A stretch of DNA of 64,000 nt from NCBI GenBank assembly GCA_903813345.2, contig CAIIXF020000002.1, forward strand, positions 21,342,455 to 21,406,454. The letters are read 5' to 3'. The first letter of the stretch is position 1. Each line of letters starts with the position of its first letter. The notes under the pieces were generated by a model, which did not search any database, was not told where the DNA came from, and saw only the letters and a program-made list of their open reading frames with translations. A program made the translations under genes and the position numbers. Below, piece by piece: positions 1 through 64,000 of this stretch. Origin of the DNA: Owenia fusiformis (taxonomy: Eukaryota > Annelida > Polychaeta > Sabellida > Oweniidae).

Positions 1-1164
1 ATGTGACATGTGATAAGCTCTATACTCTTCTGACAAAAATTTAAACTGGAATATTTTAACATTGTCAAAATGTAACCAGAATTAGTGGCCATCATCTTAA
101 ATAAGTTGACTTTTTTATCACACTATATTGTCTTGTGCTGATGTACAGGTGGCTGGGTGGCGCAATTGCATTAAAATAGTAAAAAAAACATTCATGTTTA
201 CTGATACGAGAGCATACAAGTGCAAAGATCTGATTAGGTTTTTGGCATGCTGGGTAATTTAAAATGTAGCCATTTTAAATTCCAAGAGCGATATTTATCA
301 CTGTGTGTGTTGTTTACTATCTAAAAATAAAAGGAATATTTAATCATGATCACTCATTCCATGATAGGACTGGTATCATATCAAACATAGGTTATTTGGA
401 AACAACGCTAACTGCTGTTACTTTATGTTTGACGTCAGTATTGTTTTAAGCAGTCATCACCCAGCAGATAACAAATATTATACGAAGAAAGATTCGTCAA
501 AACTTACGTGTTTCTTTGTTATTATAAATTATGTAATATAAGGATGCAAAATTCATGGGGGTCTATGAGAATCTATATTTAACTCTAAAGTGACTTTGTG
601 TTGGAGGTTGAAATAGATCATAAACTTAAAGAAGCATTTGTCTATTTTAAAGGATTGCTGGACCTTATTAGTCAATCAGTTTCTGAATTGTTTATTCCTA
701 CTATATATTGGCTACTATATAAGTAGTTGATGATCCTACCATGCAAGTAGGATTTTTTTTCCATTTTTGTTCCACATCCCTGATATTGAAGAGTTAATAT
801 CTATTTTATTGCAAATCATCTACAAATTCATAATGTTGATTTTATATCGTTTTCATTTTCATTATTTGCAAACATTGATCACTTCTGTATTAACCTTGTC
901 TTTTAAAACATGGCCGTCTTATACCAGACCGTGTATATTCTTATATCAACTGGTGGCAGCGTTAGCTAAAGATAAAAGCCCCCCAGAGGAGAGATAGTTT
1001 CAAGTGCATGTTATTTTTTAATGTCTTATATTACCAGGTTCTTGTAGAGGTGTGTCTGTTTATTAGGTCTTCTGATACTCTTTGCAAGATGGATTGACTG
1101 TGTCCTACACTCGTAAAATCACCAGTTAACTTGTGATTTATAAGAGCCAATCAAAGCCTGTCGT

Positions 1165-1290
1165 TACTTAGTGACATATTCTCTAACTTTTTTTTTGTGG
1201 ATGGTGTTTGGCATTTGGCTGTCGGTGTTCAGCATCTGTAACAAATGGCAGGTGGTGACAGTTTGCATGTTCATGCCTTGTTAGTTAATT
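1165..1290 (+). repeat. R1 dispersed repeat copy
   Basis: Contains GTGACATATT, a TGGTGTTTGGCATTTGG-type centre, and the conserved 3' block CTGTAACAAATGGCAGGTGG followed by TGACA and a CATGCCTTGTTAGTTAA tail. Its 5' hairpin is eroded. Confidence 0.7.
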
Positions 1291-3877
1291 TATTAGATCA
1301 GCTTTTTGCTGCTTTTAAAAGTGGTTTAACATCAAATGGAAAATTATCCATTCTAGTCAGAGTGTGGTATGCTTACTAGATTTCAGAGTAGAATTATGAA
1401 AGTAAAATGTCAAGGCGAATGCTCAGTTAGTTGAACACATATTTGCTCAAAAATTAGACAGAAAAATATTTCCAATTAGTTCATATCTGCACACTTCATG
1501 GACATAATGAACACATAGTTGAACTTTAATATAGTAGAGCAAGAAAGTTACTTCATAGTTTGAGAAAATTGACTTAAACAGGCCCCTTTCTCATCTCTAA
1601 TCTCCAATAACTGGCTGAATTAGAAATTTTTTTTTCCAGAAAATAAAATTAGAATTGTGATGGAAACAGAGGCATTATTTTTGAAAATATTGCTTCCAAA
1701 TGTTAGACTCTCACATTCCTTCTAATTCTGTTAATGCAACTGAGAGGTGGGAGGGCTTATCCTTCATATCTGAACATATAATAATCCTTATCACTATTAT
1801 CGATGTTACATAATAGCAGTAAATGATTGCATGGTTGCCATAATGAAATAATAAAATGCCATTGATAAACGTGACAGGATTATCTAAATGAAACAACATG
1901 TGAGATATATTGCTTTTAGATTAATTTCTAAAATACTGAATGACTGCAGTATTTTCTCCAGGATTTTTTTTTCAAATGGGTGCAAAATTCTTATTTTCAC
2001 AGTTTTGGCCAACTTTGGTCAGAATATGCTCATTTTCATGATTTTTAATTCTTATTTTTAATTCTTATTTTCAAATTGGTGCAAATGGATTTTGAGGTGG
2101 GTGCTGCACCCACTTGCTTTAATGCTGAGGAGATCACTGCTATGATAAGAAGTATTTTTTGTGATATGATAATTTTGCCCATTTGTACTATATTTTACCA
2201 TTGCAGATGGGTCCTGATGGTTTGGTATTTTAACCTTGAATATTGTGAAATTTTACAAACATCTGTCCATTTTGATTTTGGTCAGGTAACAACCCTCTGG
2301 ACATTGAAGAAAATTCATTTTAAATGTTAAGAAGTCTAATAATCTATAACGATTGATAAAAACTATTAAACATAATTGTCGCAATTTCCTGTCATTTTAA
2401 CGCTATTTTGTGGTTTTGTAAGTTTAGCAAATTGATTCTGGTAAAAGTATTACATCACTTGAGAAACCACAAATGATTCAGCAATTCACAGTTTGCTTTA
2501 ATAACATGTATTATCAACAATAATTAAGGATACCTACATAACATAGTTACTACATCCGTGTGATAAACTTTTTCAAATCTGGTTGGGTTATTCCAGCCTC
2601 TGCTGTGTCAATCTTTGTAATATAGTCAATTTCTCTGCTCATTATGAATCAACAGCAAAGTTGTTTTTATAAAATCATATTATTTGACGGTTCTGTACTA
2701 AGAAAATGGTTTTTAGTTCAGACTTTCAGATTCGCAAGTTCTGTTTTTTTTTCTTATTGCAATGAATATATGTCAAAATTGTATCATTTTTAAAAAAAAG
2801 TCAAATTATGGAATATTTACTTGACCAGGGATGAAAATGATTTACTAGCAAAGGTCAAAATTTGAGATTTATTTTATTTTCTCAATATTCTCAGATAGCA
2901 AATATGTCCTCAAAAGCCACCTTATATTCTGCTATTCTCTTTGTGGGGTATACATGTAATAAAAAGAATTTAACTTTTTTTGTAAAAATTCCAGTTCAGT
3001 TTCTTAACACAAACCAGAGGCCATTTCAAGTGCAACACTTTATTTTAACAAGTTTTTCATCACCACACACACCATCTCCTAATTGGTGTGGCCCTTTAAT
3101 CCTTAATTGAACTCTTAATTAATTTAACAGTTTTAAGAAAATTAATGAGTTTTTATTTTTTTCAGGAGTAATTTTGATTTGCAGATGTCGTTTTCACTTA
3201 GTGTTGGTTTGATCATTTGTCATCTGAAATGTGACTGTTTATGCCAGTACCCGGGCTAAAATTCTTTTAAGAGTTTCTTTTTGTTTCATAAAGTAAAACA
3301 GAGGGTGGTATATGATCTTAAAACACTTTGTTTATTTCTCACACTTGACAATGTTTCATTAAATATTTATCTGGAAAATATCAAAATAAAAATAATTGTA
3401 CAAGAGAATAATTCATGTTTAACACCCAAGCAAAATTTTGGAACTTTTTTGCAAAATTCTGGCTTTTGTCACATAGCCGCGTCCTTCAGCCAATCTTAAG
3501 CTATATTAAATGGTCCCTGTAGAGATAAAGATTTTTGGTCTTAAGGGCTTCAAACAAGCCTATAATTTATCATAGGTCTTTTTATTTTTTAATTTTGACT
3601 ACTTCTACAGACAATTAATTAGCGTAATTTTAAGTAATTTTACTATATATAGTAAAACATGCACATTAAGAAATAGAAACAGTTTGATCTGCTGATTTGC
3701 AGTGTAGGTAAGTTGATCACGAATCAAAGGACGTCATTCAGTAATCCCATAATCCACCACATTTATTTCACCTTTGTATCGTATTGAATAAGGTTAATTA
3801 ATATATTTGAATAATGTGGAAAGGATAATAAAAACTGCAAACATCCCATGATGAGAATATAAAGTGACCATATTTTA

Positions 3878-4022
3878 AAACGTGAAATATCGTCAAAAGA
3901 GAGGAATCGGCATGGAATGAAGTCAATAGGCACATAGCACATACTCTAAATTATATAGAAATCACAAAAATCCTCACATTTCATTGAAATACTAAGAGAA
4001 ATGATGTAGAATTAGCATGACA
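3878..4022 (+). repeat. R2 dispersed repeat copy
   Basis: Contains CTCTAAATTATATAGAAATC, a TTTCATTGAAAT block and AGAGAAATGATGTAGAATTA, matching the R2 pattern (GGAATTAGC..., ACTCTAAATTATATAGAAATGC, CAGACACTTCATTCAAATTT, AGAGAAATGAG). Confidence 0.55.
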
Positions 4023-5145
4023 TTTGAAATTTTCTACCGTGATATTGGAATTAGATTTGTATGTACAAGTAGGCTTAGGTGTCGGTCAACATTTCTGGAA
4101 TGCTAAACCAGGCTTTAAATGTTCATTTGTTCATGAATAAGTATTTAAAACAAAAATTCTGTATTTGAGAAAGTGTAATGATAAAAATGCGCAATTAAGT
4201 AGATTTTAAGAAAAGTTGTTTGATGATGATTTGATTTAATTATTATTTAGTTATTATATGGGATATTAAAAAAGATATTCAATAAATATTAAAATCCTAT
4301 CTGCTCTTGATGGGCCTATTTTATTTAGTACAGTTATCAAATGCCTATTATATTATACATCAGATTTTTCTGCATTTTCATATAATTTCAAGTCATTGAA
4401 CTCTCAGTACATTTTATTTTTTATAATTTTGCCCTTTTTTCTCTCTGTACAGGTATTTTAAAATAAGCCTCATGTGAGATTTTTCTGTCAGGAAGCTTTG
4501 TTTTGTGCTGCTGTAAGTAAGGTGTAAAGTTGGGGACATTGGGGCAGACACTTTGTCGCCTTTCTGCCTACTACTTTTAGCCTCCCAGTAATCCAAAAAC
4601 CTCATTTCAAACATACATTAAAATATAAAATAACACAAATTACAGGAAGAAAAACATATATTGTCACATTTGGGCTTGAAGTTTACATTTTGAATTATAT
4701 AGAAATGTCAAAAATGGAGTCAAATATTTGAATTTTGGTGAGAAGTGGCATGATTTAGGTAAGAATTTGTGAGATTTTAATCTTGGGATTTGTTACAATG
4801 CCTCTAGACCTAGATTGATACTTCAAGTTGAGTGGTCTGTACTGGTAGACGCAGCCCTTGGGTAGGGGTCTATATCTTGGGGTGGCTATATTGTGTATAT
4901 ACTTAGTTAACATGATTTTAGTACATTTTTGGTATTATATTTTCTGTGTTTGTATCATGTTACGCACGAGGTGGGAAAATAATGTGGTGGGGGGTGAAGC
5001 TTTATGAATTAAAGGGTCAAGGGTGGGGTTACAGGTCTCGATTCTATTCACACCCCTATGAAAAGGCACCGATTGATTGTACATTGTTAAGCATGTGGAG
5101 TATTATGCTCTCCTATTGACAAAATCTCATCTAGTCATGTTTTTG

Positions 5146-5320
5146 AATGCGAAATAAACAAGAAAAAAGAGGAATTAGCGAGGAACAAAATATACAGGCA
5201 TGTAGGCGACACTCCTAGGTACATAACAATAACAAAAAATCAGACACTTTATTCAAATTTTACAGAGAAAAGTTATGAAATGAGCATGTGCAGACGGCAT
5301 TTTGAACACGCTCAGTTATT
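5146..5320 (+). repeat. R2 dispersed repeat copy
   Basis: AGAGGAATTAGCGAGGAACA, ACAGGCATGTAGGCGACACT, ATCAGACACTTTATTCAAAT, then CAGACGGCATTTTGA. Covers the full R2 consensus including the CAGACGG(A)CATTTT tail. Confidence 0.65.
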
Positions 5321-5852
5321 TATCGATCAACAAAAGACAGTGGTTTCAGTCTCTCTAGAGTGTTTTGATTTCTTTCTGAAATCTTAATCTGTTTCTTGAT
5401 ACATTCTTTGTACGTAGACAAAAAATGAGGCGACAAATATAGATATTCTTTTGTGATACTTTCCAATTTGATTTTGAAGTGATTGTGAGGTTATTGTATT
5501 TTTGGATTCATAATTTCAAGTGCTTGATATTGGTGTCTTAGAACGATTCCATGGTAGTTTTTCAGTGCAAATACTTATTTGTATTAATGTTTATTTTTTT
5601 ATATATGATAAAGATTTGCTGATCAAAGAAGATCGTGGAGGTCTATGCATTATTTGAAAATGAATATTTGACATTATTAGTATTTACACATAGAGTATTG
5701 AAAAATATAAAATAATATTTTTTTCTGGCATAAAAGATTTGGCTTTTGATTGATAAGGTCATGTGGTACCGACCACAATCGAAGAGTAATGAAGAGTAAT
5801 CTGTATTGCCCAGATTACAACATCAAAAATATTACAAAGCATTATTATTGTG

Positions 5853-5905
5853 TGTCACCACCAAAAAGTGGTGACATATTGTTATGGTCTCCGTTTTTTT
5901 GTTCT
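5853..5905 (+). repeat. R1 dispersed repeat, 5' end only
   Basis: TGTCACCACCAAAAAGTGGT followed by GACATATTGTTATGGTCTCC is the best-preserved left end of R1. The element breaks off soon after; a second, longer copy begins about 75 bp further on. Confidence 0.65.
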
Positions 5906-5984
5906 GAAGGTTTTATATTTGTCTATTATTAGAATATTGTGATTATAGCTCCTTGACTATGCCATTGTTCTTAATTTTTATGTC

Positions 5985-6120
5985 ATCAGAGGTGGTGACA
6001 TATTCTTACAGTCTCTGACTTTTTATTTATGGATTGTGTTCGGTGGTTGGTGTTTGGCATTCGGTGTCTGTAACTAATGGTGGGTGGTGATATTTTGTAT
6101 GTAAATGCCTTGTTTTTTTA
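5985..6120 (+). repeat. R1 dispersed repeat copy
   Basis: GGTGGTGACATATTCTTACA, then the GTTGGTGTTTGGCATTCGGTGTCTG-type centre (seen in parts), and GGTGGTGATATTTTGTATGT at the right. It lies less than 100 bp upstream of a MICU3 exon. Confidence 0.65.
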
Positions 6121-6205
6121 GAAAAAACTTTCCATAAGCCTAACATTTATAATCAATATAATAATAACCTGATTTTTGATAGAAACTTTTTTATTATACT
6201 TTCAG

Positions 6206-6316
6206 CACGGATCAGTCGCCATAGACTTGAGTTGTCAGAAATTGAAGCCATGACGAGGAAAACGCCAGATCATCAAAATGGTTCCACACATCTATTTCGG
6301 AATCTCAATGATAAAG
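6206..6316 (+). CDS. MICU3: MICU3-like exon: N-lobe segment ending LFRNLNDKG
   Basis: First recognisable exon, 111 nt. The acceptor is TTTCAG at 6200-6205 and the donor is GTAAAT at 6317. It begins with two bases of a split codon and ends with the first base of the glycine codon completed by the next exon. The peptide contains LSEIEAM and HLFRNLNDKG, corresponding to the MICU2/3 stretch with a (D/E)VEAM motif followed by LFR-LRDKG. This is the helical part of the N-lobe just before the first EF-hand. The following intron is about 15.3 kb, the longest here. Confidence 0.85.
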
Positions 6317-9300
6317 GTAAATATTATGATTATTCACTAATCTACAGATTACCTCTATTTACCAACCTTACATCTGGTCTACCAGCTTATTTTGTGTTAT
6401 ATTATATTTGCCTTAACCCCCCCCACCTACTGTCTTCTAACTTCTCAAATCAGCCCTCCCTCTTTGGTTGGCTCCAATTTACATTTTGACAAATAAGCCA
6501 TTTGAAATGATGATTTTATGATCTTTAACATTTGGTTATTTATGATTTGAAACCTTTATGAATCTGTATAAGCCCATCTGTCAGCTTTCATTATGATTTA
6601 ACTATTCAGAAAATCTTGCGGCTTTCGTGAATTTTTCAGTTTTTCTCTTGTAGAATTAGAACATAGTCACATTTTCTTAGAGTTTTGCTCCATTGAGGAC
6701 GTCTGTTGAGTGCAGGTATCGTTAAATAAGCACCATTTGCCAGGATTTGATCGTATTTATCATTTGAAATCTTGATTGCTGCAATTATTTTTTGCTAGGG
6801 CCTCCATGTTATTACAAGTCAATTATACCCTCAATTTTCTTGATCTCTTTGAAGATTTCCCAGTCACTTCTTCAGGCTTCTAACAAGATCTCAGGCGCCA
6901 CTTTATTGTTACAGTTACCCTATGAATGCCCACTTAACTGTCAACATCTAAACAGATGCTGTCACCAGTCCATTGAGGAACCAAATTGGACAATCAAAAG
7001 GTGTGAAAATATAATTGAAATTGAAAAATAAATGAGCACACTTATGGGTGCTTACTTTCTGAGTCTCATTTGTAATTATTATTTAGCAATGAATGGAATT
7101 GTTCTCTAAAGAATGTGAAGACACTTATAAGCATAATGACTCAAATTTTATCCATTTTTCAATAAATACGATAAATACCTCAAAACTTGTTATGTTGTTT
7201 TATTGAATTTTACATACACAATACATGTTATCAGAAATAAACATTAGAATAGTATAATGGTTGACCCAGAAACAACATGTCTACATAGGCAGGTATAATA
7301 ACTTTGCAAATAAAATGCAATGTAACAAAATCCATGAATAATAAAGCTAACATGCCTGTTGTTAACACCCAGAATTGTACTAAAATACCATTTAATCAGA
7401 TATTTCTTTCAAAATTTAGAAAGAAAATAAGAGAGTGATAATATTGGCAGACGGCAGTCGTAGGATATTAGTATCATAGGAGGTCTTATTCTGGTTAGGG
7501 GATGTGGCGGTGTCAAATAAATCAACCAGTAATAAATATATAAATAATACACTATTATTAACCACATTTAACCAAAATATTGAATGTTGTTGTGAATCAC
7601 TATAAAGAGGACAGTAACAGAATAGTTACCCATAATGCAAATGTCCGTCTGCTCAATCTTATTTTACTCTATTTCTCTCAAAAATTTGAGTGAAGTATTT
7701 AGTTTTCTTGCTAAAGCAATGCTTTTGAGTGTTGTCTTCATGCCTGTTCACTTTATTCCTTGTTTTTGGTATCTGTTTTAATATATTTGGATTTCTAAAT
7801 ATCATCATTTTGACATTTCAATCCTAGTAGGCCCCAGAGGTATACTACTTTCAAAGTAGTTCAAAGAATAACAAATTCATTAAGATCATTACTAACTGGT
7901 TAGACTTTTCAATAGATATATAGAGGGAACTTGTCAAAAGTCAAAACATTTAATTCAAAATATTCCCTTATGGGATTTCATTTTGGATGAATATAGTTTA
8001 TTGTCGATATATCCTAAGAAAGGGGAAAAGTCTGTAAATTCAAATTGAATCTTCATTCACAAATATTCATATGTTACCAAGTACACAAGACGGATGATTA
8101 TAGCCCTGCACTTAACTTATCATACTATATTCCAAGTTCTGATTATAAAGGATTTGACAATATTCAGACTGTGTCACAAGTTTTTGAGTTCCTGGGGTAC
8201 TTCCCACTAACATTCCTTAAGACAATAGGCATTATTTCATGGTAGTCAATTTGACCATTGGGATATGGGCGTCACTGCCCAAGGAGCTTGTTAACGTGGA
8301 ACTTTCTTCTGTTGTGGCTGACTCATTGGCAGACGAATTGTTTTGATTGTTTCCAAACATACATCCAGAACAAATGAGAAACATTGTTAGGACATTGTTA
8401 TAGGGCTGTTAAGGCATTTCATGAATGTACTTAGCATAGGAATCAAAAGGTATATTGCTTTATTGTCAACATGTTAGGCGGCGAAGTTATACAATGCATC
8501 AATGTGATTTTTTGTTAAATCGATGGCACTCAAGTCTACATACTATTTTAAAAATATTTACTCTAAAAATGACACCAGAAAACATTCAAATATTTGTTAT
8601 GTTTGCACCCAGCTTGACAACTAGGGGCTGATGCTGCATGAAAATTCAGTGGGAAAAGTAAAAAGATTATTGTGGCTATTCTGATATGTTATCGTGGCCT
8701 AATACAAATGCAACCATACTGATTGTGTTAAGACATCAAAGGGAACTATGCGTCAAATAGACACAAGATCTACTAATTAACACTTTGTAGAGTTCTTATA
8801 TTGTTTTCTTTGACAATAGAAAACAGATACCAATAACACTTCAAAACCTCACTGACTCCCCTCTTCCTCATTTTCAGGTTAATATGCTCTTTCCAGTTAG
8901 TTTGATTTCACCTCTTTAAAAGACAGATTCATCCATATAGCTAGCACAGGGTATGTGGCTTTGTGAGTTAGGGTAAGGATAACATGAAATCCTTAAAGTT
9001 TGTTCTTGCATGCCATCTATTGAAGGAACCCTTTTCTATTTCATTTTTATTGGTTCGAATTTTCACTATTTCCCAAAATGTTTGTAATATCACTGCTTGT
9101 GCTTTCTTGTGTTGTTGTTATAAGCAAACAAGAAAAATGGAAAGTTTACAACGAATTCATATCAAATATTACATTTGTAGATTTTACATGTTTTTTATTA
9201 CTCATTCTTAGGATTCACTTTTTTACTTTACATTTTTTGATTTACAGCCTGTACCATCTCTTGAAGTACTTAGTACAAACATGCATTGGATAAAGAAAGA

Positions 9301-12300
9301 CTTTGATAAATCAGAAAGTTTGCCTTGCTATCTTTATTATATTCATCAACTTTGCTGACAACAAATGCCTATTTCCAGAAATATTGTTTAAATAATTTTT
9401 AAATACAGTTTAATATGAATATATTTTCTAAAAATATCTTAGCAAGCAATTTATAAATTTTTTAGATACAGTTTAATGAACCATACTTTCTAAAGATATC
9501 TTATCAAGCAATTTATGTATTTATTGATTTCAATAATTTATAGATTAGATTACTAAATAGAAAAAAATGTCACAAAATTCACATTAAATTTTTGACATTT
9601 TTCTCTGTGTGCGATGCAACATAGGACATTCAGACCCGTGCCAAAACAAAGAAAGAATATACCATGGCGATAAAAATTTCTATATATTTCACCAATTATC
9701 TATGAAATTGAATTAAATGTGCAAAATACTGTCATAGCCAAAGTCAACATTTGCACAACTTGTAAATAGCATGTGCTAGTATGAGAAAAATATATGAGAG
9801 TTTTTAGGGTGGGCTAAATGAAAAATTAAAAAGTATTTTTCAGAAACAGGTAGTGATATTTAGAAGAAAGCAATGAAACCACTTTTAGATACTAGACCTT
9901 CTTTGCTTTTTCATGTCACCACCAAAAGTGGTAACATATTGTTATGGTTTCCATTTTTTGCGACGGTGGTTGGCATTTGGTGACTGGCATTGGGCATCTA
10001 TAACAAATGGCAGATGGTAACATTTTGCATGTTTTAAATTCAAAAGGGAAGGTGATTCACATATTCAGACACAACTTAACCTTGATTGGGGGTGGTGAGG
10101 GAGGCTTTTTCACCTACAAATAAATTAAGGACCGTCATACCAATATCCAACTTCGTACCAGGTTTTGATGACTTATTCAAGAATTTGGCAATGAATGAAT
10201 ATGTCAACGCGTGCTGAGGTCAATGTCATGCTAAATAAGTGCAATCCAATTTCGCTGAATTACCTACCAATTTACTTATCAATGGATAAATAAATAAAAA
10301 TACAGTAGAATTTTCTCAGACAAATATTCTAGAGCCTTTAAAGTATACTTGAATTCTATGCATTCTAGAATTCCCCCACCCCTAATCTCTATTCATGTTA
10401 CTTTGAAAGTTGCCTTTGACATATTAATGATAGGGCTTATGTATCACCTTGGCAATGATGGACGGTGCTGACTGACATATCACCTTGGTGACAGGTTTAT
10501 TATTGTGGGTAAGACTAAACAATAACCATGCCAATAAATCAGCTGATTAATCTAGTATCTAGAACTGCACAATGGCATCAGTTACAATGACATCAGTTTC
10601 ATACCCTCAAAGATATCTTTTCCTATGCCTCGCATCTAAATTTTTTGCCCCACAGAGATTAGTTAGAGGCATAATGATCTATAAAGGAGGTATGGTCAGA
10701 CCATAATGATCTATGAAATAAAGGAGTCAGACCTTAAGGATCTATGTACTAAAGGAAGTGTGGTCAGACCATGAGGATCTATGTACTAAAGGAGGTGTGG
10801 TCAGACAATGAGGATCTATGTACTAAAGGAGGTGTGGTCAGACCATGAGGATCCATGTACTAAAGGAGGTGTGGTCAGGCCATGATGACCTATCTGCTAA
10901 GAGAGGTTTAGTTAGACTATGATGATCATTGTATTTGATAAATTTCCAAATCTAAAACTGTTTCTTGTATTTGTGTAGGCAGATTGGAATTTATTATTAG
11001 ATGTCAATAAGTCGTGATGTCACTGAATTTGGTAGCCGATTTTGTGCTCCACATAATTATTGTAGGCCTTATTGGGGGCTTGGGGGCTAGCCTCCAATAT
11101 ATTTTCAGTTATTTCCATAGTTTCAACAATGGTTTTAAAAACTAATGGATTTAGAAGTTTAGGAGCCCTGTATGTTTTGGTAATGTACTCAAGACCGTAA
11201 TTGCTTTTCATATAGGGATCAGTGATAGGGGAATCTTGTTCAATAGAACAAAGTTTTGAAATTTGTAGCCGGCAGAATGTGTTATATGACATTGGCAAGG
11301 ATAGTGTAATGTCACAACTTAGATCTTTGACGGGAAGCAATGTCCTTGATTGGCTGTCTCATATATTTCTAGCCAGACACTTCTCCAGGCTCGGATCTGA
11401 TACTAGGGATTTCACTTTTTTACATTTAAATAGGTTTGTCTGTGTCAATAGCTTAATCACCATGTTTATTAGATAACTACCATGTAGACCAAACTATAAT
11501 TTAGATGTTTTTCCAGCTATATTGGCTGAGCAAGCGAGAGCTTCAAAGTCCATTTTAATGAAAAATAAATGACGCAATGTTCTACTATACCATTTGAAAG
11601 GTGAGAGCGTCCACTTTAAAGATCTGGCTGGTTTACGGAGGTCTAGTTCATTGGTTACGATCTTGTGAAATTAATCATTTCATCATCAAGGGTTTAATTT
11701 TGTCAGTATAGACTATAATGCAATGTTGAACTTCAAATTTAAAACAAAATTACATGAATTTAACTTTAGTGTTATTCTAGTACAATGAAAGAGATTTTGA
11801 CTAAATAATTTCCAGTTAATGTATAAATATTATTAGTTAATATAAAAATATGGTATGGTTTAATCTTTATTATTTATGGTATAATATTTCCAAAATATCT
11901 TACAAAATGTTGATTGAATTTGTTCACTTTTTGATTTCTAACCTACGAACATCCGTTAGTCTGTTATTCTAACTATGGATATTATGACATCATAACTACA
12001 ACAATAGATTTATGTTTTCAAATATAACAATGCTTACAGAAATAAACACCAGACACAGTGAGTCATAATTTTTGTTAATCCAGAAAGTTTTCGTTTAAGT
12101 TCTCTGTTATAGTTCCGGAATTTTCTTTTTAAATAAATCAAGTTTTGAACAGAAATATCAAGGTGGTAATGTTTAAAATGTGAAATTAGGGAGAAAGGAG
12201 TGAAATAAGCAAGGAATTAAGTAGAAAAGGATGTAGTTAACCCTCTAAATTATATAGAAATGCAATGAAATCTGAAACTTCATTCAAATTTTAGAGAGAA

Positions 12301-15300
12301 ATGAGAGAAATAAAGTATAAGAAGCCAGATGCTTTAAACAAGGGAATACTTAATTGAAAAATGATGATTATGTCATGGATTTCCATGGATGAATATGCAA
12401 ATTAGAGTGGAATCAACAAGAAATTTAGTGAATAAGTCAATTATTCAGATCAAATTATTTCCTTGAATCGAAAAGAAAAATGGAAATTATTTTATTTGAG
12501 ATGATAAAGCCTGAAATTGTTTGATTTTTTGGAGGGAGGATAAACACATGGTTCATGGAATATGGACAATTACCCGGAAGATGGGGGTGAGCAGAACAGT
12601 AAGTAAATAATCGAATAACAGAAAAAATGATTGCAACATCTGATGCATGTTCTGTTCAAATACAAGAATCTATTACCAGCCCACAAACCAAGCACTCCCA
12701 CTCAATTCTCTTATTAATGATTATTCCAAAATTATTTCAAATTGCTCTAACACGTTGATTGTTTGTTTTGAGAGATCCTGCCTCTCCGTTTTTTTTAATA
12801 GTACCAGATAAGTTGGACAATTAACTTCATTTAGTGATTATAATGATGTGTCAATTTACGTATGACTCAAGATCCTCTGGAAATTGTGTTTCTAGTTTTG
12901 TTCTAAGTTGTGTTCTTAAACAATGCCAAGTGGCAGATCCATTTGGGGGGGGGGGGGGCTTTTGGCCCACCCTCGAAAAAATTTTGGGCCTAAAGATTTT
13001 GTAGGGCCTCAATTAGTGGGCCTTTTTTAGGCAAATTATTAAAAATTTTCAAAGTTTGGGCCCAACTCTTGGATTTAACCCGAAATATTTTTTCGTGCAA
13101 GGGCGGAATTTTTTTTCAGTTTGAAGAGTGGGCCCCCCTTATTAGCTTCTGGATCCGCCATTGATGCCTGAGATTTTTTTGGTCATTTAATTGAAAATTG
13201 AAAATCGGTAGATTATGAGCAGAACTGCACAACAGGTCAACAACAGTCCAGACCCCAATGCTTACATGAAAATTCAATTACAATTGAAAAGCCATTGTTC
13301 AGTAGGCCAAATCTGGTGAAAAAAGTTGTCTGAATTACACTGCACATATTCCTTTTGCCTTGATACTTCCCCGGCACACAAAGATGGACAGGAAATCTCA
13401 TATTTTCTAATTTAATGTAATAAAAAAATTAATTTGTTATAATTTTTTTTAATTTTTGACTATTGTGCTACGAATTTTATTGTTTTGAAAATACTCTTGT
13501 GACTTAAAATTATCACAGTTATACCAACATAAATTGAAGAATTGACCAGTTTAACTTGGAATGTGGATCAGTTCTCAAAATCGTTGTTCCCTCTTCAAAA
13601 GAGGAGACGCGAAAATCTTTCCTTATAAGGTCAAACGATATATTCGTTCAATCAAATTTTGTCCTTTATGAGTGCTTTTTCAGTACATATTTGCGAATGT
13701 TCTGATTCAAAGAGCGAAACCGCGAAAGGGAGAATTAACTGGATTAAGGGATGCTTCTGACATTTTCTCTGACACTCTCTCTTTGCTGCCACTTTAAATT
13801 ATGAATCTTTCACTAGTAAGTTTTTTGCGATTTTGTGGTCAGACACTTCAGAGAATACTAAATGCATTGATAACTCACTCCAATCTAACAGTTTTAGCCC
13901 TCTCTTTTGAAAAGTTTGACTGATATGGTGCTATAAATCTAACAAGAATAGGTGCGCCCAACTTGTGGTTGAACGTTTTGTCAGTTACTTCAAGTATCAT
14001 ATCATTACATTTTCCATCATCGGCTGCAGTCTCATGCTTAAAGTTTGTGTTCTGCTTATTTTACTACACTATTCATTTATATCTGGATGAGTTGCATTGT
14101 TTGTCGGTTCATTGTTACAATTTCGAGGTATTGCTTCAGTGTAAACAGTTTCTGCAAATTACATCTTTTCAATTTTTGCATTTTGAAGGATTATTCTGAC
14201 TCTAAGTTTCATGGGTTGAGCCATGATTTAATTTTGTTGCATTTAAGTGCTATTTTGTGATGGTTTTGGTGTATTTTAGGTTATAATCTAGGGTATGATG
14301 TCTCCTTATGTCTCCTTAAGGAGCACCTTGTCTGCTGTGGAAAACCCCAGGTTTATTCAGTGTAATCTTGGTTTATTTACAATTGAATTTTTATTGAAGC
14401 CAATGATTTTAAAACCGGAGACAGAAATATGAAAATAAGATATGATGTACTCGTTAACTTAGAATATAGCCTCAATAATCACGCATGAGTTGGTCAGCTA
14501 AAACATTACCAGCGGGTAATAGTGACCTAAAATTTTAATTGTATTAACTTTAATGCATTTTAAGCTCAACCTTACTGTTTCTGACTGTGCAGTGTGTAGC
14601 CATCAAAGGAACGAGATAATCCAATAAATGCTTTCATAATTCATATGCGTAACATGTCCGTCTGCAACATTTGCATCTGGTTATTTAGTTTTACTTATTT
14701 TATGTATTTTTCTCTAAAATTTGAATGAAATATCAGATTTTTTATCACTTTTATACAAGTTTTAGTGTTATCTACAGACTGCTTCACTTAATCCTTGGTA
14801 TGTTCCATTACATTCAACTTTATTTTCAATTTTAAAATGATGATACCCATCCAGAGATTATTTCTACATGTTGCACCTGGTCAAATAGGTAATGGGAAGA
14901 GAATGTCCAGAATGCGGTCAACAACTTAAGGGACGGACCATAATGTGTTGGGTAGGCTTACCATTTCAGAATTTTTTTTTTAAGTTTGTGTTTCGATTTG
15001 ACAAAAATAAAATTATGACATTGTATTACTTACAGCGAACACATTTTTGTGGCTCCATAGGTGTTTAATATATACAGGTTTACTGTCGGTATGTTCCACA
15101 ATTGAAGAAATAAACTACTAGAACAGTATGTACTAAAGGAGGTATGTACTTTTGTTGTACTAGTTAAATAAAGGACAACTGACAAATTAGAAGTTTACCT
15201 ATTTCCACTTCCATCCAGCCTAACTTGTAATTTAAAATAACATTTCAGACACCTAATAAATCTGCAGATTCAACACTTATCTGTAAAATTAAAACTGAAA

Positions 15301-18300
15301 AAGCTGTCTACTTTACAAAGGAGCCCTATATAAAATATTTTGAATGAAATGTCTTCAAAATGATAAATACGGGAGATATCAGACAAAAATGTTTGATAAA
15401 TAAACATTAAACATTCTTAATTTTGTAAAAATGCAAGAAAATCAGACACTTTATTCAAATTTTTGAGAGAAATGATCTGAATTACAATAAACATTAGCAG
15501 ACGGACATTTTGAGAAGAAAAGCAAGATGGAAAGTGCTAACACTGCCACTTGAAAGCCAGGCTTGCCTGATAACCCAATTGATAGCATACAAACAGACAA
15601 ACAGACAACATATGAAAAAATTCACACCAGTTATATGAGATCACCAACTTTCCAGAAAATTTACCAGAATCGTTTGAATTCCTGTTTGTTACAATGAACG
15701 TGTTGATTGCACATAGGATTGTTCTTATTTCTCTCTCTTTTCTCTTAAAGTTTGTAAACAATCATGATAAGTGAACTTTTTTATTTTCAGGCAACCCAAA
15801 GCTGCTCTTTAAGTCTCTCTAACCTAGTATAATACCCTTTAAGATGTGAAATTATCTCAACTTGTATTATCATATCAGTGATCGTCTGATAAGTATGTTC
15901 TTTTGCCATGAACTAGTATAAAGTAAATTGTATAATGAAACTGAACAAGTTTGGACAAATTGTCTTGTAGCTCAGACAACAATGACATCACGCTTGGTGA
16001 CATCCAACAATGACATCACACAGTGGTGACGTCATTCAGTAAAATGTCGGACATAGGCGTCTGACAGACCTGAAAATGTTGGGGAAGTGTGTCTGACAGA
16101 CCTGAAAATGTTGGGGAAGTGTGTCTTTTCCACCACCAGGTAATTTGAAATTATACCAAAAAGACATAAAATGTCATTGAGTCTTAAAATAGTATAACGA
16201 GTTTGGGTAATGTCTGGGAATTTTGTATCAAAGTAGTATCAAAGGTTATTCAGATTTTACATATATAGAAAATGTGTGAAATTTAGTGAAATACATACAT
16301 GTAAGCACTCTATGAAGCAGATTTGGATTTATGAGTGAACATAGTGGCTGGTGAATAAAAGAAAATTGATTTGAAAATTACATGAAATTTACTGAAACAT
16401 TTTTGTAAATCTTCAACAGTCTTCCAACAATTCAAGAGCAGATCTTGAGATGTCTGAATATAGTGAAATCTAGTGAATTGACGATAGACTCCTTGAACAG
16501 TTTTGGAGGGTTGTAGAAATAAATATGCATCAAAGATGAAATAAAAACGAGCATGTTTACGAAGAAAACCACAAAATCGGAATAAAAACATCACGGCGGC
16601 TATGCTGTGAATGTTGAAATATCGTAGAATAGACAGAAATTATCAAAGAATAAATTAGATGATAACCTGGTACCCACTCTTATGTATATAGAAGTGGTGG
16701 GAACCAGGCAATTGTCTGAAGTTTTATAGAGAAACTACAAGAACAGATTAGATGAGGTTAAAATGTTTTAGCCAGGTACATCCAGGGTAACACCTACACA
16801 TTTTGCCGAATCTTATCAGACTTATCCATACAAAACAACTCTCTGATCTCCTTCCAATACAAGATGCGGCTCAAAATTATACCTCCTCTGTCTTGTCTTT
16901 ATTTCAAAATTTAGGATCATATATTGAATTTTTGGAGGCTGTATTAATTCTTAAGTTAGGTACATGTATGTTTATATACGTTTCTGATGAAGTTTTTTGG
17001 GGAAAAGGTTCTTGTTTTGGCCACCTACTTTGCACCTAGTTAGTGTTATATGACTGCTCAATTTCTGGCAGTAGTCCAACATCAGATAACAATATAAATA
17101 TAAGTTCTCCGAGTCTGGAAAGAACATCTCATCTGTTGCAAAAATGTTGCAGTAGCCAGGTTTTCAAATTCAGAGAACAATTGCAAGAGAAAAGGTAGAA
17201 TGTAGTCGAATTAAATATAGCAGTCATAATATAGATGATTTGCATTGTGAAAATGCCAGAATTAGATTTTGATTTTCAAGAAAAAATGTTTTTGAATATT
17301 CCTCATCCAATGATATCGATTACTATAAAGATATACTCACTGGTTGTGTAGAAAAAATCAACTTGTTTTGACACCAACAAAATTTAGATATTTCTTGATT
17401 TGCACTGATATAACCTTGAAAGTACCACTGAAAATGACTGGTGTTAAGAGGCTTAAAGTGGAGATTTCCAGCATCTCCGATGTCGATTTCAAAACATCAA
17501 ACTCAGATGTGCAAAGTGCTATGTTAGTCTTAGGGGCTAGTTCAAAACATTTATCTAAAGTCCATCTCTAAACGGGGATCATTTTTTGAAAAACACACTT
17601 TCTGACCAGGGAGTGGGTTGGCGTCTGTCTGCATGTTGATCTACCATTTTATGTATATTATTCTTTATATCTGTTTGACCTGTCATTCTGTCATTCTCAT
17701 TTCCCTAGTTCTCTTGTGGCTCCAAAACATCAGCCGGTAATTGTTTCACAGGTGGTTCAGTTTCCAGCCTTCAAATTCAAGGGCTACAATCCTCCCACGC
17801 AAACGTGTCTTCTTCCATCAATTAATGTCTTGTATTCATTACTCATTAATATCTTTTTTACACTTGAGTACAAAATATGAAGAAATGAGTGAGGAATTAG
17901 AATGAACCAAAATGGGAAAGATACTTAGATATAAATACAAATATATTACAAGACATTAACATACAAAATGTCACCACCTGCCATTTGCTACAGGTGCCAA
18001 CCACCGATGCTGACCACCAAACACCAACTGCTGAACAGCATCCACTAAAACATTTGAAGACCATGACATAAAAAGTACCGCTTTCTTATTTTTGATAATA
18101 GATAAGTTTATACATATGCATCATGTAGCATGTGGGTAGGTTGTTTACTAAAATACAAGATCCAAAACAGAAGCAACAGATTCTATGTTTAACATATTAT
18201 GTAAATAGATTATGAGGATATCCCGGATATTGGGTAAGTCTGCGTGGTAACTCATCAAAGGTCTACTTAGTAACATTACGTTGTTGCTTACTTGCAAAAG

Positions 18301-21300
18301 ACATGCATAATCCAAACCCCAATTAACACACTCTCTATATCTCTCTATAAATACCCCTGACCATTGTAAATAAACCAGCCTCTACAAACACCCCTGATCT
18401 GTATAAATACCCCTGATCTCAATTAACACCCCTGATCTCTACTGGCACCCCAATCTATATAAGCACCCCTGGCCATTAAACACCCCTGGTCTCTATTAAC
18501 ACCCGTGATCTGTATATACAGCCCTGACCTTTATAAACACCCGTAATTTCTGTTAGCACCCATAACCTCTTAAAACACCCCTGATCTCTGTTAATATAGA
18601 GCTCTCAAGACCCAAATACACACTCCTGACCACTTTAGATGGCCTTGACCCCTGTAAATTGTTCTGACCTCAGAAAACAAACTTGCCCCTTCTCGATATT
18701 TCTTGACATAGAATGTATTTTGAAATGCTGCTAGATATTCATTTTTATTTTTTCCTGATTATGGTATAAATAAAAAATAAAAAAGATAAGAAAAATCGGG
18801 TGATATTATGTGGGTGTTCGGATATAATCTGTTATACTTGAAAGACTTCTTAAAGGTTTTGACACAATTTCCAACAATCGTAATGATAGTAGGAAGCGTT
18901 AAGTAATTTGTAAGAAGTTATGTAGATCAGTATCAGGAAGTTGGTTTTCATTGGTCAATACTCTATACGTGGGCCGCTGATATCAGTTCCACTTTTCACA
19001 GAATGATTTCTGGGCTATTTCAAGTTGTCGGAACAATGCGTAGGTTTTAGGTGTTCTAAATGCCTACATTATACTTCACAAATACATCAACATCTGTTTT
19101 TTTCCAATGAAACAAATTGTTTAGAAGTTTGAATTCATAATCTTCCCACTTAACACTTGACTTTATGATTGCGTTCTACATGCTGCAGATGACTTATTTC
19201 CAAATTACTCAATAAAACCAGCCGATCACAATATGTTTAAATGGCACCTAAGTATGGAAATATACCCTTCTTCTATTTCAATAAAATAACATGAGATCAT
19301 GACAAGATTTTCACATATTCTGACATTATTTCACATGATACATTCTTATTGAATCAATAAAATAACATGAGATCATGACAAGATTTTCACATATTCAGAT
19401 TGAAAAAATGACATTATTTCAGATGATACATTCTTATTGAATAAAACGATCTTCAGACTAGACATTCTGATAGAATTAAAGTTGATTTTTTTAGAATACA
19501 CATTCTGATAAAATGACATGATTTTCAGACTACATATTCTCATAAAATGAAATTGTATGATTTTCAAACTACACATTCTAATAAAATGAAATAAAATAAA
19601 ATGACATACTTTTCAGACTCCATATTCCTGTTGAATAAAATGTCATGATATTCTGAATTCACATTCTGATTGAATAAAAAATGAAATGAAATGACATGAT
19701 TTTCAGACTACGCATTCTGATCGAATAAAATGATATGATTTCCAGACTACACTTGAATAAAATGACATGATTTTATGACTACACATTCTGATTGAATGAA
19801 ATGAACTCCATATTCCTGTTGAATAAAATGTCATGATATTCTGACTTCACATTCTGATTGAATACAATGAAATGACATATTTTCAGACTTCATATTCCTG
19901 TTGAATAAAATGACATGATTTTCAGACTACATATTCTGATGACATGATTTTCTGACTTCACATTCTGATTGAATGAAATGAACTTCATATTCCTGTTGAA
20001 TAAAATGACATGATTTCCAAACAACATATTCCTATTGAATAAAATGACTTGATTTTCAGACTCCATGTTTCCGCTTCTACCTTCAGTATATATAATCTAT
20101 ATAAAACTGCATAAACATTGTTCAACCCAAGTAACCTTGAAGAAAACATCAAAGACTGGCCATATAATTTTGCCTTGCAATTGGTCAGAAAAATGGAGAT
20201 GTACTTTACAGAACCAGACAAGAATAATTACAATATATGAGGTACCTTCACCTCTTATTTATGAGAATATTGCAATCTTTTGATGAAGTTATTAAGAAAA
20301 TGTTCACTCCTAGTTTATCAAATAGATCATATTTTACAGGCACTTTAATGTATAAAAGTAAAGGATTCACAAGAAGTGACTGGTTTTCAGGGTATATAAT
20401 TTGAGTTGAGTAAAATCATTTGGATCATGCCAAAGGTGGAGCTGATTCTGCTTTTTGATTGGCTGTTATTTTCAAACATATCGCTAGTAATAAAAATCAT
20501 TGAAGAATACCTGTCTAGAAAGTATTAGGTGGTCACATGTCTCAAAACATAAAATAGAGTGGAAAATAGTGGAATTAGCAAGGAGTCAGTATATATTCAG
20601 TACTCTCATTTGTGTAAATCCAAGAAGTCATGCAGTCAATTCTTGAAACTTAAAGAGATATAATGGTTGAAATAAATGTAAACAGACAGGCATTTCAAGA
20701 ACATGATAAGAATCAAAGACGTTGGAACTAAAAATCATGACGTCAGAATTCTCTTTTATCAGTCGCCCCATCGTGCAAATTGCGGGTTAAATTGGTCGAC
20801 ACAAGCTCTTTAGAGATAACACGGGGATACCGTACCCTTGCAAATTGTCAGCTCAGAATATTGTAAAAACATAATCGTTAATAATGAGTATATTGTTTGT
20901 ATGGGCTGATTGTATCAATTATAAATTGAATTCTTATTATCTAGTATAGCCATAATATTTGTTGTTGATTTTTGTTACGGAATCTGCAAAAATCTTTACA
21001 TTACCTAATGCTATGATAAAGAACTCGATCTTCAGAGGTCTTTTGATATGAAAATGATATCATACATGTAAATTATGAGCTTAAAGGCACTTATTTTCAT
21101 AAAACATGGTCATACATATTCCCTCATTAAAAAGGGAATCTTAAAGGCACTTATTTTCATAAAACAGGGTCAAGCATATTGCATTATTTATATTAAGGAA
21201 TCTTAAAGGCACTTATTTTCATAAAACAGGGTCAAACATATATATTTAATATGCAGGAATAAAACTTGATAGTTCTGCATTTTCATACTTAATATGCATA

Positions 21301-24300
21301 GAAAACCATTATTTCCATTGTATCATTCATTTTGTATTATATTACTTTCATATAACAATCTTCATACATCGACAAGCTATGCAATAAGATGGGCTTTATA
21401 GAGATCCTATCAGCCTCAAAAACATAGCAAGAGCGTTCAAAGCAAAAGGTATTAAGAGCCATCGAAATATATGGTATATAAGGTTCCAAAAATGATCATA
21501 TACGATTTTGGAATTTTATACAGAAACAATTATTATTACGATACAAGGGATAAAGCTATGAGGGTCTTAAAACAGTAAATATATATTATATAAGACTTAT
21601 AACTGAACGATAAAGTTGCTTATTTTCATGAAATTTTATTTTGTGTATTTTCAGGAATCATATCGTATACAGAGTACCTGTTCCTGCTATGTGTACTTAC
21701 AAGTAAGTGGTTTGCTAAAATATGTTCTGTTTTGTTCTATACTATTTTGGATTTGCTACTCTGGGGAATTTTTCTAGGTCTTAATTTATATGTTCCAAAA
21801 AATATGTACTTTAAAGAGACCTATTACAATTTAACTTTAATCTAAGTGGAACACCTTTTGTACATCTAGAAATTGTTCTACTTGCAAGGTGTTCTACTTA
21901 AAGGTGTTCATTTAACATAAATTCAGTTGGTCTTGGGACCCTGGGAAGTATTCCACTAACAGAGGTGTTCTACTTCTAGAAGTGTTCCAGTGTATTACTG
22001 TATTATAAAAAGGAGTAGCAAGTCTTATTGCCATTGGAAAAGTATGGAAAGCAACACAAATTGTCATAACTCATTTAACTTATTTCCTTTACTTTTTCAA
22101 AACATCTCATTAACCTTTATGTTAAATCTAAAAATAATATCACATTGCACAATAAGAATAGAGAGTTGTCCAACTGGTGGATATCAACTCTGATTTGTGC
22201 ATAATGTACTCTAATATTGGGCATAGTATACTGTACATCCCGTTGGCATAGGTATCAAATCTTTCTAGTTGAAGTCATTTTTATATTTTGATGCTAGCAA
22301 AATATATTTTTATGCGATCTTTATCTTAATCCGTTCGCACCCAGATTTGGGTAAATATCAAGGATATTACCCCGCTTGTAACTAAAGTGGAAAAATATTA
22401 TGGTTATATAAAATTTCATGGTGGCCTATTTGTGTTCCAAACTAGAAAAATATACTTTTTGTGTATATGCTCTTGGAAGTGTTTGTATCTAACCCCAACT
22501 GAAGTTCAAGAATTTAAGCAATTTGAATTCTTGAGAAATAATTTAAATGAAATGATGTCAAGTAGTGTTTGAATATGAACCTATCAAATATAAAGTTATC
22601 ATAATACTCCAACATGGCCACCTACAAAGGCATACAATTTTATAATTTTGTAGTGGGAACAGGGAAATTCAGTGTTTTATCGCGATCCGGATGTGGATTT
22701 ATTTGATGTGAATTTTTGATACAGCTACTCTTAAATCTCTATTTTAACTTTGAAATTAGTTGCAATATTTTGGTTATACAAATGCTATATATAATAAATT
22801 CTTCTTGGTTTCTCTGGTATTTATTTACTTGTTTATTTACTTCATTTGGATTTGGAAAGCCTTTCTTATACCACCATGACAATTGGTGACATATTGTTAT
22901 AGTCTCCAACATTTTGACAGTGTTTGGTGGTTGGTGTTCAGTGGTTGGTATATGGTGGTCAGTGTCTGTAACAAATGGCAGGTGGTAACATTTTGCACCT
23001 TGCTATTTTGTTATTTTATTCCTTGGAAATTACATTCAAATTCTCACTATTTTGTATCTTATCTATATCAGTTTGTTTAGAGCCAAAATATCTGTCTCAA
23101 ACATAGCATTAACAATTCAAATTGACAGACCAGAAACAATGGGACCAGATTAAATGGTGCGAATATGAACTCGCTTATATCATTTTCTATAGTAAAGTAT
23201 AATATTTAACCAAAAGATATTTAGATTACATCAATGATTGATTTGCTGAAATTATATACTTATATGATTAATTTATTTATTTAATTAAATGTATGAAATT
23301 GTTAATACTGTGAGAAACCAGTCTATGGGTTGTCAGGAAAAAGTAATGTTTAAGGTGCCTCGGGAATCCGTCAATATACTGATTTTGGATTTTTAAAAAT
23401 CATACTAATAGTTATATTAGTGGGAGGGGGTCAGAGGTCACTCGTTTGGGGTAAATTTTTATTTCGCAAAAAATTTCAGGAATTTGAAAAGAAGGAAGTA
23501 ATAAAAGAATTTCTCTGGGCATATAATAAGAAAAATACCACTGTGATTTTCTCAGGATATATTAATCGATCATATCCGTTTTGAGGGGTAGACCCTCTAG
23601 CAAATACATATTTTATTTTGTTTCACATCATAAATTGATAGAATTATAATGTACTCTTACATAGTTAAGGTCATCAAGTTCTCATTGTTTTATGAGAAAA
23701 ATATATAACTTGAAAAATGTTAATCCAGTTTTGTTAATCTAGTGTTTGTGACTCAGTTATTACTTAATTAAAAACACAAAAAGTGAAAATCATTTAATAT
23801 GCTTTTATAGAAAAAATAATTGTATGGACATCTGCCTGTACGGATAAACTATATTTCTAGCAATATTAATGCATTCTACTTTTTAGCTTTTATTTGTCAG
23901 TTGCAATATATTTATGTAATCTGACCAAACTTCACAGATTTGGATTTTGTTTGGCCAAATTATTGCGGTCCTAGTCCCTTAGTCAGCTTTCAAACTGTGG
24001 TAGTCTGATTAGCATAATGGAGCAATCAACTGTACCCAGTTGTTAATTCAAAAATTGTCTTGTGCCCAATTGAAAATCTTCAAATGATTGAAAAATTAGG
24101 CTTCTTTGACAAGTTTTTGACATTTTTGAGGAGTTGATTTTTCATATTGGTTTCCCATGGTGATCTGTATTATACTATTATTGATAATTTTCTACCTTTT
24201 TGACAGGTGAAAATCCTATAATTTTTTTGTTACATGTATATTTGGATCACCTACCGTACCAATATGTATTTTTACAAACAAGATCACAGTTAGAGCTTTT

Positions 24301-27300
24301 TGGCCCCTAGATTGTGTGGTCATCTAATGCATATGATACATCACTTATTTACACAGGGGGTGCCCTCCCATAGTTCCTCAGGTCACATGATTCATATCAG
24401 TGCATTACCTGGATAACCAGAGTAGTAGGCAAAGTATTATGGGAATGCTTTATCCTTGCTTGGATTCGATCATATAAATTGGCAGTTTTCAGAAGCCTGT
24501 TGTTTTATAAGTTTCAGGTATTATATGAGATAAAGGCCTAAGTACCAGTTGTCAAAAGTGATCGGTCCCTCAACTTCATGTTATTGTACTATTATCCGAG
24601 CTGTTTAAAGATCAATTTGTTTGCTTGTATGTTTTGTTGTTTGTTTGTTTGTTTATTTGTTTGATAGGTGTCATAATTAGCTTTATTATACCTTTAGTTT
24701 CACGCAGAAATCCTTGGAATTATTCAAAATGTTACTCCCATAAAATAACCAATGTTATAAGAGTTTATGAATCTATCTGAATCTATTGCGCATCTTTTTA
24801 CCTGGATCATTGTGAATATGTCTTGTTTTTTATTAATGTTTATTATGGATTATATCACATTTCAAGTCATGTGTTTTGCCTTGAATCCTGGGAAATTCCT
24901 TCAGTAGTTTTGTATCTCAATGAAAAAAGTAATTTCCCAGATTCCCTATTTATTACCTACTTTAAAATGCACGTTCATCATTGGTCATAATTGTCATGTG
25001 CATTATTGGTAAAGTACCTCCTTTGTCCAGTTTATACAAGAGCCATCTGGAGGAAAATTTCAAAACTACAAAGAGACACTTGAGAATGACAAGAAAATTG
25101 CTGTGTATACTTTACAAAATGTCTGTTGATGTATACAAAATATGTATTCTTTTTCCGCTCAATTAGAAATGATTTCATGGATGATGGTCCGATTCACAAT
25201 TCAAAAAATGTTGTACTGAAAATGTAACCTACGATTAAATTTATATCACTCCGACCTACTAGCGTGGTTTCTAAAGAAAGATTTGAAAGCCTGTAATCGA
25301 ATTGGTAAAAACACAAAAGTGAAGATGGTATGCCCATATGAAAATTTTAAATGGTCCTCGTTAGTTTTTCACGAAGGATATGCTGAAAGTGAAATTACAA
25401 AAATGAAGAATAAACTAGTATTTAGTGCTCACCTCGAATTATATATTAATACAGTTTTTTGAAATATATTTAATACTTGGAGAGATTTCAAGTGAAATCC
25501 CGAGAATTTTGAATCAGTGATTATTATGTGGAAGGTCGGACTTGACGCCTGCCCAAATTTTCTGTTCGAATACAAACAAAGGAATTTGTAAGTGAACTGG
25601 GCTAGTGACAAAAATGCCCAATTTGCAATGTTCACTGTATTGATGCATTATAAATGCACAAAGTGCATCAAAAGTCAAAACACATTCCATGTTAATTAAG
25701 TTTGCGATATGAGGAACAGATAGAGCAATTGATTGGTTAAGTAGAAATATGATATGCCAAAATGTGCATAATTCGGAATATTCAAAGATGAGAATTATAT
25801 TTTGCCAAAATATTTAGAAGTAGAATCATAAAAAATAATTGGGGAACTTACTACATTAATGTTATGCAAACGTAAGATGATCAGAATATTCTTATTTAAT
25901 TATAATATAATTTAAATATGTTTAATATGATGTATATGTAATGAAATATACAAACAAATAGACATACAACCCCCCCCCCCCCCCCCTAAGAGGTCCTATT
26001 ACTCCCTTACTTTGGCCTTTTCCAACAAATTCATTTATTTCTTTAAATTGGTACATCTACTAAATTCAATCTTTTTGCATTAAGAAAAACAAAAATTATA
26101 TTTGTAGAGCCTCACTCTGGGTTCAGGATAGCGTTCAACATGTTCGATACAGACGGCAATGAGAAAGTCGACAAAAAAGAATTCATGGTGGTAAGTATGA
26201 TTTCCAGATATAGATGGCATACTTGTATAGTACATGAATTCAATCAATTCAAATTTTGGGTTTGAACCGGCATGAAATTTCACGAAGATTGTGTTATATA
26301 AAATAGAATTTGAATTTGGAATAATAAAATAGATGGGCTATGTTATGGAAATTAAAATGATTCTCTTGTGTCAAGAATCAAGAAAATTTCAAAATTTGAA
26401 TTGAAAGGACATGTTCTGTTCTCAATTTCTGTAAATGCAAGAATGCCCAAAAATAAATCTATTGAAAGCTTAAATCTTTGGAAACTGCAATTTCTGGGAT
26501 ATGAATCTGCCATTTTGACCAAGATCCGATGGAAAAGTTTGAACAGAATGGCAGAGTATCATACCATAGTTCTTATAGAGTTCAAAAATTAGAAGACATT
26601 TGAAAGTAGCAAGCAGTTTAGAAAATCTATTTTTATTACTTTAAGAAGTCTGTTTTAGTTTTTAGAAAATTTTGATCACATTCTTAAGCTTATTAGATTT
26701 CAGGTTTAATATTGTATCATGTATATATGTCAATGTTGATGTTTGGTTTGTAAAATTAAACATATTCATGTTGTCATCGTGCAAATGAACTCTTAATTGT
26801 CACATATCATGTCACATTACTAACATTGTGTAGAATAAATGTGAACTAATGCAATATTTTAAAAAATTAATGGGATTAATTTAAATTGATTTTATTAATA
26901 GCTTACACAGGTGATGAACCACGTGCGTACATCTGAACTAGACAAGAAACGATCGAAAACACCCAGAAAATACTTCTTTACTCCTATCGTGAGTTGGATA
27001 ACGATTTTACCGGTGCATGAGGTTCATGTTCGCTGTTTATTCATATATTATATTGTTCATATTTTACAGTTGTTTATTATTATTTCTTTGAAAAGTTATA
27101 TGTTGTACTTTATATATAAATGTATATAAGCTGCCACTTTACTTTATGTCGCTTACACTATTACACTTATAAAAGACACGATTTCTTACATTTTAACACA
27201 TTGTCTATATGACATTACTTCATCACACTTTCTTACATATTTTCACTATTTTATACCATATATATTTGTTAATTAGTTTCTAATTTTTTTATTTGAAACA

Positions 27301-30300
27301 ATTTCTAACATTTATGCTTTCTTGTTTCTTATATAACCCTGAATACTGATTTACCTAAAATGTAAGGTTCCTTATGTTATTTTCTATTTTCTTCCGACCA
27401 TTTTATCTTCCTTATTTTACACATCCAAAATCCCCTTTGTACTTTATCTCCATTGTATTTTGATCCATTTTCTATTTGACCATTGTTATGCTTATAAAAT
27501 CTAAATGAGTCCTGTGGTTTTGGTTCAGCCTGCTCCCAAAGATCTAGTTATTGTCTGTCTAGTCCCATTCTGATCTTCGTCAAGTTCTCTCTTGAAGTTC
27601 TTTTATGATGTGACTCATACTAGGTGTTGCTTGAACGTTCAGTTTCTAAAAGATTTTGAAGGAACATGATTAAAGGGATTAACTCATAAGGAATGACAAA
27701 ATTGACTTAAAAGAAGCGACAAACTTGTTTAATATAACTAAAAAGTTGTGAGAGATTGACATCTAAGAAATGACAAATGTAACTTAAAAGAAGCGACAAA
27801 CTTGTTCAATATTATTAAAAGGTTTTGAGAGATTGACATCTAAAAAATGAAAACTTTAACTTAACATGTACTTTGTATTACTTACTATTATCACCATTGT
27901 CTTGATGGATTAACACCAAATCTAACCAATAGCACTTGTGAAAACAATTAAACACATTGACACATATTCTCCTCTCACAAAACATAAGGATAACCCACAA
28001 TGCATCAGACACAGAAGAGGCTCTCTTACCCACAATGCAAGATGATGCAAAAGTCTTACTGCTACCACTGTAGGCTGATACCCACAATTCTATATACACT
28101 CATTGACAGTCACTATCTTTTTCCTTGCAGGATATGTGGCTTAAGCTTACTAGCAATGAGTTGTAGGCTGTCTCAAAAGTTTGAAACTAAATTCTACACA
28201 CATTTTATTTATTTATATTACCTGACTACCTATAGATAATAAGCCATCCTTTCTAAAAAAAAATTGAAAGTGTAACCTTTTCAGGTTTTGTCACTTGTAT
28301 TTTTTTTCCACCTAACTAAATGAGCATAGGCGTAGCCAGGGGGACCCCCCATGAGAAAGCAGAAGAAGCTTCTATCTCAATTTTGAAGGAAGTTGCATCA
28401 ATTTTTGTAAAATTCAAAATAAATCTTATTTTTGGCTTGTTTATGGCACAATCGCACCCCCCCCCTGACTGAAAACCAAATTTTTTTTGGGCGATCGCAC
28501 CCCCTCCCCCCCCTGACTGAAAGCTGGCTACGCCCCTGATGAGTTGCAGAATTCAGTTTTCTTAAACAGTTGAGACAATGTCCAATGTGTGTGGTGCAGT
28601 TTGATTTCTCAATCTCTAAGGTCCCAAGATTGATTTATTAAGGTCCCATAGTTGACAATCTTTTACTCTACTCTACATAAGAAAGTCTGACTGGCTGATA
28701 TTTTATCCACGGGATATTTTTGGACCCAGAGTATTGAATGCATCATTTAACACATTTATACAATTAAATACTTTTTGTAAGTTGTTTATTTTTTAATCTA
28801 GAACTTTTTTGTTTCTCTAGGTTGGGTTGTGACCTATAGTTGAAGTTCCATTGAATATATGAACCTTGAAATAATATGGAATAAGTGAAAAAGCCAGTTT
28901 AATCAGAATATAGGGATCATTGGGAATCAATTAAATTGCTTGTAGAAATAGAATTTGGAATTCTGTTCATCTAGATAAACAGGGTGTCTATGAAATATTT
29001 TTCGAGTCTATTTCGATCCCCACTGGGGTGGACTGACTTTTTCACAACAGCCTTTAGCACAGGGTTTCATTCTGTGTTTTGATTAATTAAATATAAAGAT
29101 ACTTTATAGACACCCTGTAATACTTTTGCAGTACAAGTGACTGTTAAGGATGCTGTGTCAATCCCTCAAGTATGAATGTCAGGTTATGTCTATTTTGATG
29201 TCAGTTAAAGCTTATATTTATGTCAATTAAATAACCCACAATATCAGTCTATGCTTATTTTGATGTCAATATTTGCTTGTGTTGATGCAGATTTTGTCTA
29301 CATTAATGTCAGTTTAGGTCTGTATTCATGTCAGTTTATGCTTATTTTTATGTCAGTTTATGCTTGTATTTATGTCAGTTAATAAGACAATATTTCTGTG
29401 CTTGTTTTGATGTCAGTTTGTATTCATGCCTGTTTCACGAAAACCTTTATTCTCGCAATATATCACAATGCCACCACTGTCGCTATCGTTGTTAGAAAGT
29501 ATTGTAAAACATGTGAAAGTCCTTAGGTATCTCAAAAAAAGTTATTGCACTTAATGAAGTGTTCCTCTTTCAGAGGTGTTCCACTTTCAGGAGTGTTCCA
29601 CTTTCAGAGGTGTTCCACTTTTCTTATTTTACGGTATATAACTGTGCAGAATGTAAGCTGACAACAGCATTGTTCTTCCATTGTGATATATTACTATACA
29701 TGTATCATACATTAGTATACGAGTAATTTAAAACAAGATCACCTCTTTTCTCTTTTTATTTAATCACAAGCCTATTTATTATTTATCACCATGGCAACAG
29801 AACCCTTGGCCCTTGGATATTTTTCATCCCATGTTTCTATTTTATTTTCGATATCGAAACCTTACCTTCCTCCATTTTCAATTGTAGAATAGTGTGTTCC
29901 TCTTCGTTCTTTTTTGTATACATATCGGGTGTCCCAAAAAAAATGAGACACTTTTTGCCAAGTATTTTCTCGGCAACTAATAAACCAAATTTACTGAGAA
30001 TTTGTACAAATTAGCCTGAGAGTATCATTAGCAAGTTGTACAAATATAAAAAAGATCAAGTAAATATTCTGAGGGTAATAAGCGATTCAAAATAGCATGT
30101 CAAAAATCCCCATACCGGAGCTCTGCGATGAGACCTCTATAGTGTGTGTACCAGCTATCAGGTGACAGCATTTGTTAATAAGTCAAAATAGCTTGTCTGT
30201 GTGTCATGTCTACTTATTTCATTTCATTCTTCCCAAATATCCAAAATCCATTCATTCTCAAAATTCATTGGATGTGATATTGTTAGAATAAACATGGAAA

Positions 30301-33300
30301 GGTATTTTGCATGAAAAGAATTAATAAGTGAGATTTACATCGATATTGGTTATTATTACATACTGTCTTTAATTCAACAATACACAGATAATATTAGGCC
30401 AATATCTTACGTTTTCATAGCACGAACAGAAGATACCCTAAAGTGCCTCAAATAAAGTTTTCAAATAATTTGGCTCATCTATCGCTGAGAAATCACTTGT
30501 CAAATTCCTTCCCATTTTTGGTACAAACGCGATGAAAATTCTCATTGTATTGCTCCGGTATGGGACATTTTGACATGCTATCTTGAATTTCTTAGTACTC
30601 ACATAACATGTATCTGATCTTTGTCATATTTCTGTAACTTGCTAACGATACTCCTGGGCTAATTTGTACAAATTTTCAAAAGATTTGGTTCATCAGTTGC
30701 CCAGAAAATACTTGGCAAAAAGTGTCTCATTTTTTTGGGACACCCGATATATTTGGAATCCTTTATGGTAGTTCTGAATGTTCCGAATTTTGCTGTAATC
30801 CTCAATAGAATCACATGGTTTTTTTTCAAATAGGAATCACTCCTTACTTCTCCACATTAGAAAAGACTTTAAAGAAGTTTTTTGTAAAATGTTTAAAAAG
30901 TGAGAAAAATCGTTGAGAAAATTGACCCTTGTCACTGAATTTTCTCGTTTTTTATACATTTTACAAAACAAATCTTCTCACCAGTATTTTCTAGGCACAT
31001 TAGTGCACACTTTGTGCAAAACTGAAAGATGTAGCAATGTGGGGAAGGAGTGATTCATATTTGAAAAATAACATGTGACTCAATTGAGGAATGCAGCAAA
31101 ATTCTGAACATGCAGACTTACCTTAAACAATTGTTAAGGGAATATTAAGATATCGAAGTTTGATTCTCAATATTCAATTTACTTTTTTATTTAACAATCA
31201 AACACATCATAAACATATCATTCTCACAGCCTTGAATTTTCGTGTTCAGCTGAGCTTTTAGCAGCATGTCGCCCGGAATGATATTGCTTACCTTGCTGTG
31301 TGCTTTTAGTGTGTGCTATTTATATATAGATGGAGTCCATACTCAGTTCGGCACGATCGGAAGCAGAAGATCGACGTTGTAGAAGACAAGCTGAATCGAA
31401 ACAGTCTCTTTTTGTGAGAGTAGTGAAAAAAATAACAGAAAAAGAGCGGAATTTCTTCGAGCGAATGTTGGAGAAATTCCGAGGGAATGTGCCTGTTGAA
31501 ACGTCACCTGAGGTATCCTCTTATCACGCCTTGTATAATCACGCCATGTGGCACGTGTCACTAAGGCTGCACTTAACATGTATGTGCTCTGCATAACAAT
31601 AGCTTTTTTATTTATTATAACATGAGAAATAAGATATAGTATAATTTGGAATGGAGTGTGATGGTGTGTAAATATAGTGCATATCATAAATTACCCAAAA
31701 ATTAAAAGCATTTTTGAAATTCCCCCAAATTAGAAGCATTCTTTAAATTCCCCAGAATTAGAACCATTTTTTGAAATTCCTCAAAAGAACAAGCTTTGTT
31801 TCCCTTGACATAACCTGTTTGACAAGATAAGTCTAATTTTTAATGATCTTTGAAATTTTCTATTTTCTACTAACTTCAAGCTTATTCTTTGCTTGCTTGC
31901 TTAATCCTCTTTCTCATTCTGTCTTCCCTATACTAAGTCATCCTCTCAAAATACCAGTTTTATCGGATTAACATTTTATTTTTGTCCATCTTTTGTAGAT
32001 TTTCTCATGGTTGTGCAATTGGTATGCTGATGTTATCGTTAATATGGCGTGCTCTTTGATAATACATCCACTTTTGCCACCAATAGGTGGTGCTGTTGTT
32101 CACAACGGCATTAAATTTATGTCCTTTTCTTTATCTTTTTCTTTCAGCTGATGAACCTATTCTGTACACATGTGCTTGATTTACGTAAAACCCACGTGCT
32201 GGATCGTCTTGACCGTGTCAAACACGCACCTAGCAACCTGTGGCAACTGGTCTCCGACCAATGGACTGTACGTTATGGATAATAAGTTTGCCCCCTCATA
32301 CTGATACTCTTGAATCAGACCCCTTATCCACCCTCTACCCTCTATTTCTTTGCACTTACCTTTACCAGTCTGGTATGAATAGAGAGCAATAGAATGAAGG
32401 GGGTGTAACACAAGAAATGGGTTAATTACAAACACCCTTTTCTGATGGCTCTTGCTCCTCAAAGTAGAGAGCATTTGTAGGAAAGGGTAGATAGGTAGGA
32501 TAGGGTCCTGATACAAGAGTTAAGTCTAGTTCCCAATGTCAGATTGCTCCTATTGTTCCCAAAGTTTGAAGGCCTTTGTTATACAGTTAGTTTGGAACAT
32601 TGAAAAACTGAGTGATGGCTATCATCGGATGTCATTAAATATAGAATTTTATATGGAAGAATCATAGGATATATTAAGACTGTTCTCTGAATCATATGAA
32701 AATATGACAAAATAACTTGCTTGTTCTTGGTTCTAAACTAGTTGGTATATCAAGATGGCAAAGTCTTTTTCCTCTCTGACTTTTGGAAATTGGAGTGTAC
32801 CCATCCTGGCTTGTCTTTCGCAGACCTCTTTCGGCAGCATGCAAAACATCTAACAGTGCAATGTAATGGGCAACTCTTGTAATTCATTATCTAATATTTT
32901 AAATCTGCTCAAACATTATACAACATAATGCCATACATCGCTCAAGCATTCTGCAATCCTTTCTTTAACAAAATACCATACATTGGTCAAACATTCTGCA
33001 ACTTTTTATTTAACAAAATGTACCATGTCTAATCAATTTGCAATTCTTTCTGTAACGATATGCCATACATCCTCGAACATTCTGCAATTCTTTCTTTAAC
33101 AAAATACCCCATGTCCAATCATTCTGCAATTCTTTCTTGAGCTATACAGTGTGTGAATCTTTTTCACATATAAAAATGTCTATTCTTTATTTAACATTGT
33201 GAAAGACATAACATTGTTTATTTACATTTGCATATAATCAGGTATAAATCCTATATGTTGAATTAATCAAAGCATGCACGTTTTCAATTTCAGTTACTTC

Positions 33301-36300
33301 AACTATTATAAAGTAGTCATGAAAACCTAGATTTACCATGCTATCAATTTGATTATCAAGTTTGCACAAAAATTTTAATTTCATTCTTATGATAATTTAT
33401 TTACGTTCTAATTTACATATTATTATTAAACACATATTTTGTCATAAAGAATAAGTATATAAATAAGTATTTATCATTCACTTTACCAACCACTTTTTAC
33501 TACTTTGCTTTGTCATTGTTTATAATTCCAAAGTCTCATTATATTGTAGATTTGATTCTAGCCATAATTTATAGTTAACCTCTTCCTTACTTAATGTGTC
33601 TTTGAATCTATTTTGTATTAGAACCTGGAAAAATCTTTACTTAATATGTTTTTAAGTCATAATTTATACCAATATTCCTATCTTAATAGATGTGTCTGAG
33701 TTGATTTGTACTCAAAATCATTACTTAAATATTGTTTATATATGTCTTTGTATCATAATTTATACCCATATTCACTACTTAATGTGTCATCAAATCATAA
33801 TTTATTCCAATGTTCACCAATATTGGTGTGACTTTGAGTCCTAATTTATACCCATATTCACTACTTAATTATTGTGTCATCAAGTCAAAATGTTTACCCA
33901 TATTCATCAATTGGTGTGACTTTGAGTCCTAATTTATACCCATATTCACTATTTAATTAATGTGTCATCAAGTCATAATATAAACCCATATTCACCAATT
34001 GGTGTGACTTTGACTCATAATTTATACCCATATTCACTACTTAATTATTGTGTCATCAAGTCATGATTAATTCACCAATTAGTATAACTTCGAGTTATAA
34101 TTCATACCTATATTCCCTACTTAATGTGTCTTCGAGTCACAATTTAGTCTTATATATTAGCTATTACATACTATCTATTTAAGCCCGTTTTTATCCACAA
34201 TTATTCATATAATCTGCATATATTATTTTATTAAAATACATTTTACTGTCTACAGTAGATAGATTAATTAGATAGACCATTTAAATTCAATGTAATTTCA
34301 GCATTAAATATTTAAATCATGACCACCATATTGTTACCCTTTGCATTTGTTTGACTTCACTTCTTAAAAGAGAGCTTCATCTTCTTGTAGTTTAACTAGA
34401 CTCTGCACGCAGGGTACCATATTGTATGCAATCATCATAGTAATAAAATGGTATATTATATATTTGTACATTTAGCAAACTTGAAAAATGCTAACATTTT
34501 CCTTTTAACAGTGTTTCTATGTCGTAACAAGAAATGTATTCTTTATTTTTCTTCTAATGCACGAATAATATAATGAGCTCATACTAGGAAGAAACTATTG
34601 CTCAGATTCTGGATTGAGCTATATTCAATTCAATGGTGACGGATTTTTAATTGCAAGCTTTGTTTTATGAAGATCTTCAAACAAGCGAATAAACCATATA
34701 CGAGGGGTGATTCAAAAGTAAAGGATATAATCTTGATATATACCATTTTATACAAATCATGTAAAAGTCAGGATGTGACTGTCTATAAAATTTTGCCTTA
34801 TTTATTTTGGATCACCCCTTGTACTATGACTAATTAAACACTTGCACCATTGAATGAATATACCTTTGTAAATGTGACTGACATTTTTATTAATATCTGT
34901 CTTAGAAAAATTTCTGGTTTTTTGTTAGACATCATTGCAAGAGCTACAGAGCTATTTGGCTATTAAAATAGAACGTAGTACAGATCTTGTAAGTAAAACT
35001 ACTAAAAGTCATCCATGGATTAAAGATTACAATGGCCATATTTTAATTGTATGAACTGAGATCTTTTGTACTCTATTTTGCAATTAAAACGTGACCCTTG
35101 TGATATCTCACTGTGGACTACCATAGTAGTGTTTTGCTTTGTGAGTCTTGCATGTGTGCTAAGATCTGGAATGTGTGCCGATATCTAGAATATGTGCCGT
35201 TATTGCATGATCACTACAAGGTCTTCATATACAATAATATGTGAGCTCTGAATATTTATCAACTCGTTTGTGCTATGCTATACTGTCTTGCCATATACAG
35301 AAGTGCATGCTCTGCTTTTGACAAAATATATGCACTCCAGCTTAAGCATTTTATATATCCAACATGTCAAGCTATATATTAATATTGCCAGTAGATCCAA
35401 GATATATTCCCCCTATATAATCATCCAAAGATTATTTTTCATGCCCAAAATTGTTGAGGCATTTTTTCAAAAAGTTTACTTTGAGAAAAAAAAGTTATTC
35501 ATTTTTTATTTTTGAAATATTTGAATTTTATTTTTGTTGTCATTTATATGTTATGTAATATGCTGAGTTATATGCATGCTTGCCATAAAACATTGCTTAT
35601 AAGTTAGTCTTTCTACCCCTACCCTGTATCTATCATATTTCGCTAATTCTCTATTGTCCATGTTATACTTCTAGAGGTAAGTCTTAAGTATCAGAAGTAA
35701 AATAATTTTTCATTTTCATACATTTTGAATCTTTCAACTTAACATCAAACTATTTTCAAACTATAGACCTATATCTCTACTAAGTGTCTTTAAAACTCTT
35801 AGAACAGATCATTCAAAAAATAGATTAATAATATATATTGAAACATTTTTTCAATATTTCAAAAATTGATTAGGGGGCGATGATTGATTACCCCATTTAT
35901 ATTTTACATAGACCATGAAAATTTACTCGATATTTAAAAATTAAAAGCAAGAATATTCTGTCTATTATTGATTTGTGTGATGTTGGTAGAAAGATTCTTT
36001 ATTTTATTTAATGTGTAAAATATTGATTCATTACTTTGCTGTAGTTATTATTTTTTAGTGTTTCTTAAATATTTAAAAAAAATATTTCAACTTTTCTCTT
36101 AGAACTTAGGATATTTATGGCCTTCATTTTGCATATTTTATTTGATAGCATATATTAGAAACCATTGGATTTTGGGGGACCTAACAAGAAAAGTCTGAGT
36201 CTAAATATAAAAAAAATTCTGGTTTCATAAAATCTTGGTAAAAAAATTACCAAAAGATTTGGGTTTTGATAGTTGAGAAAAAAATCAGTGTTAGTTAAAT

Positions 36301-39300
36301 GTTCTCCCAAAATCTGACGGTCTACCAAGCCTTTATGACGTACATGGTTACTATATGTGGCACCTTGCAATTTTGAGATTTAAATAATGAAGAACAAATC
36401 AGTTGCATGCATTGATTGACAATAGATTGGTTTGCTAGTATGGAATGAATATTTGTTTTTGGAGTAAGGAGCCATCTCATGAGTTTTGCATGCACTCGCT
36501 TTAAATGAAATCAATTCCCTTTGGAGGGGGGTAATTGCTTTATTTGAGTCCTTCCCATTGACCATTTATTTGGCTTTGACTTTCAAATCATAGGGAATGG
36601 TGTTCTGATGATATGTGGGAAGTTTCTAGCTTCATTCGAAGAATCAATAGATTCGACTTGTTTTTCGAATTATTTGTGAAATAAGTGAGTGGGGGGAAAA
36701 CTGCTGTTACAAGACTAGAAAATGCAAAAATCATCGGTTCAGTCTATTACATGTATACTATTTGGATTTATTCTTGAAAAAATTGCACTTCCAGAAAATC
36801 TATTGTATTAACAAGGGTGGGTGGGTGGATAGGCTCAAAGTCAGTGAATTCCTTGTAGAATTTAGTGCTTGATTCTTGAGCTGCCCCCTAATGTGTTTCA
36901 GATGGATGAAGTGAAACATCAGATGATTGGCATTCAAGGGGCTGATACACAGCTCCCACCTGTAGTATGTTTTCATATAGCAATTCATATGTGGTGGGCC
37001 TAATCATAAATTCTTGTATGACTTAATCGAGAAAAAGTTTATGGTCATCCTTTTGCTGTAGTAAGCTAGCAGTGACTTCAGCACCAAAACAATACTGAAA
37101 AATTAAAAGGAAAATTAGTACCATGACTATCATCTTACCTTTATGATCTGTGAAATTAGGTCCTTTTTGCAAAATGGAAAAGAAGAGGAAATTGGAATGT
37201 GAAAATTTGCTCCAATGTGACATCAAGCTTATTGCTACGGTATTTTTCCCATTCTTGTCACTTTTGAAATAAGATAAATGCACCATTCTTTCAAATATCC
37301 TGCAAGATTATGATGATCATAAACTTTTTCCTCTGGTCAGAAATTGTTACATAACTTTTAGCCATTTAAAACCATTTCAATGCTGAATGCAAGCTCATAG
37401 TCTTAAGAGTCTTAGATTATACTTGGAATTTGTTTATATGATTTTAAAAATATACTTCCCGATCTTAAAATTAAGGTTTATTGGTATTCAAAAGATTTTA
37501 ATTTTAAGTCCTGGCTGTCTAGTTTGCATAAGATATTGTAAGAAAGCACATTCTTGAATACTAGTAAAAATATAGAATTTAAATTAATATGCACTATGTT
37601 TATACCTCACACCTAAAGGTGGCTCTGATTGTTGGTTGATTATTTATGAATGATTAATTTACTAATATAGATGTCACCGACATATTAACATATGTTTGTA
37701 TGTAGCTTAAAAAGATGTCTCTACTGGTCTTAAAAAACTGTTTATGCATGACTAGAAACAGTTTTTGAGGGATCATTTTCCTAACAAGTCTACAAAGGAT
37801 TTTGATGATTAAAACCATGTAACTTTGCTTAGGATATTATATGCATGTATATTTAGGGTCAATTTATGAACAGTGGTATAACATATGATCTGCATGTCAA
37901 AATGTATTATATAACATTTACTAATCCTATAAGTGTCCAAATTGCATGTGACTAACTCTTCTGTTGAATTATAAAATGTACAATCAAATAAACATGTAAT
38001 TTTTGCTTGTCCAAGTGTATCTCTTTGTGTTAATGATAGGAAATGTAACAAGGAATTATGCCCATGATTTGAATCCCCTTCCATTATTTCCACTTATATT
38101 GTTGTGCCTAATAAAAAAATGACAGTGAAATATAACAATGTTTAGGTTTGATTTTCAGGTACCATATTCATTTTTTAACATTTTTTGCTTTTGGTTTTTG
38201 CACTCCCTTTTTATCATAAGATTTATAGTAATATACTTTCTAATAATTTTTGGAAGAAATTCTTTTAATTAACCATTTAGTTTAATGTTTCTCATATGTT
38301 AAGTTTATGTTTAGTTACTAAAAAACACGAAATTCTTCCTTTTTTCTTTTATAAAATATATTTGTTATATTTTTATTATATTTTATACTTGTTATAATTA
38401 ATCATAGATATTTGTATGCAATTTTATATGTCCCTAGATAGTAATTTGATTTGAATTAAAAATATTTAAAGTAGATTAATATATAGATTTTCTCATTTTT
38501 GGTGCAATTAAAAAAGTACTAGTACATAGCTTCCATGTCTTTTGAATTTATCTTAAATGTGATGTTGCATAATTCAGATACATTTGATGCAGATTTTTGG
38601 AAGATGATAATCACTTTGATATAATTTTTGCATTTGGCAACTTTTTACCAACTTAAAAGTACCGTATTCTAATGGCCTCATTTTTTATTGGTTACGAAAT
38701 ATTTCTTCAACCATTTCTGATGCAAGCTGCAAATTGTCAATGGTATCTACCCTTTCAAACAATTATTTGCATCAAATGAATTTGTTTGTGTAACTGTTGG
38801 TGTGCTACTGTGTTTATATACAGGCTACCCTTTGTGTGTAATATAACGAAGGATCAGATATATAGGGTGTGTATTTATTTTACAGTTGGAGCGAATCTTC
38901 AGTGGACAAGGCAGAGACACAGGTGGAGAGATGGAAGGCCCAAGTGCAGCCATAGAACTGGTAGGTAGAAGTAATACAATGTGAATAGGAATGAGAAGGG
39001 TACAGGTAAATGTGAATAGAAACATGTGCACAGGTATGCAATATTTAGCCATTTTCTTAACCTGTGTGCTTCACAGGATAGCTTTCCATCCAAAATGCTA
39101 TCATTGGCAGCTTTCATTGCTATATTCCATGCATTTGACTGCACAATTGTGCACTTTTCTTGGGCCTTATTCTTTACTTCAACCATTCAGCATCTATCTG
39201 CATGTTCGAGGTACTTCAATGCATGTTATAAATACTTTAATTATTAAAACTTTCAGCCACCTCATAGATCATTCTGGGACATCATCAAGGTAGATTAGTA

Positions 39301-42300
39301 TAGACCAACATATTGTAATGCCAGCAACACAAAATATTGTATAATGCAGACATATTGTAGTCCCGGGATTGTAGTGCCATTATATTGTAATACCAAAATG
39401 TTATAAAGCTATATTATATTATAATGTAATAACAAAATATGATATAATGCAAACATATTGTTATACCTAAAATACAATATAATGCCATATATTGCATATT
39501 ATAGTGCCATTATACTGTAAGACTAAAATGTAATATATTCCATGATATTGTTATACCAACATTTTATATCATGCAAACATATTACAATGCTATTATTTTA
39601 TTTATTTTTTTTTTATTTCCATATAATACCAATTACAAATAAACTAACCAGAATTAGCAACAGCAAAAACAATATTACATTTTCCTTATCATCAGTTCAT
39701 AATCAAATAAAAATTCTAGATTTGGATGGTTCCCTTTCTTAAATTTACTAATTACATTGTGTGCAATACTTATTACAACATTTACTTCTTGGTCTCTAGT
39801 ACCTAACATCTTTTCTGATATACTAAGGTTAATTTTTTTGTTTAATTTTTTAAGACAGTATGTTTCCACCATCACCCAAACTTGCTTTATATATGTACAA
39901 TCCACAAAAAAAGTGTTTATAGGTGTCTTTTATATTACATTTTTCACAGTTGTTTGATTCTTTCTTTTTCATTTTATAAAGTAATTCATTTGTTGGATAT
40001 ATTTTATAGAGTATCTTATAAAAAAGTGACCTTAGCCTAGGCTCTTTTAAACTTTTAACTGTTTTAAAAGCCAACTTCATGTCTACCTGGCATTCATTTC
40101 TCCATTTTTCAGGAATATTTGGAATCTCTATTTCATTTTGAATAATTATGCCTTTAAAGTCTTTTAATTTTGCTGTTGCTATTACAATATTATTATACAT
40201 GTGTTCATTATTATTATGCACAATGGTTTTGTTGTCCAATAAAGATTTTATTAAATTATATTGCATTCTAAGATCTGGTCTTGGACCAATGACATTTACT
40301 ATTTCATCAAAATTCTGATTATCCTTATCCTTATTAAGAATATGTTTGATTTTTTGAATTCCCATCTTAACCCATTCATTAAAAATATGCAATGCTATTA
40401 TATCATAATACCAGAATATAATATGTCATTATATTGTAGTATTGATATATAATGCAATTATAGCAAAGCCATTTTATTGTAATACCAAAATATTATATAG
40501 TGCCCCTATATTGTAGTGAATTATATTCAAATACCAAAGTATTAGATGTAATGCCAACAAATTGTAAATACCCTAGCTAAATATCTAGCTGTTGTAAGGA
40601 ACATAGATATTTCCCTTACCCTTCCCTGTATATTTTAAGATACTCCAATAGATTAGCCTCAGATATCATAATTGTGCATGTTTAAAATAATCTTTTTATG
40701 ATTGTATGATTAGCATACATAATTATAAACAAAATTATAAAATAATAGCATAGAAATAGAAGTGTAAGGTAATACTTAATACCATAGAGGGTGTAATATA
40801 CCTAATATATATATAAATCTATCGATTTTATCGAAATCAAAAATCATTTATGTGCTTGCTGATGGGTTCTATTTAAGCAACGCTTATTGAAACAAGTCTG
40901 GATTATTTTCCTTACGTAATTGTTTATTTAAATGATAGAAAACAATTTTCCCAGTCCAAGTATTCACAATGGCAATAAACACATTGAAAAAATACCTGAA
41001 GTGACTTCATGGACGATGAAAACCAAACATTTCTCTATAAAAATAGGTCTTTGATGTTATATATCAAACTTCAACGTTGATCACAAATGATCTAAAAATA
41101 CATTCTTTCCATTATTTAAACCATTCTGTTTTGTCTAATGCTAATTGCTGATATAATTCTCACTGACTTTTTGTTGAGACTGGTTAAGTTCCTGCGAATT
41201 TACTCGCCTATTCCGATTTTGGATTTGGGTTAATTGATAGCATTGGATTCTGGGTAACAAATGGTGCTTTTTGCATTATGGTGATGTCACAAATGTTGAT
41301 TTAGGTTTGATGTCTAGGTAACACTAACAAAATGGGTCAAGTTTTTCTGTTTTATATATCAGTACATTAGTTGAATTGCATATCAGAAAGATCAAAACTA
41401 TTTATTTGGTTTATAATTTCACCACCACAAGTGGTGAAATATTGTTAAAGTCTCTGTAGACAGTTCAGCGGTTAGTGTTCAGCAGTCGGCATCTGTAACA
41501 AATGGCATGTGGTGACATTTTGCATGTTAATACCTTGTATACTTCTAGTTTTCAGTTCAATTTGCAACTTCTGGTTAATCTTCTGTTTTTGATTAATTCT
41601 TACCAATTAAATTACTAATCATATACTTGAGTAGCATGACAGGCACCTACTTATTCAGGAATTAGACATATTCTCCTTACTTTTGCATGTTTGGCTATTA
41701 TTATTCTGGAATTTTACGAAATTATAATTGTCATTTTTCAATATTACGTAGGAACCAGACTTGTTTTGTAATTTCATTAATTTGGTTATGAAATTACTTT
41801 TTTCTGTATATAATACACTGTAAGAACTATTGTCTCTTTTAATTATTACTTCAATAGAAGCTTCTACCCACAAGTTAGTTTTGCACTTATTCACTTAGGG
41901 CCATCACAATGAGGTCAAATAGCTATAGACATGTTTTTGAAAGCTTATGACAGTTAAAGATTTCTTACTTTAGAATATAATTGTATGATATAAACTAACA
42001 ATTAGATATTACCATATTCAATCAATTGACAGAATTGATAGATTATTTTTTCAGCATATTAACTGATCTCAACATGGATACTTACTTTAAATTATACCGA
42101 AATGTTTGAATATTTATTTTTACTGATTATTACTTTTTATGAAAAAAGCTAGGCCAATTTATAGAATATTTTGGTTAGGTTTTGGGTTCTTATATCATAA
42201 CAAATTAACTTCAATATAAATGTTCCTATTTTTTATTTGCATTTACCAATTATTCATTTTTGATTGTTACTATCATTTTTATTAGCATGATTCCAAAAGT

Positions 42301-45300
42301 ATAAAACAATTAACAATTCTTAAATCACCATAGGTTTCCCATATCCATCGTTCAATCCAAGGACATTTTTTTAGAAAATACAAGAAAATAGAAAGAAATG
42401 CTCCTGTTGAATATATTTGAAGAGATGTACCTCTTGGGGATATCCCTGTAGAAGAATTCCAAGTATTTAATCAATTAGAGACGATTTGAGAAGTCATAAC
42501 AATAGGAACGTGCACCTTGTCTTGCACTTATTGATTATCGATCAGAGTCTGTGTTACACCCCCGCGGAATCAATTTATATTATTTAAGTAATCCATGTTA
42601 ATAGCTCCTGTCAACTTACCTTCTTAACGATCTCTTCATTTAACTAAAAATAAAATTGCATGATGGTAATGATTTAAGGTACTTATTAGAGAGGGAGGGG
42701 GTGAAATTTGGGTGAAATAAGCCAATGAGGCATCAGAAGACACGCTAAAGTTAGTCAGAATGACATCAATTCAGGCGCTTGTTTTGAAATTTTGTGAGAA
42801 ATGCCGCAATTAGATAAAATCGGGGGAATATTTTTTCCTTCAGTTGATTACATAATGTCACGAAGTCTTTCTATCAGGAATCAAAGAAATCTCAGCTATT
42901 TTTAGATTTATATATGTACACTTATAATTGAAGTGTGAGAGCAAAGAATGAGGGAGAAATTCAATTATGTTTATGCTATGATACTGTAAACCTAAACTGA
43001 ACATTTATCTGGGATTCCCTCATTTATAAGTTCTGATTCCACTAGGCCCAATCATTAAGGTGACCTTGGAAATGTCATGTTACAAAGTTACCAAAGAGAT
43101 TATGAAATGGGGTTAAAGATCTGATAATTGACCGATAAATCCAAAGCATTCAGTCATTTTGCTTTTTGTTTTACTGTATATGGGCTCATGGGGTTTATCT
43201 CACGGACCGAAAACAAATATTTTTTTGTCTTTGTGTGCTAGACATCAATTTTATAATGCCTGAGGATAGTTTTAAAATATTTTGTGTGACGTCCAAAATT
43301 CTTAGTTGGTGGGAGACTTCCTCTTGTCTTTTTATTTGAATACATAATTGATATTGATATTTTTATTAATTGATAGATTCCTATGGTAACATGATCCATG
43401 AATACACAAGGGACACTAACTTTTCATTTTGACTCAGTTAGGGTTTGATTAAAAGGCCCCATGTAAAGTTAAAACCACTTTACATTACAGTGCCACCTTT
43501 TGTTATCAGAATGTGTTATATGAAACGTTTTTAATTTCAAAAGATTGTTTTTGAAGTTTTGTTTCAAAAATTGTGAAAGTAGGTCATTTATTGTTTTAAA
43601 ATTGGATCCAGTCGGGTGAGGTTACATACTTTCCTTTTTACCCCTTCCCTTAAACTCTAAAACATAAAGCTTATTTTATGTAACAAAATCCAAATGCAGC
43701 TTGAATTTCTTCAATTTCATTGACTCCAAAGGAAATATTTTCTGTAAATTCCAGCCCAAATTCTTAACACATCGAAGGCAGTGAATACCTTAACATGTGA
43801 AGATGAGATCAGACTAATGCAGAACCTCAAAGTTTAATTCCTTAACTTGGGGCAATCACTCAATTGGGATTATTTTCTTGAAGCTGTCTACAAGACTGAG
43901 ACATTCATTGAGGGGTGGTCGATAGGAAGAATCTGGGCGTCATATCTATTGATATCTTTTGACGTGATACACCAGTGAAATTGATCTCTAGTACTATGTC
44001 AACACTATTAAACATTCTAGACGCTTCATCTTTTGTTATTTTCCGTCGTATCGATACATTTATAACCTATTTGTCAATAGACTCTGTATTGAGATATCTA
44101 TAAGTGTTTAACTGTAAACATTCCTGTGCGAAAGCTACAGGGCATGAAGGCCGTCTGCTTTTGCTTATTTCTGGTAATCTCTCTCTAAAATTTGAATAAA
44201 GTATCAGATTTTCCTGCATTTTTATAAAAATTTGAGTCTCGATTTGGTACCTATGTTTTTTATTTCTTGCTAATTCCAGCATTTTGTTCTCTATTTTGTG
44301 TTTTAAAATACAACTACATTCACATTTTCTCCACGAGGCAATTAATGGGATCACAATTGTAATGTCAATTGCTAGTTAGGCACTAAGAAAACATTTGGTC
44401 TTGTTTTAAAATGCAAAAAAAGATGGAAAAGAGAGGAATAACCAAGAAATAATCCAAACAGGCATTTAGGGAATGCTCTAAATTATATAAAAATGCTAGA
44501 AAATCAAACACTTCATTCAAATTTAAGAGAGAAATGAGTGGAATTAAGAAGGAATAAAGTAAACCGGCATGTAGTGAATACTCTACATTGTATAGAAATG
44601 TAGAAAAACAACACTTCTTTCACATTTTATAAAGAAAAGTATTGAATCAAACGTGACATTTTAGATGTCTGTATCTTTTGTAACATGACTTACCGCAGAC
44701 TGATTTATCGATGATTTGTATTATTACTGATTCTTCGCTAGTTATTTAAAGATTATGTTTATCTTATACTTGAGAGGTAACCTGTCAATTACTTGTAATA
44801 GATACATAGATCATTCTCTTCGAGAATAAAAACAATCTTGCTTTGCTCAAACGGAACAATTGATTGGTCGATAACTAGAAGTAATAACAACCTCTATTAA
44901 GTTATTTATAGATCAATTAGCGCAAAGATCACAGTGTTAGTTAATTGGTTTTAATTAGCACGCCCCCACTTAAGTGTTACCTTTGACAGTCTCCTTCCTT
45001 TTAGCATACGTCGTTGTGTATATAAATTAAGAGGTTATAAGATTACTGTTGCATTGTGGGAAATCATGATAAATAAACAAATGCATTCTGGGAGCTCGCA
45101 TTCTTTTTTAAAGTAGATTTTTTTCATATTGTTAGTAATTGCTTTTATTCAATACAAAATGAAGCTTGAAATTTGCTTTTTTAATTTTATAGAAGAGAAA
45201 ATTTTGTATTGTAACTCAAAAAAGATTCAGAAAAAGAAAGAAATTTTCAGTTGTCTCTCAAGGTATTTTGTCCAAACAGGGTGCTAAATGTTAATTTTGA

Positions 45301-48300
45301 TTTTACCCATTTGATCAAATTATCCTAACATTTCATCTTTTTCGAAGAGTTCATACATATTTTCAATGTGGCACTCTTACACAGCCAATATAATTCGACG
45401 CCGTTTCGGCATCGAACAAATTTGGCACCGTTCCGGCACCGTTTCGACACCGTTCCGGCACCGAAACCTTTCGACACCAAAATTTGCTACCGGACTAGTC
45501 ATTCCATTTGGTGCCGAAACGGCACCGAAATTTGGCACCGAAACGGCGTCGAAAATCAGATTGCATTTTGGGAGTGTATAGGGTAGAGGTATATCAATAT
45601 TTTGACCCAAACTGGTATAATAGTTAATACTACATTAAAATTCAGCTATATATTGAAAAAAAATCCTGGGGAGATTACCATTTTCCATTTATAGAAATTA
45701 GTTTTTAATAAAATTCTCTATATTTTAGGGTGATGCTCAGAGTGCTGATCTGGTAGATACTACATTGTTGACCCATTTCTTTGGCCAAAAGGGAGACAAG
45801 AGTCTTTCATATGATAATTTTTACAGGTAAGTAATCCTCCTAATTGATACAACTATAGCTGAAAAATGATTATAAGCATTGAAGTTATTGAGGTCTGCTG
45901 CTGTTGATCATATATTATATTTTGTCAACTAATATTATGTTCTTAATGTAAGTTATAAAATCTTAGTAAAATAAAAAATACTGTTTTACATAGTGTCTCA
46001 CATTTTTCGTAGTCCAAAGTTTTAAAGCTCCAAGTTTAAATTTATTTTACAGGGTGACCCAAAAAATGCAACCCTCTAATTTTAAACTCAAATTATTGAG
46101 GAAGCATATCCATTGCCCATGATCTTTAACTTTGACAACATATATACCTTGTCTCACATTGTATTGTAATAAAAAACAGGGAGCAATAACTATAACTGTA
46201 TAAAGCGATTTGCCGCATAATTATGCACTATGTTACGTGATATTTCATGAAATAAACCTATTGTTAAAAAATTGAATTAAATTTTTAGGTTTATGGACAA
46301 TCTCCAGACAGAGGTGCTAGAATTGGAGTTCAGTGAGTTCTCCAAGGGAATGCCAAAGATATCTGAGGTAAGAGTTGCAAATGAAGTATTCAAAAGATTT
46401 AAAATCATAAAGAACTTTTTTTCGGCTGTATTACTATGGGCATCTTCTATGGCCAGGTGTTTATTCCCCGTAGTCTATAGCCTGTGTAACCATGGTTAAA
46501 TTAAAAAAACAGTTGAATGAAATGTCCAAACAATTCTACTATTTGGTAAACAACATATTTATCTATTCAGATATTTGATTACTTTTGACACATACATTTG
46601 AGCATGCTGGGTAAATTCTAAGGAAGCCATTTTGGATATTGTTCACCCTTGGCCTTGTTTAATATTGCAATTTGTGCCTTCTCTCCTTTAAGGTTGAATT
46701 TGCGAAGATTCTTCTTCGTTATACGAAAGTCAACAAAGAGGACTATGAAGAATACCTGGATAGACTGAAAAATAGAGTACAGCAAGAAGTGGTAGGTATT
46801 CTCAATTCTCCAGATGTTTTAACTTGCAAAATAGAGTGGAACAGCGAGAAATAAGTGAGGATTTAAGTTAACAGGCATGTAGTTAACTCTCTAAACTGTT
46901 TAGAAATGCAAGAAATTCTGACACTTCATTCAAATTTTGTGAGATATTATTGCAATAAGCATGAGTAGACTCTAAGTAAAACTGGAAACAATGCATATGA
47001 GCAGAGTATAAACTTTAAATATATTATGACGGTGAATTCACACGCAGAAATATCTCATTGCCGTACTGGAATATACAAAAAAGTATTTGAGACATGTCAT
47101 ATTATAGTGAAATTTTATATTTATTTAGCAGTTTTCATAGAATATAAAACATGAAACGTTTTCCTAATTTCTGTCCATACACATATACATGTACATGTAC
47201 ATCATGTTTTATATGATATGAAAATTAAATTGTAATATATTTCCCTTCACGTTCATGTTCTCACATATTTATATGTTACATCATTTTCAGGTGCACAAGG
47301 TAATATTAAGGACTTGAAAACAGGATTAACATCTCTATTGCTGGAATTTTGCTTTTATTTAGGGAAGATGGTTCTTACACATTGCATCATGCTGCTAACA
47401 TTTGAAATACATATACTGTCTGAGGACTCTGGGAAATTGATTGCAATATATATATAGCTCATGGGATTAATGTTTCCTATTGCACCTTATAATTTGATGG
47501 TCTACCTCTTGATTCGATGATCTTATATTGCACCTCTTAATTTGATGGACTTATATTGCACCTTATAATCTGATGGTCTACCTCTTAATTTGATGGTCTT
47601 ATATTGCACCTCTTAATTTGATGGACTTTTATTGCACCTTATAATTTGATGGTTCTGAATTTTAACATATGATTTCAAACTCTTATATTGGTTCTCATAA
47701 TCTGATGGTGCAAAGTTGCAACTTCCTAATTTGATGCTCATATATTGCAACTCATAAGTTGATGGTCTCGTATTGCATCTTATAATTCAATGGTCCTATA
47801 TTGCAACTCTTAGTGTCATGCTCTTGTATTACACCTTGTATTATTAAATTCCTACATTGCACCTCATAATTTAAAAAACGACGAGGTGCAAACATGAAAC
47901 TATTAGTTTCATGTTTGCACCTCATAGTTTTTTGATGGTCTAATATTGTACCCCATAATTTGATTGTCTAGTATTGCACCTCTTAATTCAATTGTCAAAT
48001 ATTGCTCCTCATAATTTGATGATTCTATATTCCAACTCATAACTCTCATTTTTATTTCCTTAAATATCTGCTATAATTAGAAAATAATACGTGCTCATAA
48101 ATAATTCTTAATCTTTACCCAACATATTAGTTATTAACATCACCATCTTTAATCATAGATTAATCATTTTATTAATCAAGTACAGTACAAGTGACTCTAA
48201 TCATATCATCATATTAGTTGAATTGAATAAATTGAAAAATATCAATGTATGTCTAAAAAACCAAGAAATCTATGATATCAAGAATTTCCTGTGTCGTCAA

Positions 48301-51300
48301 CTATTATTGGGAATTCTTTGAATTCCTATAATAAACTATCACGAAAACATATTGACTGTCCTTCCTCAATAAAATTTGAATTATTTGCTAGTATCTGATT
48401 TGCTGGCATTTCCTATACTTAGTGCGTCACAAGTTGCCTATTTCTTTGATTATTCCCTTCTGTAAATTGCATTTCAGAATATTCACCCACCTGTTATTTT
48501 ACCTGCGGGTAATTAACAAGATTTGATGGTCAATTTATTGTTCTATGCGTGGGGTTACAGTCGTTCACCTTAACATTTGTGATAAATCACTGATAATCAC
48601 TTATTACATTGGTCTATCTGATAATTTCCCAGTAATCACTCTTCTAGGTACTGTAACTTTATGATGACCTCAATCCTATTATGCCCCCTGGAGTTTCCTG
48701 TTGGTTTATCACCCCTTGTCTCCTTTAGACCTTTCTATACATAAGTTCCCCCCTCTTGCTCCACTGGACATTTCTGTCAATTGATCACCCTCCCGCCCCT
48801 TGGACCTTTCAATAACTTCACCCCCTCTTGCTCCACTGGACATTTCTGTCAATTGATCACCCTCCTGCTCCTTGGACCTTTCAACAACTTCACCCCCTCA
48901 TGCCCCACTGGAATTTCTGTCAGTTGATCACCCTCCTGCCCCTTGGACCTTTCAATAACTTCACCCTCTTTTGCTCCACTGGACTTTTGTGGTGAACTTC
49001 ATTTGCACCATTATTTTTGTCAGTCAGTCTTGCCCCTGAAATTCTCTGGAGGTCAGTATTTTCATTCTGCAGATTTTTTGTTGTTAACCCCTGGACTTAT
49101 TTTGGCCAATTTCTCATGCTCTTAGGCCTTTCCGGAATATTATCTCCTCCCCCATTTAGATTGAACCAATCACATTTGTATAACACCATTTCCTCCCCCT
49201 CCCTAAAACATGGAAAACTTCAAACGTTAAATGAATCATAATACATGATAAATCATGTAATAGAATTGTACTCAAAATTGCCCTCTCTATTTTTTTATCC
49301 TCGTTTGTCTCAATATAGTCCTGATTAATCATCTTAATTCTCAGAATCACTTGTTTTTGTGATGAATCGAGACGAAAGTAATAAATGAAGCAGACTTGAA
49401 TGACACCAGTTGCGTCATCTCAGACTCTGCGCACCAACATTTAAGTGAGAATATCCTGGAATTTGTCACCCGTCCCAAAGTCTCTTCCTTTCTTTTGTGA
49501 AGTACTGTCAAAAGAAGTGGTCCCTGTGAGAAGTAAATCGAACCAATGTAAAGTTAAGACCCTAAATTGTATGGAAAAATCAAAAATCAGACACTTCTTT
49601 CAAATTTTTTAAAGATTTTAGAAAAAATGTTGAAAGATGGGTGAAATTGTTTGCAGAAGTCAGTTCAAATATTCCATCAATTCAGAGACCAATACATCTC
49701 CATATATCTTCATCTGAGGAGATTTTCTTGATGTGTAGGTGGAAATACTCAAGCAAACAATCACACAAGAGTTTTCCCGTTTTCAAGAATTCTACACAAT
49801 TTGGTGAAATAACTGAATTTAAGACCTCCGTTAGATGCAAATTATCCTCCAAGACAGTTCATCAATTAATAAAATTTGATTATTCCACACTGCATCATTG
49901 TTTTATATAGAATAAAATATTAGCGTAATGACATTTTATGTTTCAATTGTGATTCATAATAGGAAACATCTTGACCGTGTTATAATCCATTATACCGTTA
50001 AGAACATGTCAAATAACTTCAAGTCTTTGAATCAGATTTATTGTGTGTTCTAGTTTTCACATTTCAAGATCTATAGTGGATTGAATCGTTTAATTTATTG
50101 CTAATGATGTCATCGTGTTTTTTATCTACAAAAAGTCGGTAGCTGTCATTGAGGTCATATCTTAGAATGTGAAATAAGGAAAAACTGGAAAATTAAGAAT
50201 AAATAAGAATTGATTAGATATTTTAAAAACAGTAAGTCGTATGTCTGTCTCTGACGTGAAAAGGAAAGATGTGCAAGAAATTGATATGGGTAGATAATTA
50301 ATTAATTGTATTAAGACAGCTTATAAATACGTGATCAGAAAATTGTGGTTCTCACGGATGCACACATGAATGACTTCTTGAATTTGAGAGGTAGTATTTG
50401 AATAGTAGAATTACATTCAACCTAACATCAACAGCCTTTTATCACTTTTGGTGGTGTCTTTGCAAGTTTTGCTGTCTATACAATGTAGTATAAATGGGTT
50501 ATGTTAAAAGTAAGCATTTCTATAGCTTTGCATTACAGCTGCCATCTAATTTAACTGGGAGAGCATATTGTTACATATTGATCCTTTCCATGAATGCTAA
50601 TCTAATTATTTTCAGTCTTATATCCACGTTTATCTACACCACTTGAAAATTCCACTTGTGGATGTGACATTTGTTATACTTTCCAATTTTTTTATGGACA
50701 GTGTTCGACATTTTGGCAAGTTTGGCCTTTGTAACAAATAGCAGGTGGTCTCATTTTGACATGTGAATGCCTTGTTAGTTATTAGTTAATTTAATGATGG
50801 TGAAATTCTAACGATCAGGTTGGCTCATGTGACGTAAATACAGCCTGTATTTCACACTGCCTTATACATATAGGTTATTTACTGGGAGGGATTGAATATG
50901 GGTTTTATTCCGAGGAACAATATGACATTGACCGATGTAAATACATCCTGTATTTCACACTGCCAAATACAAAATTGATATTACCCTCTACAATTGTATT
51001 TCAGAATACTTTTGAGAAACACTAGGCTTACTCTTTAACATTTATTTTACATTTATTTACAGATCATTTATGCCTCAGTCACATTTGATCAACGTCAATC
51101 ACATGGCGGCCGTAGGTTCTTAAATTGAAATAAATATGCAACATAAAATACAAGAATCAGCAGGAGGAGGGAGATTTTCCATATTGATTTTGTGAAACTA
51201 CAGCCGCCAAAGAGCAGACTTGATTGAGGCTTTAGATATTGAATAATACATGTGTACATGTTGTAATTTTTAATATGCCTATGTTTCATTTTTAGGGGAT

Positions 51301-54300
51301 TGAATTTAAAGTTTTCAAGCAGTTTTGCCAGTTTTTAAATAGTTTGGATGACTTCACTGTTGCAATGAGGATGTACTCATTTGCTGACCAACCAGTTTCC
51401 GAAGGTAATCTTCAAGAAATTGATTTCAGTCAAACATTTTCTCAACAAGTTGTACAGAAAAGAGAAAATACATGAAATTAAATTATTGATATTTTCTATT
51501 TTACTATTTTAATGTAATTATGGCATAATACATTTCAAGGTAAAATGTTTAATATTTCTTAGTTTTCCTATCGTCATAAACCGTTTGAAAATAATCATCC
51601 TTTAATTTTTTCAAATATTTAAAAAAAAAATTAGTCATATAATTCCCATTTTTCTTTCATCTCTTATCTGTTACATCCTGTGAGAAAATGTATGACTTAA
51701 AGAGGTAACTGCTATCTTGTTTAGGGGTTTAAACCCTCTTCTCTGGCTTAACAGTATCTATTTATGTCACCACTTGTTATAGCCACTGCTTTAGTGACTC
51801 TGATTCTGTACTGGTGTTCATTGGACAGCATCTGTAACATACTGTTACACTTTTGTAACCTTTTGGAATAACCTAGCAGGTGGTGACATTTTGTTATGTT
51901 GAACTGTTCTTGAAATAACCTTTATTCCAGGAATAATGATTAAAAAGTAACATGCCAAGCAAATTATTCTCTTTTCTTTAGATGTAGTTTTGAATCAAGT
52001 CTGCAGAAATATGATATACAAGTGGGTAGGGGTGGGTGGTCAGGCCTGTAGCCAGTTTTTGTCAAGGGGGATCACTTTTCAAAAAATTCTATGGTGAGAT
52101 TATATTTGATAACTTAGGGCCAAAATCACTTGAAAAGTGCTCAGAATGATGAAAAACTGCATGATTTTGAAAGAACATTTGGCCGAGGGGGGGGGGGGGG
52201 CTCACTTGCACCCCCTGAATCCCCCTGGCTACAGCCCTTGCAGTGAAGACTTGATTCTCTACTGTGTAACATGCTGGGAAACTGACTGCCAATACTTCAT
52301 TGGGATTGCCTATGCCTGTATCTCTCACTCTCTCTTCCACTATCTGAATTAATACTAACTAACTGAAAACTCTTTATATAGGGATTGGATTTCAAACACT
52401 GTTACATTTAATTGCATCCCTCCTTTCTTTAGCACTACCATAGCAGCTTTAAAGCCTCAATTTATAATACCCTATGGGTGGATACAGGAGCTGATGCATC
52501 TATCTCTCTCCCTCCCTCCTTTATCTTTACTATAGCCGCTTAAAATTCTACATTTATATCCTACTTATAGGGGGTGGACTTTCATGTGTTTCAACAGTTT
52601 GCTAAGTTTCTAAACAGCCTTGATGACTTTGCTGTTGCTATGCAACTCTATACATTTGCTAACCGACCGGTGTCTGAAGGTACCATCTTGACCGCACGTT
52701 GTAGATGTGACTCAATGTACTCACTACATGTATGCTTATTTCTGCTTACTCAATTTCTTGAAATCATCAGTTAGACCAATAAGAGAAAAAAATATCCCAG
52801 AATTCAGAGTTGAACCTATCCCCATGTTAAGATGAAGGTCTGGAAGTTCATGTTTAGTGATGTTCATCTTTGAATTTTGGGATACTTAGACCAATCTAGT
52901 AAATAATTTTACGAAATAATTTGTTATGATGTTATTCTTGCAGTTTCATGGCAGGAATAGTATACATAATTATATATTATGGCTAATTTTCAAAAGAGTT
53001 TTTTGAATTTTGTTTATAAACATTGTTGCTTGCAGAGTGTGACACCATAATCTAACCAATATACATTGTACATTGCACCCTAGAGACTGGCCCCTTATAA
53101 CCTTTACTGCCTATTAAGTTCTTTTCAAGTTTTCTTGATACAGTGTATTTATAAAAAATTGAGAAAATGGTCAAATCTCTGTCAAATTGGCCCAGTTTTT
53201 GCTTGCAGAGCACAGCAAGTGCAATTTACATCTATAAAAAATTCAAAGAACAGAAAAAGACAGTACTAGTCACATGTATGGAATCAGTGGGGAGTTACTG
53301 GAGATGCTTAGAGGTTATAGAAATAGGCAGTCAAGGGTTAACTGTGTGTTGTAATGTAATGTATCTTCCTTAGGATGTAGATTTCATTTTTTTAGTTAAA
53401 GTCTTTGATTCATTTACAAATCTGCAAATGCTTCTTGAATATTTCAATTATTTTAATTATTAAATGATACTGATTTTCACTGAACACAAGAGCTTATAAC
53501 CATATATTTTATATTACTGTTACACCTGATCTGAGTTCTTGATTGTTAGTTTGAAATCCTGGGTAATCCCTGATGATTCATATTAATTTATTCTTTGAAG
53601 AAAGTCCTAGTATTTAGAAATAAAAAATTCATAAATCTTAAGCATTTTTGTAATTTCCCTTTCATTCATAGAAATCCATCTTTATTTGCTTTCATTGTCA
53701 CGCTAAACATATTTACTTGTGAATTCTCTTATGAAAAAAATTATTTCAAACATTTTACTTATATCTAAAAAGTAAATCTGCTCCAAAGTAAATATCTAAT
53801 ATCTAAGCATGAATTTTCTCAAATTACCTGAATCCTATGTTTTCTTTTACAGAGGAGTTCCAGCGTGCGGTGAAGATCTGTACAGGGTTTTCATTGGACC
53901 CTGGTATTGTGCACACAGTCTTCCAGATCTTTGACACAGATGATGATGGCCACCTTAGTCACGATGAGTTCATCTCAATTATGAAGGACAGACTACATAG
54001 AGGCTTTAGAGTAAGTGGATCTCGATAAAGAAATATTCGTACATGTAGCTAAAGCAGAATGGGCGAAATTTGAGGTTTTATGAATATTTTGGGCTTTTGA
54101 CGTTTCTGAGCTATTGAATTATCCAGTTGTATTGTCTCTGGCTGTGTGTCAGTACTTTGTTGATTAAAGGCCTCGTGTCACAAATTAACATACCTTTATT
54201 ATTAGAAACAGTTATGTGGATAACCTTCATAATATAAAATACATGTGCTAAAACAAATGATCTTTCTGTGTCCTGGCTCTGCTGTAAAAATAAACTATTT

Positions 54301-54476
54301 TAAACTAAACTGTAATCTAACTCGAATGCATTTTTGTATTTATACAGTATAAAACCACATGTCTGGTTTTGCAAAAAAATATTTACTATCTCTTTTTTTT
54401 CCAGTCTCACCTTATCCACCAGGGGTCGTGGCCAGCCTTCAAGAATTGCGTCAAACACGAGATGAGAAAACCTTGA
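6206..54476 (+). CDS. MICU3: MICU3-like mitochondrial calcium uptake regulator, spliced, 5' end outside window
   Basis: Exons: 6206-6316, 21655-21702, 26108-26190, 26902-26988, 31330-31512, 32148-32267, 34929-34988, 38886-38960, 45729-45826, 46289-46367, 46693-46791, then 51296-51404 or 52571-52679, 53853-54010, 54405-54476. All have AG acceptors and GT donors and all phases join. With one of the two alternative exons the visible part encodes 459 residues plus stop. Two canonical EF-hand loops (exons at 26108 and 53853) and the order of conserved blocks match the MICU2/MICU3 family; the C-terminus (KDRLHRGFR, then a short basic tail with PAFKNCVK) fits MICU3 rather than MICU2. Family knowledge: these proteins sit in the mitochondrial intermembrane space and, with MICU1, gate the MCU calcium uniporter. 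The targeting and N-terminal exons are not in the window. The exon join is inferred without transcripts. Confidence 0.85.
7638..7790 (-). repeat. R2 dispersed repeat copy, reverse
   Basis: Plus strand shows AAATGTCCGTCTGCTCAATC and CTATTTCTCTCAAAAATTTG, then TTCATGCCTGTTCACTTTAT, the complement of the R2 pattern. Confidence 0.6.
9913..10032 (+). repeat. R1 dispersed repeat copy
   Basis: Left end TGTCACCACCAAAAGTGGTA with ACATATTGTTATGGTTTCC; right block AACAAATGGCAGATGGTAAC and ATTTTGCATGTT. Nearly full length. Confidence 0.7.
10671..10932. repeat. Minisatellite, 37-bp unit
   Basis: About six to seven tandem copies of a unit with AAAGGAGGTGTGGTCAGACC followed by ATGAGGATCTATGTACT. The central copies are nearly identical, the outer ones diverged. 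A stray half unit (TATGTACTAAAGGAGGTATG) occurs at about 15127. Confidence 0.85.
11020..11340 (-). other. Unrecognised 106-codon open frame
   Basis: A minus-strand open frame of 106 codons from ATG, long for this AT-rich DNA, inside the 15-kb MICU3 intron. The peptide has no repeat or low-complexity character (e.g. YITKTYRAPKLLNPLVFKT) and no recognised motif. It could be a remnant of a mobile element or chance. No splice or promoter evidence. Confidence 0.2.
12176..12345 (+). repeat. R2 dispersed repeat copy
   Basis: GGAGTGAAATAAGCAAGGAA, CTCTAAATTATATAGAAATG, ACTTCATTCAAATTTTAGAG, AGAAATGAGAGAAATAAAGT. One of the cleaner copies. Confidence 0.65.
12921..13165. mobile_element. Fold-back element with long G-run, GGATCC-type ends
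   Basis: The left end TGGCAGATCCATTTGGGGG continues into about 14 G. The right end has CCCCCC followed by a spacer and CTGGATCCGCCATTG, the complement of a TGGCGGATCC end. ATGCC occurs just outside both ends and may be the target duplication. The interior is repetitive TTTGGGCC-type sequence without a stable ORF. Confidence 0.6.
14645..14815 (-). repeat. R2 dispersed repeat copy, reverse
   Basis: CATGTCCGTCTGCAACATTT, TTTTCTCTAAAATTTGAATG, and CTTCACTTAATCCTTGG on the plus strand are complements of the R2 blocks. Confidence 0.6.
15405..15515 (+). repeat. R2 dispersed repeat, 3' part
   Basis: AATCAGACACTTTATTCAAA, TTTTTGAGAGAAATGATCTG, then AGACGGACATTTTGAG. The left third is poorly preserved. 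Confidence 0.6.
16040..16127. repeat. Short tandem duplication, 32-bp unit
   Basis: GTCTGACAGACCTGAAAATG followed by TTGGGGAAGTGT occurs twice in direct succession with no differences, so the duplication is recent. Confidence 0.75.
17955..18067 (-). repeat. R1 dispersed repeat copy, reverse orientation
   Basis: Reads on the plus strand AAAATGTCACCACCTGCCAT, the complement of the R1 right block, followed by the complement of the GTTTGGTGGTTGG centre. The far end is eroded. Confidence 0.7.
18335..18660. repeat. Degenerate minisatellite, AACACCCCTGATCTCTAT type
   Basis: A C-rich array of about 20-25-bp units (AACACCCCTGATCTCTATTA and variants with GACC or CACCCGTG). Strand asymmetry is marked: few G on the plus strand. 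Confidence 0.75.
19270..20065. repeat. Minisatellite, GAATAAAATGACATGATTTTCAGACT type
   Basis: About 20 irregular units of roughly 35-40 bp built from AATAAAATGACATGATTTTC and CAGACTACACATTCTGATTG. The left end contains a larger duplication of about 80 bp. ORFs of 67-78 codons across it come from the repeat. Confidence 0.85.
20540..20705 (+). repeat. R2 dispersed repeat copy, diverged
   Basis: GTGGAATTAGCAAGGAGTCA, AGTACTCTCATTTGTGTAAA, AAAGAGATATAATGG, then an AGACAGGCATTTC tail. Order fits R2 with substantial divergence. Confidence 0.5.
21080..21240. repeat. Three-copy tandem repeat, 60-62-bp unit
   Basis: CTTAAAGGCACTTATTTTCA followed by TAAAACAGGGTC recurs at 21080, 21140 and 21202. Confidence 0.85.
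21655..21702 (+). CDS. MICU3: MICU3-like small exon: IISYTEYLFLLCVLT
   Basis: A 48-nt exon. The acceptor follows a pyrimidine-rich tract (GTGTATTTTCAG) and the donor is GTAAGT at 21703. The peptide IISYTEYLFLLCVLT is a hallmark block of MICU2/MICU3 (vertebrate forms read IISYTEYLFLL with a short hydrophobic end). Its split codons join exactly: a G from the preceding exon makes Gly, and the trailing A joins AG of the next exon to make Lys. The exon is too short to find by ORF length alone; similarity and phase identify it. Confidence 0.9.
21840..21990. repeat. R3 repeat: GTGTTCCACTT modules
   Basis: Repeated short modules of the type (A)GGTGTTCYACTT, with CTTGGGACCCTGGGAAG between them, ending near GTGTATTACTGTATTAT. 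The same module series occurs at 29555-29640 and 56340-56450, so this is a third dispersed family. Confidence 0.55.
22869..23000 (+). repeat. R1 dispersed repeat copy
   Basis: ACCACCATGACAATTGGTGA with CATATTGTTATAGTCTCC at left, a long GTTTGGTGGTTGGTGTTCAG centre, and CTGTAACAAATGGCAGGTGG with TAACATTTTGCA at right. Confidence 0.7.
24628..24665. repeat. (TTTG)n microsatellite
   Basis: About seven copies of TTTG with one or two interruptions. Confidence 0.8.
25970..25987. repeat. Poly-C tract
   Basis: An uninterrupted run of about 17 C in the intron 120 bp before the EF-hand exon. Confidence 0.85.
26108..26190 (+). CDS. MICU3: MICU3-like exon: first canonical EF-hand
   Basis: An 83-nt exon with acceptor TTTGTAG at 26101-26107 and donor GTAAGT at 26191. 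It encodes PHSGFRIAFNMFDTDGNE followed by KVDKKEFMV. The EF loop reads D-T-D-G-N-E-K-V-D-K-K-E, with acidic or amide residues at loop positions 1, 3, 5 and 9 and Glu at 12, so it should bind Ca2+. This is the most conserved block of the MICU2/3 family and fixes the identity of the locus. It ends in phase 0, the phase shared by the next five exons. Confidence 0.95.
26902..26988 (+). CDS. MICU3: Probable MICU3-like linker exon 1 (29 codons, phase 0-0)
   Basis: An 87-nt open exon with acceptor TTAATAG at 26895-26901 and donor GTGAGT at 26989. It starts LTQVMNHVRTSELDKKRSK and continues with a basic, aromatic end (PRKYFFTPI). The first residues after EFMV resemble the family's LQ-IF-KKNE helix that follows EF-hand 1, which supports a true exon. 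The rest is not conserved with vertebrate sequences I know. A second possible acceptor (ACACAG at 26905-26910) would shorten it by three codons in the same frame. Confidence 0.65.
27695..27870. repeat. Tandem repeat, unit about 77 bp
   Basis: GACTTAAAAGAAGCGACAAA, then AGAGATTGACATCTAAGAAA; two full copies and one partial. Confidence 0.75.
28325..28540. mobile_element. Fold-back element with C/G homopolymers, GGCGTAGCCAG ends
   Basis: The inverted ends GGCGTAGCCAG (28329-28339) and CTGGCTACGCC (28524-28534) are each next to G or C runs. The right half has two runs of C separated by a CCTGACTGAAA motif that occurs twice. Similar structures lie at 12920-13165 and 52043-52237. Non-coding. Confidence 0.65.
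28979..29118. mobile_element. 140-bp short inverted-repeat element
   Basis: Left end ACAGGGTGTCTATGAAATAT, right end the complement of ACAGGGTGTCTATAAAGTAT. About 20 bp of terminal inverted repeat with few mismatches and no ORF. The GGGTGTC ends resemble those of the 823-bp element, suggesting a related transposase. Confidence 0.7.
29175..29425. repeat. Minisatellite, TATGTCAGTTTATGCTTATT type
   Basis: About seven units of 30-35 bp with GATGTCAGTTTATGCTTATT variants. Follows shortly after the 140-bp inverted-repeat element. Confidence 0.75.
29555..29640. repeat. R3 repeat: GTGTTCCACTT modules
   Basis: Four consecutive modules of GTGTTCCACTTTCAGAG type, followed by TTATTTTACGGTATATA. Shorter than the other copies and the most regular. 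Confidence 0.6.
29925..30747. mobile_element. 823-bp inverted-repeat DNA transposon derivative (TA target)
   Basis: The ends read TCGGGTGTCCCAAAAAAA at left and the complement at right (TTTTTTTGGGACACCCGA), each bordered by TA. Imperfect similarity of the two arms extends about 200 bp inwards, through the shared GAGACACTTTTTGCCAAGTA and a CATACCGGAGC/GCTCCGGTATG pair. There is no transposase ORF between the arms. TA duplication and GGGTGTCCC ends suggest a Tc1/mariner-related non-autonomous element; the superfamily is inferred. Confidence 0.8.
30776..31113. mobile_element. 338-bp hairpin MITE-like element
   Basis: Almost the whole element is an imperfect inverted repeat. The left arm GAATGTTCCGAATTTTGCTG matches the complement of GCAGCAAAATTCTGAACATGC at the right. 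Matching continues through the AATCACTCCTT block and the GTAAAATG-rich centre. It starts only 29 bp after the 823-bp element ends. No coding capacity. Confidence 0.75.
31330..31512 (+). CDS. Possible MICU3-like linker exon 2 (61 codons, phase 0-0)
   Basis: A 183-nt open stretch with a weak acceptor (TATATATAG, no pyrimidine tract) and donor GTATCC at 31513. It encodes a highly charged, probably helical segment rich in Arg, Lys and Glu, e.g. SEAEDRRCRRQAESK and ITEKERNFFERMLEKF. It keeps phase with its neighbours. A better-looking acceptor 20 nt upstream (GCTTTTAG) would bring in a TAG stop at once. The exon begins with ATG, so it might instead be an alternative first exon. No family match was recognised; its place in the MICU3 transcript is inferred from strand, phase and position. 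Confidence 0.5.
32148..32267 (+). CDS. Possible MICU3-like linker exon 3 (40 codons, phase 0-0)
   Basis: A 120-nt open exon with a strong acceptor (long T/C tract ending TTTCTTTCAG) and donor GTACGT at 32268. It encodes LMNLFCTHVLDLRKTHVLDR, then a segment ending in NLWQLVSDQWT. The other two forward frames hit stops quickly. The splice signals and phase fit support use as an exon. The sequence does not resemble a domain I recognise, though an amphipathic helix is plausible. Confidence 0.55.
32890..33150. repeat. Minisatellite, CATTCTGCAATTCTTTCTTT type
   Basis: About six units of around 40 bp containing CATTCTGCAATTCTTTCTTT and AACAAAATACCATACAT. Confidence 0.75.
33565..34150. repeat. Minisatellite with two-part unit
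   Basis: Alternates TTTATACCCATATTCACTAC-TTAATTATTGTGTCATCAAG and CACCAATTGGTGTGACTTTG parts, giving a compound unit of roughly 90 bp, about five copies, decaying at both ends. Confidence 0.75.
34701..34821. mobile_element. 121-bp short inverted-repeat element with TA flanks
   Basis: Left end CGAGGGGTGATTCAAAAGTA; right end the complement of CAAGGGGTGATCCAAAATAA. TA occurs on both sides (34699-34700 and 34822-34823). A typical miniature element of the mariner type; non-coding. Confidence 0.7.
34929..34988 (+). CDS. Possible MICU3-like linker exon 4 (20 codons, phase 0-0)
   Basis: A 60-nt exon with acceptor TTTTTTTGTTAG and donor GTAAGT at 34989, both close to consensus. It encodes TSLQELQSYLAIKIERSTDL. 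The position and character (Leu-rich helix before the second lobe) are similar to the family stretch around the LRRNTSQALFSDLAERA helix of vertebrate MICU3, but identity is low and this equivalence is an inference. Confidence 0.6.
34989..38885. other. 3.9-kb intron, no clear content
   Basis: Very AT-rich with several homopolymer stretches. No recognised repeat family, exon or RNA gene. Confidence 0.6.
38886..38960 (+). CDS. Possible MICU3-like linker exon 5 (25 codons, phase 0-0)
   Basis: A 75-nt exon with acceptor TATTTTACAG at 38876-38885 and donor GTAGGT at 38961. It encodes LERIFSGQGRDTGGEMEGPS followed by AAIEL. It is a Gly-rich, probably flexible, acidic linker, and it joins in frame to the conserved exon at 45729 (GDAQSADLVDTTLL). 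It is the last of five consecutive exons that are each divisible by three. Confidence 0.6.
39597..40389 (-). mobile_element. 5'-truncated LINE, C-terminal part of reverse-transcriptase ORF
   Basis: On the minus strand an open stretch from about 40389 to 39905 encodes the region after the LINE reverse-transcriptase domain: LRSLFYKILYKIYPTNELLY and a Cys-x2-Cys (CEKC) before YKHFF, as in L1-like ORF2 C-termini. The reading then shifts frame and continues as DCTYIKQVWVMVE to a stop near 39675. The plus strand shows a T-rich tract at the left end, the complement of the A-rich tail. The 12-bp repeat CAATGCTATTAT flanks it (39585-39596 and 40390-40401). So it is a target-primed insertion, dead on arrival by 5' truncation, into a pre-existing tandem repeat. 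Confidence 0.85.
39895..39905 (-). pseudogene. Frameshift in the LINE ORF at a T7 run
   Basis: On the minus strand CAC is followed by seven T, then GTGGATTG. Six T would keep the downstream frame (His-Phe-Phe-Val-Asp-Cys). The extra base explains why the ORF breaks here, and it is the only clear lesion in the surviving segment. Confidence 0.7.
41418..41540 (+). repeat. R1 dispersed repeat copy
   Basis: TTTCACCACCACAAGTGGTG at left, AACAAATGGCATGTGGTGAC with ATTTTGCATGTTAATACC at right. Full length, moderately diverged. Confidence 0.7.
44130..44300 (-). repeat. R2 dispersed repeat copy, reverse
   Basis: Plus strand GGCCGTCTGCTTTTGCTTAT, TCTCTCTAAAATTTGAATAA, TATCAGATTTTCCTGCATTT. A minus-strand ORF over this copy is an artefact of the repeat. 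Confidence 0.65.
44405..44660 (+). repeat. Two adjacent R2 repeat copies
   Basis: Two head-to-tail copies. Each has AGGCATTTAGGGAATGCTCT or AGGCATGTAGTGAATACTCT, then TATAGAAATG or TATAAAAATG, and CACTTCATTCAAATTTAAGA or CACTTCTTTCACATTTTATA. Only about 100 bp from the reverse copy at 44130-44300. Confidence 0.65.
45394..45553. mobile_element. 160-bp GC-rich fold-back element
   Basis: It begins TTCGACGCCGTTTCGG and ends CCGAAACGGCGTCGAA, a 16-bp perfect terminal inverted repeat. Inside are multiple direct and inverted copies of a GGCACCG / CGGTGCC core. Its base composition and CpG content stand out from the AT-rich intron. Overlapping ORFs on both strands here are products of the repeat and not genes. 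Confidence 0.65.
45729..45826 (+). CDS. MICU3: MICU3-like exon: DTTLLTHFFG block
   Basis: A 98-nt exon with acceptor ATATTTTAG and donor GTAAGT at 45827. It encodes GDAQSADLVDTTLLTHFFGQ and then KGDKSLSYDNFY. The DTTLL-HFFG-KG motif followed by a Phe-Tyr-Arg end is diagnostic for MICU2/3; the Arg codon is split across the next intron. This is the start of the second, degenerate EF-hand region in the middle of the protein. Confidence 0.92.
46050..46110. mobile_element. Single transposon-like end (ACAGGGTGACCCAAAAAAT)
   Basis: The sequence ACAGGGTGACCCAAAAAATG resembles the GGGTGTCCCAAAA ends of the inverted-repeat elements here. No opposite end was found within the intron. Confidence 0.35.
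46289..46367 (+). CDS. MICU3: MICU3-like exon: MDNLQTEVLELEF block
   Basis: A 79-nt exon with acceptor AATTTTTAG and donor GTAAGA at 46368. The first G completes Arg of the preceding exon, giving the family signature FMDNLQTEVLELEFSEFSKG with IS-E at the end. The intron before it is 462 nt. The exon ends in phase 0. Confidence 0.93.
46693..46791 (+). CDS. MICU3: MICU3-like exon: FAKILLRYTKV block
   Basis: A 99-nt exon with acceptor CCTTTAAG at 46685-46692 and donor GTAGGT at 46792. It encodes VEFAKILLRYTKVNKEDYEE then a helix ending RVQQEV. This corresponds to the family DFA-ILLRYT-V block and the following Lys/Glu helix. Phase 0 at both ends. The next coding exon must therefore start in phase 0, and both members of the duplicated exon pair downstream do so. 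Confidence 0.92.
46835..46985 (+). repeat. R2 dispersed repeat copy
   Basis: GAGTGGAACAGCGAGAAATA, AACAGGCATGTAGTTAACTC, TTTAGAAATGCAAGAAATTC and ACTTCATTCAAATTTTGTGA. It starts less than 50 bp after the donor of MICU3 exon 46693-46791. Confidence 0.65.
47460..48050. repeat. Minisatellite, ATTGCACCTCATAATTTGAT type
   Basis: More than 15 units of about 25 bp (ATTGCACCTCTTAATTTGAT plus GGTCT). One unit near 47880-47930 has become a palindrome. Confidence 0.85.
47873..47933. repeat. Palindrome with 20-bp perfect arms inside a minisatellite
   Basis: The arms 47883-47902 (GAGGTGCAAACATGAAACTA) and 47904-47923 are perfect reverse complements around a single T. With two mismatches the pairing extends to 30-bp arms. 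Confidence 0.9.
48740..48975. repeat. Pyrimidine-rich tandem repeat, unit about 75 bp
   Basis: Three copies containing TTGATCACCCTCCTGCCCCT, TGGACCTTTCAATAACTTCA and CCACTGGACATTTCTGTCAA. Confidence 0.85.
49515..49640 (+). repeat. R2 dispersed repeat copy, diverged
   Basis: GACCCTAAATTGTATGGAAA and CAGACACTTCTTTCAAATTT are retained; flanks are eroded. Confidence 0.5.
50636..50780 (+). repeat. R1 dispersed repeat copy, diverged
   Basis: A degenerate left end (ACACCACTTGAAAATTCCAC) and a clear right block TAACAAATAGCAGGTGGTCT with the CCTTGTTAGTTA tail. An older copy. Confidence 0.55.
51296..51404 (+). CDS. MICU3: MICU3-like alternative exon A (109 nt, mutually exclusive with B)
   Basis: Acceptor CATTTTTAG at 51287-51295, donor GTAATC at 51405. 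It encodes GIEFKVFKQFCQFLNSLDDF followed by TVAMRMYSFADQPVSE, matching the family block ITF-EF-SFFQFLNNLEDFA. It starts in phase 0 and ends in phase 1. A second exon at 52571-52679 has the same length, phases and 24 of 36 identical residues. Because 109 is not a multiple of three, using both exons or neither gives a stop within a few codons. The differing residues cluster at the N-terminal helix and near the FAD/FAN turn. Confidence 0.9.
51766..51900 (+). repeat. R1 dispersed repeat copy between the alternative exons
   Basis: TATGTCACCACTTGTTATAG at left, AGCAGGTGGTGACATTTTGT at right, with an internal duplication of the CTGTAACATACTGTTAC part. Lies in the 1166-nt intron between MICU3 exons A and B. 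Confidence 0.6.
52043..52237. mobile_element. Fold-back element with G-run, GGCCTGTAGCCAG ends
   Basis: The left end GGCCTGTAGCCAG and right end CTGGCTACAGCCC form an inverted repeat (one mismatch). The interior contains a run of about 13 G near 52187 and CACCCCCTGAATCCCCCTGG at the right. It lies in the intron between the two alternative MICU3 exons. Confidence 0.65.
52571..52679 (+). CDS. MICU3: MICU3-like alternative exon B (109 nt, mutually exclusive with A)
   Basis: Acceptor CTACTTATAG at 52561-52570, donor GTACCA at 52680. It encodes GVDFHVFQQFAKFLNSLDDF followed by AVAMQLYTFANRPVSE. It is the tandem duplicate of exon A with 24 of 36 identical residues, mostly conservative changes elsewhere, and no stop or frameshift, so it is not a decayed copy. 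Spliced after A it would reach TAA at the twelfth codon; spliced directly after 46791 and before 53853 it restores the full frame. Confidence 0.9.
53853..54010 (+). CDS. MICU3: MICU3-like exon: C-terminal canonical EF-hand
   Basis: A 158-nt exon with acceptor TTCTTTTACAG and donor GTAAGT at 54011. It encodes EFQRAVKICTGFSLDPGIVH, then a complete EF-hand with loop D-T-D-D-D-G-H-L-S-H-D-E, and ends IMKDRLHRGFR. Loop positions 1, 3, 5, 9 and 12 can coordinate Ca2+. The KDRLHRGFR end is a family hallmark. It ends in phase 0 before the last exon. Confidence 0.95.
54405..54476 (+). CDS. MICU3: MICU3-like terminal exon with stop
   Basis: The acceptor follows a strong T tract (TCTTTTTTTTCCAG). It encodes SHLIHQGSWPAFKNCVKHEM, then RKP and TGA at 54474-54476. 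The W/Y-P-FK-C-K-E pattern matches the end of vertebrate MICU3 and differs from the longer MICU2 tail. An AATAAA overlaps the stop (54476-54481); further candidates lie at 55754 and 55782, so the 3' end cannot be placed. Confidence 0.88.
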   Translation, partial: SHLIHQGSWPAFKNCVKHEMRKP

Positions 54477-56339
54477 ATAAAGAACTGCTGTGCCATTGTT
54501 TTCCTCATATTTTGTAACTGTGGAATCATACACATACATGTTTTAAAATGTCTTTCTGGTCATTCTTACATGTTATGTTAAATTCCTGAGTAAGGGTTGA
54601 GATATCTCTGCTAGCAGTAAGCTTAAATTGCATATAAGTTGAGCCTAAAAAAATTGATACCCTGGCACAATTCATTTTTGTCCAACTTACATTGAAATGA
54701 TCATTTTCATGGCATTTTCTGTAAAAAGCTGAGTGTTTACTAGACTTATACTATTCTAGTATATGTTCTTACTTCATTACTTGAAACAGTGATCTTTCCA
54801 TTTAACCCAGTGACATATTACATATTGGAGAGTAAGCTGATCGCAGCACATGAAGCAACTCCCTGCTCCAGATGCATGTACTCCTCAAACTGTCTGAACA
54901 TGCAAGATAATACTCATTTAAGCACATTATGATTACTGGACTTTTGATTTGATATATTAGCACAATATTAGGCCAGTGACAAGATAACATTTGAAAGCCT
55001 ACTTGTTTGGGACAAATTGTTGGACTTGAAGAATATACTGCACAATTTATAGTACTGCATATAAGTACATGTACATGTTCATGTATAACCTATTATTTAC
55101 ATTTTAATATTTTATATTCACTTTCACAAATTGCAAAGATTTCAAGCTGAATTGCATTTAGGCCTATAATATCCTGTCAATAGGCAATAGGCCATCTTAT
55201 AAGTTAGATTAGTTAGAAAAAATAAAAATTATGACAATCATTTTTATTTTTCACTGCAAAAACTGATGATTAGTGAACAGTCTGTGTGGTCACCATGATA
55301 ATGAGCAATGATTTAAAAACTACAGGAATTTATGACCACATATGATTTAATTTCTTAAGCGGGTATTTAATCATCAGTGATTTGAAGTTAACAATTTTGT
55401 TGCTTTTTTCATTGATTTTGGTGCTTTATAGAATGTATGGTGTAACCTCTGACACATGAACAATTGTGGCTCACAATTCCTGTAAAATGTATTTCAGTTG
55501 TCTTTCACAATGCAACTATTTGACCCGACCTGAGTCTCGAATGGATCACTCGTTCAATTATATTGAGAGTTCCCATTTAAGATAGTTGATTGTGCACAGG
55601 TTCCACTGTACATTGATATAATTGTTATTTGCAATTGTTATTTGCAAACTTAAAACCATGAGAAGTATAGTATTGTAACATACTGTCAATAGCAGTAGTG
55701 AATAATTCTAGTCTATAGGTGTGTGAGTGTTAATATGTTTGTTTTGGAATAATAATAAAATATGTTTCCTTGTACAGAAGAAATAAATAGAATACACAGA
55801 CCTAATTTTCAAAACCTTCTATGTGCAAAGTTTGACAAAAAGTATCCTGTGCCTAGTTTCCATGGTTCACAAAAAGTGGCCAGAATTTATTGAAAATGTT
55901 ATTTTTTCAGTTTTTGGAATTTGACTATTTGCATATTTTTACCATATTTCTATTGATTTTGATAATTCATTGACTAAAATGTAAAAATAAATACAGTGAA
56001 GTACCTATTTTGATTTGGTAATAGTTTCGTAATGGCATATATGGAAAAATAAAACAGATGCAATTTAACCTGGTTCATAACATTTTTTTAATGCCTCTGT
56101 ATTTTAAAATATACGTTTTGGCACTATTGAGCCTAGTAAACATGAGTATTTCAATTGATATAATATTACTCATAGACTTTGATCATTTGATTGCTTAGCC
56201 TAAAATTGCTAGAATTTGAATTGTATGTATGTTAACATTTACAGTAATTTTCTGTATGCTGGATGTGGAAATCCTTATTTGTGATTAATGAAGTCCACTG
56301 TATTGTTAGATATGACATACAATCAAATCTGTTTAAATT

Positions 56340-56450
56340 GAACAAAGTGTTCCACTGCAGAGGTTTATTTAACAGTAAATCAATTAGTCTTGCGACTCTG
56401 AAGTGTTCCACTTACAGAGGTGTTCCACTTTACAGGTTTTACTGTATGTC
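56340..56450. repeat. R3 repeat: GTGTTCCACTT modules
   Basis: AAAGTGTTCCACTGCAGAGG, GTCTTGCGACTCTGAAGTGT, then GAGGTGTTCCACTTTACAGG and TTTTACTGTATG. The CTTGxGACyCTG spacer is shared with the 21840 copy. Confidence 0.6.
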
Positions 56451-57599
56451 TCATACTTTGTTCATGAGCAGAGTCTATGATCAGTGAACTTGAATTAATG
56501 TACATTGTACTATGATAAATATAGGCCATATGTCATTGTATGTATGTTTTATTTATTTATTATAAGTTTAATATGTTTAATGTGTACATAGTCCTGCACA
56601 TATGTACTGTATGAACACACATTTGCATGTATAGCTGTAAATATTAAAATATAAAGAACATATACATGTATAAAACATGTGAAATAAAAGTTCTATAGTT
56701 GTCAAATTGAATTCAGATGTTATGTTGAGTATACAGGGTGTCCTAAAAGTGTAGTCAGGCTATTCTCTTCCCTCTTTGATATGGACTTTTTTGTCTCCTA
56801 TTTGAAAACCATATTATCTCTTAGAAATCTTCATAGTTGGTTGCATCAGAGAAATATTATTGTAAATGTTGGTGAACATATATCTATAAATGAGCAAACT
56901 GGAAAGCCTCTATTCTAGAGGATGAAGTCCCATATGGGACAATTATAACATTTAATCTCATAATTTGTTCATGGGCACAGCTCTAGCTCAGCTCCCAGTG
57001 TTCATTAGAGTCTTGTCTAGCTTGCCATTACAAGATAACGAAGAAACGGTGACAACACAGATTTTGAGAGAAATGAACCTGGAGAAAGCTACTTCCCCAA
57101 AGCTACCTGTTTCAGAAAATTATTCTGCTCCACATAGTTTCAAAAATCACTCCGCCATCTCTAGGATTTCTAATTCTAACCAAACTTGATGTTTTCTGAT
57201 ATATTAGTACTAACCCTATCGAGAATAAACCTTGATTCACTAGATCTAGATGGCGCTGTGCTGGGCCAGAAAAGTAAGAAAAGAATTTTTATCCAGGAAA
57301 CCAAATTAACAACCATAACAGCTAGTATCCCTACCCCAAACTATATTCAGATCCTTTAACAAAAGATTTTAATATTATATAGCATGTGACCTTTGAATCT
57401 GTGCCTAATAAAAATAAGAAAAGACCTTGTGGAGGAGGAATAGAATATAGACCAGCATAGCCAGTATTTGAAGAGAGATGAAGCAAATCAAAATCAAATG
57501 GGATAAAAATCAGTTATGGGTATTTGGTAAGGCATATTTAACTATGTTCCTGTACACAAACAGATTGTTGAATTAAAAGTATGTTAAGTGTAATGACTG

Positions 57600-59370
57600 T
57601 TGTAGTGAGTGATGTATCAGATCAAGCACAACCGACATGTTTTAGTCAGTTGTGTATCAGATCAAGCACAATCAACCTGTTTTAGTCAGTGATGTTTAAG
57701 TGAGTGATGTATCTGATCAAGCACAATCAACCTGTTTTAGTCAGTGATGTTTAAGTGAGTGATGTATCTGATCAAGCACAATCAACCTGTTTTAGTCAGT
57801 GATGTTTAAGTGAGTGATGTATCTGATCAAGCACAATCAACCTGTTTTATTCAGTGATGTTTAAGTGAGTGATGTATCTGATCAAGCACAACCGACATGT
57901 TTTAGTCAATGATGTATCTGATCAAGCACAATCAACCTGTTTTAGTCAGATGTGTATCTGTTCAAGCACAATCAACCTGTTTTAGTCAGATGTGTATCTG
58001 ATCAAGCACAATCAACCTGTTTTATTATTCAGTGATGTTTAAGTGAGTGATGTATCTGATCAAGCACAACCAACATGTTTTAGTCAATGATGTATCTGAT
58101 CAAGCACAATCAACCTGTTTTAGTCAGATGTGTATCTGATCAAGCACAATCAACCTGTTTTAGTGAGTGATGTATCTGTTCTAGAAAAACCACAATGTTG
58201 ATAAGTGAGTGATGTATCAGCCCATTTTAATGAGTGAGGTTTCTGATCGAGCACAACAGTTTTTAGCAAATGATGAATATGATTTAGCAAAATCAATAAA
58301 TATTTAGCAAATCTAAATTCTGATCTAGCACAAGCAACCCATTTTTACTGAATGACATATCTGATATTTCTGAATTGATTTTTAGTTGGCAATGAATCTG
58401 ATCTTACACAATCAATCCATTTTTAGCAAGTGATAAATATGATATTTCACAAGCCATTTTGAGCGAACAATGAATCTGACCTATCACAATTAACCTGTTT
58501 GTAACATTTGATGTTTCTGATTTAGCACTATCAACCTGTTTTTAGCTAGTGGTGAATTTAATCTAAAATGATCAACCCATTTTTAGCGAGTAGTGACTTT
58601 GATCTACCACAATCAAGTGAGTAGTTACATGTAGTGGCTAGCATATCTAACGTAGCACAATCATACTGTCATTAATTAGCTATGTTCCTAAGGTAGTACA
58701 ATCAACCATCCTGTTCTAAGACTTAGTGAACAAGATATCTGATCTAACACAATGATACTGATCTAATGCGTAATCTATTTGATCTAGCACGTTTGGCATG
58801 TTTTTAATGAGTGATTCATCTGATTTAGCACAATTACGGTAACCCATTCTTATCTAGTGATGTTTCTGATATAGCACAATCAACTTGTTGTAATTAATGA
58901 TATATTTGATCTAGCACAGTCACATTGTTCCTGTTGAGTGATGCATCTGATCTTGCATAATCACACTGTTGTACGTAATTAGTAATGTCCCTGGTGTAAC
59001 ACAATCAACATGAGATATCTAGAGATCTAACATAAGCTGCATAATCACCCTGTTCTAAAGATGTATTTGATCATGGACATTCAAGCCCGTGATTTGATGT
59101 AGCACAATCACAATGTTCTTCGCGAGTGATGTATTTCATTTAGCACAATCAACCTGAGTGGCGTACTTGATGGAGCACAATCACAATAGGTGGTGTATTT
59201 GATGTAGCACAATCACCATGTTCTCAATGAGAAGTGTATTCCATCTGAGACTAACATAAAATTTTATGTTAGTCTCAGATTCCATGTTGCACAATCAATG
59301 ATTGGTCTGATCTAGCACAATCACATATTTACAAATGATTGATATATCTGAGTTAGTGACGTATCTTCGT
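57600..59370. repeat. Large minisatellite with 41-bp and 55-bp units
   Basis: Near-identical units from 57600 to about 58200: GTGATGTATCTGATCAAGCA, CAATCAACCTGTTTTAGTCA, with or without GTGATGTTTAAGTGA, giving two unit lengths. From 58200 to 59370 the same motif (ATCTGATCTAGCACAATCA) persists in decayed form. A sharp gradient from fresh to old copies. Confidence 0.9.
59243..59280. repeat. Perfect 38-bp palindrome inside a minisatellite
   Basis: The arm ATCTGAGACTAACATAAAA is followed directly by its exact complement with no spacer. ATTCCAT lies on both sides (59238-59244 overlapping the left arm and 59279-59285 at the right), as a 7-bp direct repeat. Confidence 0.9.
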
Positions 59371-59499
59371 ATAATCACAGGACTCGCAGAGAAAGAGAGA
59401 GACTTGTCATATTGTGTACGGACATCAGTATTACGATTTATTAGATGATCAAGCAGAACCTTGTTAATTATTTATCCATGGAGTCCTCTAATTTCTAAA

Positions 59500-59591
59500 C
59501 CGGAAATCAGCTCATGCGCAGAAAGGATGCGCCAGAAAAAACAACAACCTGAAATAATTTTGCTCTGACTACTTTCTTCATCGATATCTGG
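59500..59591 (+). promoter_or_regulatory. Probable promoter / non-coding first exon of the KLHL8-like gene
   Basis: Within AT-rich surroundings this short stretch has an ETS-like ACCGGAAAT near 59500, two GCGC-containing NRF1-like half sites (CATGCGCA and ATGCGCC), and no TATA box. It then ends at a consensus donor (CTGG|GTAAGT, GT at 59592). A strong acceptor upstream of the KLHL8 start codon (62794) would pair with it, giving a 3.2-kb first intron. The motifs are seen; the promoter role is inferred. Confidence 0.45.
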
Positions 59592-59934
59592 GTAAGTAGC
59601 ACTTCGACATTATGTTTCGAGTGTTGTTACGAACTGTTGAGGGCTGTTGAATATCTTGATTGAGTTATGGCCAAAGTGTAATTCTAGTTTTGTCAAAATT
59701 AGTTAGGTAAAAACTTAAAAAGTTATTTTACTCTTTTTTAGCTTTTTTTATTTTTAAAATATTGAGGTCAACAGTCAGGTTCAATTATCCTGTCTGACTG
59801 TTTTTCATCATTTGATATTCGGTTGGTTGTTTCGATGTATTATGAAGTTTATGAATTAATTTACAGTGTAAAGCTGTAGGATGCAAGGTATGATTGAGTG
59901 TCAGGTATGCATAGTCTATAGAATTCTTGGATTA

Positions 59935-60000
59935 TCTTGGACTGGTCAAAACCTCGCTCGAACCCATCGAACCCCCCCTGACTACGGGCCTGCTTGTACT
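59935..60000 (-). mobile_element. Half of a G/C-run fold-back element
   Basis: The sequence ACCCCCCCTGACTACGGGCCT resembles one end of the GTAGCCAG-G(n) fold-back family, but no opposite end is seen nearby. Probably a truncated copy inside the first intron of the KLHL8-like gene. Confidence 0.4.
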
Positions 60001-60228
60001 TCCTGAAGCTTCAGCACTTAAAACTCTGGTTATTTCTGGTTCTTTATGTTTGCTGGAGCTGGTGGAGGTTCCTGATTGACGACAACAAGTTGACGTTTGT
60101 TGTTGGATGTGATTTCTAACCATTGTTGCAGTGTCCTCATTTCAAGGGATGTCTATTTTAGTAATATTAAAATATTGCTTGTCAGGGACAGGGAACTGTC
60201 AATCTAATATTTACATCAGATTTATTAT

Positions 60229-60320
60229 GACCGGAAGTGGTGACATATTGTTTTTTGTGGACCATGTTTGGTGATCGGTGTCTGCAAAAATTTACAAGGC
60301 AGTGCCATTTTGTCATGTTA
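60229..60320 (+). repeat. R1 dispersed repeat copy, short
   Basis: GGAAGTGGTGACATATTGTT at left, a short GTTTGGTGATCGGTGTCTGC centre, and a CCATTTTGTCATGTTA right end; internal deletion. Confidence 0.5.
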
Positions 60321-62264
60321 TGGATGATGTCTAATTATCAATAGTTGGAGATTAATGAGTAATGTCATTATGGTTTGCCCCCCCCCCCGCTCATTTAATG
60401 AAATTTTGAAGTGTTGATTTGTCTTTCACTAGAATATTAAAAGAAACCATCATTTAAAAAATTGGAATGTGCCTGAAGACCACATCTATTCTATTATTTT
60501 ATCCCTTAAATATAAAATCAGTCACAGTCCCATCTTGACATTTCCAAATATTAACCATATCTCAAAAAATACTTGTTGTATTTGATAAAACAACCAGCTG
60601 ATCTGCTTTTTTCCACTTTCAAATGAAACAACATCTAGTCATGTTACTTGACTCAAGTCAATATGATGAACTTAGCATGTGTCGTTCCAATTTATCACCA
60701 AAGTGTGATCATGAAGACTGAACTTTATTTTTCAAAACTCGAAATAATTGATATTTGAAGATAACTATGTACTGTACATAGTACTTTATCTTCTGCCTAA
60801 ATCAATTCTAAACATTATCAAAAGTTGTTGTGGAGTATAGTTCATTTTGTGAATCATTAAAGTAAGCCATTATTTCAAAATTGGTAAACATTTCTAAACA
60901 GTTCCTTTCTTTTGTACTTGGCTGCAGTACATGTATTTGAACTCGGATAGAACAGGACGTATTAATTTTAGTCATTTTCAACCATTTAGATTGTAAGAAT
61001 GCTGCTATTGTTAAAAAATAAATGAGTTTTGGATATTTTTCAAGTTTAACTTATATTTTGATGTATATTAAAATATTAAAACATATAACTTGTCAGTGTT
61101 AACAAGACAAATGGGCAGTAGGGATATAGTGAAGCCGTCCGTCCGCCAGTCCATCCGTTTATTACCATTATTGTACAATCTGAGTTAATTTCATTCTATT
61201 CCGAAAATGTTCTGCAAACAAATGATATATTTTTTAGGGGTTTGTTTATGCTCTAATGTTGCCCTTGTATTTTCTCATTGTATGTACAGCTATTCTCTAA
61301 GAAAGCCAATGAGATACTCGTGGGAAATACAGTACTGCGTGAGTGCAGGGTTACATCACATTGTTGATTCCTTTCAATGTTACTTACATGATCAAATCAA
61401 TACATTATACTTCTTTTCACTAAAATTCTTTAAACTTTTCATCGATAAATGCTATAATAAAAGTAGATTTAAAGTAAATAGTCGATGGATTATTTAACTC
61501 CCACTTAAATATATTTGCCCACGTATTTATAGCAAGTAAACAGAGATAAAAAGGCGCTGCTAACAATAATTCTCTATGGCACACTCATTTCCTATTTGTG
61601 ATGAGATATACTAATGTGAGTTGTATTTGATAGAAGTCAGTACATTAAATCAAATGAGGAATATACAGTAGATGAAACAGGGGATTTTTATGTGGATTCC
61701 TGAATTAGAATTTTTATGTTGAACTATTTGATCTCTGTGACTGCACAAATAGGTAGGTGTGCATGAAGTTTTCAATGTTGATGTTTTGACCTTTTAGTTT
61801 TATCTGCTACCTAGTCAAGCACTGTTATTTGGATACTTTTCACATCTTTCTGATTTCTGAAAGAGGTCCTCAGAAAGGAACTGAAAGGGCAGATGTATCT
61901 TTATACTTAATGGAGAACATTCGTAATCATAAGCCTGCCATTTTGTATCTGTTCCTATTTTGTGAAAAATATTCATGATGTAAGTGACTATAATTTAAAC
62001 ATTTTTGCGTTTGACAAGAGAATTGCATGTTAATCCTAAATGGGCTTTTTACTAGATGACTGATAGCATAAAAGTCACCTTATTTCACCCTGTACATATA
62101 TGATGATATCAATGCTAATTGTTAATGTATAAAACGCATGATAAAGTATGGATCTATATGATATCAAACCAACTTGATATCACCATATATACAGCTTTGT
62201 TTATAACTTTTAGAATATTTGAGGTGATCCATGGATAAAGTTTTTAGTGTTGAAACCCATAATA

Positions 62265-62385
62265 GGGTAAAATGGGGTGGAATTAGGAATGTATTGGTTA
62301 GCAAACAAGAAATTATTAAATGTTCTAAATTTCAACAAAAAGCAAATGAATTCAGACACTTTAAGAGAAATAGAGTGCTCAGTTT
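62265..62385 (+). repeat. R2 dispersed repeat copy, diverged
   Basis: GGGGTGGAATTAGGAATGTA, GTTCTAAATTTCAACAAAAA and TTCAGACACTTTAAGAGAAA follow the R2 order. In the first intron of the KLHL8-like gene. Confidence 0.5.
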
Positions 62386-62794
62386 AACATGATCAATGAT
62401 CAGAGCTATTTTAAACATGGCAAGATAAAAGATATCATTTTAGCTACAGTAATGGGAATGGGAATCACCTGATGTTCATACACGCAAAACTGCCATCCAG
62501 AAAACTTTTTGTCAGTGCTAGTGATACTGTGAACATGATTTCAAAATAAGATTTATGACATTCCATGACTTTAAAGAGATACTCTTTTTTGGATATTTTT
62601 TTAGTCAGTTATTTCAATATCAAAATTTTATTCAGTTGATAAAACCTTCAGGTGATCAGTGATTACAGTTAATAATGATGATTAAAGGAAACAGGGTTGA
62701 TTACAAATTAGATAAAATATGATGTACTTATTGGTGAGTAATTTTCCCTTTGGGTTAAATTGTTTTGACATGATTGTTCTTATTGTTTTTTCAG

Positions 62795-63033
62795 ACTGGC
62801 TTTCCTGGAATGACAAACCTTCAATCTGACAATGACGTAAATTGATTGTAAAACAAGTACAACCGGACAAAGAACAGTTATATTTTATTTATTTCTTCAA
62901 AAATACAGGAATTACTGTCATACAAAAGTATTATTTGATATTACGATAGAAATATACATGAAGTGAGTGTGAACTGAGAATTTACATATTCTAACTGGTT
63001 CATTTAGTATGAGTGCCAGTAGGAAATGCAATA
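62795..63033 (+). other. Probable 5' UTR part of the KLHL8-like coding exon
   Basis: The acceptor TTATTGTTTTTTCAG ends at 62794. No in-frame coding extends the BTB protein upstream of 63034. It contains several upstream ATGs, including a short ORF from 62810 and one from 63009 that overlaps the main start and stops at 63086. Confidence 0.5.
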
Positions 63034-64000
63034 ATGTCAGTGGAGATAGGAAACATTCCCCAGGGGCAGGGCTCTCAGGACACTAGTCCACCACCCCCTC
63101 CCCCTAGACCTGCAATACCCCCACCCCCCACACGCAGGGACTCATTAGACATCGCAAGACTACAAGCGAAAGCAGCCTTGTTTGATTCAGTGGCTGACTT
63201 ATCAAAAATCGACGACATTATGGAGGATTTTAACACAGACAATGGGGCGATTCATGAATTTGAAGCTAAGCAACTGCATAGAGATATGTTCAAATCATTA
63301 TATGGATTTTATAAATCGGCAGAATTATGTGATCTAAATCTAAAATGTGGATCGAAAGTGTTTCAATGCCATAAAGTGGTACTAGCTACAGTGAGTCAGT
63401 ATTTCCGTGTAATGTTCACATCAGAAATGGCGGAGAGGAACAAAGAGGAAGTAACCATACAAGACATTGATGAAATCGCAATGGAACAAATCATAGAGTT
63501 TGCCTATACAGCAAAAATAAATCTCACCACTGAAAATGTTCAAAAACTTTTATATGCATCATCGATTTTACAAGTTGAAATCGTTGCCAAGGCCAGTTGC
63601 CATTTCATGGTCACACATCTGCATCCGTCAAACTGTATCGGAATACGGGCATTCGCGGAGCAACATGGACGTACAGAACTCATGAAAAGTGCTGATATGT
63701 ATATCTTAGATAATCTTATCGGTGTATTTGAAAGTGAAGAATTTAAAATAATGACAGCTAAACATTTAGAAGAGACGATTAGTTGTCCAGATGCTAATGT
63801 CCCATCAGAAGAAACAATTTATGAGGGTGTCATGAAATGGGTTAAATTTGACGTTGAGAAAAATAAACAATTCTTGCCGAGGCTTATATCGAAAGTGAGG
63901 CTCCCTGTTTTATCAGCCAGTTATCTCATGCATAATGTTGCGAAAGAGGATTTAATTCGAAAGGATTTAGAATGTAGAGATTACCTTGATGAAGCCAAGT
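63034..64000 (+). CDS. KLHL8: KLHL8-like BTB-BACK(-Kelch) protein, 3' part outside window
   Basis: An open frame of 322 codons runs uninterrupted to the window edge. An in-frame TGA at 63010-63012 lies upstream with no plausible acceptor in between, so ATG 63034 is the start. Residues about 19-33 are a proline-rich stretch (two runs of prolines). A BTB/POZ domain spans about 88-195 (FYKSAELCDLNLKCGSKVF, CHKVVLATVSQYFRVMF). A BACK domain follows to about 300 (HPSNCIGIRAFAEQHGR, VRLP, CRDYLDEA). The HPSNC-RAFAE and VAKE--CRD-LDEA motifs match KLHL8 better than other Kelch family members. Family knowledge: KLHL8 is a substrate adaptor for CUL3 ubiquitin ligase and carries six Kelch repeats, expected beyond 64000. 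The proline-rich N-terminus differs from the vertebrate form I know. Confidence 0.85.
   Translation, partial: MSVEIGNIPQGQGSQDTSPPPPPPRPAIPPPPTRRDSLDIARLQAKAALFDSVADLSKIDDIMEDFNTDNGAIHEFEAKQLHRDMFKSLYGFYKSAELCDLNLKCGSKVFQCHKVVLATVSQYFRVMFTSEMAERNKEEVTIQDIDEIAMEQIIEFAYTAKINLTTENVQKLLYASSILQVEIVAKASCHFMVTHLHPSNCIGIRAFAEQHGRTELMKSADMYILDNLIGVFESEEFKIMTAKHLEETISCPDANVPSEETIYEGVMKWVKFDVEKNKQFLPRLISKVRLPVLSASYLMHNVAKEDLIRKDLECRDYLDEAK

Follow-up and report, generated by a model that had tools for sequence, protein, structure and literature searches.

Tandem homologous exons that are spliced in a mutually exclusive manner are a known kind of exon pair; they are rare, mostly ancient, and fine-tune protein function (PMC9741552, PMC3228551). 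In this general kind, homologous exons of similar length lie next to each other and their phases and splice sites are compatible, and all these features are shared by two exons, A and B, in a MICU3-like gene of Owenia fusiformis. The preliminary description of this pair knew of no report of mutually exclusive exons at this place in MICU genes. That statement calls for caution, because zebrafish micu3b is listed in one row of an RNA-seq table of mutually exclusive events, as an rMATS MXE event that differs between the sexes in olfactory epithelium (PMC7349279). The literature searched contained no account of a homologous exon pair of this sort in a MICU gene. The zebrafish event concerns a MICU3 gene, as here, and is in line with the explanation preferred below; however, its exons are unnamed in that row, and rMATS does not demand that the two exons be homologous.

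The MICU3-like gene and its exon pair

MICU-type proteins help to gate the entry of Ca2+ into mitochondria through the uniporter. Exons of the O. fusiformis gene were located by tblastn using a human MICU3 sequence as the query; all exons given here lie on the plus strand, and positions are those of the window, the whole 64,000-nt stretch that was analyzed. The best match in PDB was human MICU3 (6agi, E 3.3e-30 and 5.2e-35), which bore out the MICU3-like identity claimed earlier. Among solved MICU structures, 6agi (E 5.2e-35) ranked above the best MICU2 (E 3e-26) and the best MICU1 (E 6.6e-15), and by best structure match the gene is assigned to the MICU2/3 branch of MICU proteins. No second clear gene of the MICU2/3 type was found in the genome.

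The exons for the N-terminus precede the window, at C2:21312062 and before. Within the window, an exon at 21655-21702 (IISYTEYLFLLCVLT; acceptor cag, donor CAA/gtaagt) matched the query at 13/16 residues (E 0.003), and the exon of EF-hand 1 at 26108-26190 (donor gtaagt) matched with 73% identity over 37 aa (E 3e-12), a match that includes a few intron residues. Two further exons, at 45729-45826 (GDAQSADLVDTTLLTHFFGQKGDKSLSYDNFYR, E 8e-6) and 46289-46367 (FMDNLQTEVLELEFSEFSKGMPKISE, E 1e-7), were given ends taken from the sequence. The exon preceding the pair, also found by tblastn, is 99 nt long and ends in phase 0 (46693-46791, donor GTG/GTAGGT). It is followed by exon A at 51296-51404 (GIEFKVFKQFCQFLNSLDDFTVAMRMYSFADQPVSE; acceptor tttttag, donor AAG/GTAATC), exon B at 52571-52679 (GVDFHVFQQFAKFLNSLDDFAVAMQLYTFANRPVSE; acceptor acttatag, donor AAG/GTACCA), and exon C at 53853-54010 (donor AGA/GTAAGT), which encodes EF-hand 4. 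The loops of EF-hands 1 and 4 (DTDGNEKVDKKE and DTDDDGHLSHDE) were both canonical by eye, and EF-hand 4 of exon C exceeded the cut-off of Pfam EF-hand_1.

The coordinates first given for A and B, their common length of 109 nt, AG/GT sites, entry in phase 0 and exit in phase 1, 24/36 identical residues and freedom from lesions all held. The BLOSUM62 score of A against B was 137, while the maximum among 2000 shuffles was 19, so the likeness is far beyond chance. At the DNA level, 76/109 bases were identical, with 24/36, 33/36, and 18/36 identities at codon positions 1, 2, and 3, respectively, and the 60-nt flanks of the two exons were unalike (19/60 and 13/60 identical). Heuristic genome searches, which may have missed some copies, listed no further close copies of these exons and only weak matches elsewhere. 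With adjacency, homology, equal length and phase, and compatible splice sites, the pair has these sequence features of a mutually exclusive homologous exon cluster. The claim that only a single inclusion keeps the frame was also confirmed: the upstream exon joined to A and C, or to B and C, gave an open frame, whereas inclusion of both A and B before C gave TAA at the 12th codon, numbering from the A/B junction codon, and direct joining to C gave TGA at the 7th codon.

The donors of both exons depart from those around them. In this gene and MICU1, each of the 10 remaining donors read had G at +5, whereas A had T and B had C, and B had the lowest score among the donors scored with an approximate matrix. 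Regulated exons often have weaker donors, and those of A and B are compatible with inefficient use too. The A-B intron is 1166 nt long, and the AG closest to the B acceptor sits 35 nt before it. A dispersed repeat of no assigned strand at about 52040-52240 in this intron, which contains the sole TGCATG (52158), matched itself and at least 39 other places in the genome with 75-85% identity (40 of 3407 candidates scored). CTCTCT occurred three times in the A-B intron, at 52328 and 52330 (overlapping) and at 52504, a count on which no claim is based; it was absent from the final 500 nt upstream of A and from the B-C intron. The data showed no signal of competing RNA structures, since the best duplexes across A (-54.4; shuffles mean -52.2, lowest -56.2) and across B (-53.7; shuffles mean -50.5, lowest -63.5) were within the shuffled range (n=15 each). 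A third exon copy was sought by aligning A and B locally, either alone or together with their flanks, against the three introns, and nothing exceeded 100 block-shuffled controls each. An exon look-alike near 52380 (tatag GGATTGGATTTC) is not claimed, as its score was matched by 29/500 shuffles for B and 51/500 for A.

Constraint on the pair and its place in the protein

We analyzed the divergence of the two exons. Synonymous change was saturated (pS 0.78) while replacement change was low (pN 0.19), and none of the 4000 unconstrained copies simulated per setting reproduced the pair in all respects scored once divergence reached 0.5 changes per site or more. On this pairwise evidence, both A and B appear to have been under purifying selection at the protein level since an old duplication. 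Their identity to human MICU3 was 17/36 for A and 16/36 for B, and with this about equal distance neither exon looks decayed. A MICU1-like gene on another contig (C9) has a 109-nt exon of phase 0 to 1 likewise, in a single copy within the 19.9 kb read, which makes the 109-nt exon ancestral and places the duplication in the MICU2/3-type gene.

In human MICU proteins, EF-hand 3 packs against EF-hand 1 of the partner. The segment encoded by A or B had been placed between the degenerate central EF-hands and the last EF-hand; this position was refined, because residues 19 and 26 of the pair correspond to Asp330 and Met337 of MICU2, both of them named as residues of the dimer interface, from which we infer that the segment is part of EF-hand 3 rather than a linker before the last EF-hand. 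Human MICU1 and human MICU2 both have a non-canonical EF-hand 3 (PMC7055370). The salt-bridge aspartate equivalent to Asp330 was Asp in both exons, while at the equivalent of Met337 exon A has Met and exon B has Leu, so that B keeps this contact residue only in kind. The equivalent of MICU2 Arg352, in exon C, was Arg, and MICU1 of the same genome retained the equivalents of Arg221, Met229, Asp231, and Glu242. The exons also differed in charge (Arg25/Gln, Asp31/Asn, and Gln32/Arg, A/B). The change from Met to Leu, like several further A/B changes, is conservative.

Clustering of the A/B differences on a helix face was not significant (p 0.107 and 0.329). In the second helix, the mean directions of the six A/B differences and of the contact residues were some 154 degrees apart, so most of these changes lie off the known interface. 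The link to dimerisation proposed earlier is strengthened by the presence of the Asp330 and Met337 equivalents in the segment, but a large effect is not assured, since most second-helix differences are distant from the known contacts.

Explanations of the pair

The explanation that we prefer, with a probability of roughly 0.83, is that tandem duplication of the ancestral 109-nt exon produced a two-exon mutually exclusive cluster, whose two isoforms would make fine adjustments to the pairing with MICU1. Judged from the sequence, each stable mRNA would carry either A or B. Transcripts with both exons or with neither would meet their early stops and be removed by nonsense-mediated decay, by which the frame itself is proposed to enforce exclusivity. 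Neither protein would lose a Ca2+ loop or the aspartate whose MICU2 counterpart pairs with Arg221 of MICU1, but the two would differ at the hydrophobic contact position (Met/Leu) and in charge. These differences may tune pairing with MICU1 rather than abolish it, and thereby shift the uniporter gate's Ca2+ threshold. The animal can thus probably make two versions of a gate subunit that differ in the segment at the partner contact.

The donors, with no G at +5 in A or B and the lowest score in B, would also fit a dead or almost unused duplicate, in which case the mRNA would contain the other exon only. We regard this as improbable, because saturated synonymous change beside low replacement change was not obtained from unconstrained simulations at or above 0.5 changes per site, both exons are free of stop, frame, and splice-dinucleotide lesions, and the two are equidistant from human MICU3. 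The same protein-level constraint on both copies suggests that both are translated, and it makes similarly unlikely a pair that is mainly an expression switch, in which one exon is mostly productive and regulated double inclusion or skipping yields targets of nonsense-mediated decay that set the protein level. Such a switch would agree with the non-triplet exon length, with the early stops in both wrong combinations, and with the GTAAGT donor that follows exon C, which means that a further junction lies beyond both stops; however, the length is ancestral and found in MICU1 too, so it was not selected for a switch. No support was found for an assembly artefact or merged haplotypes, and this explanation is very improbable, as the copies differ at 33/109 bases, their 60-nt flanks are unalike, and the genome search listed no second locus.

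If both forms are made, one gene would provide two uniporter gatekeepers that differ solely in a dimer-contact segment, with exon duplication in place of gene duplication, and the forms would be a natural variant pair with which to probe MICU pairing against Ca2+ threshold. It is a speculative extension, and rather unlikely, that exon choice, in an animal with a single MICU2/3-type gene, replaces the vertebrate MICU2/MICU3 split, with A and B used in different tissues to give differently tuned EF-hand 3 interfaces for pairing with MICU1 and different Ca2+ thresholds for mitochondrial uptake.

Comparison with known systems

Exons 4a and 4b of OGDH are mutually exclusive products of an ancient duplication in a mitochondrial protein whose response to Ca2+ they set (PMC7969005). 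However, the OGDH exon bears a Ca2+-binding motif, whereas the canonical Ca2+ loops here are outside the pair; exclusivity in OGDH comes from branch points placed far off in an intron of restricted size (PMC7969005), whereas the intron between A and B contains a dispersed repeat in its 1166 nt and has its last AG 35 nt before the B acceptor. In ACTN1 and ACTN4, substitution of tandem duplicated exons affects EF-hand motifs, as it would here (PMC9741552). A single version of the ACTN exons retains Ca2+ binding, whereas EF-hand 3, the one concerned here, is already non-canonical in the human proteins MICU1 and MICU2 (PMC7055370). Among MICU proteins, MICU1.1 is an alternatively spliced isoform that shifts how the uniporter responds to Ca2+ (PMC5840707, PMC8909990), but it arises by inclusion of a four-residue micro-exon in MICU1, in contrast to the choice between homologous exons proposed here. 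Drosophila MICU3 (CG4662) also has more than one coding isoform, named A and C, in an animal without MICU2 (PMC6506686).

Reading frame and identity of the gene with the exon pair

Exon A (51296-51404) and exon B (52571-52679) are both 109 nt long, with AG on the 5' side and GT on the 3' side, and each begins in phase 0 and ends in phase 1; a re-reading of the sequence bore out all these features of the preliminary description. A, B, both or neither were joined by script between the upstream exon (46693-46791) and exon C (53853-54010). Inclusion of A or B singly left the frame open. Joining A to B produced a TAA at the 12th codon counted from their junction, and omission of both produced a TGA at the 7th codon of exon C, so the claim that only one of the two exons keeps the frame was upheld. 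The exons are identical at 24/36 residues and 76/109 bases, and their protein alignment scored 137 versus a maximum of 19 among 2000 shuffles.

The proposed MICU3-like identity also held: the human MICU3 structure 6agi was the top match of the A+C protein (E 3.3e-30) and of the upstream exon+B+C protein (E 5.2e-35), followed in each case by MICU2 and then MICU1. With a human MICU3 sequence as probe, further MICU3-like exons were located at 21655, 26108, 45729, 46289 and 46693. Because a 5' exon sits at position 21312062 of contig C2, 30 kb before the window, the predicted gene is at least 84 kb long. EF-hands 1 and 4, both outside the A/B pair, have canonical loops by eye.

Several other features were noted. 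A 180-aa open frame at 39853-40392 (minus strand), with a weak, below-cut-off zf-RVT match (E 0.004), is perhaps a retrotransposon remnant inside a large intron. The intron before exon A contains an imperfect minisatellite of 28-nt spacing (47476-48059), which includes a palindrome (47873-47933; 30-nt arms, 93% complementary), and a three-copy tandem repeat of 71-72 nt (48770-48991; 86-92% identity to the reference copy). A BTB/POZ domain piece (63355-63471, plus strand; Pfam PF00651, E 1e-9) probably belongs to the next gene downstream.

Constraint on the exons and age of the duplication

Identities between A and B at the three codon positions were 24, 33 and 18 of 36. The 24 changed codons comprised 12 synonymous and 12 residue-replacing ones, and the Nei-Gojobori method gave a pS of 0.78, which is beyond correction, and a pN of 0.19. 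In simulations, one copy evolved unconstrained with the base composition of the intron (4000 per setting). A copy was counted if it was free of stops, was identical at 24 or more residues and at 33 or more second codon positions, and also had intact splice dinucleotides. The share of such copies fell from 25-28% at 0.1 changes per site to 2% at 0.2 and 0.05-0.1% at 0.3, and there were none at 0.5, 0.75 or 1.0. Judged from the sequence, protein-level constraint looks to act on A and B alike.

The flanking 60-nt stretches of A and B share just 19 and 13 identities, which marks the duplication as old. Since A and B are closer to each other than either is to human MICU3 (17/36 and 16/36 identical residues, respectively), the duplication probably postdates divergence from the human lineage. 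The comparison spans 36 residues, and gene conversion could produce the same pattern.

Probes taken from MICU3-like sequence and from human MICU3 and MICU2 picked out two clear MICU loci in the genome, the MICU3-like gene and a MICU1-like gene on another contig, C9. Matches elsewhere were weak (e.g., C9:6691034, E 0.0014) and seem to come from general EF-hand proteins or to be chance hits; a third MICU gene may exist. In the MICU1-like region (C9 546.5-566.4 kb), the homologous exon has the same boundaries (CAG/GGAATA ... CAAG/GTATGA, slashes marking exon limits), the same 109 nt and the same phases (0 to 1), and is single-copy in the 19.9 kb searched. Because the MICU1-like gene has this exon once, an exon of this non-triplet length appears to have existed before the MICU1/MICU3 split, and its duplication appears to be an event of the MICU3-like gene. 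A stretch of the MICU1 gene region (L002 2583-2837, minus strand) resembles by eye a LINE reverse transcriptase fragment. Elsewhere in the genome, three above-cut-off matches to PF16915 (Eryth_link_C, the annelid haemoglobin linker family), one of them interrupted by a stop, point to an annelid; 14 control genomes of unstated kind gave no such match.

Possible enforcement of exclusive choice

The reading frame, which stays open with single inclusion only, may enforce the choice. By hand count, the premature stops lie 74 nt (TAA in B) and 137 nt (TGA in C) before the next junction. As a general rule, a stop well upstream of a later exon junction leads to transcript decay; because a junction follows exon C (donor AGA/GTAAGT), A+B and skipped transcripts would be expected to decay. 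A size-limited exclusion mechanism is unlikely because the A-B intron, 1166 nt long, carries a dispersed repeat. Duplexes across A and across B gave no competing RNA structure beyond the shuffled range. At donor position +5, exon A has T, exon B has C, and 10/10 other donors that were read (seven of this gene, three of MICU1) have G.

The segment at the predicted dimer interface and known systems

Adding 311 to a position in the 36-residue segment encoded by A or B gives the aligned MICU2 residue, and adding 357 gives the aligned MICU1 residue; position 19 corresponds to MICU2 Asp330 and MICU1 Asp376, and position 26 to Met337 and Phe383, the letters matching the published ones. In the human MICU1-MICU2 structure, interface 1 joins MICU2 EF-hand 3 to MICU1 EF-hand 1, with salt bridges Arg221-Asp330 and Asp231-Arg352 and hydrophobic contacts that involve, among others, Met229 and Met337 (PMC7055370). 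Other papers report especially extensive contacts for MICU1 Met229 and Phe383 and MICU2 Met183 and Met337, conservation of the interface residues in MICU3 (PMC7434445), and rearrangement of the EF1-EF3 interface by Ca2+ (PMC7442490). The Asp330-equivalent aspartate is kept in both A and B, A carries Met and B carries Leu at position 26, and the Arg352 equivalent is encoded in exon C. MICU1 of the same genome retains the equivalents of Arg221, Met229, Asp231 and Glu242.

With residues 18-33 placed on an ideal helix, the six A/B differences there (21, 25, 26, 28, 31 and 32) pointed on average about 154 degrees away from the mean direction of the contact residues, and helix-face clustering of the differences was not significant (P = 0.107 for residues 18-33, 0.329 for the first helix). 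A large effect at the interface is thus disfavored, and the sober reading is that the A/B exchange would serve fine tuning or act on another surface.

The preliminary description knew of no such exons in MICU genes. This stands for a homologous pair at EF-hand 3, of which no description was found in the literature searched, mostly non-subscription. MICU is absent from the main text of a human landscape paper (PMC5740500) and was not found in the main text of a human tandem-exon paper (PMC9741552) or of two other papers on mutually exclusive exons. The wider statement should be tempered in view of a zebrafish report. One MICU splice variant treated in the literature is the MICU1.1 micro-exon (PMC5840707, PMC8909990). 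Mutually exclusive exons are well known as a kind, and the putative mutually exclusive use of A and B has a MICU3 precedent: a table for zebrafish olfactory epithelium gives micu3b, without exon names, as one of six significant mutually exclusive events between the sexes (PMC7349279).
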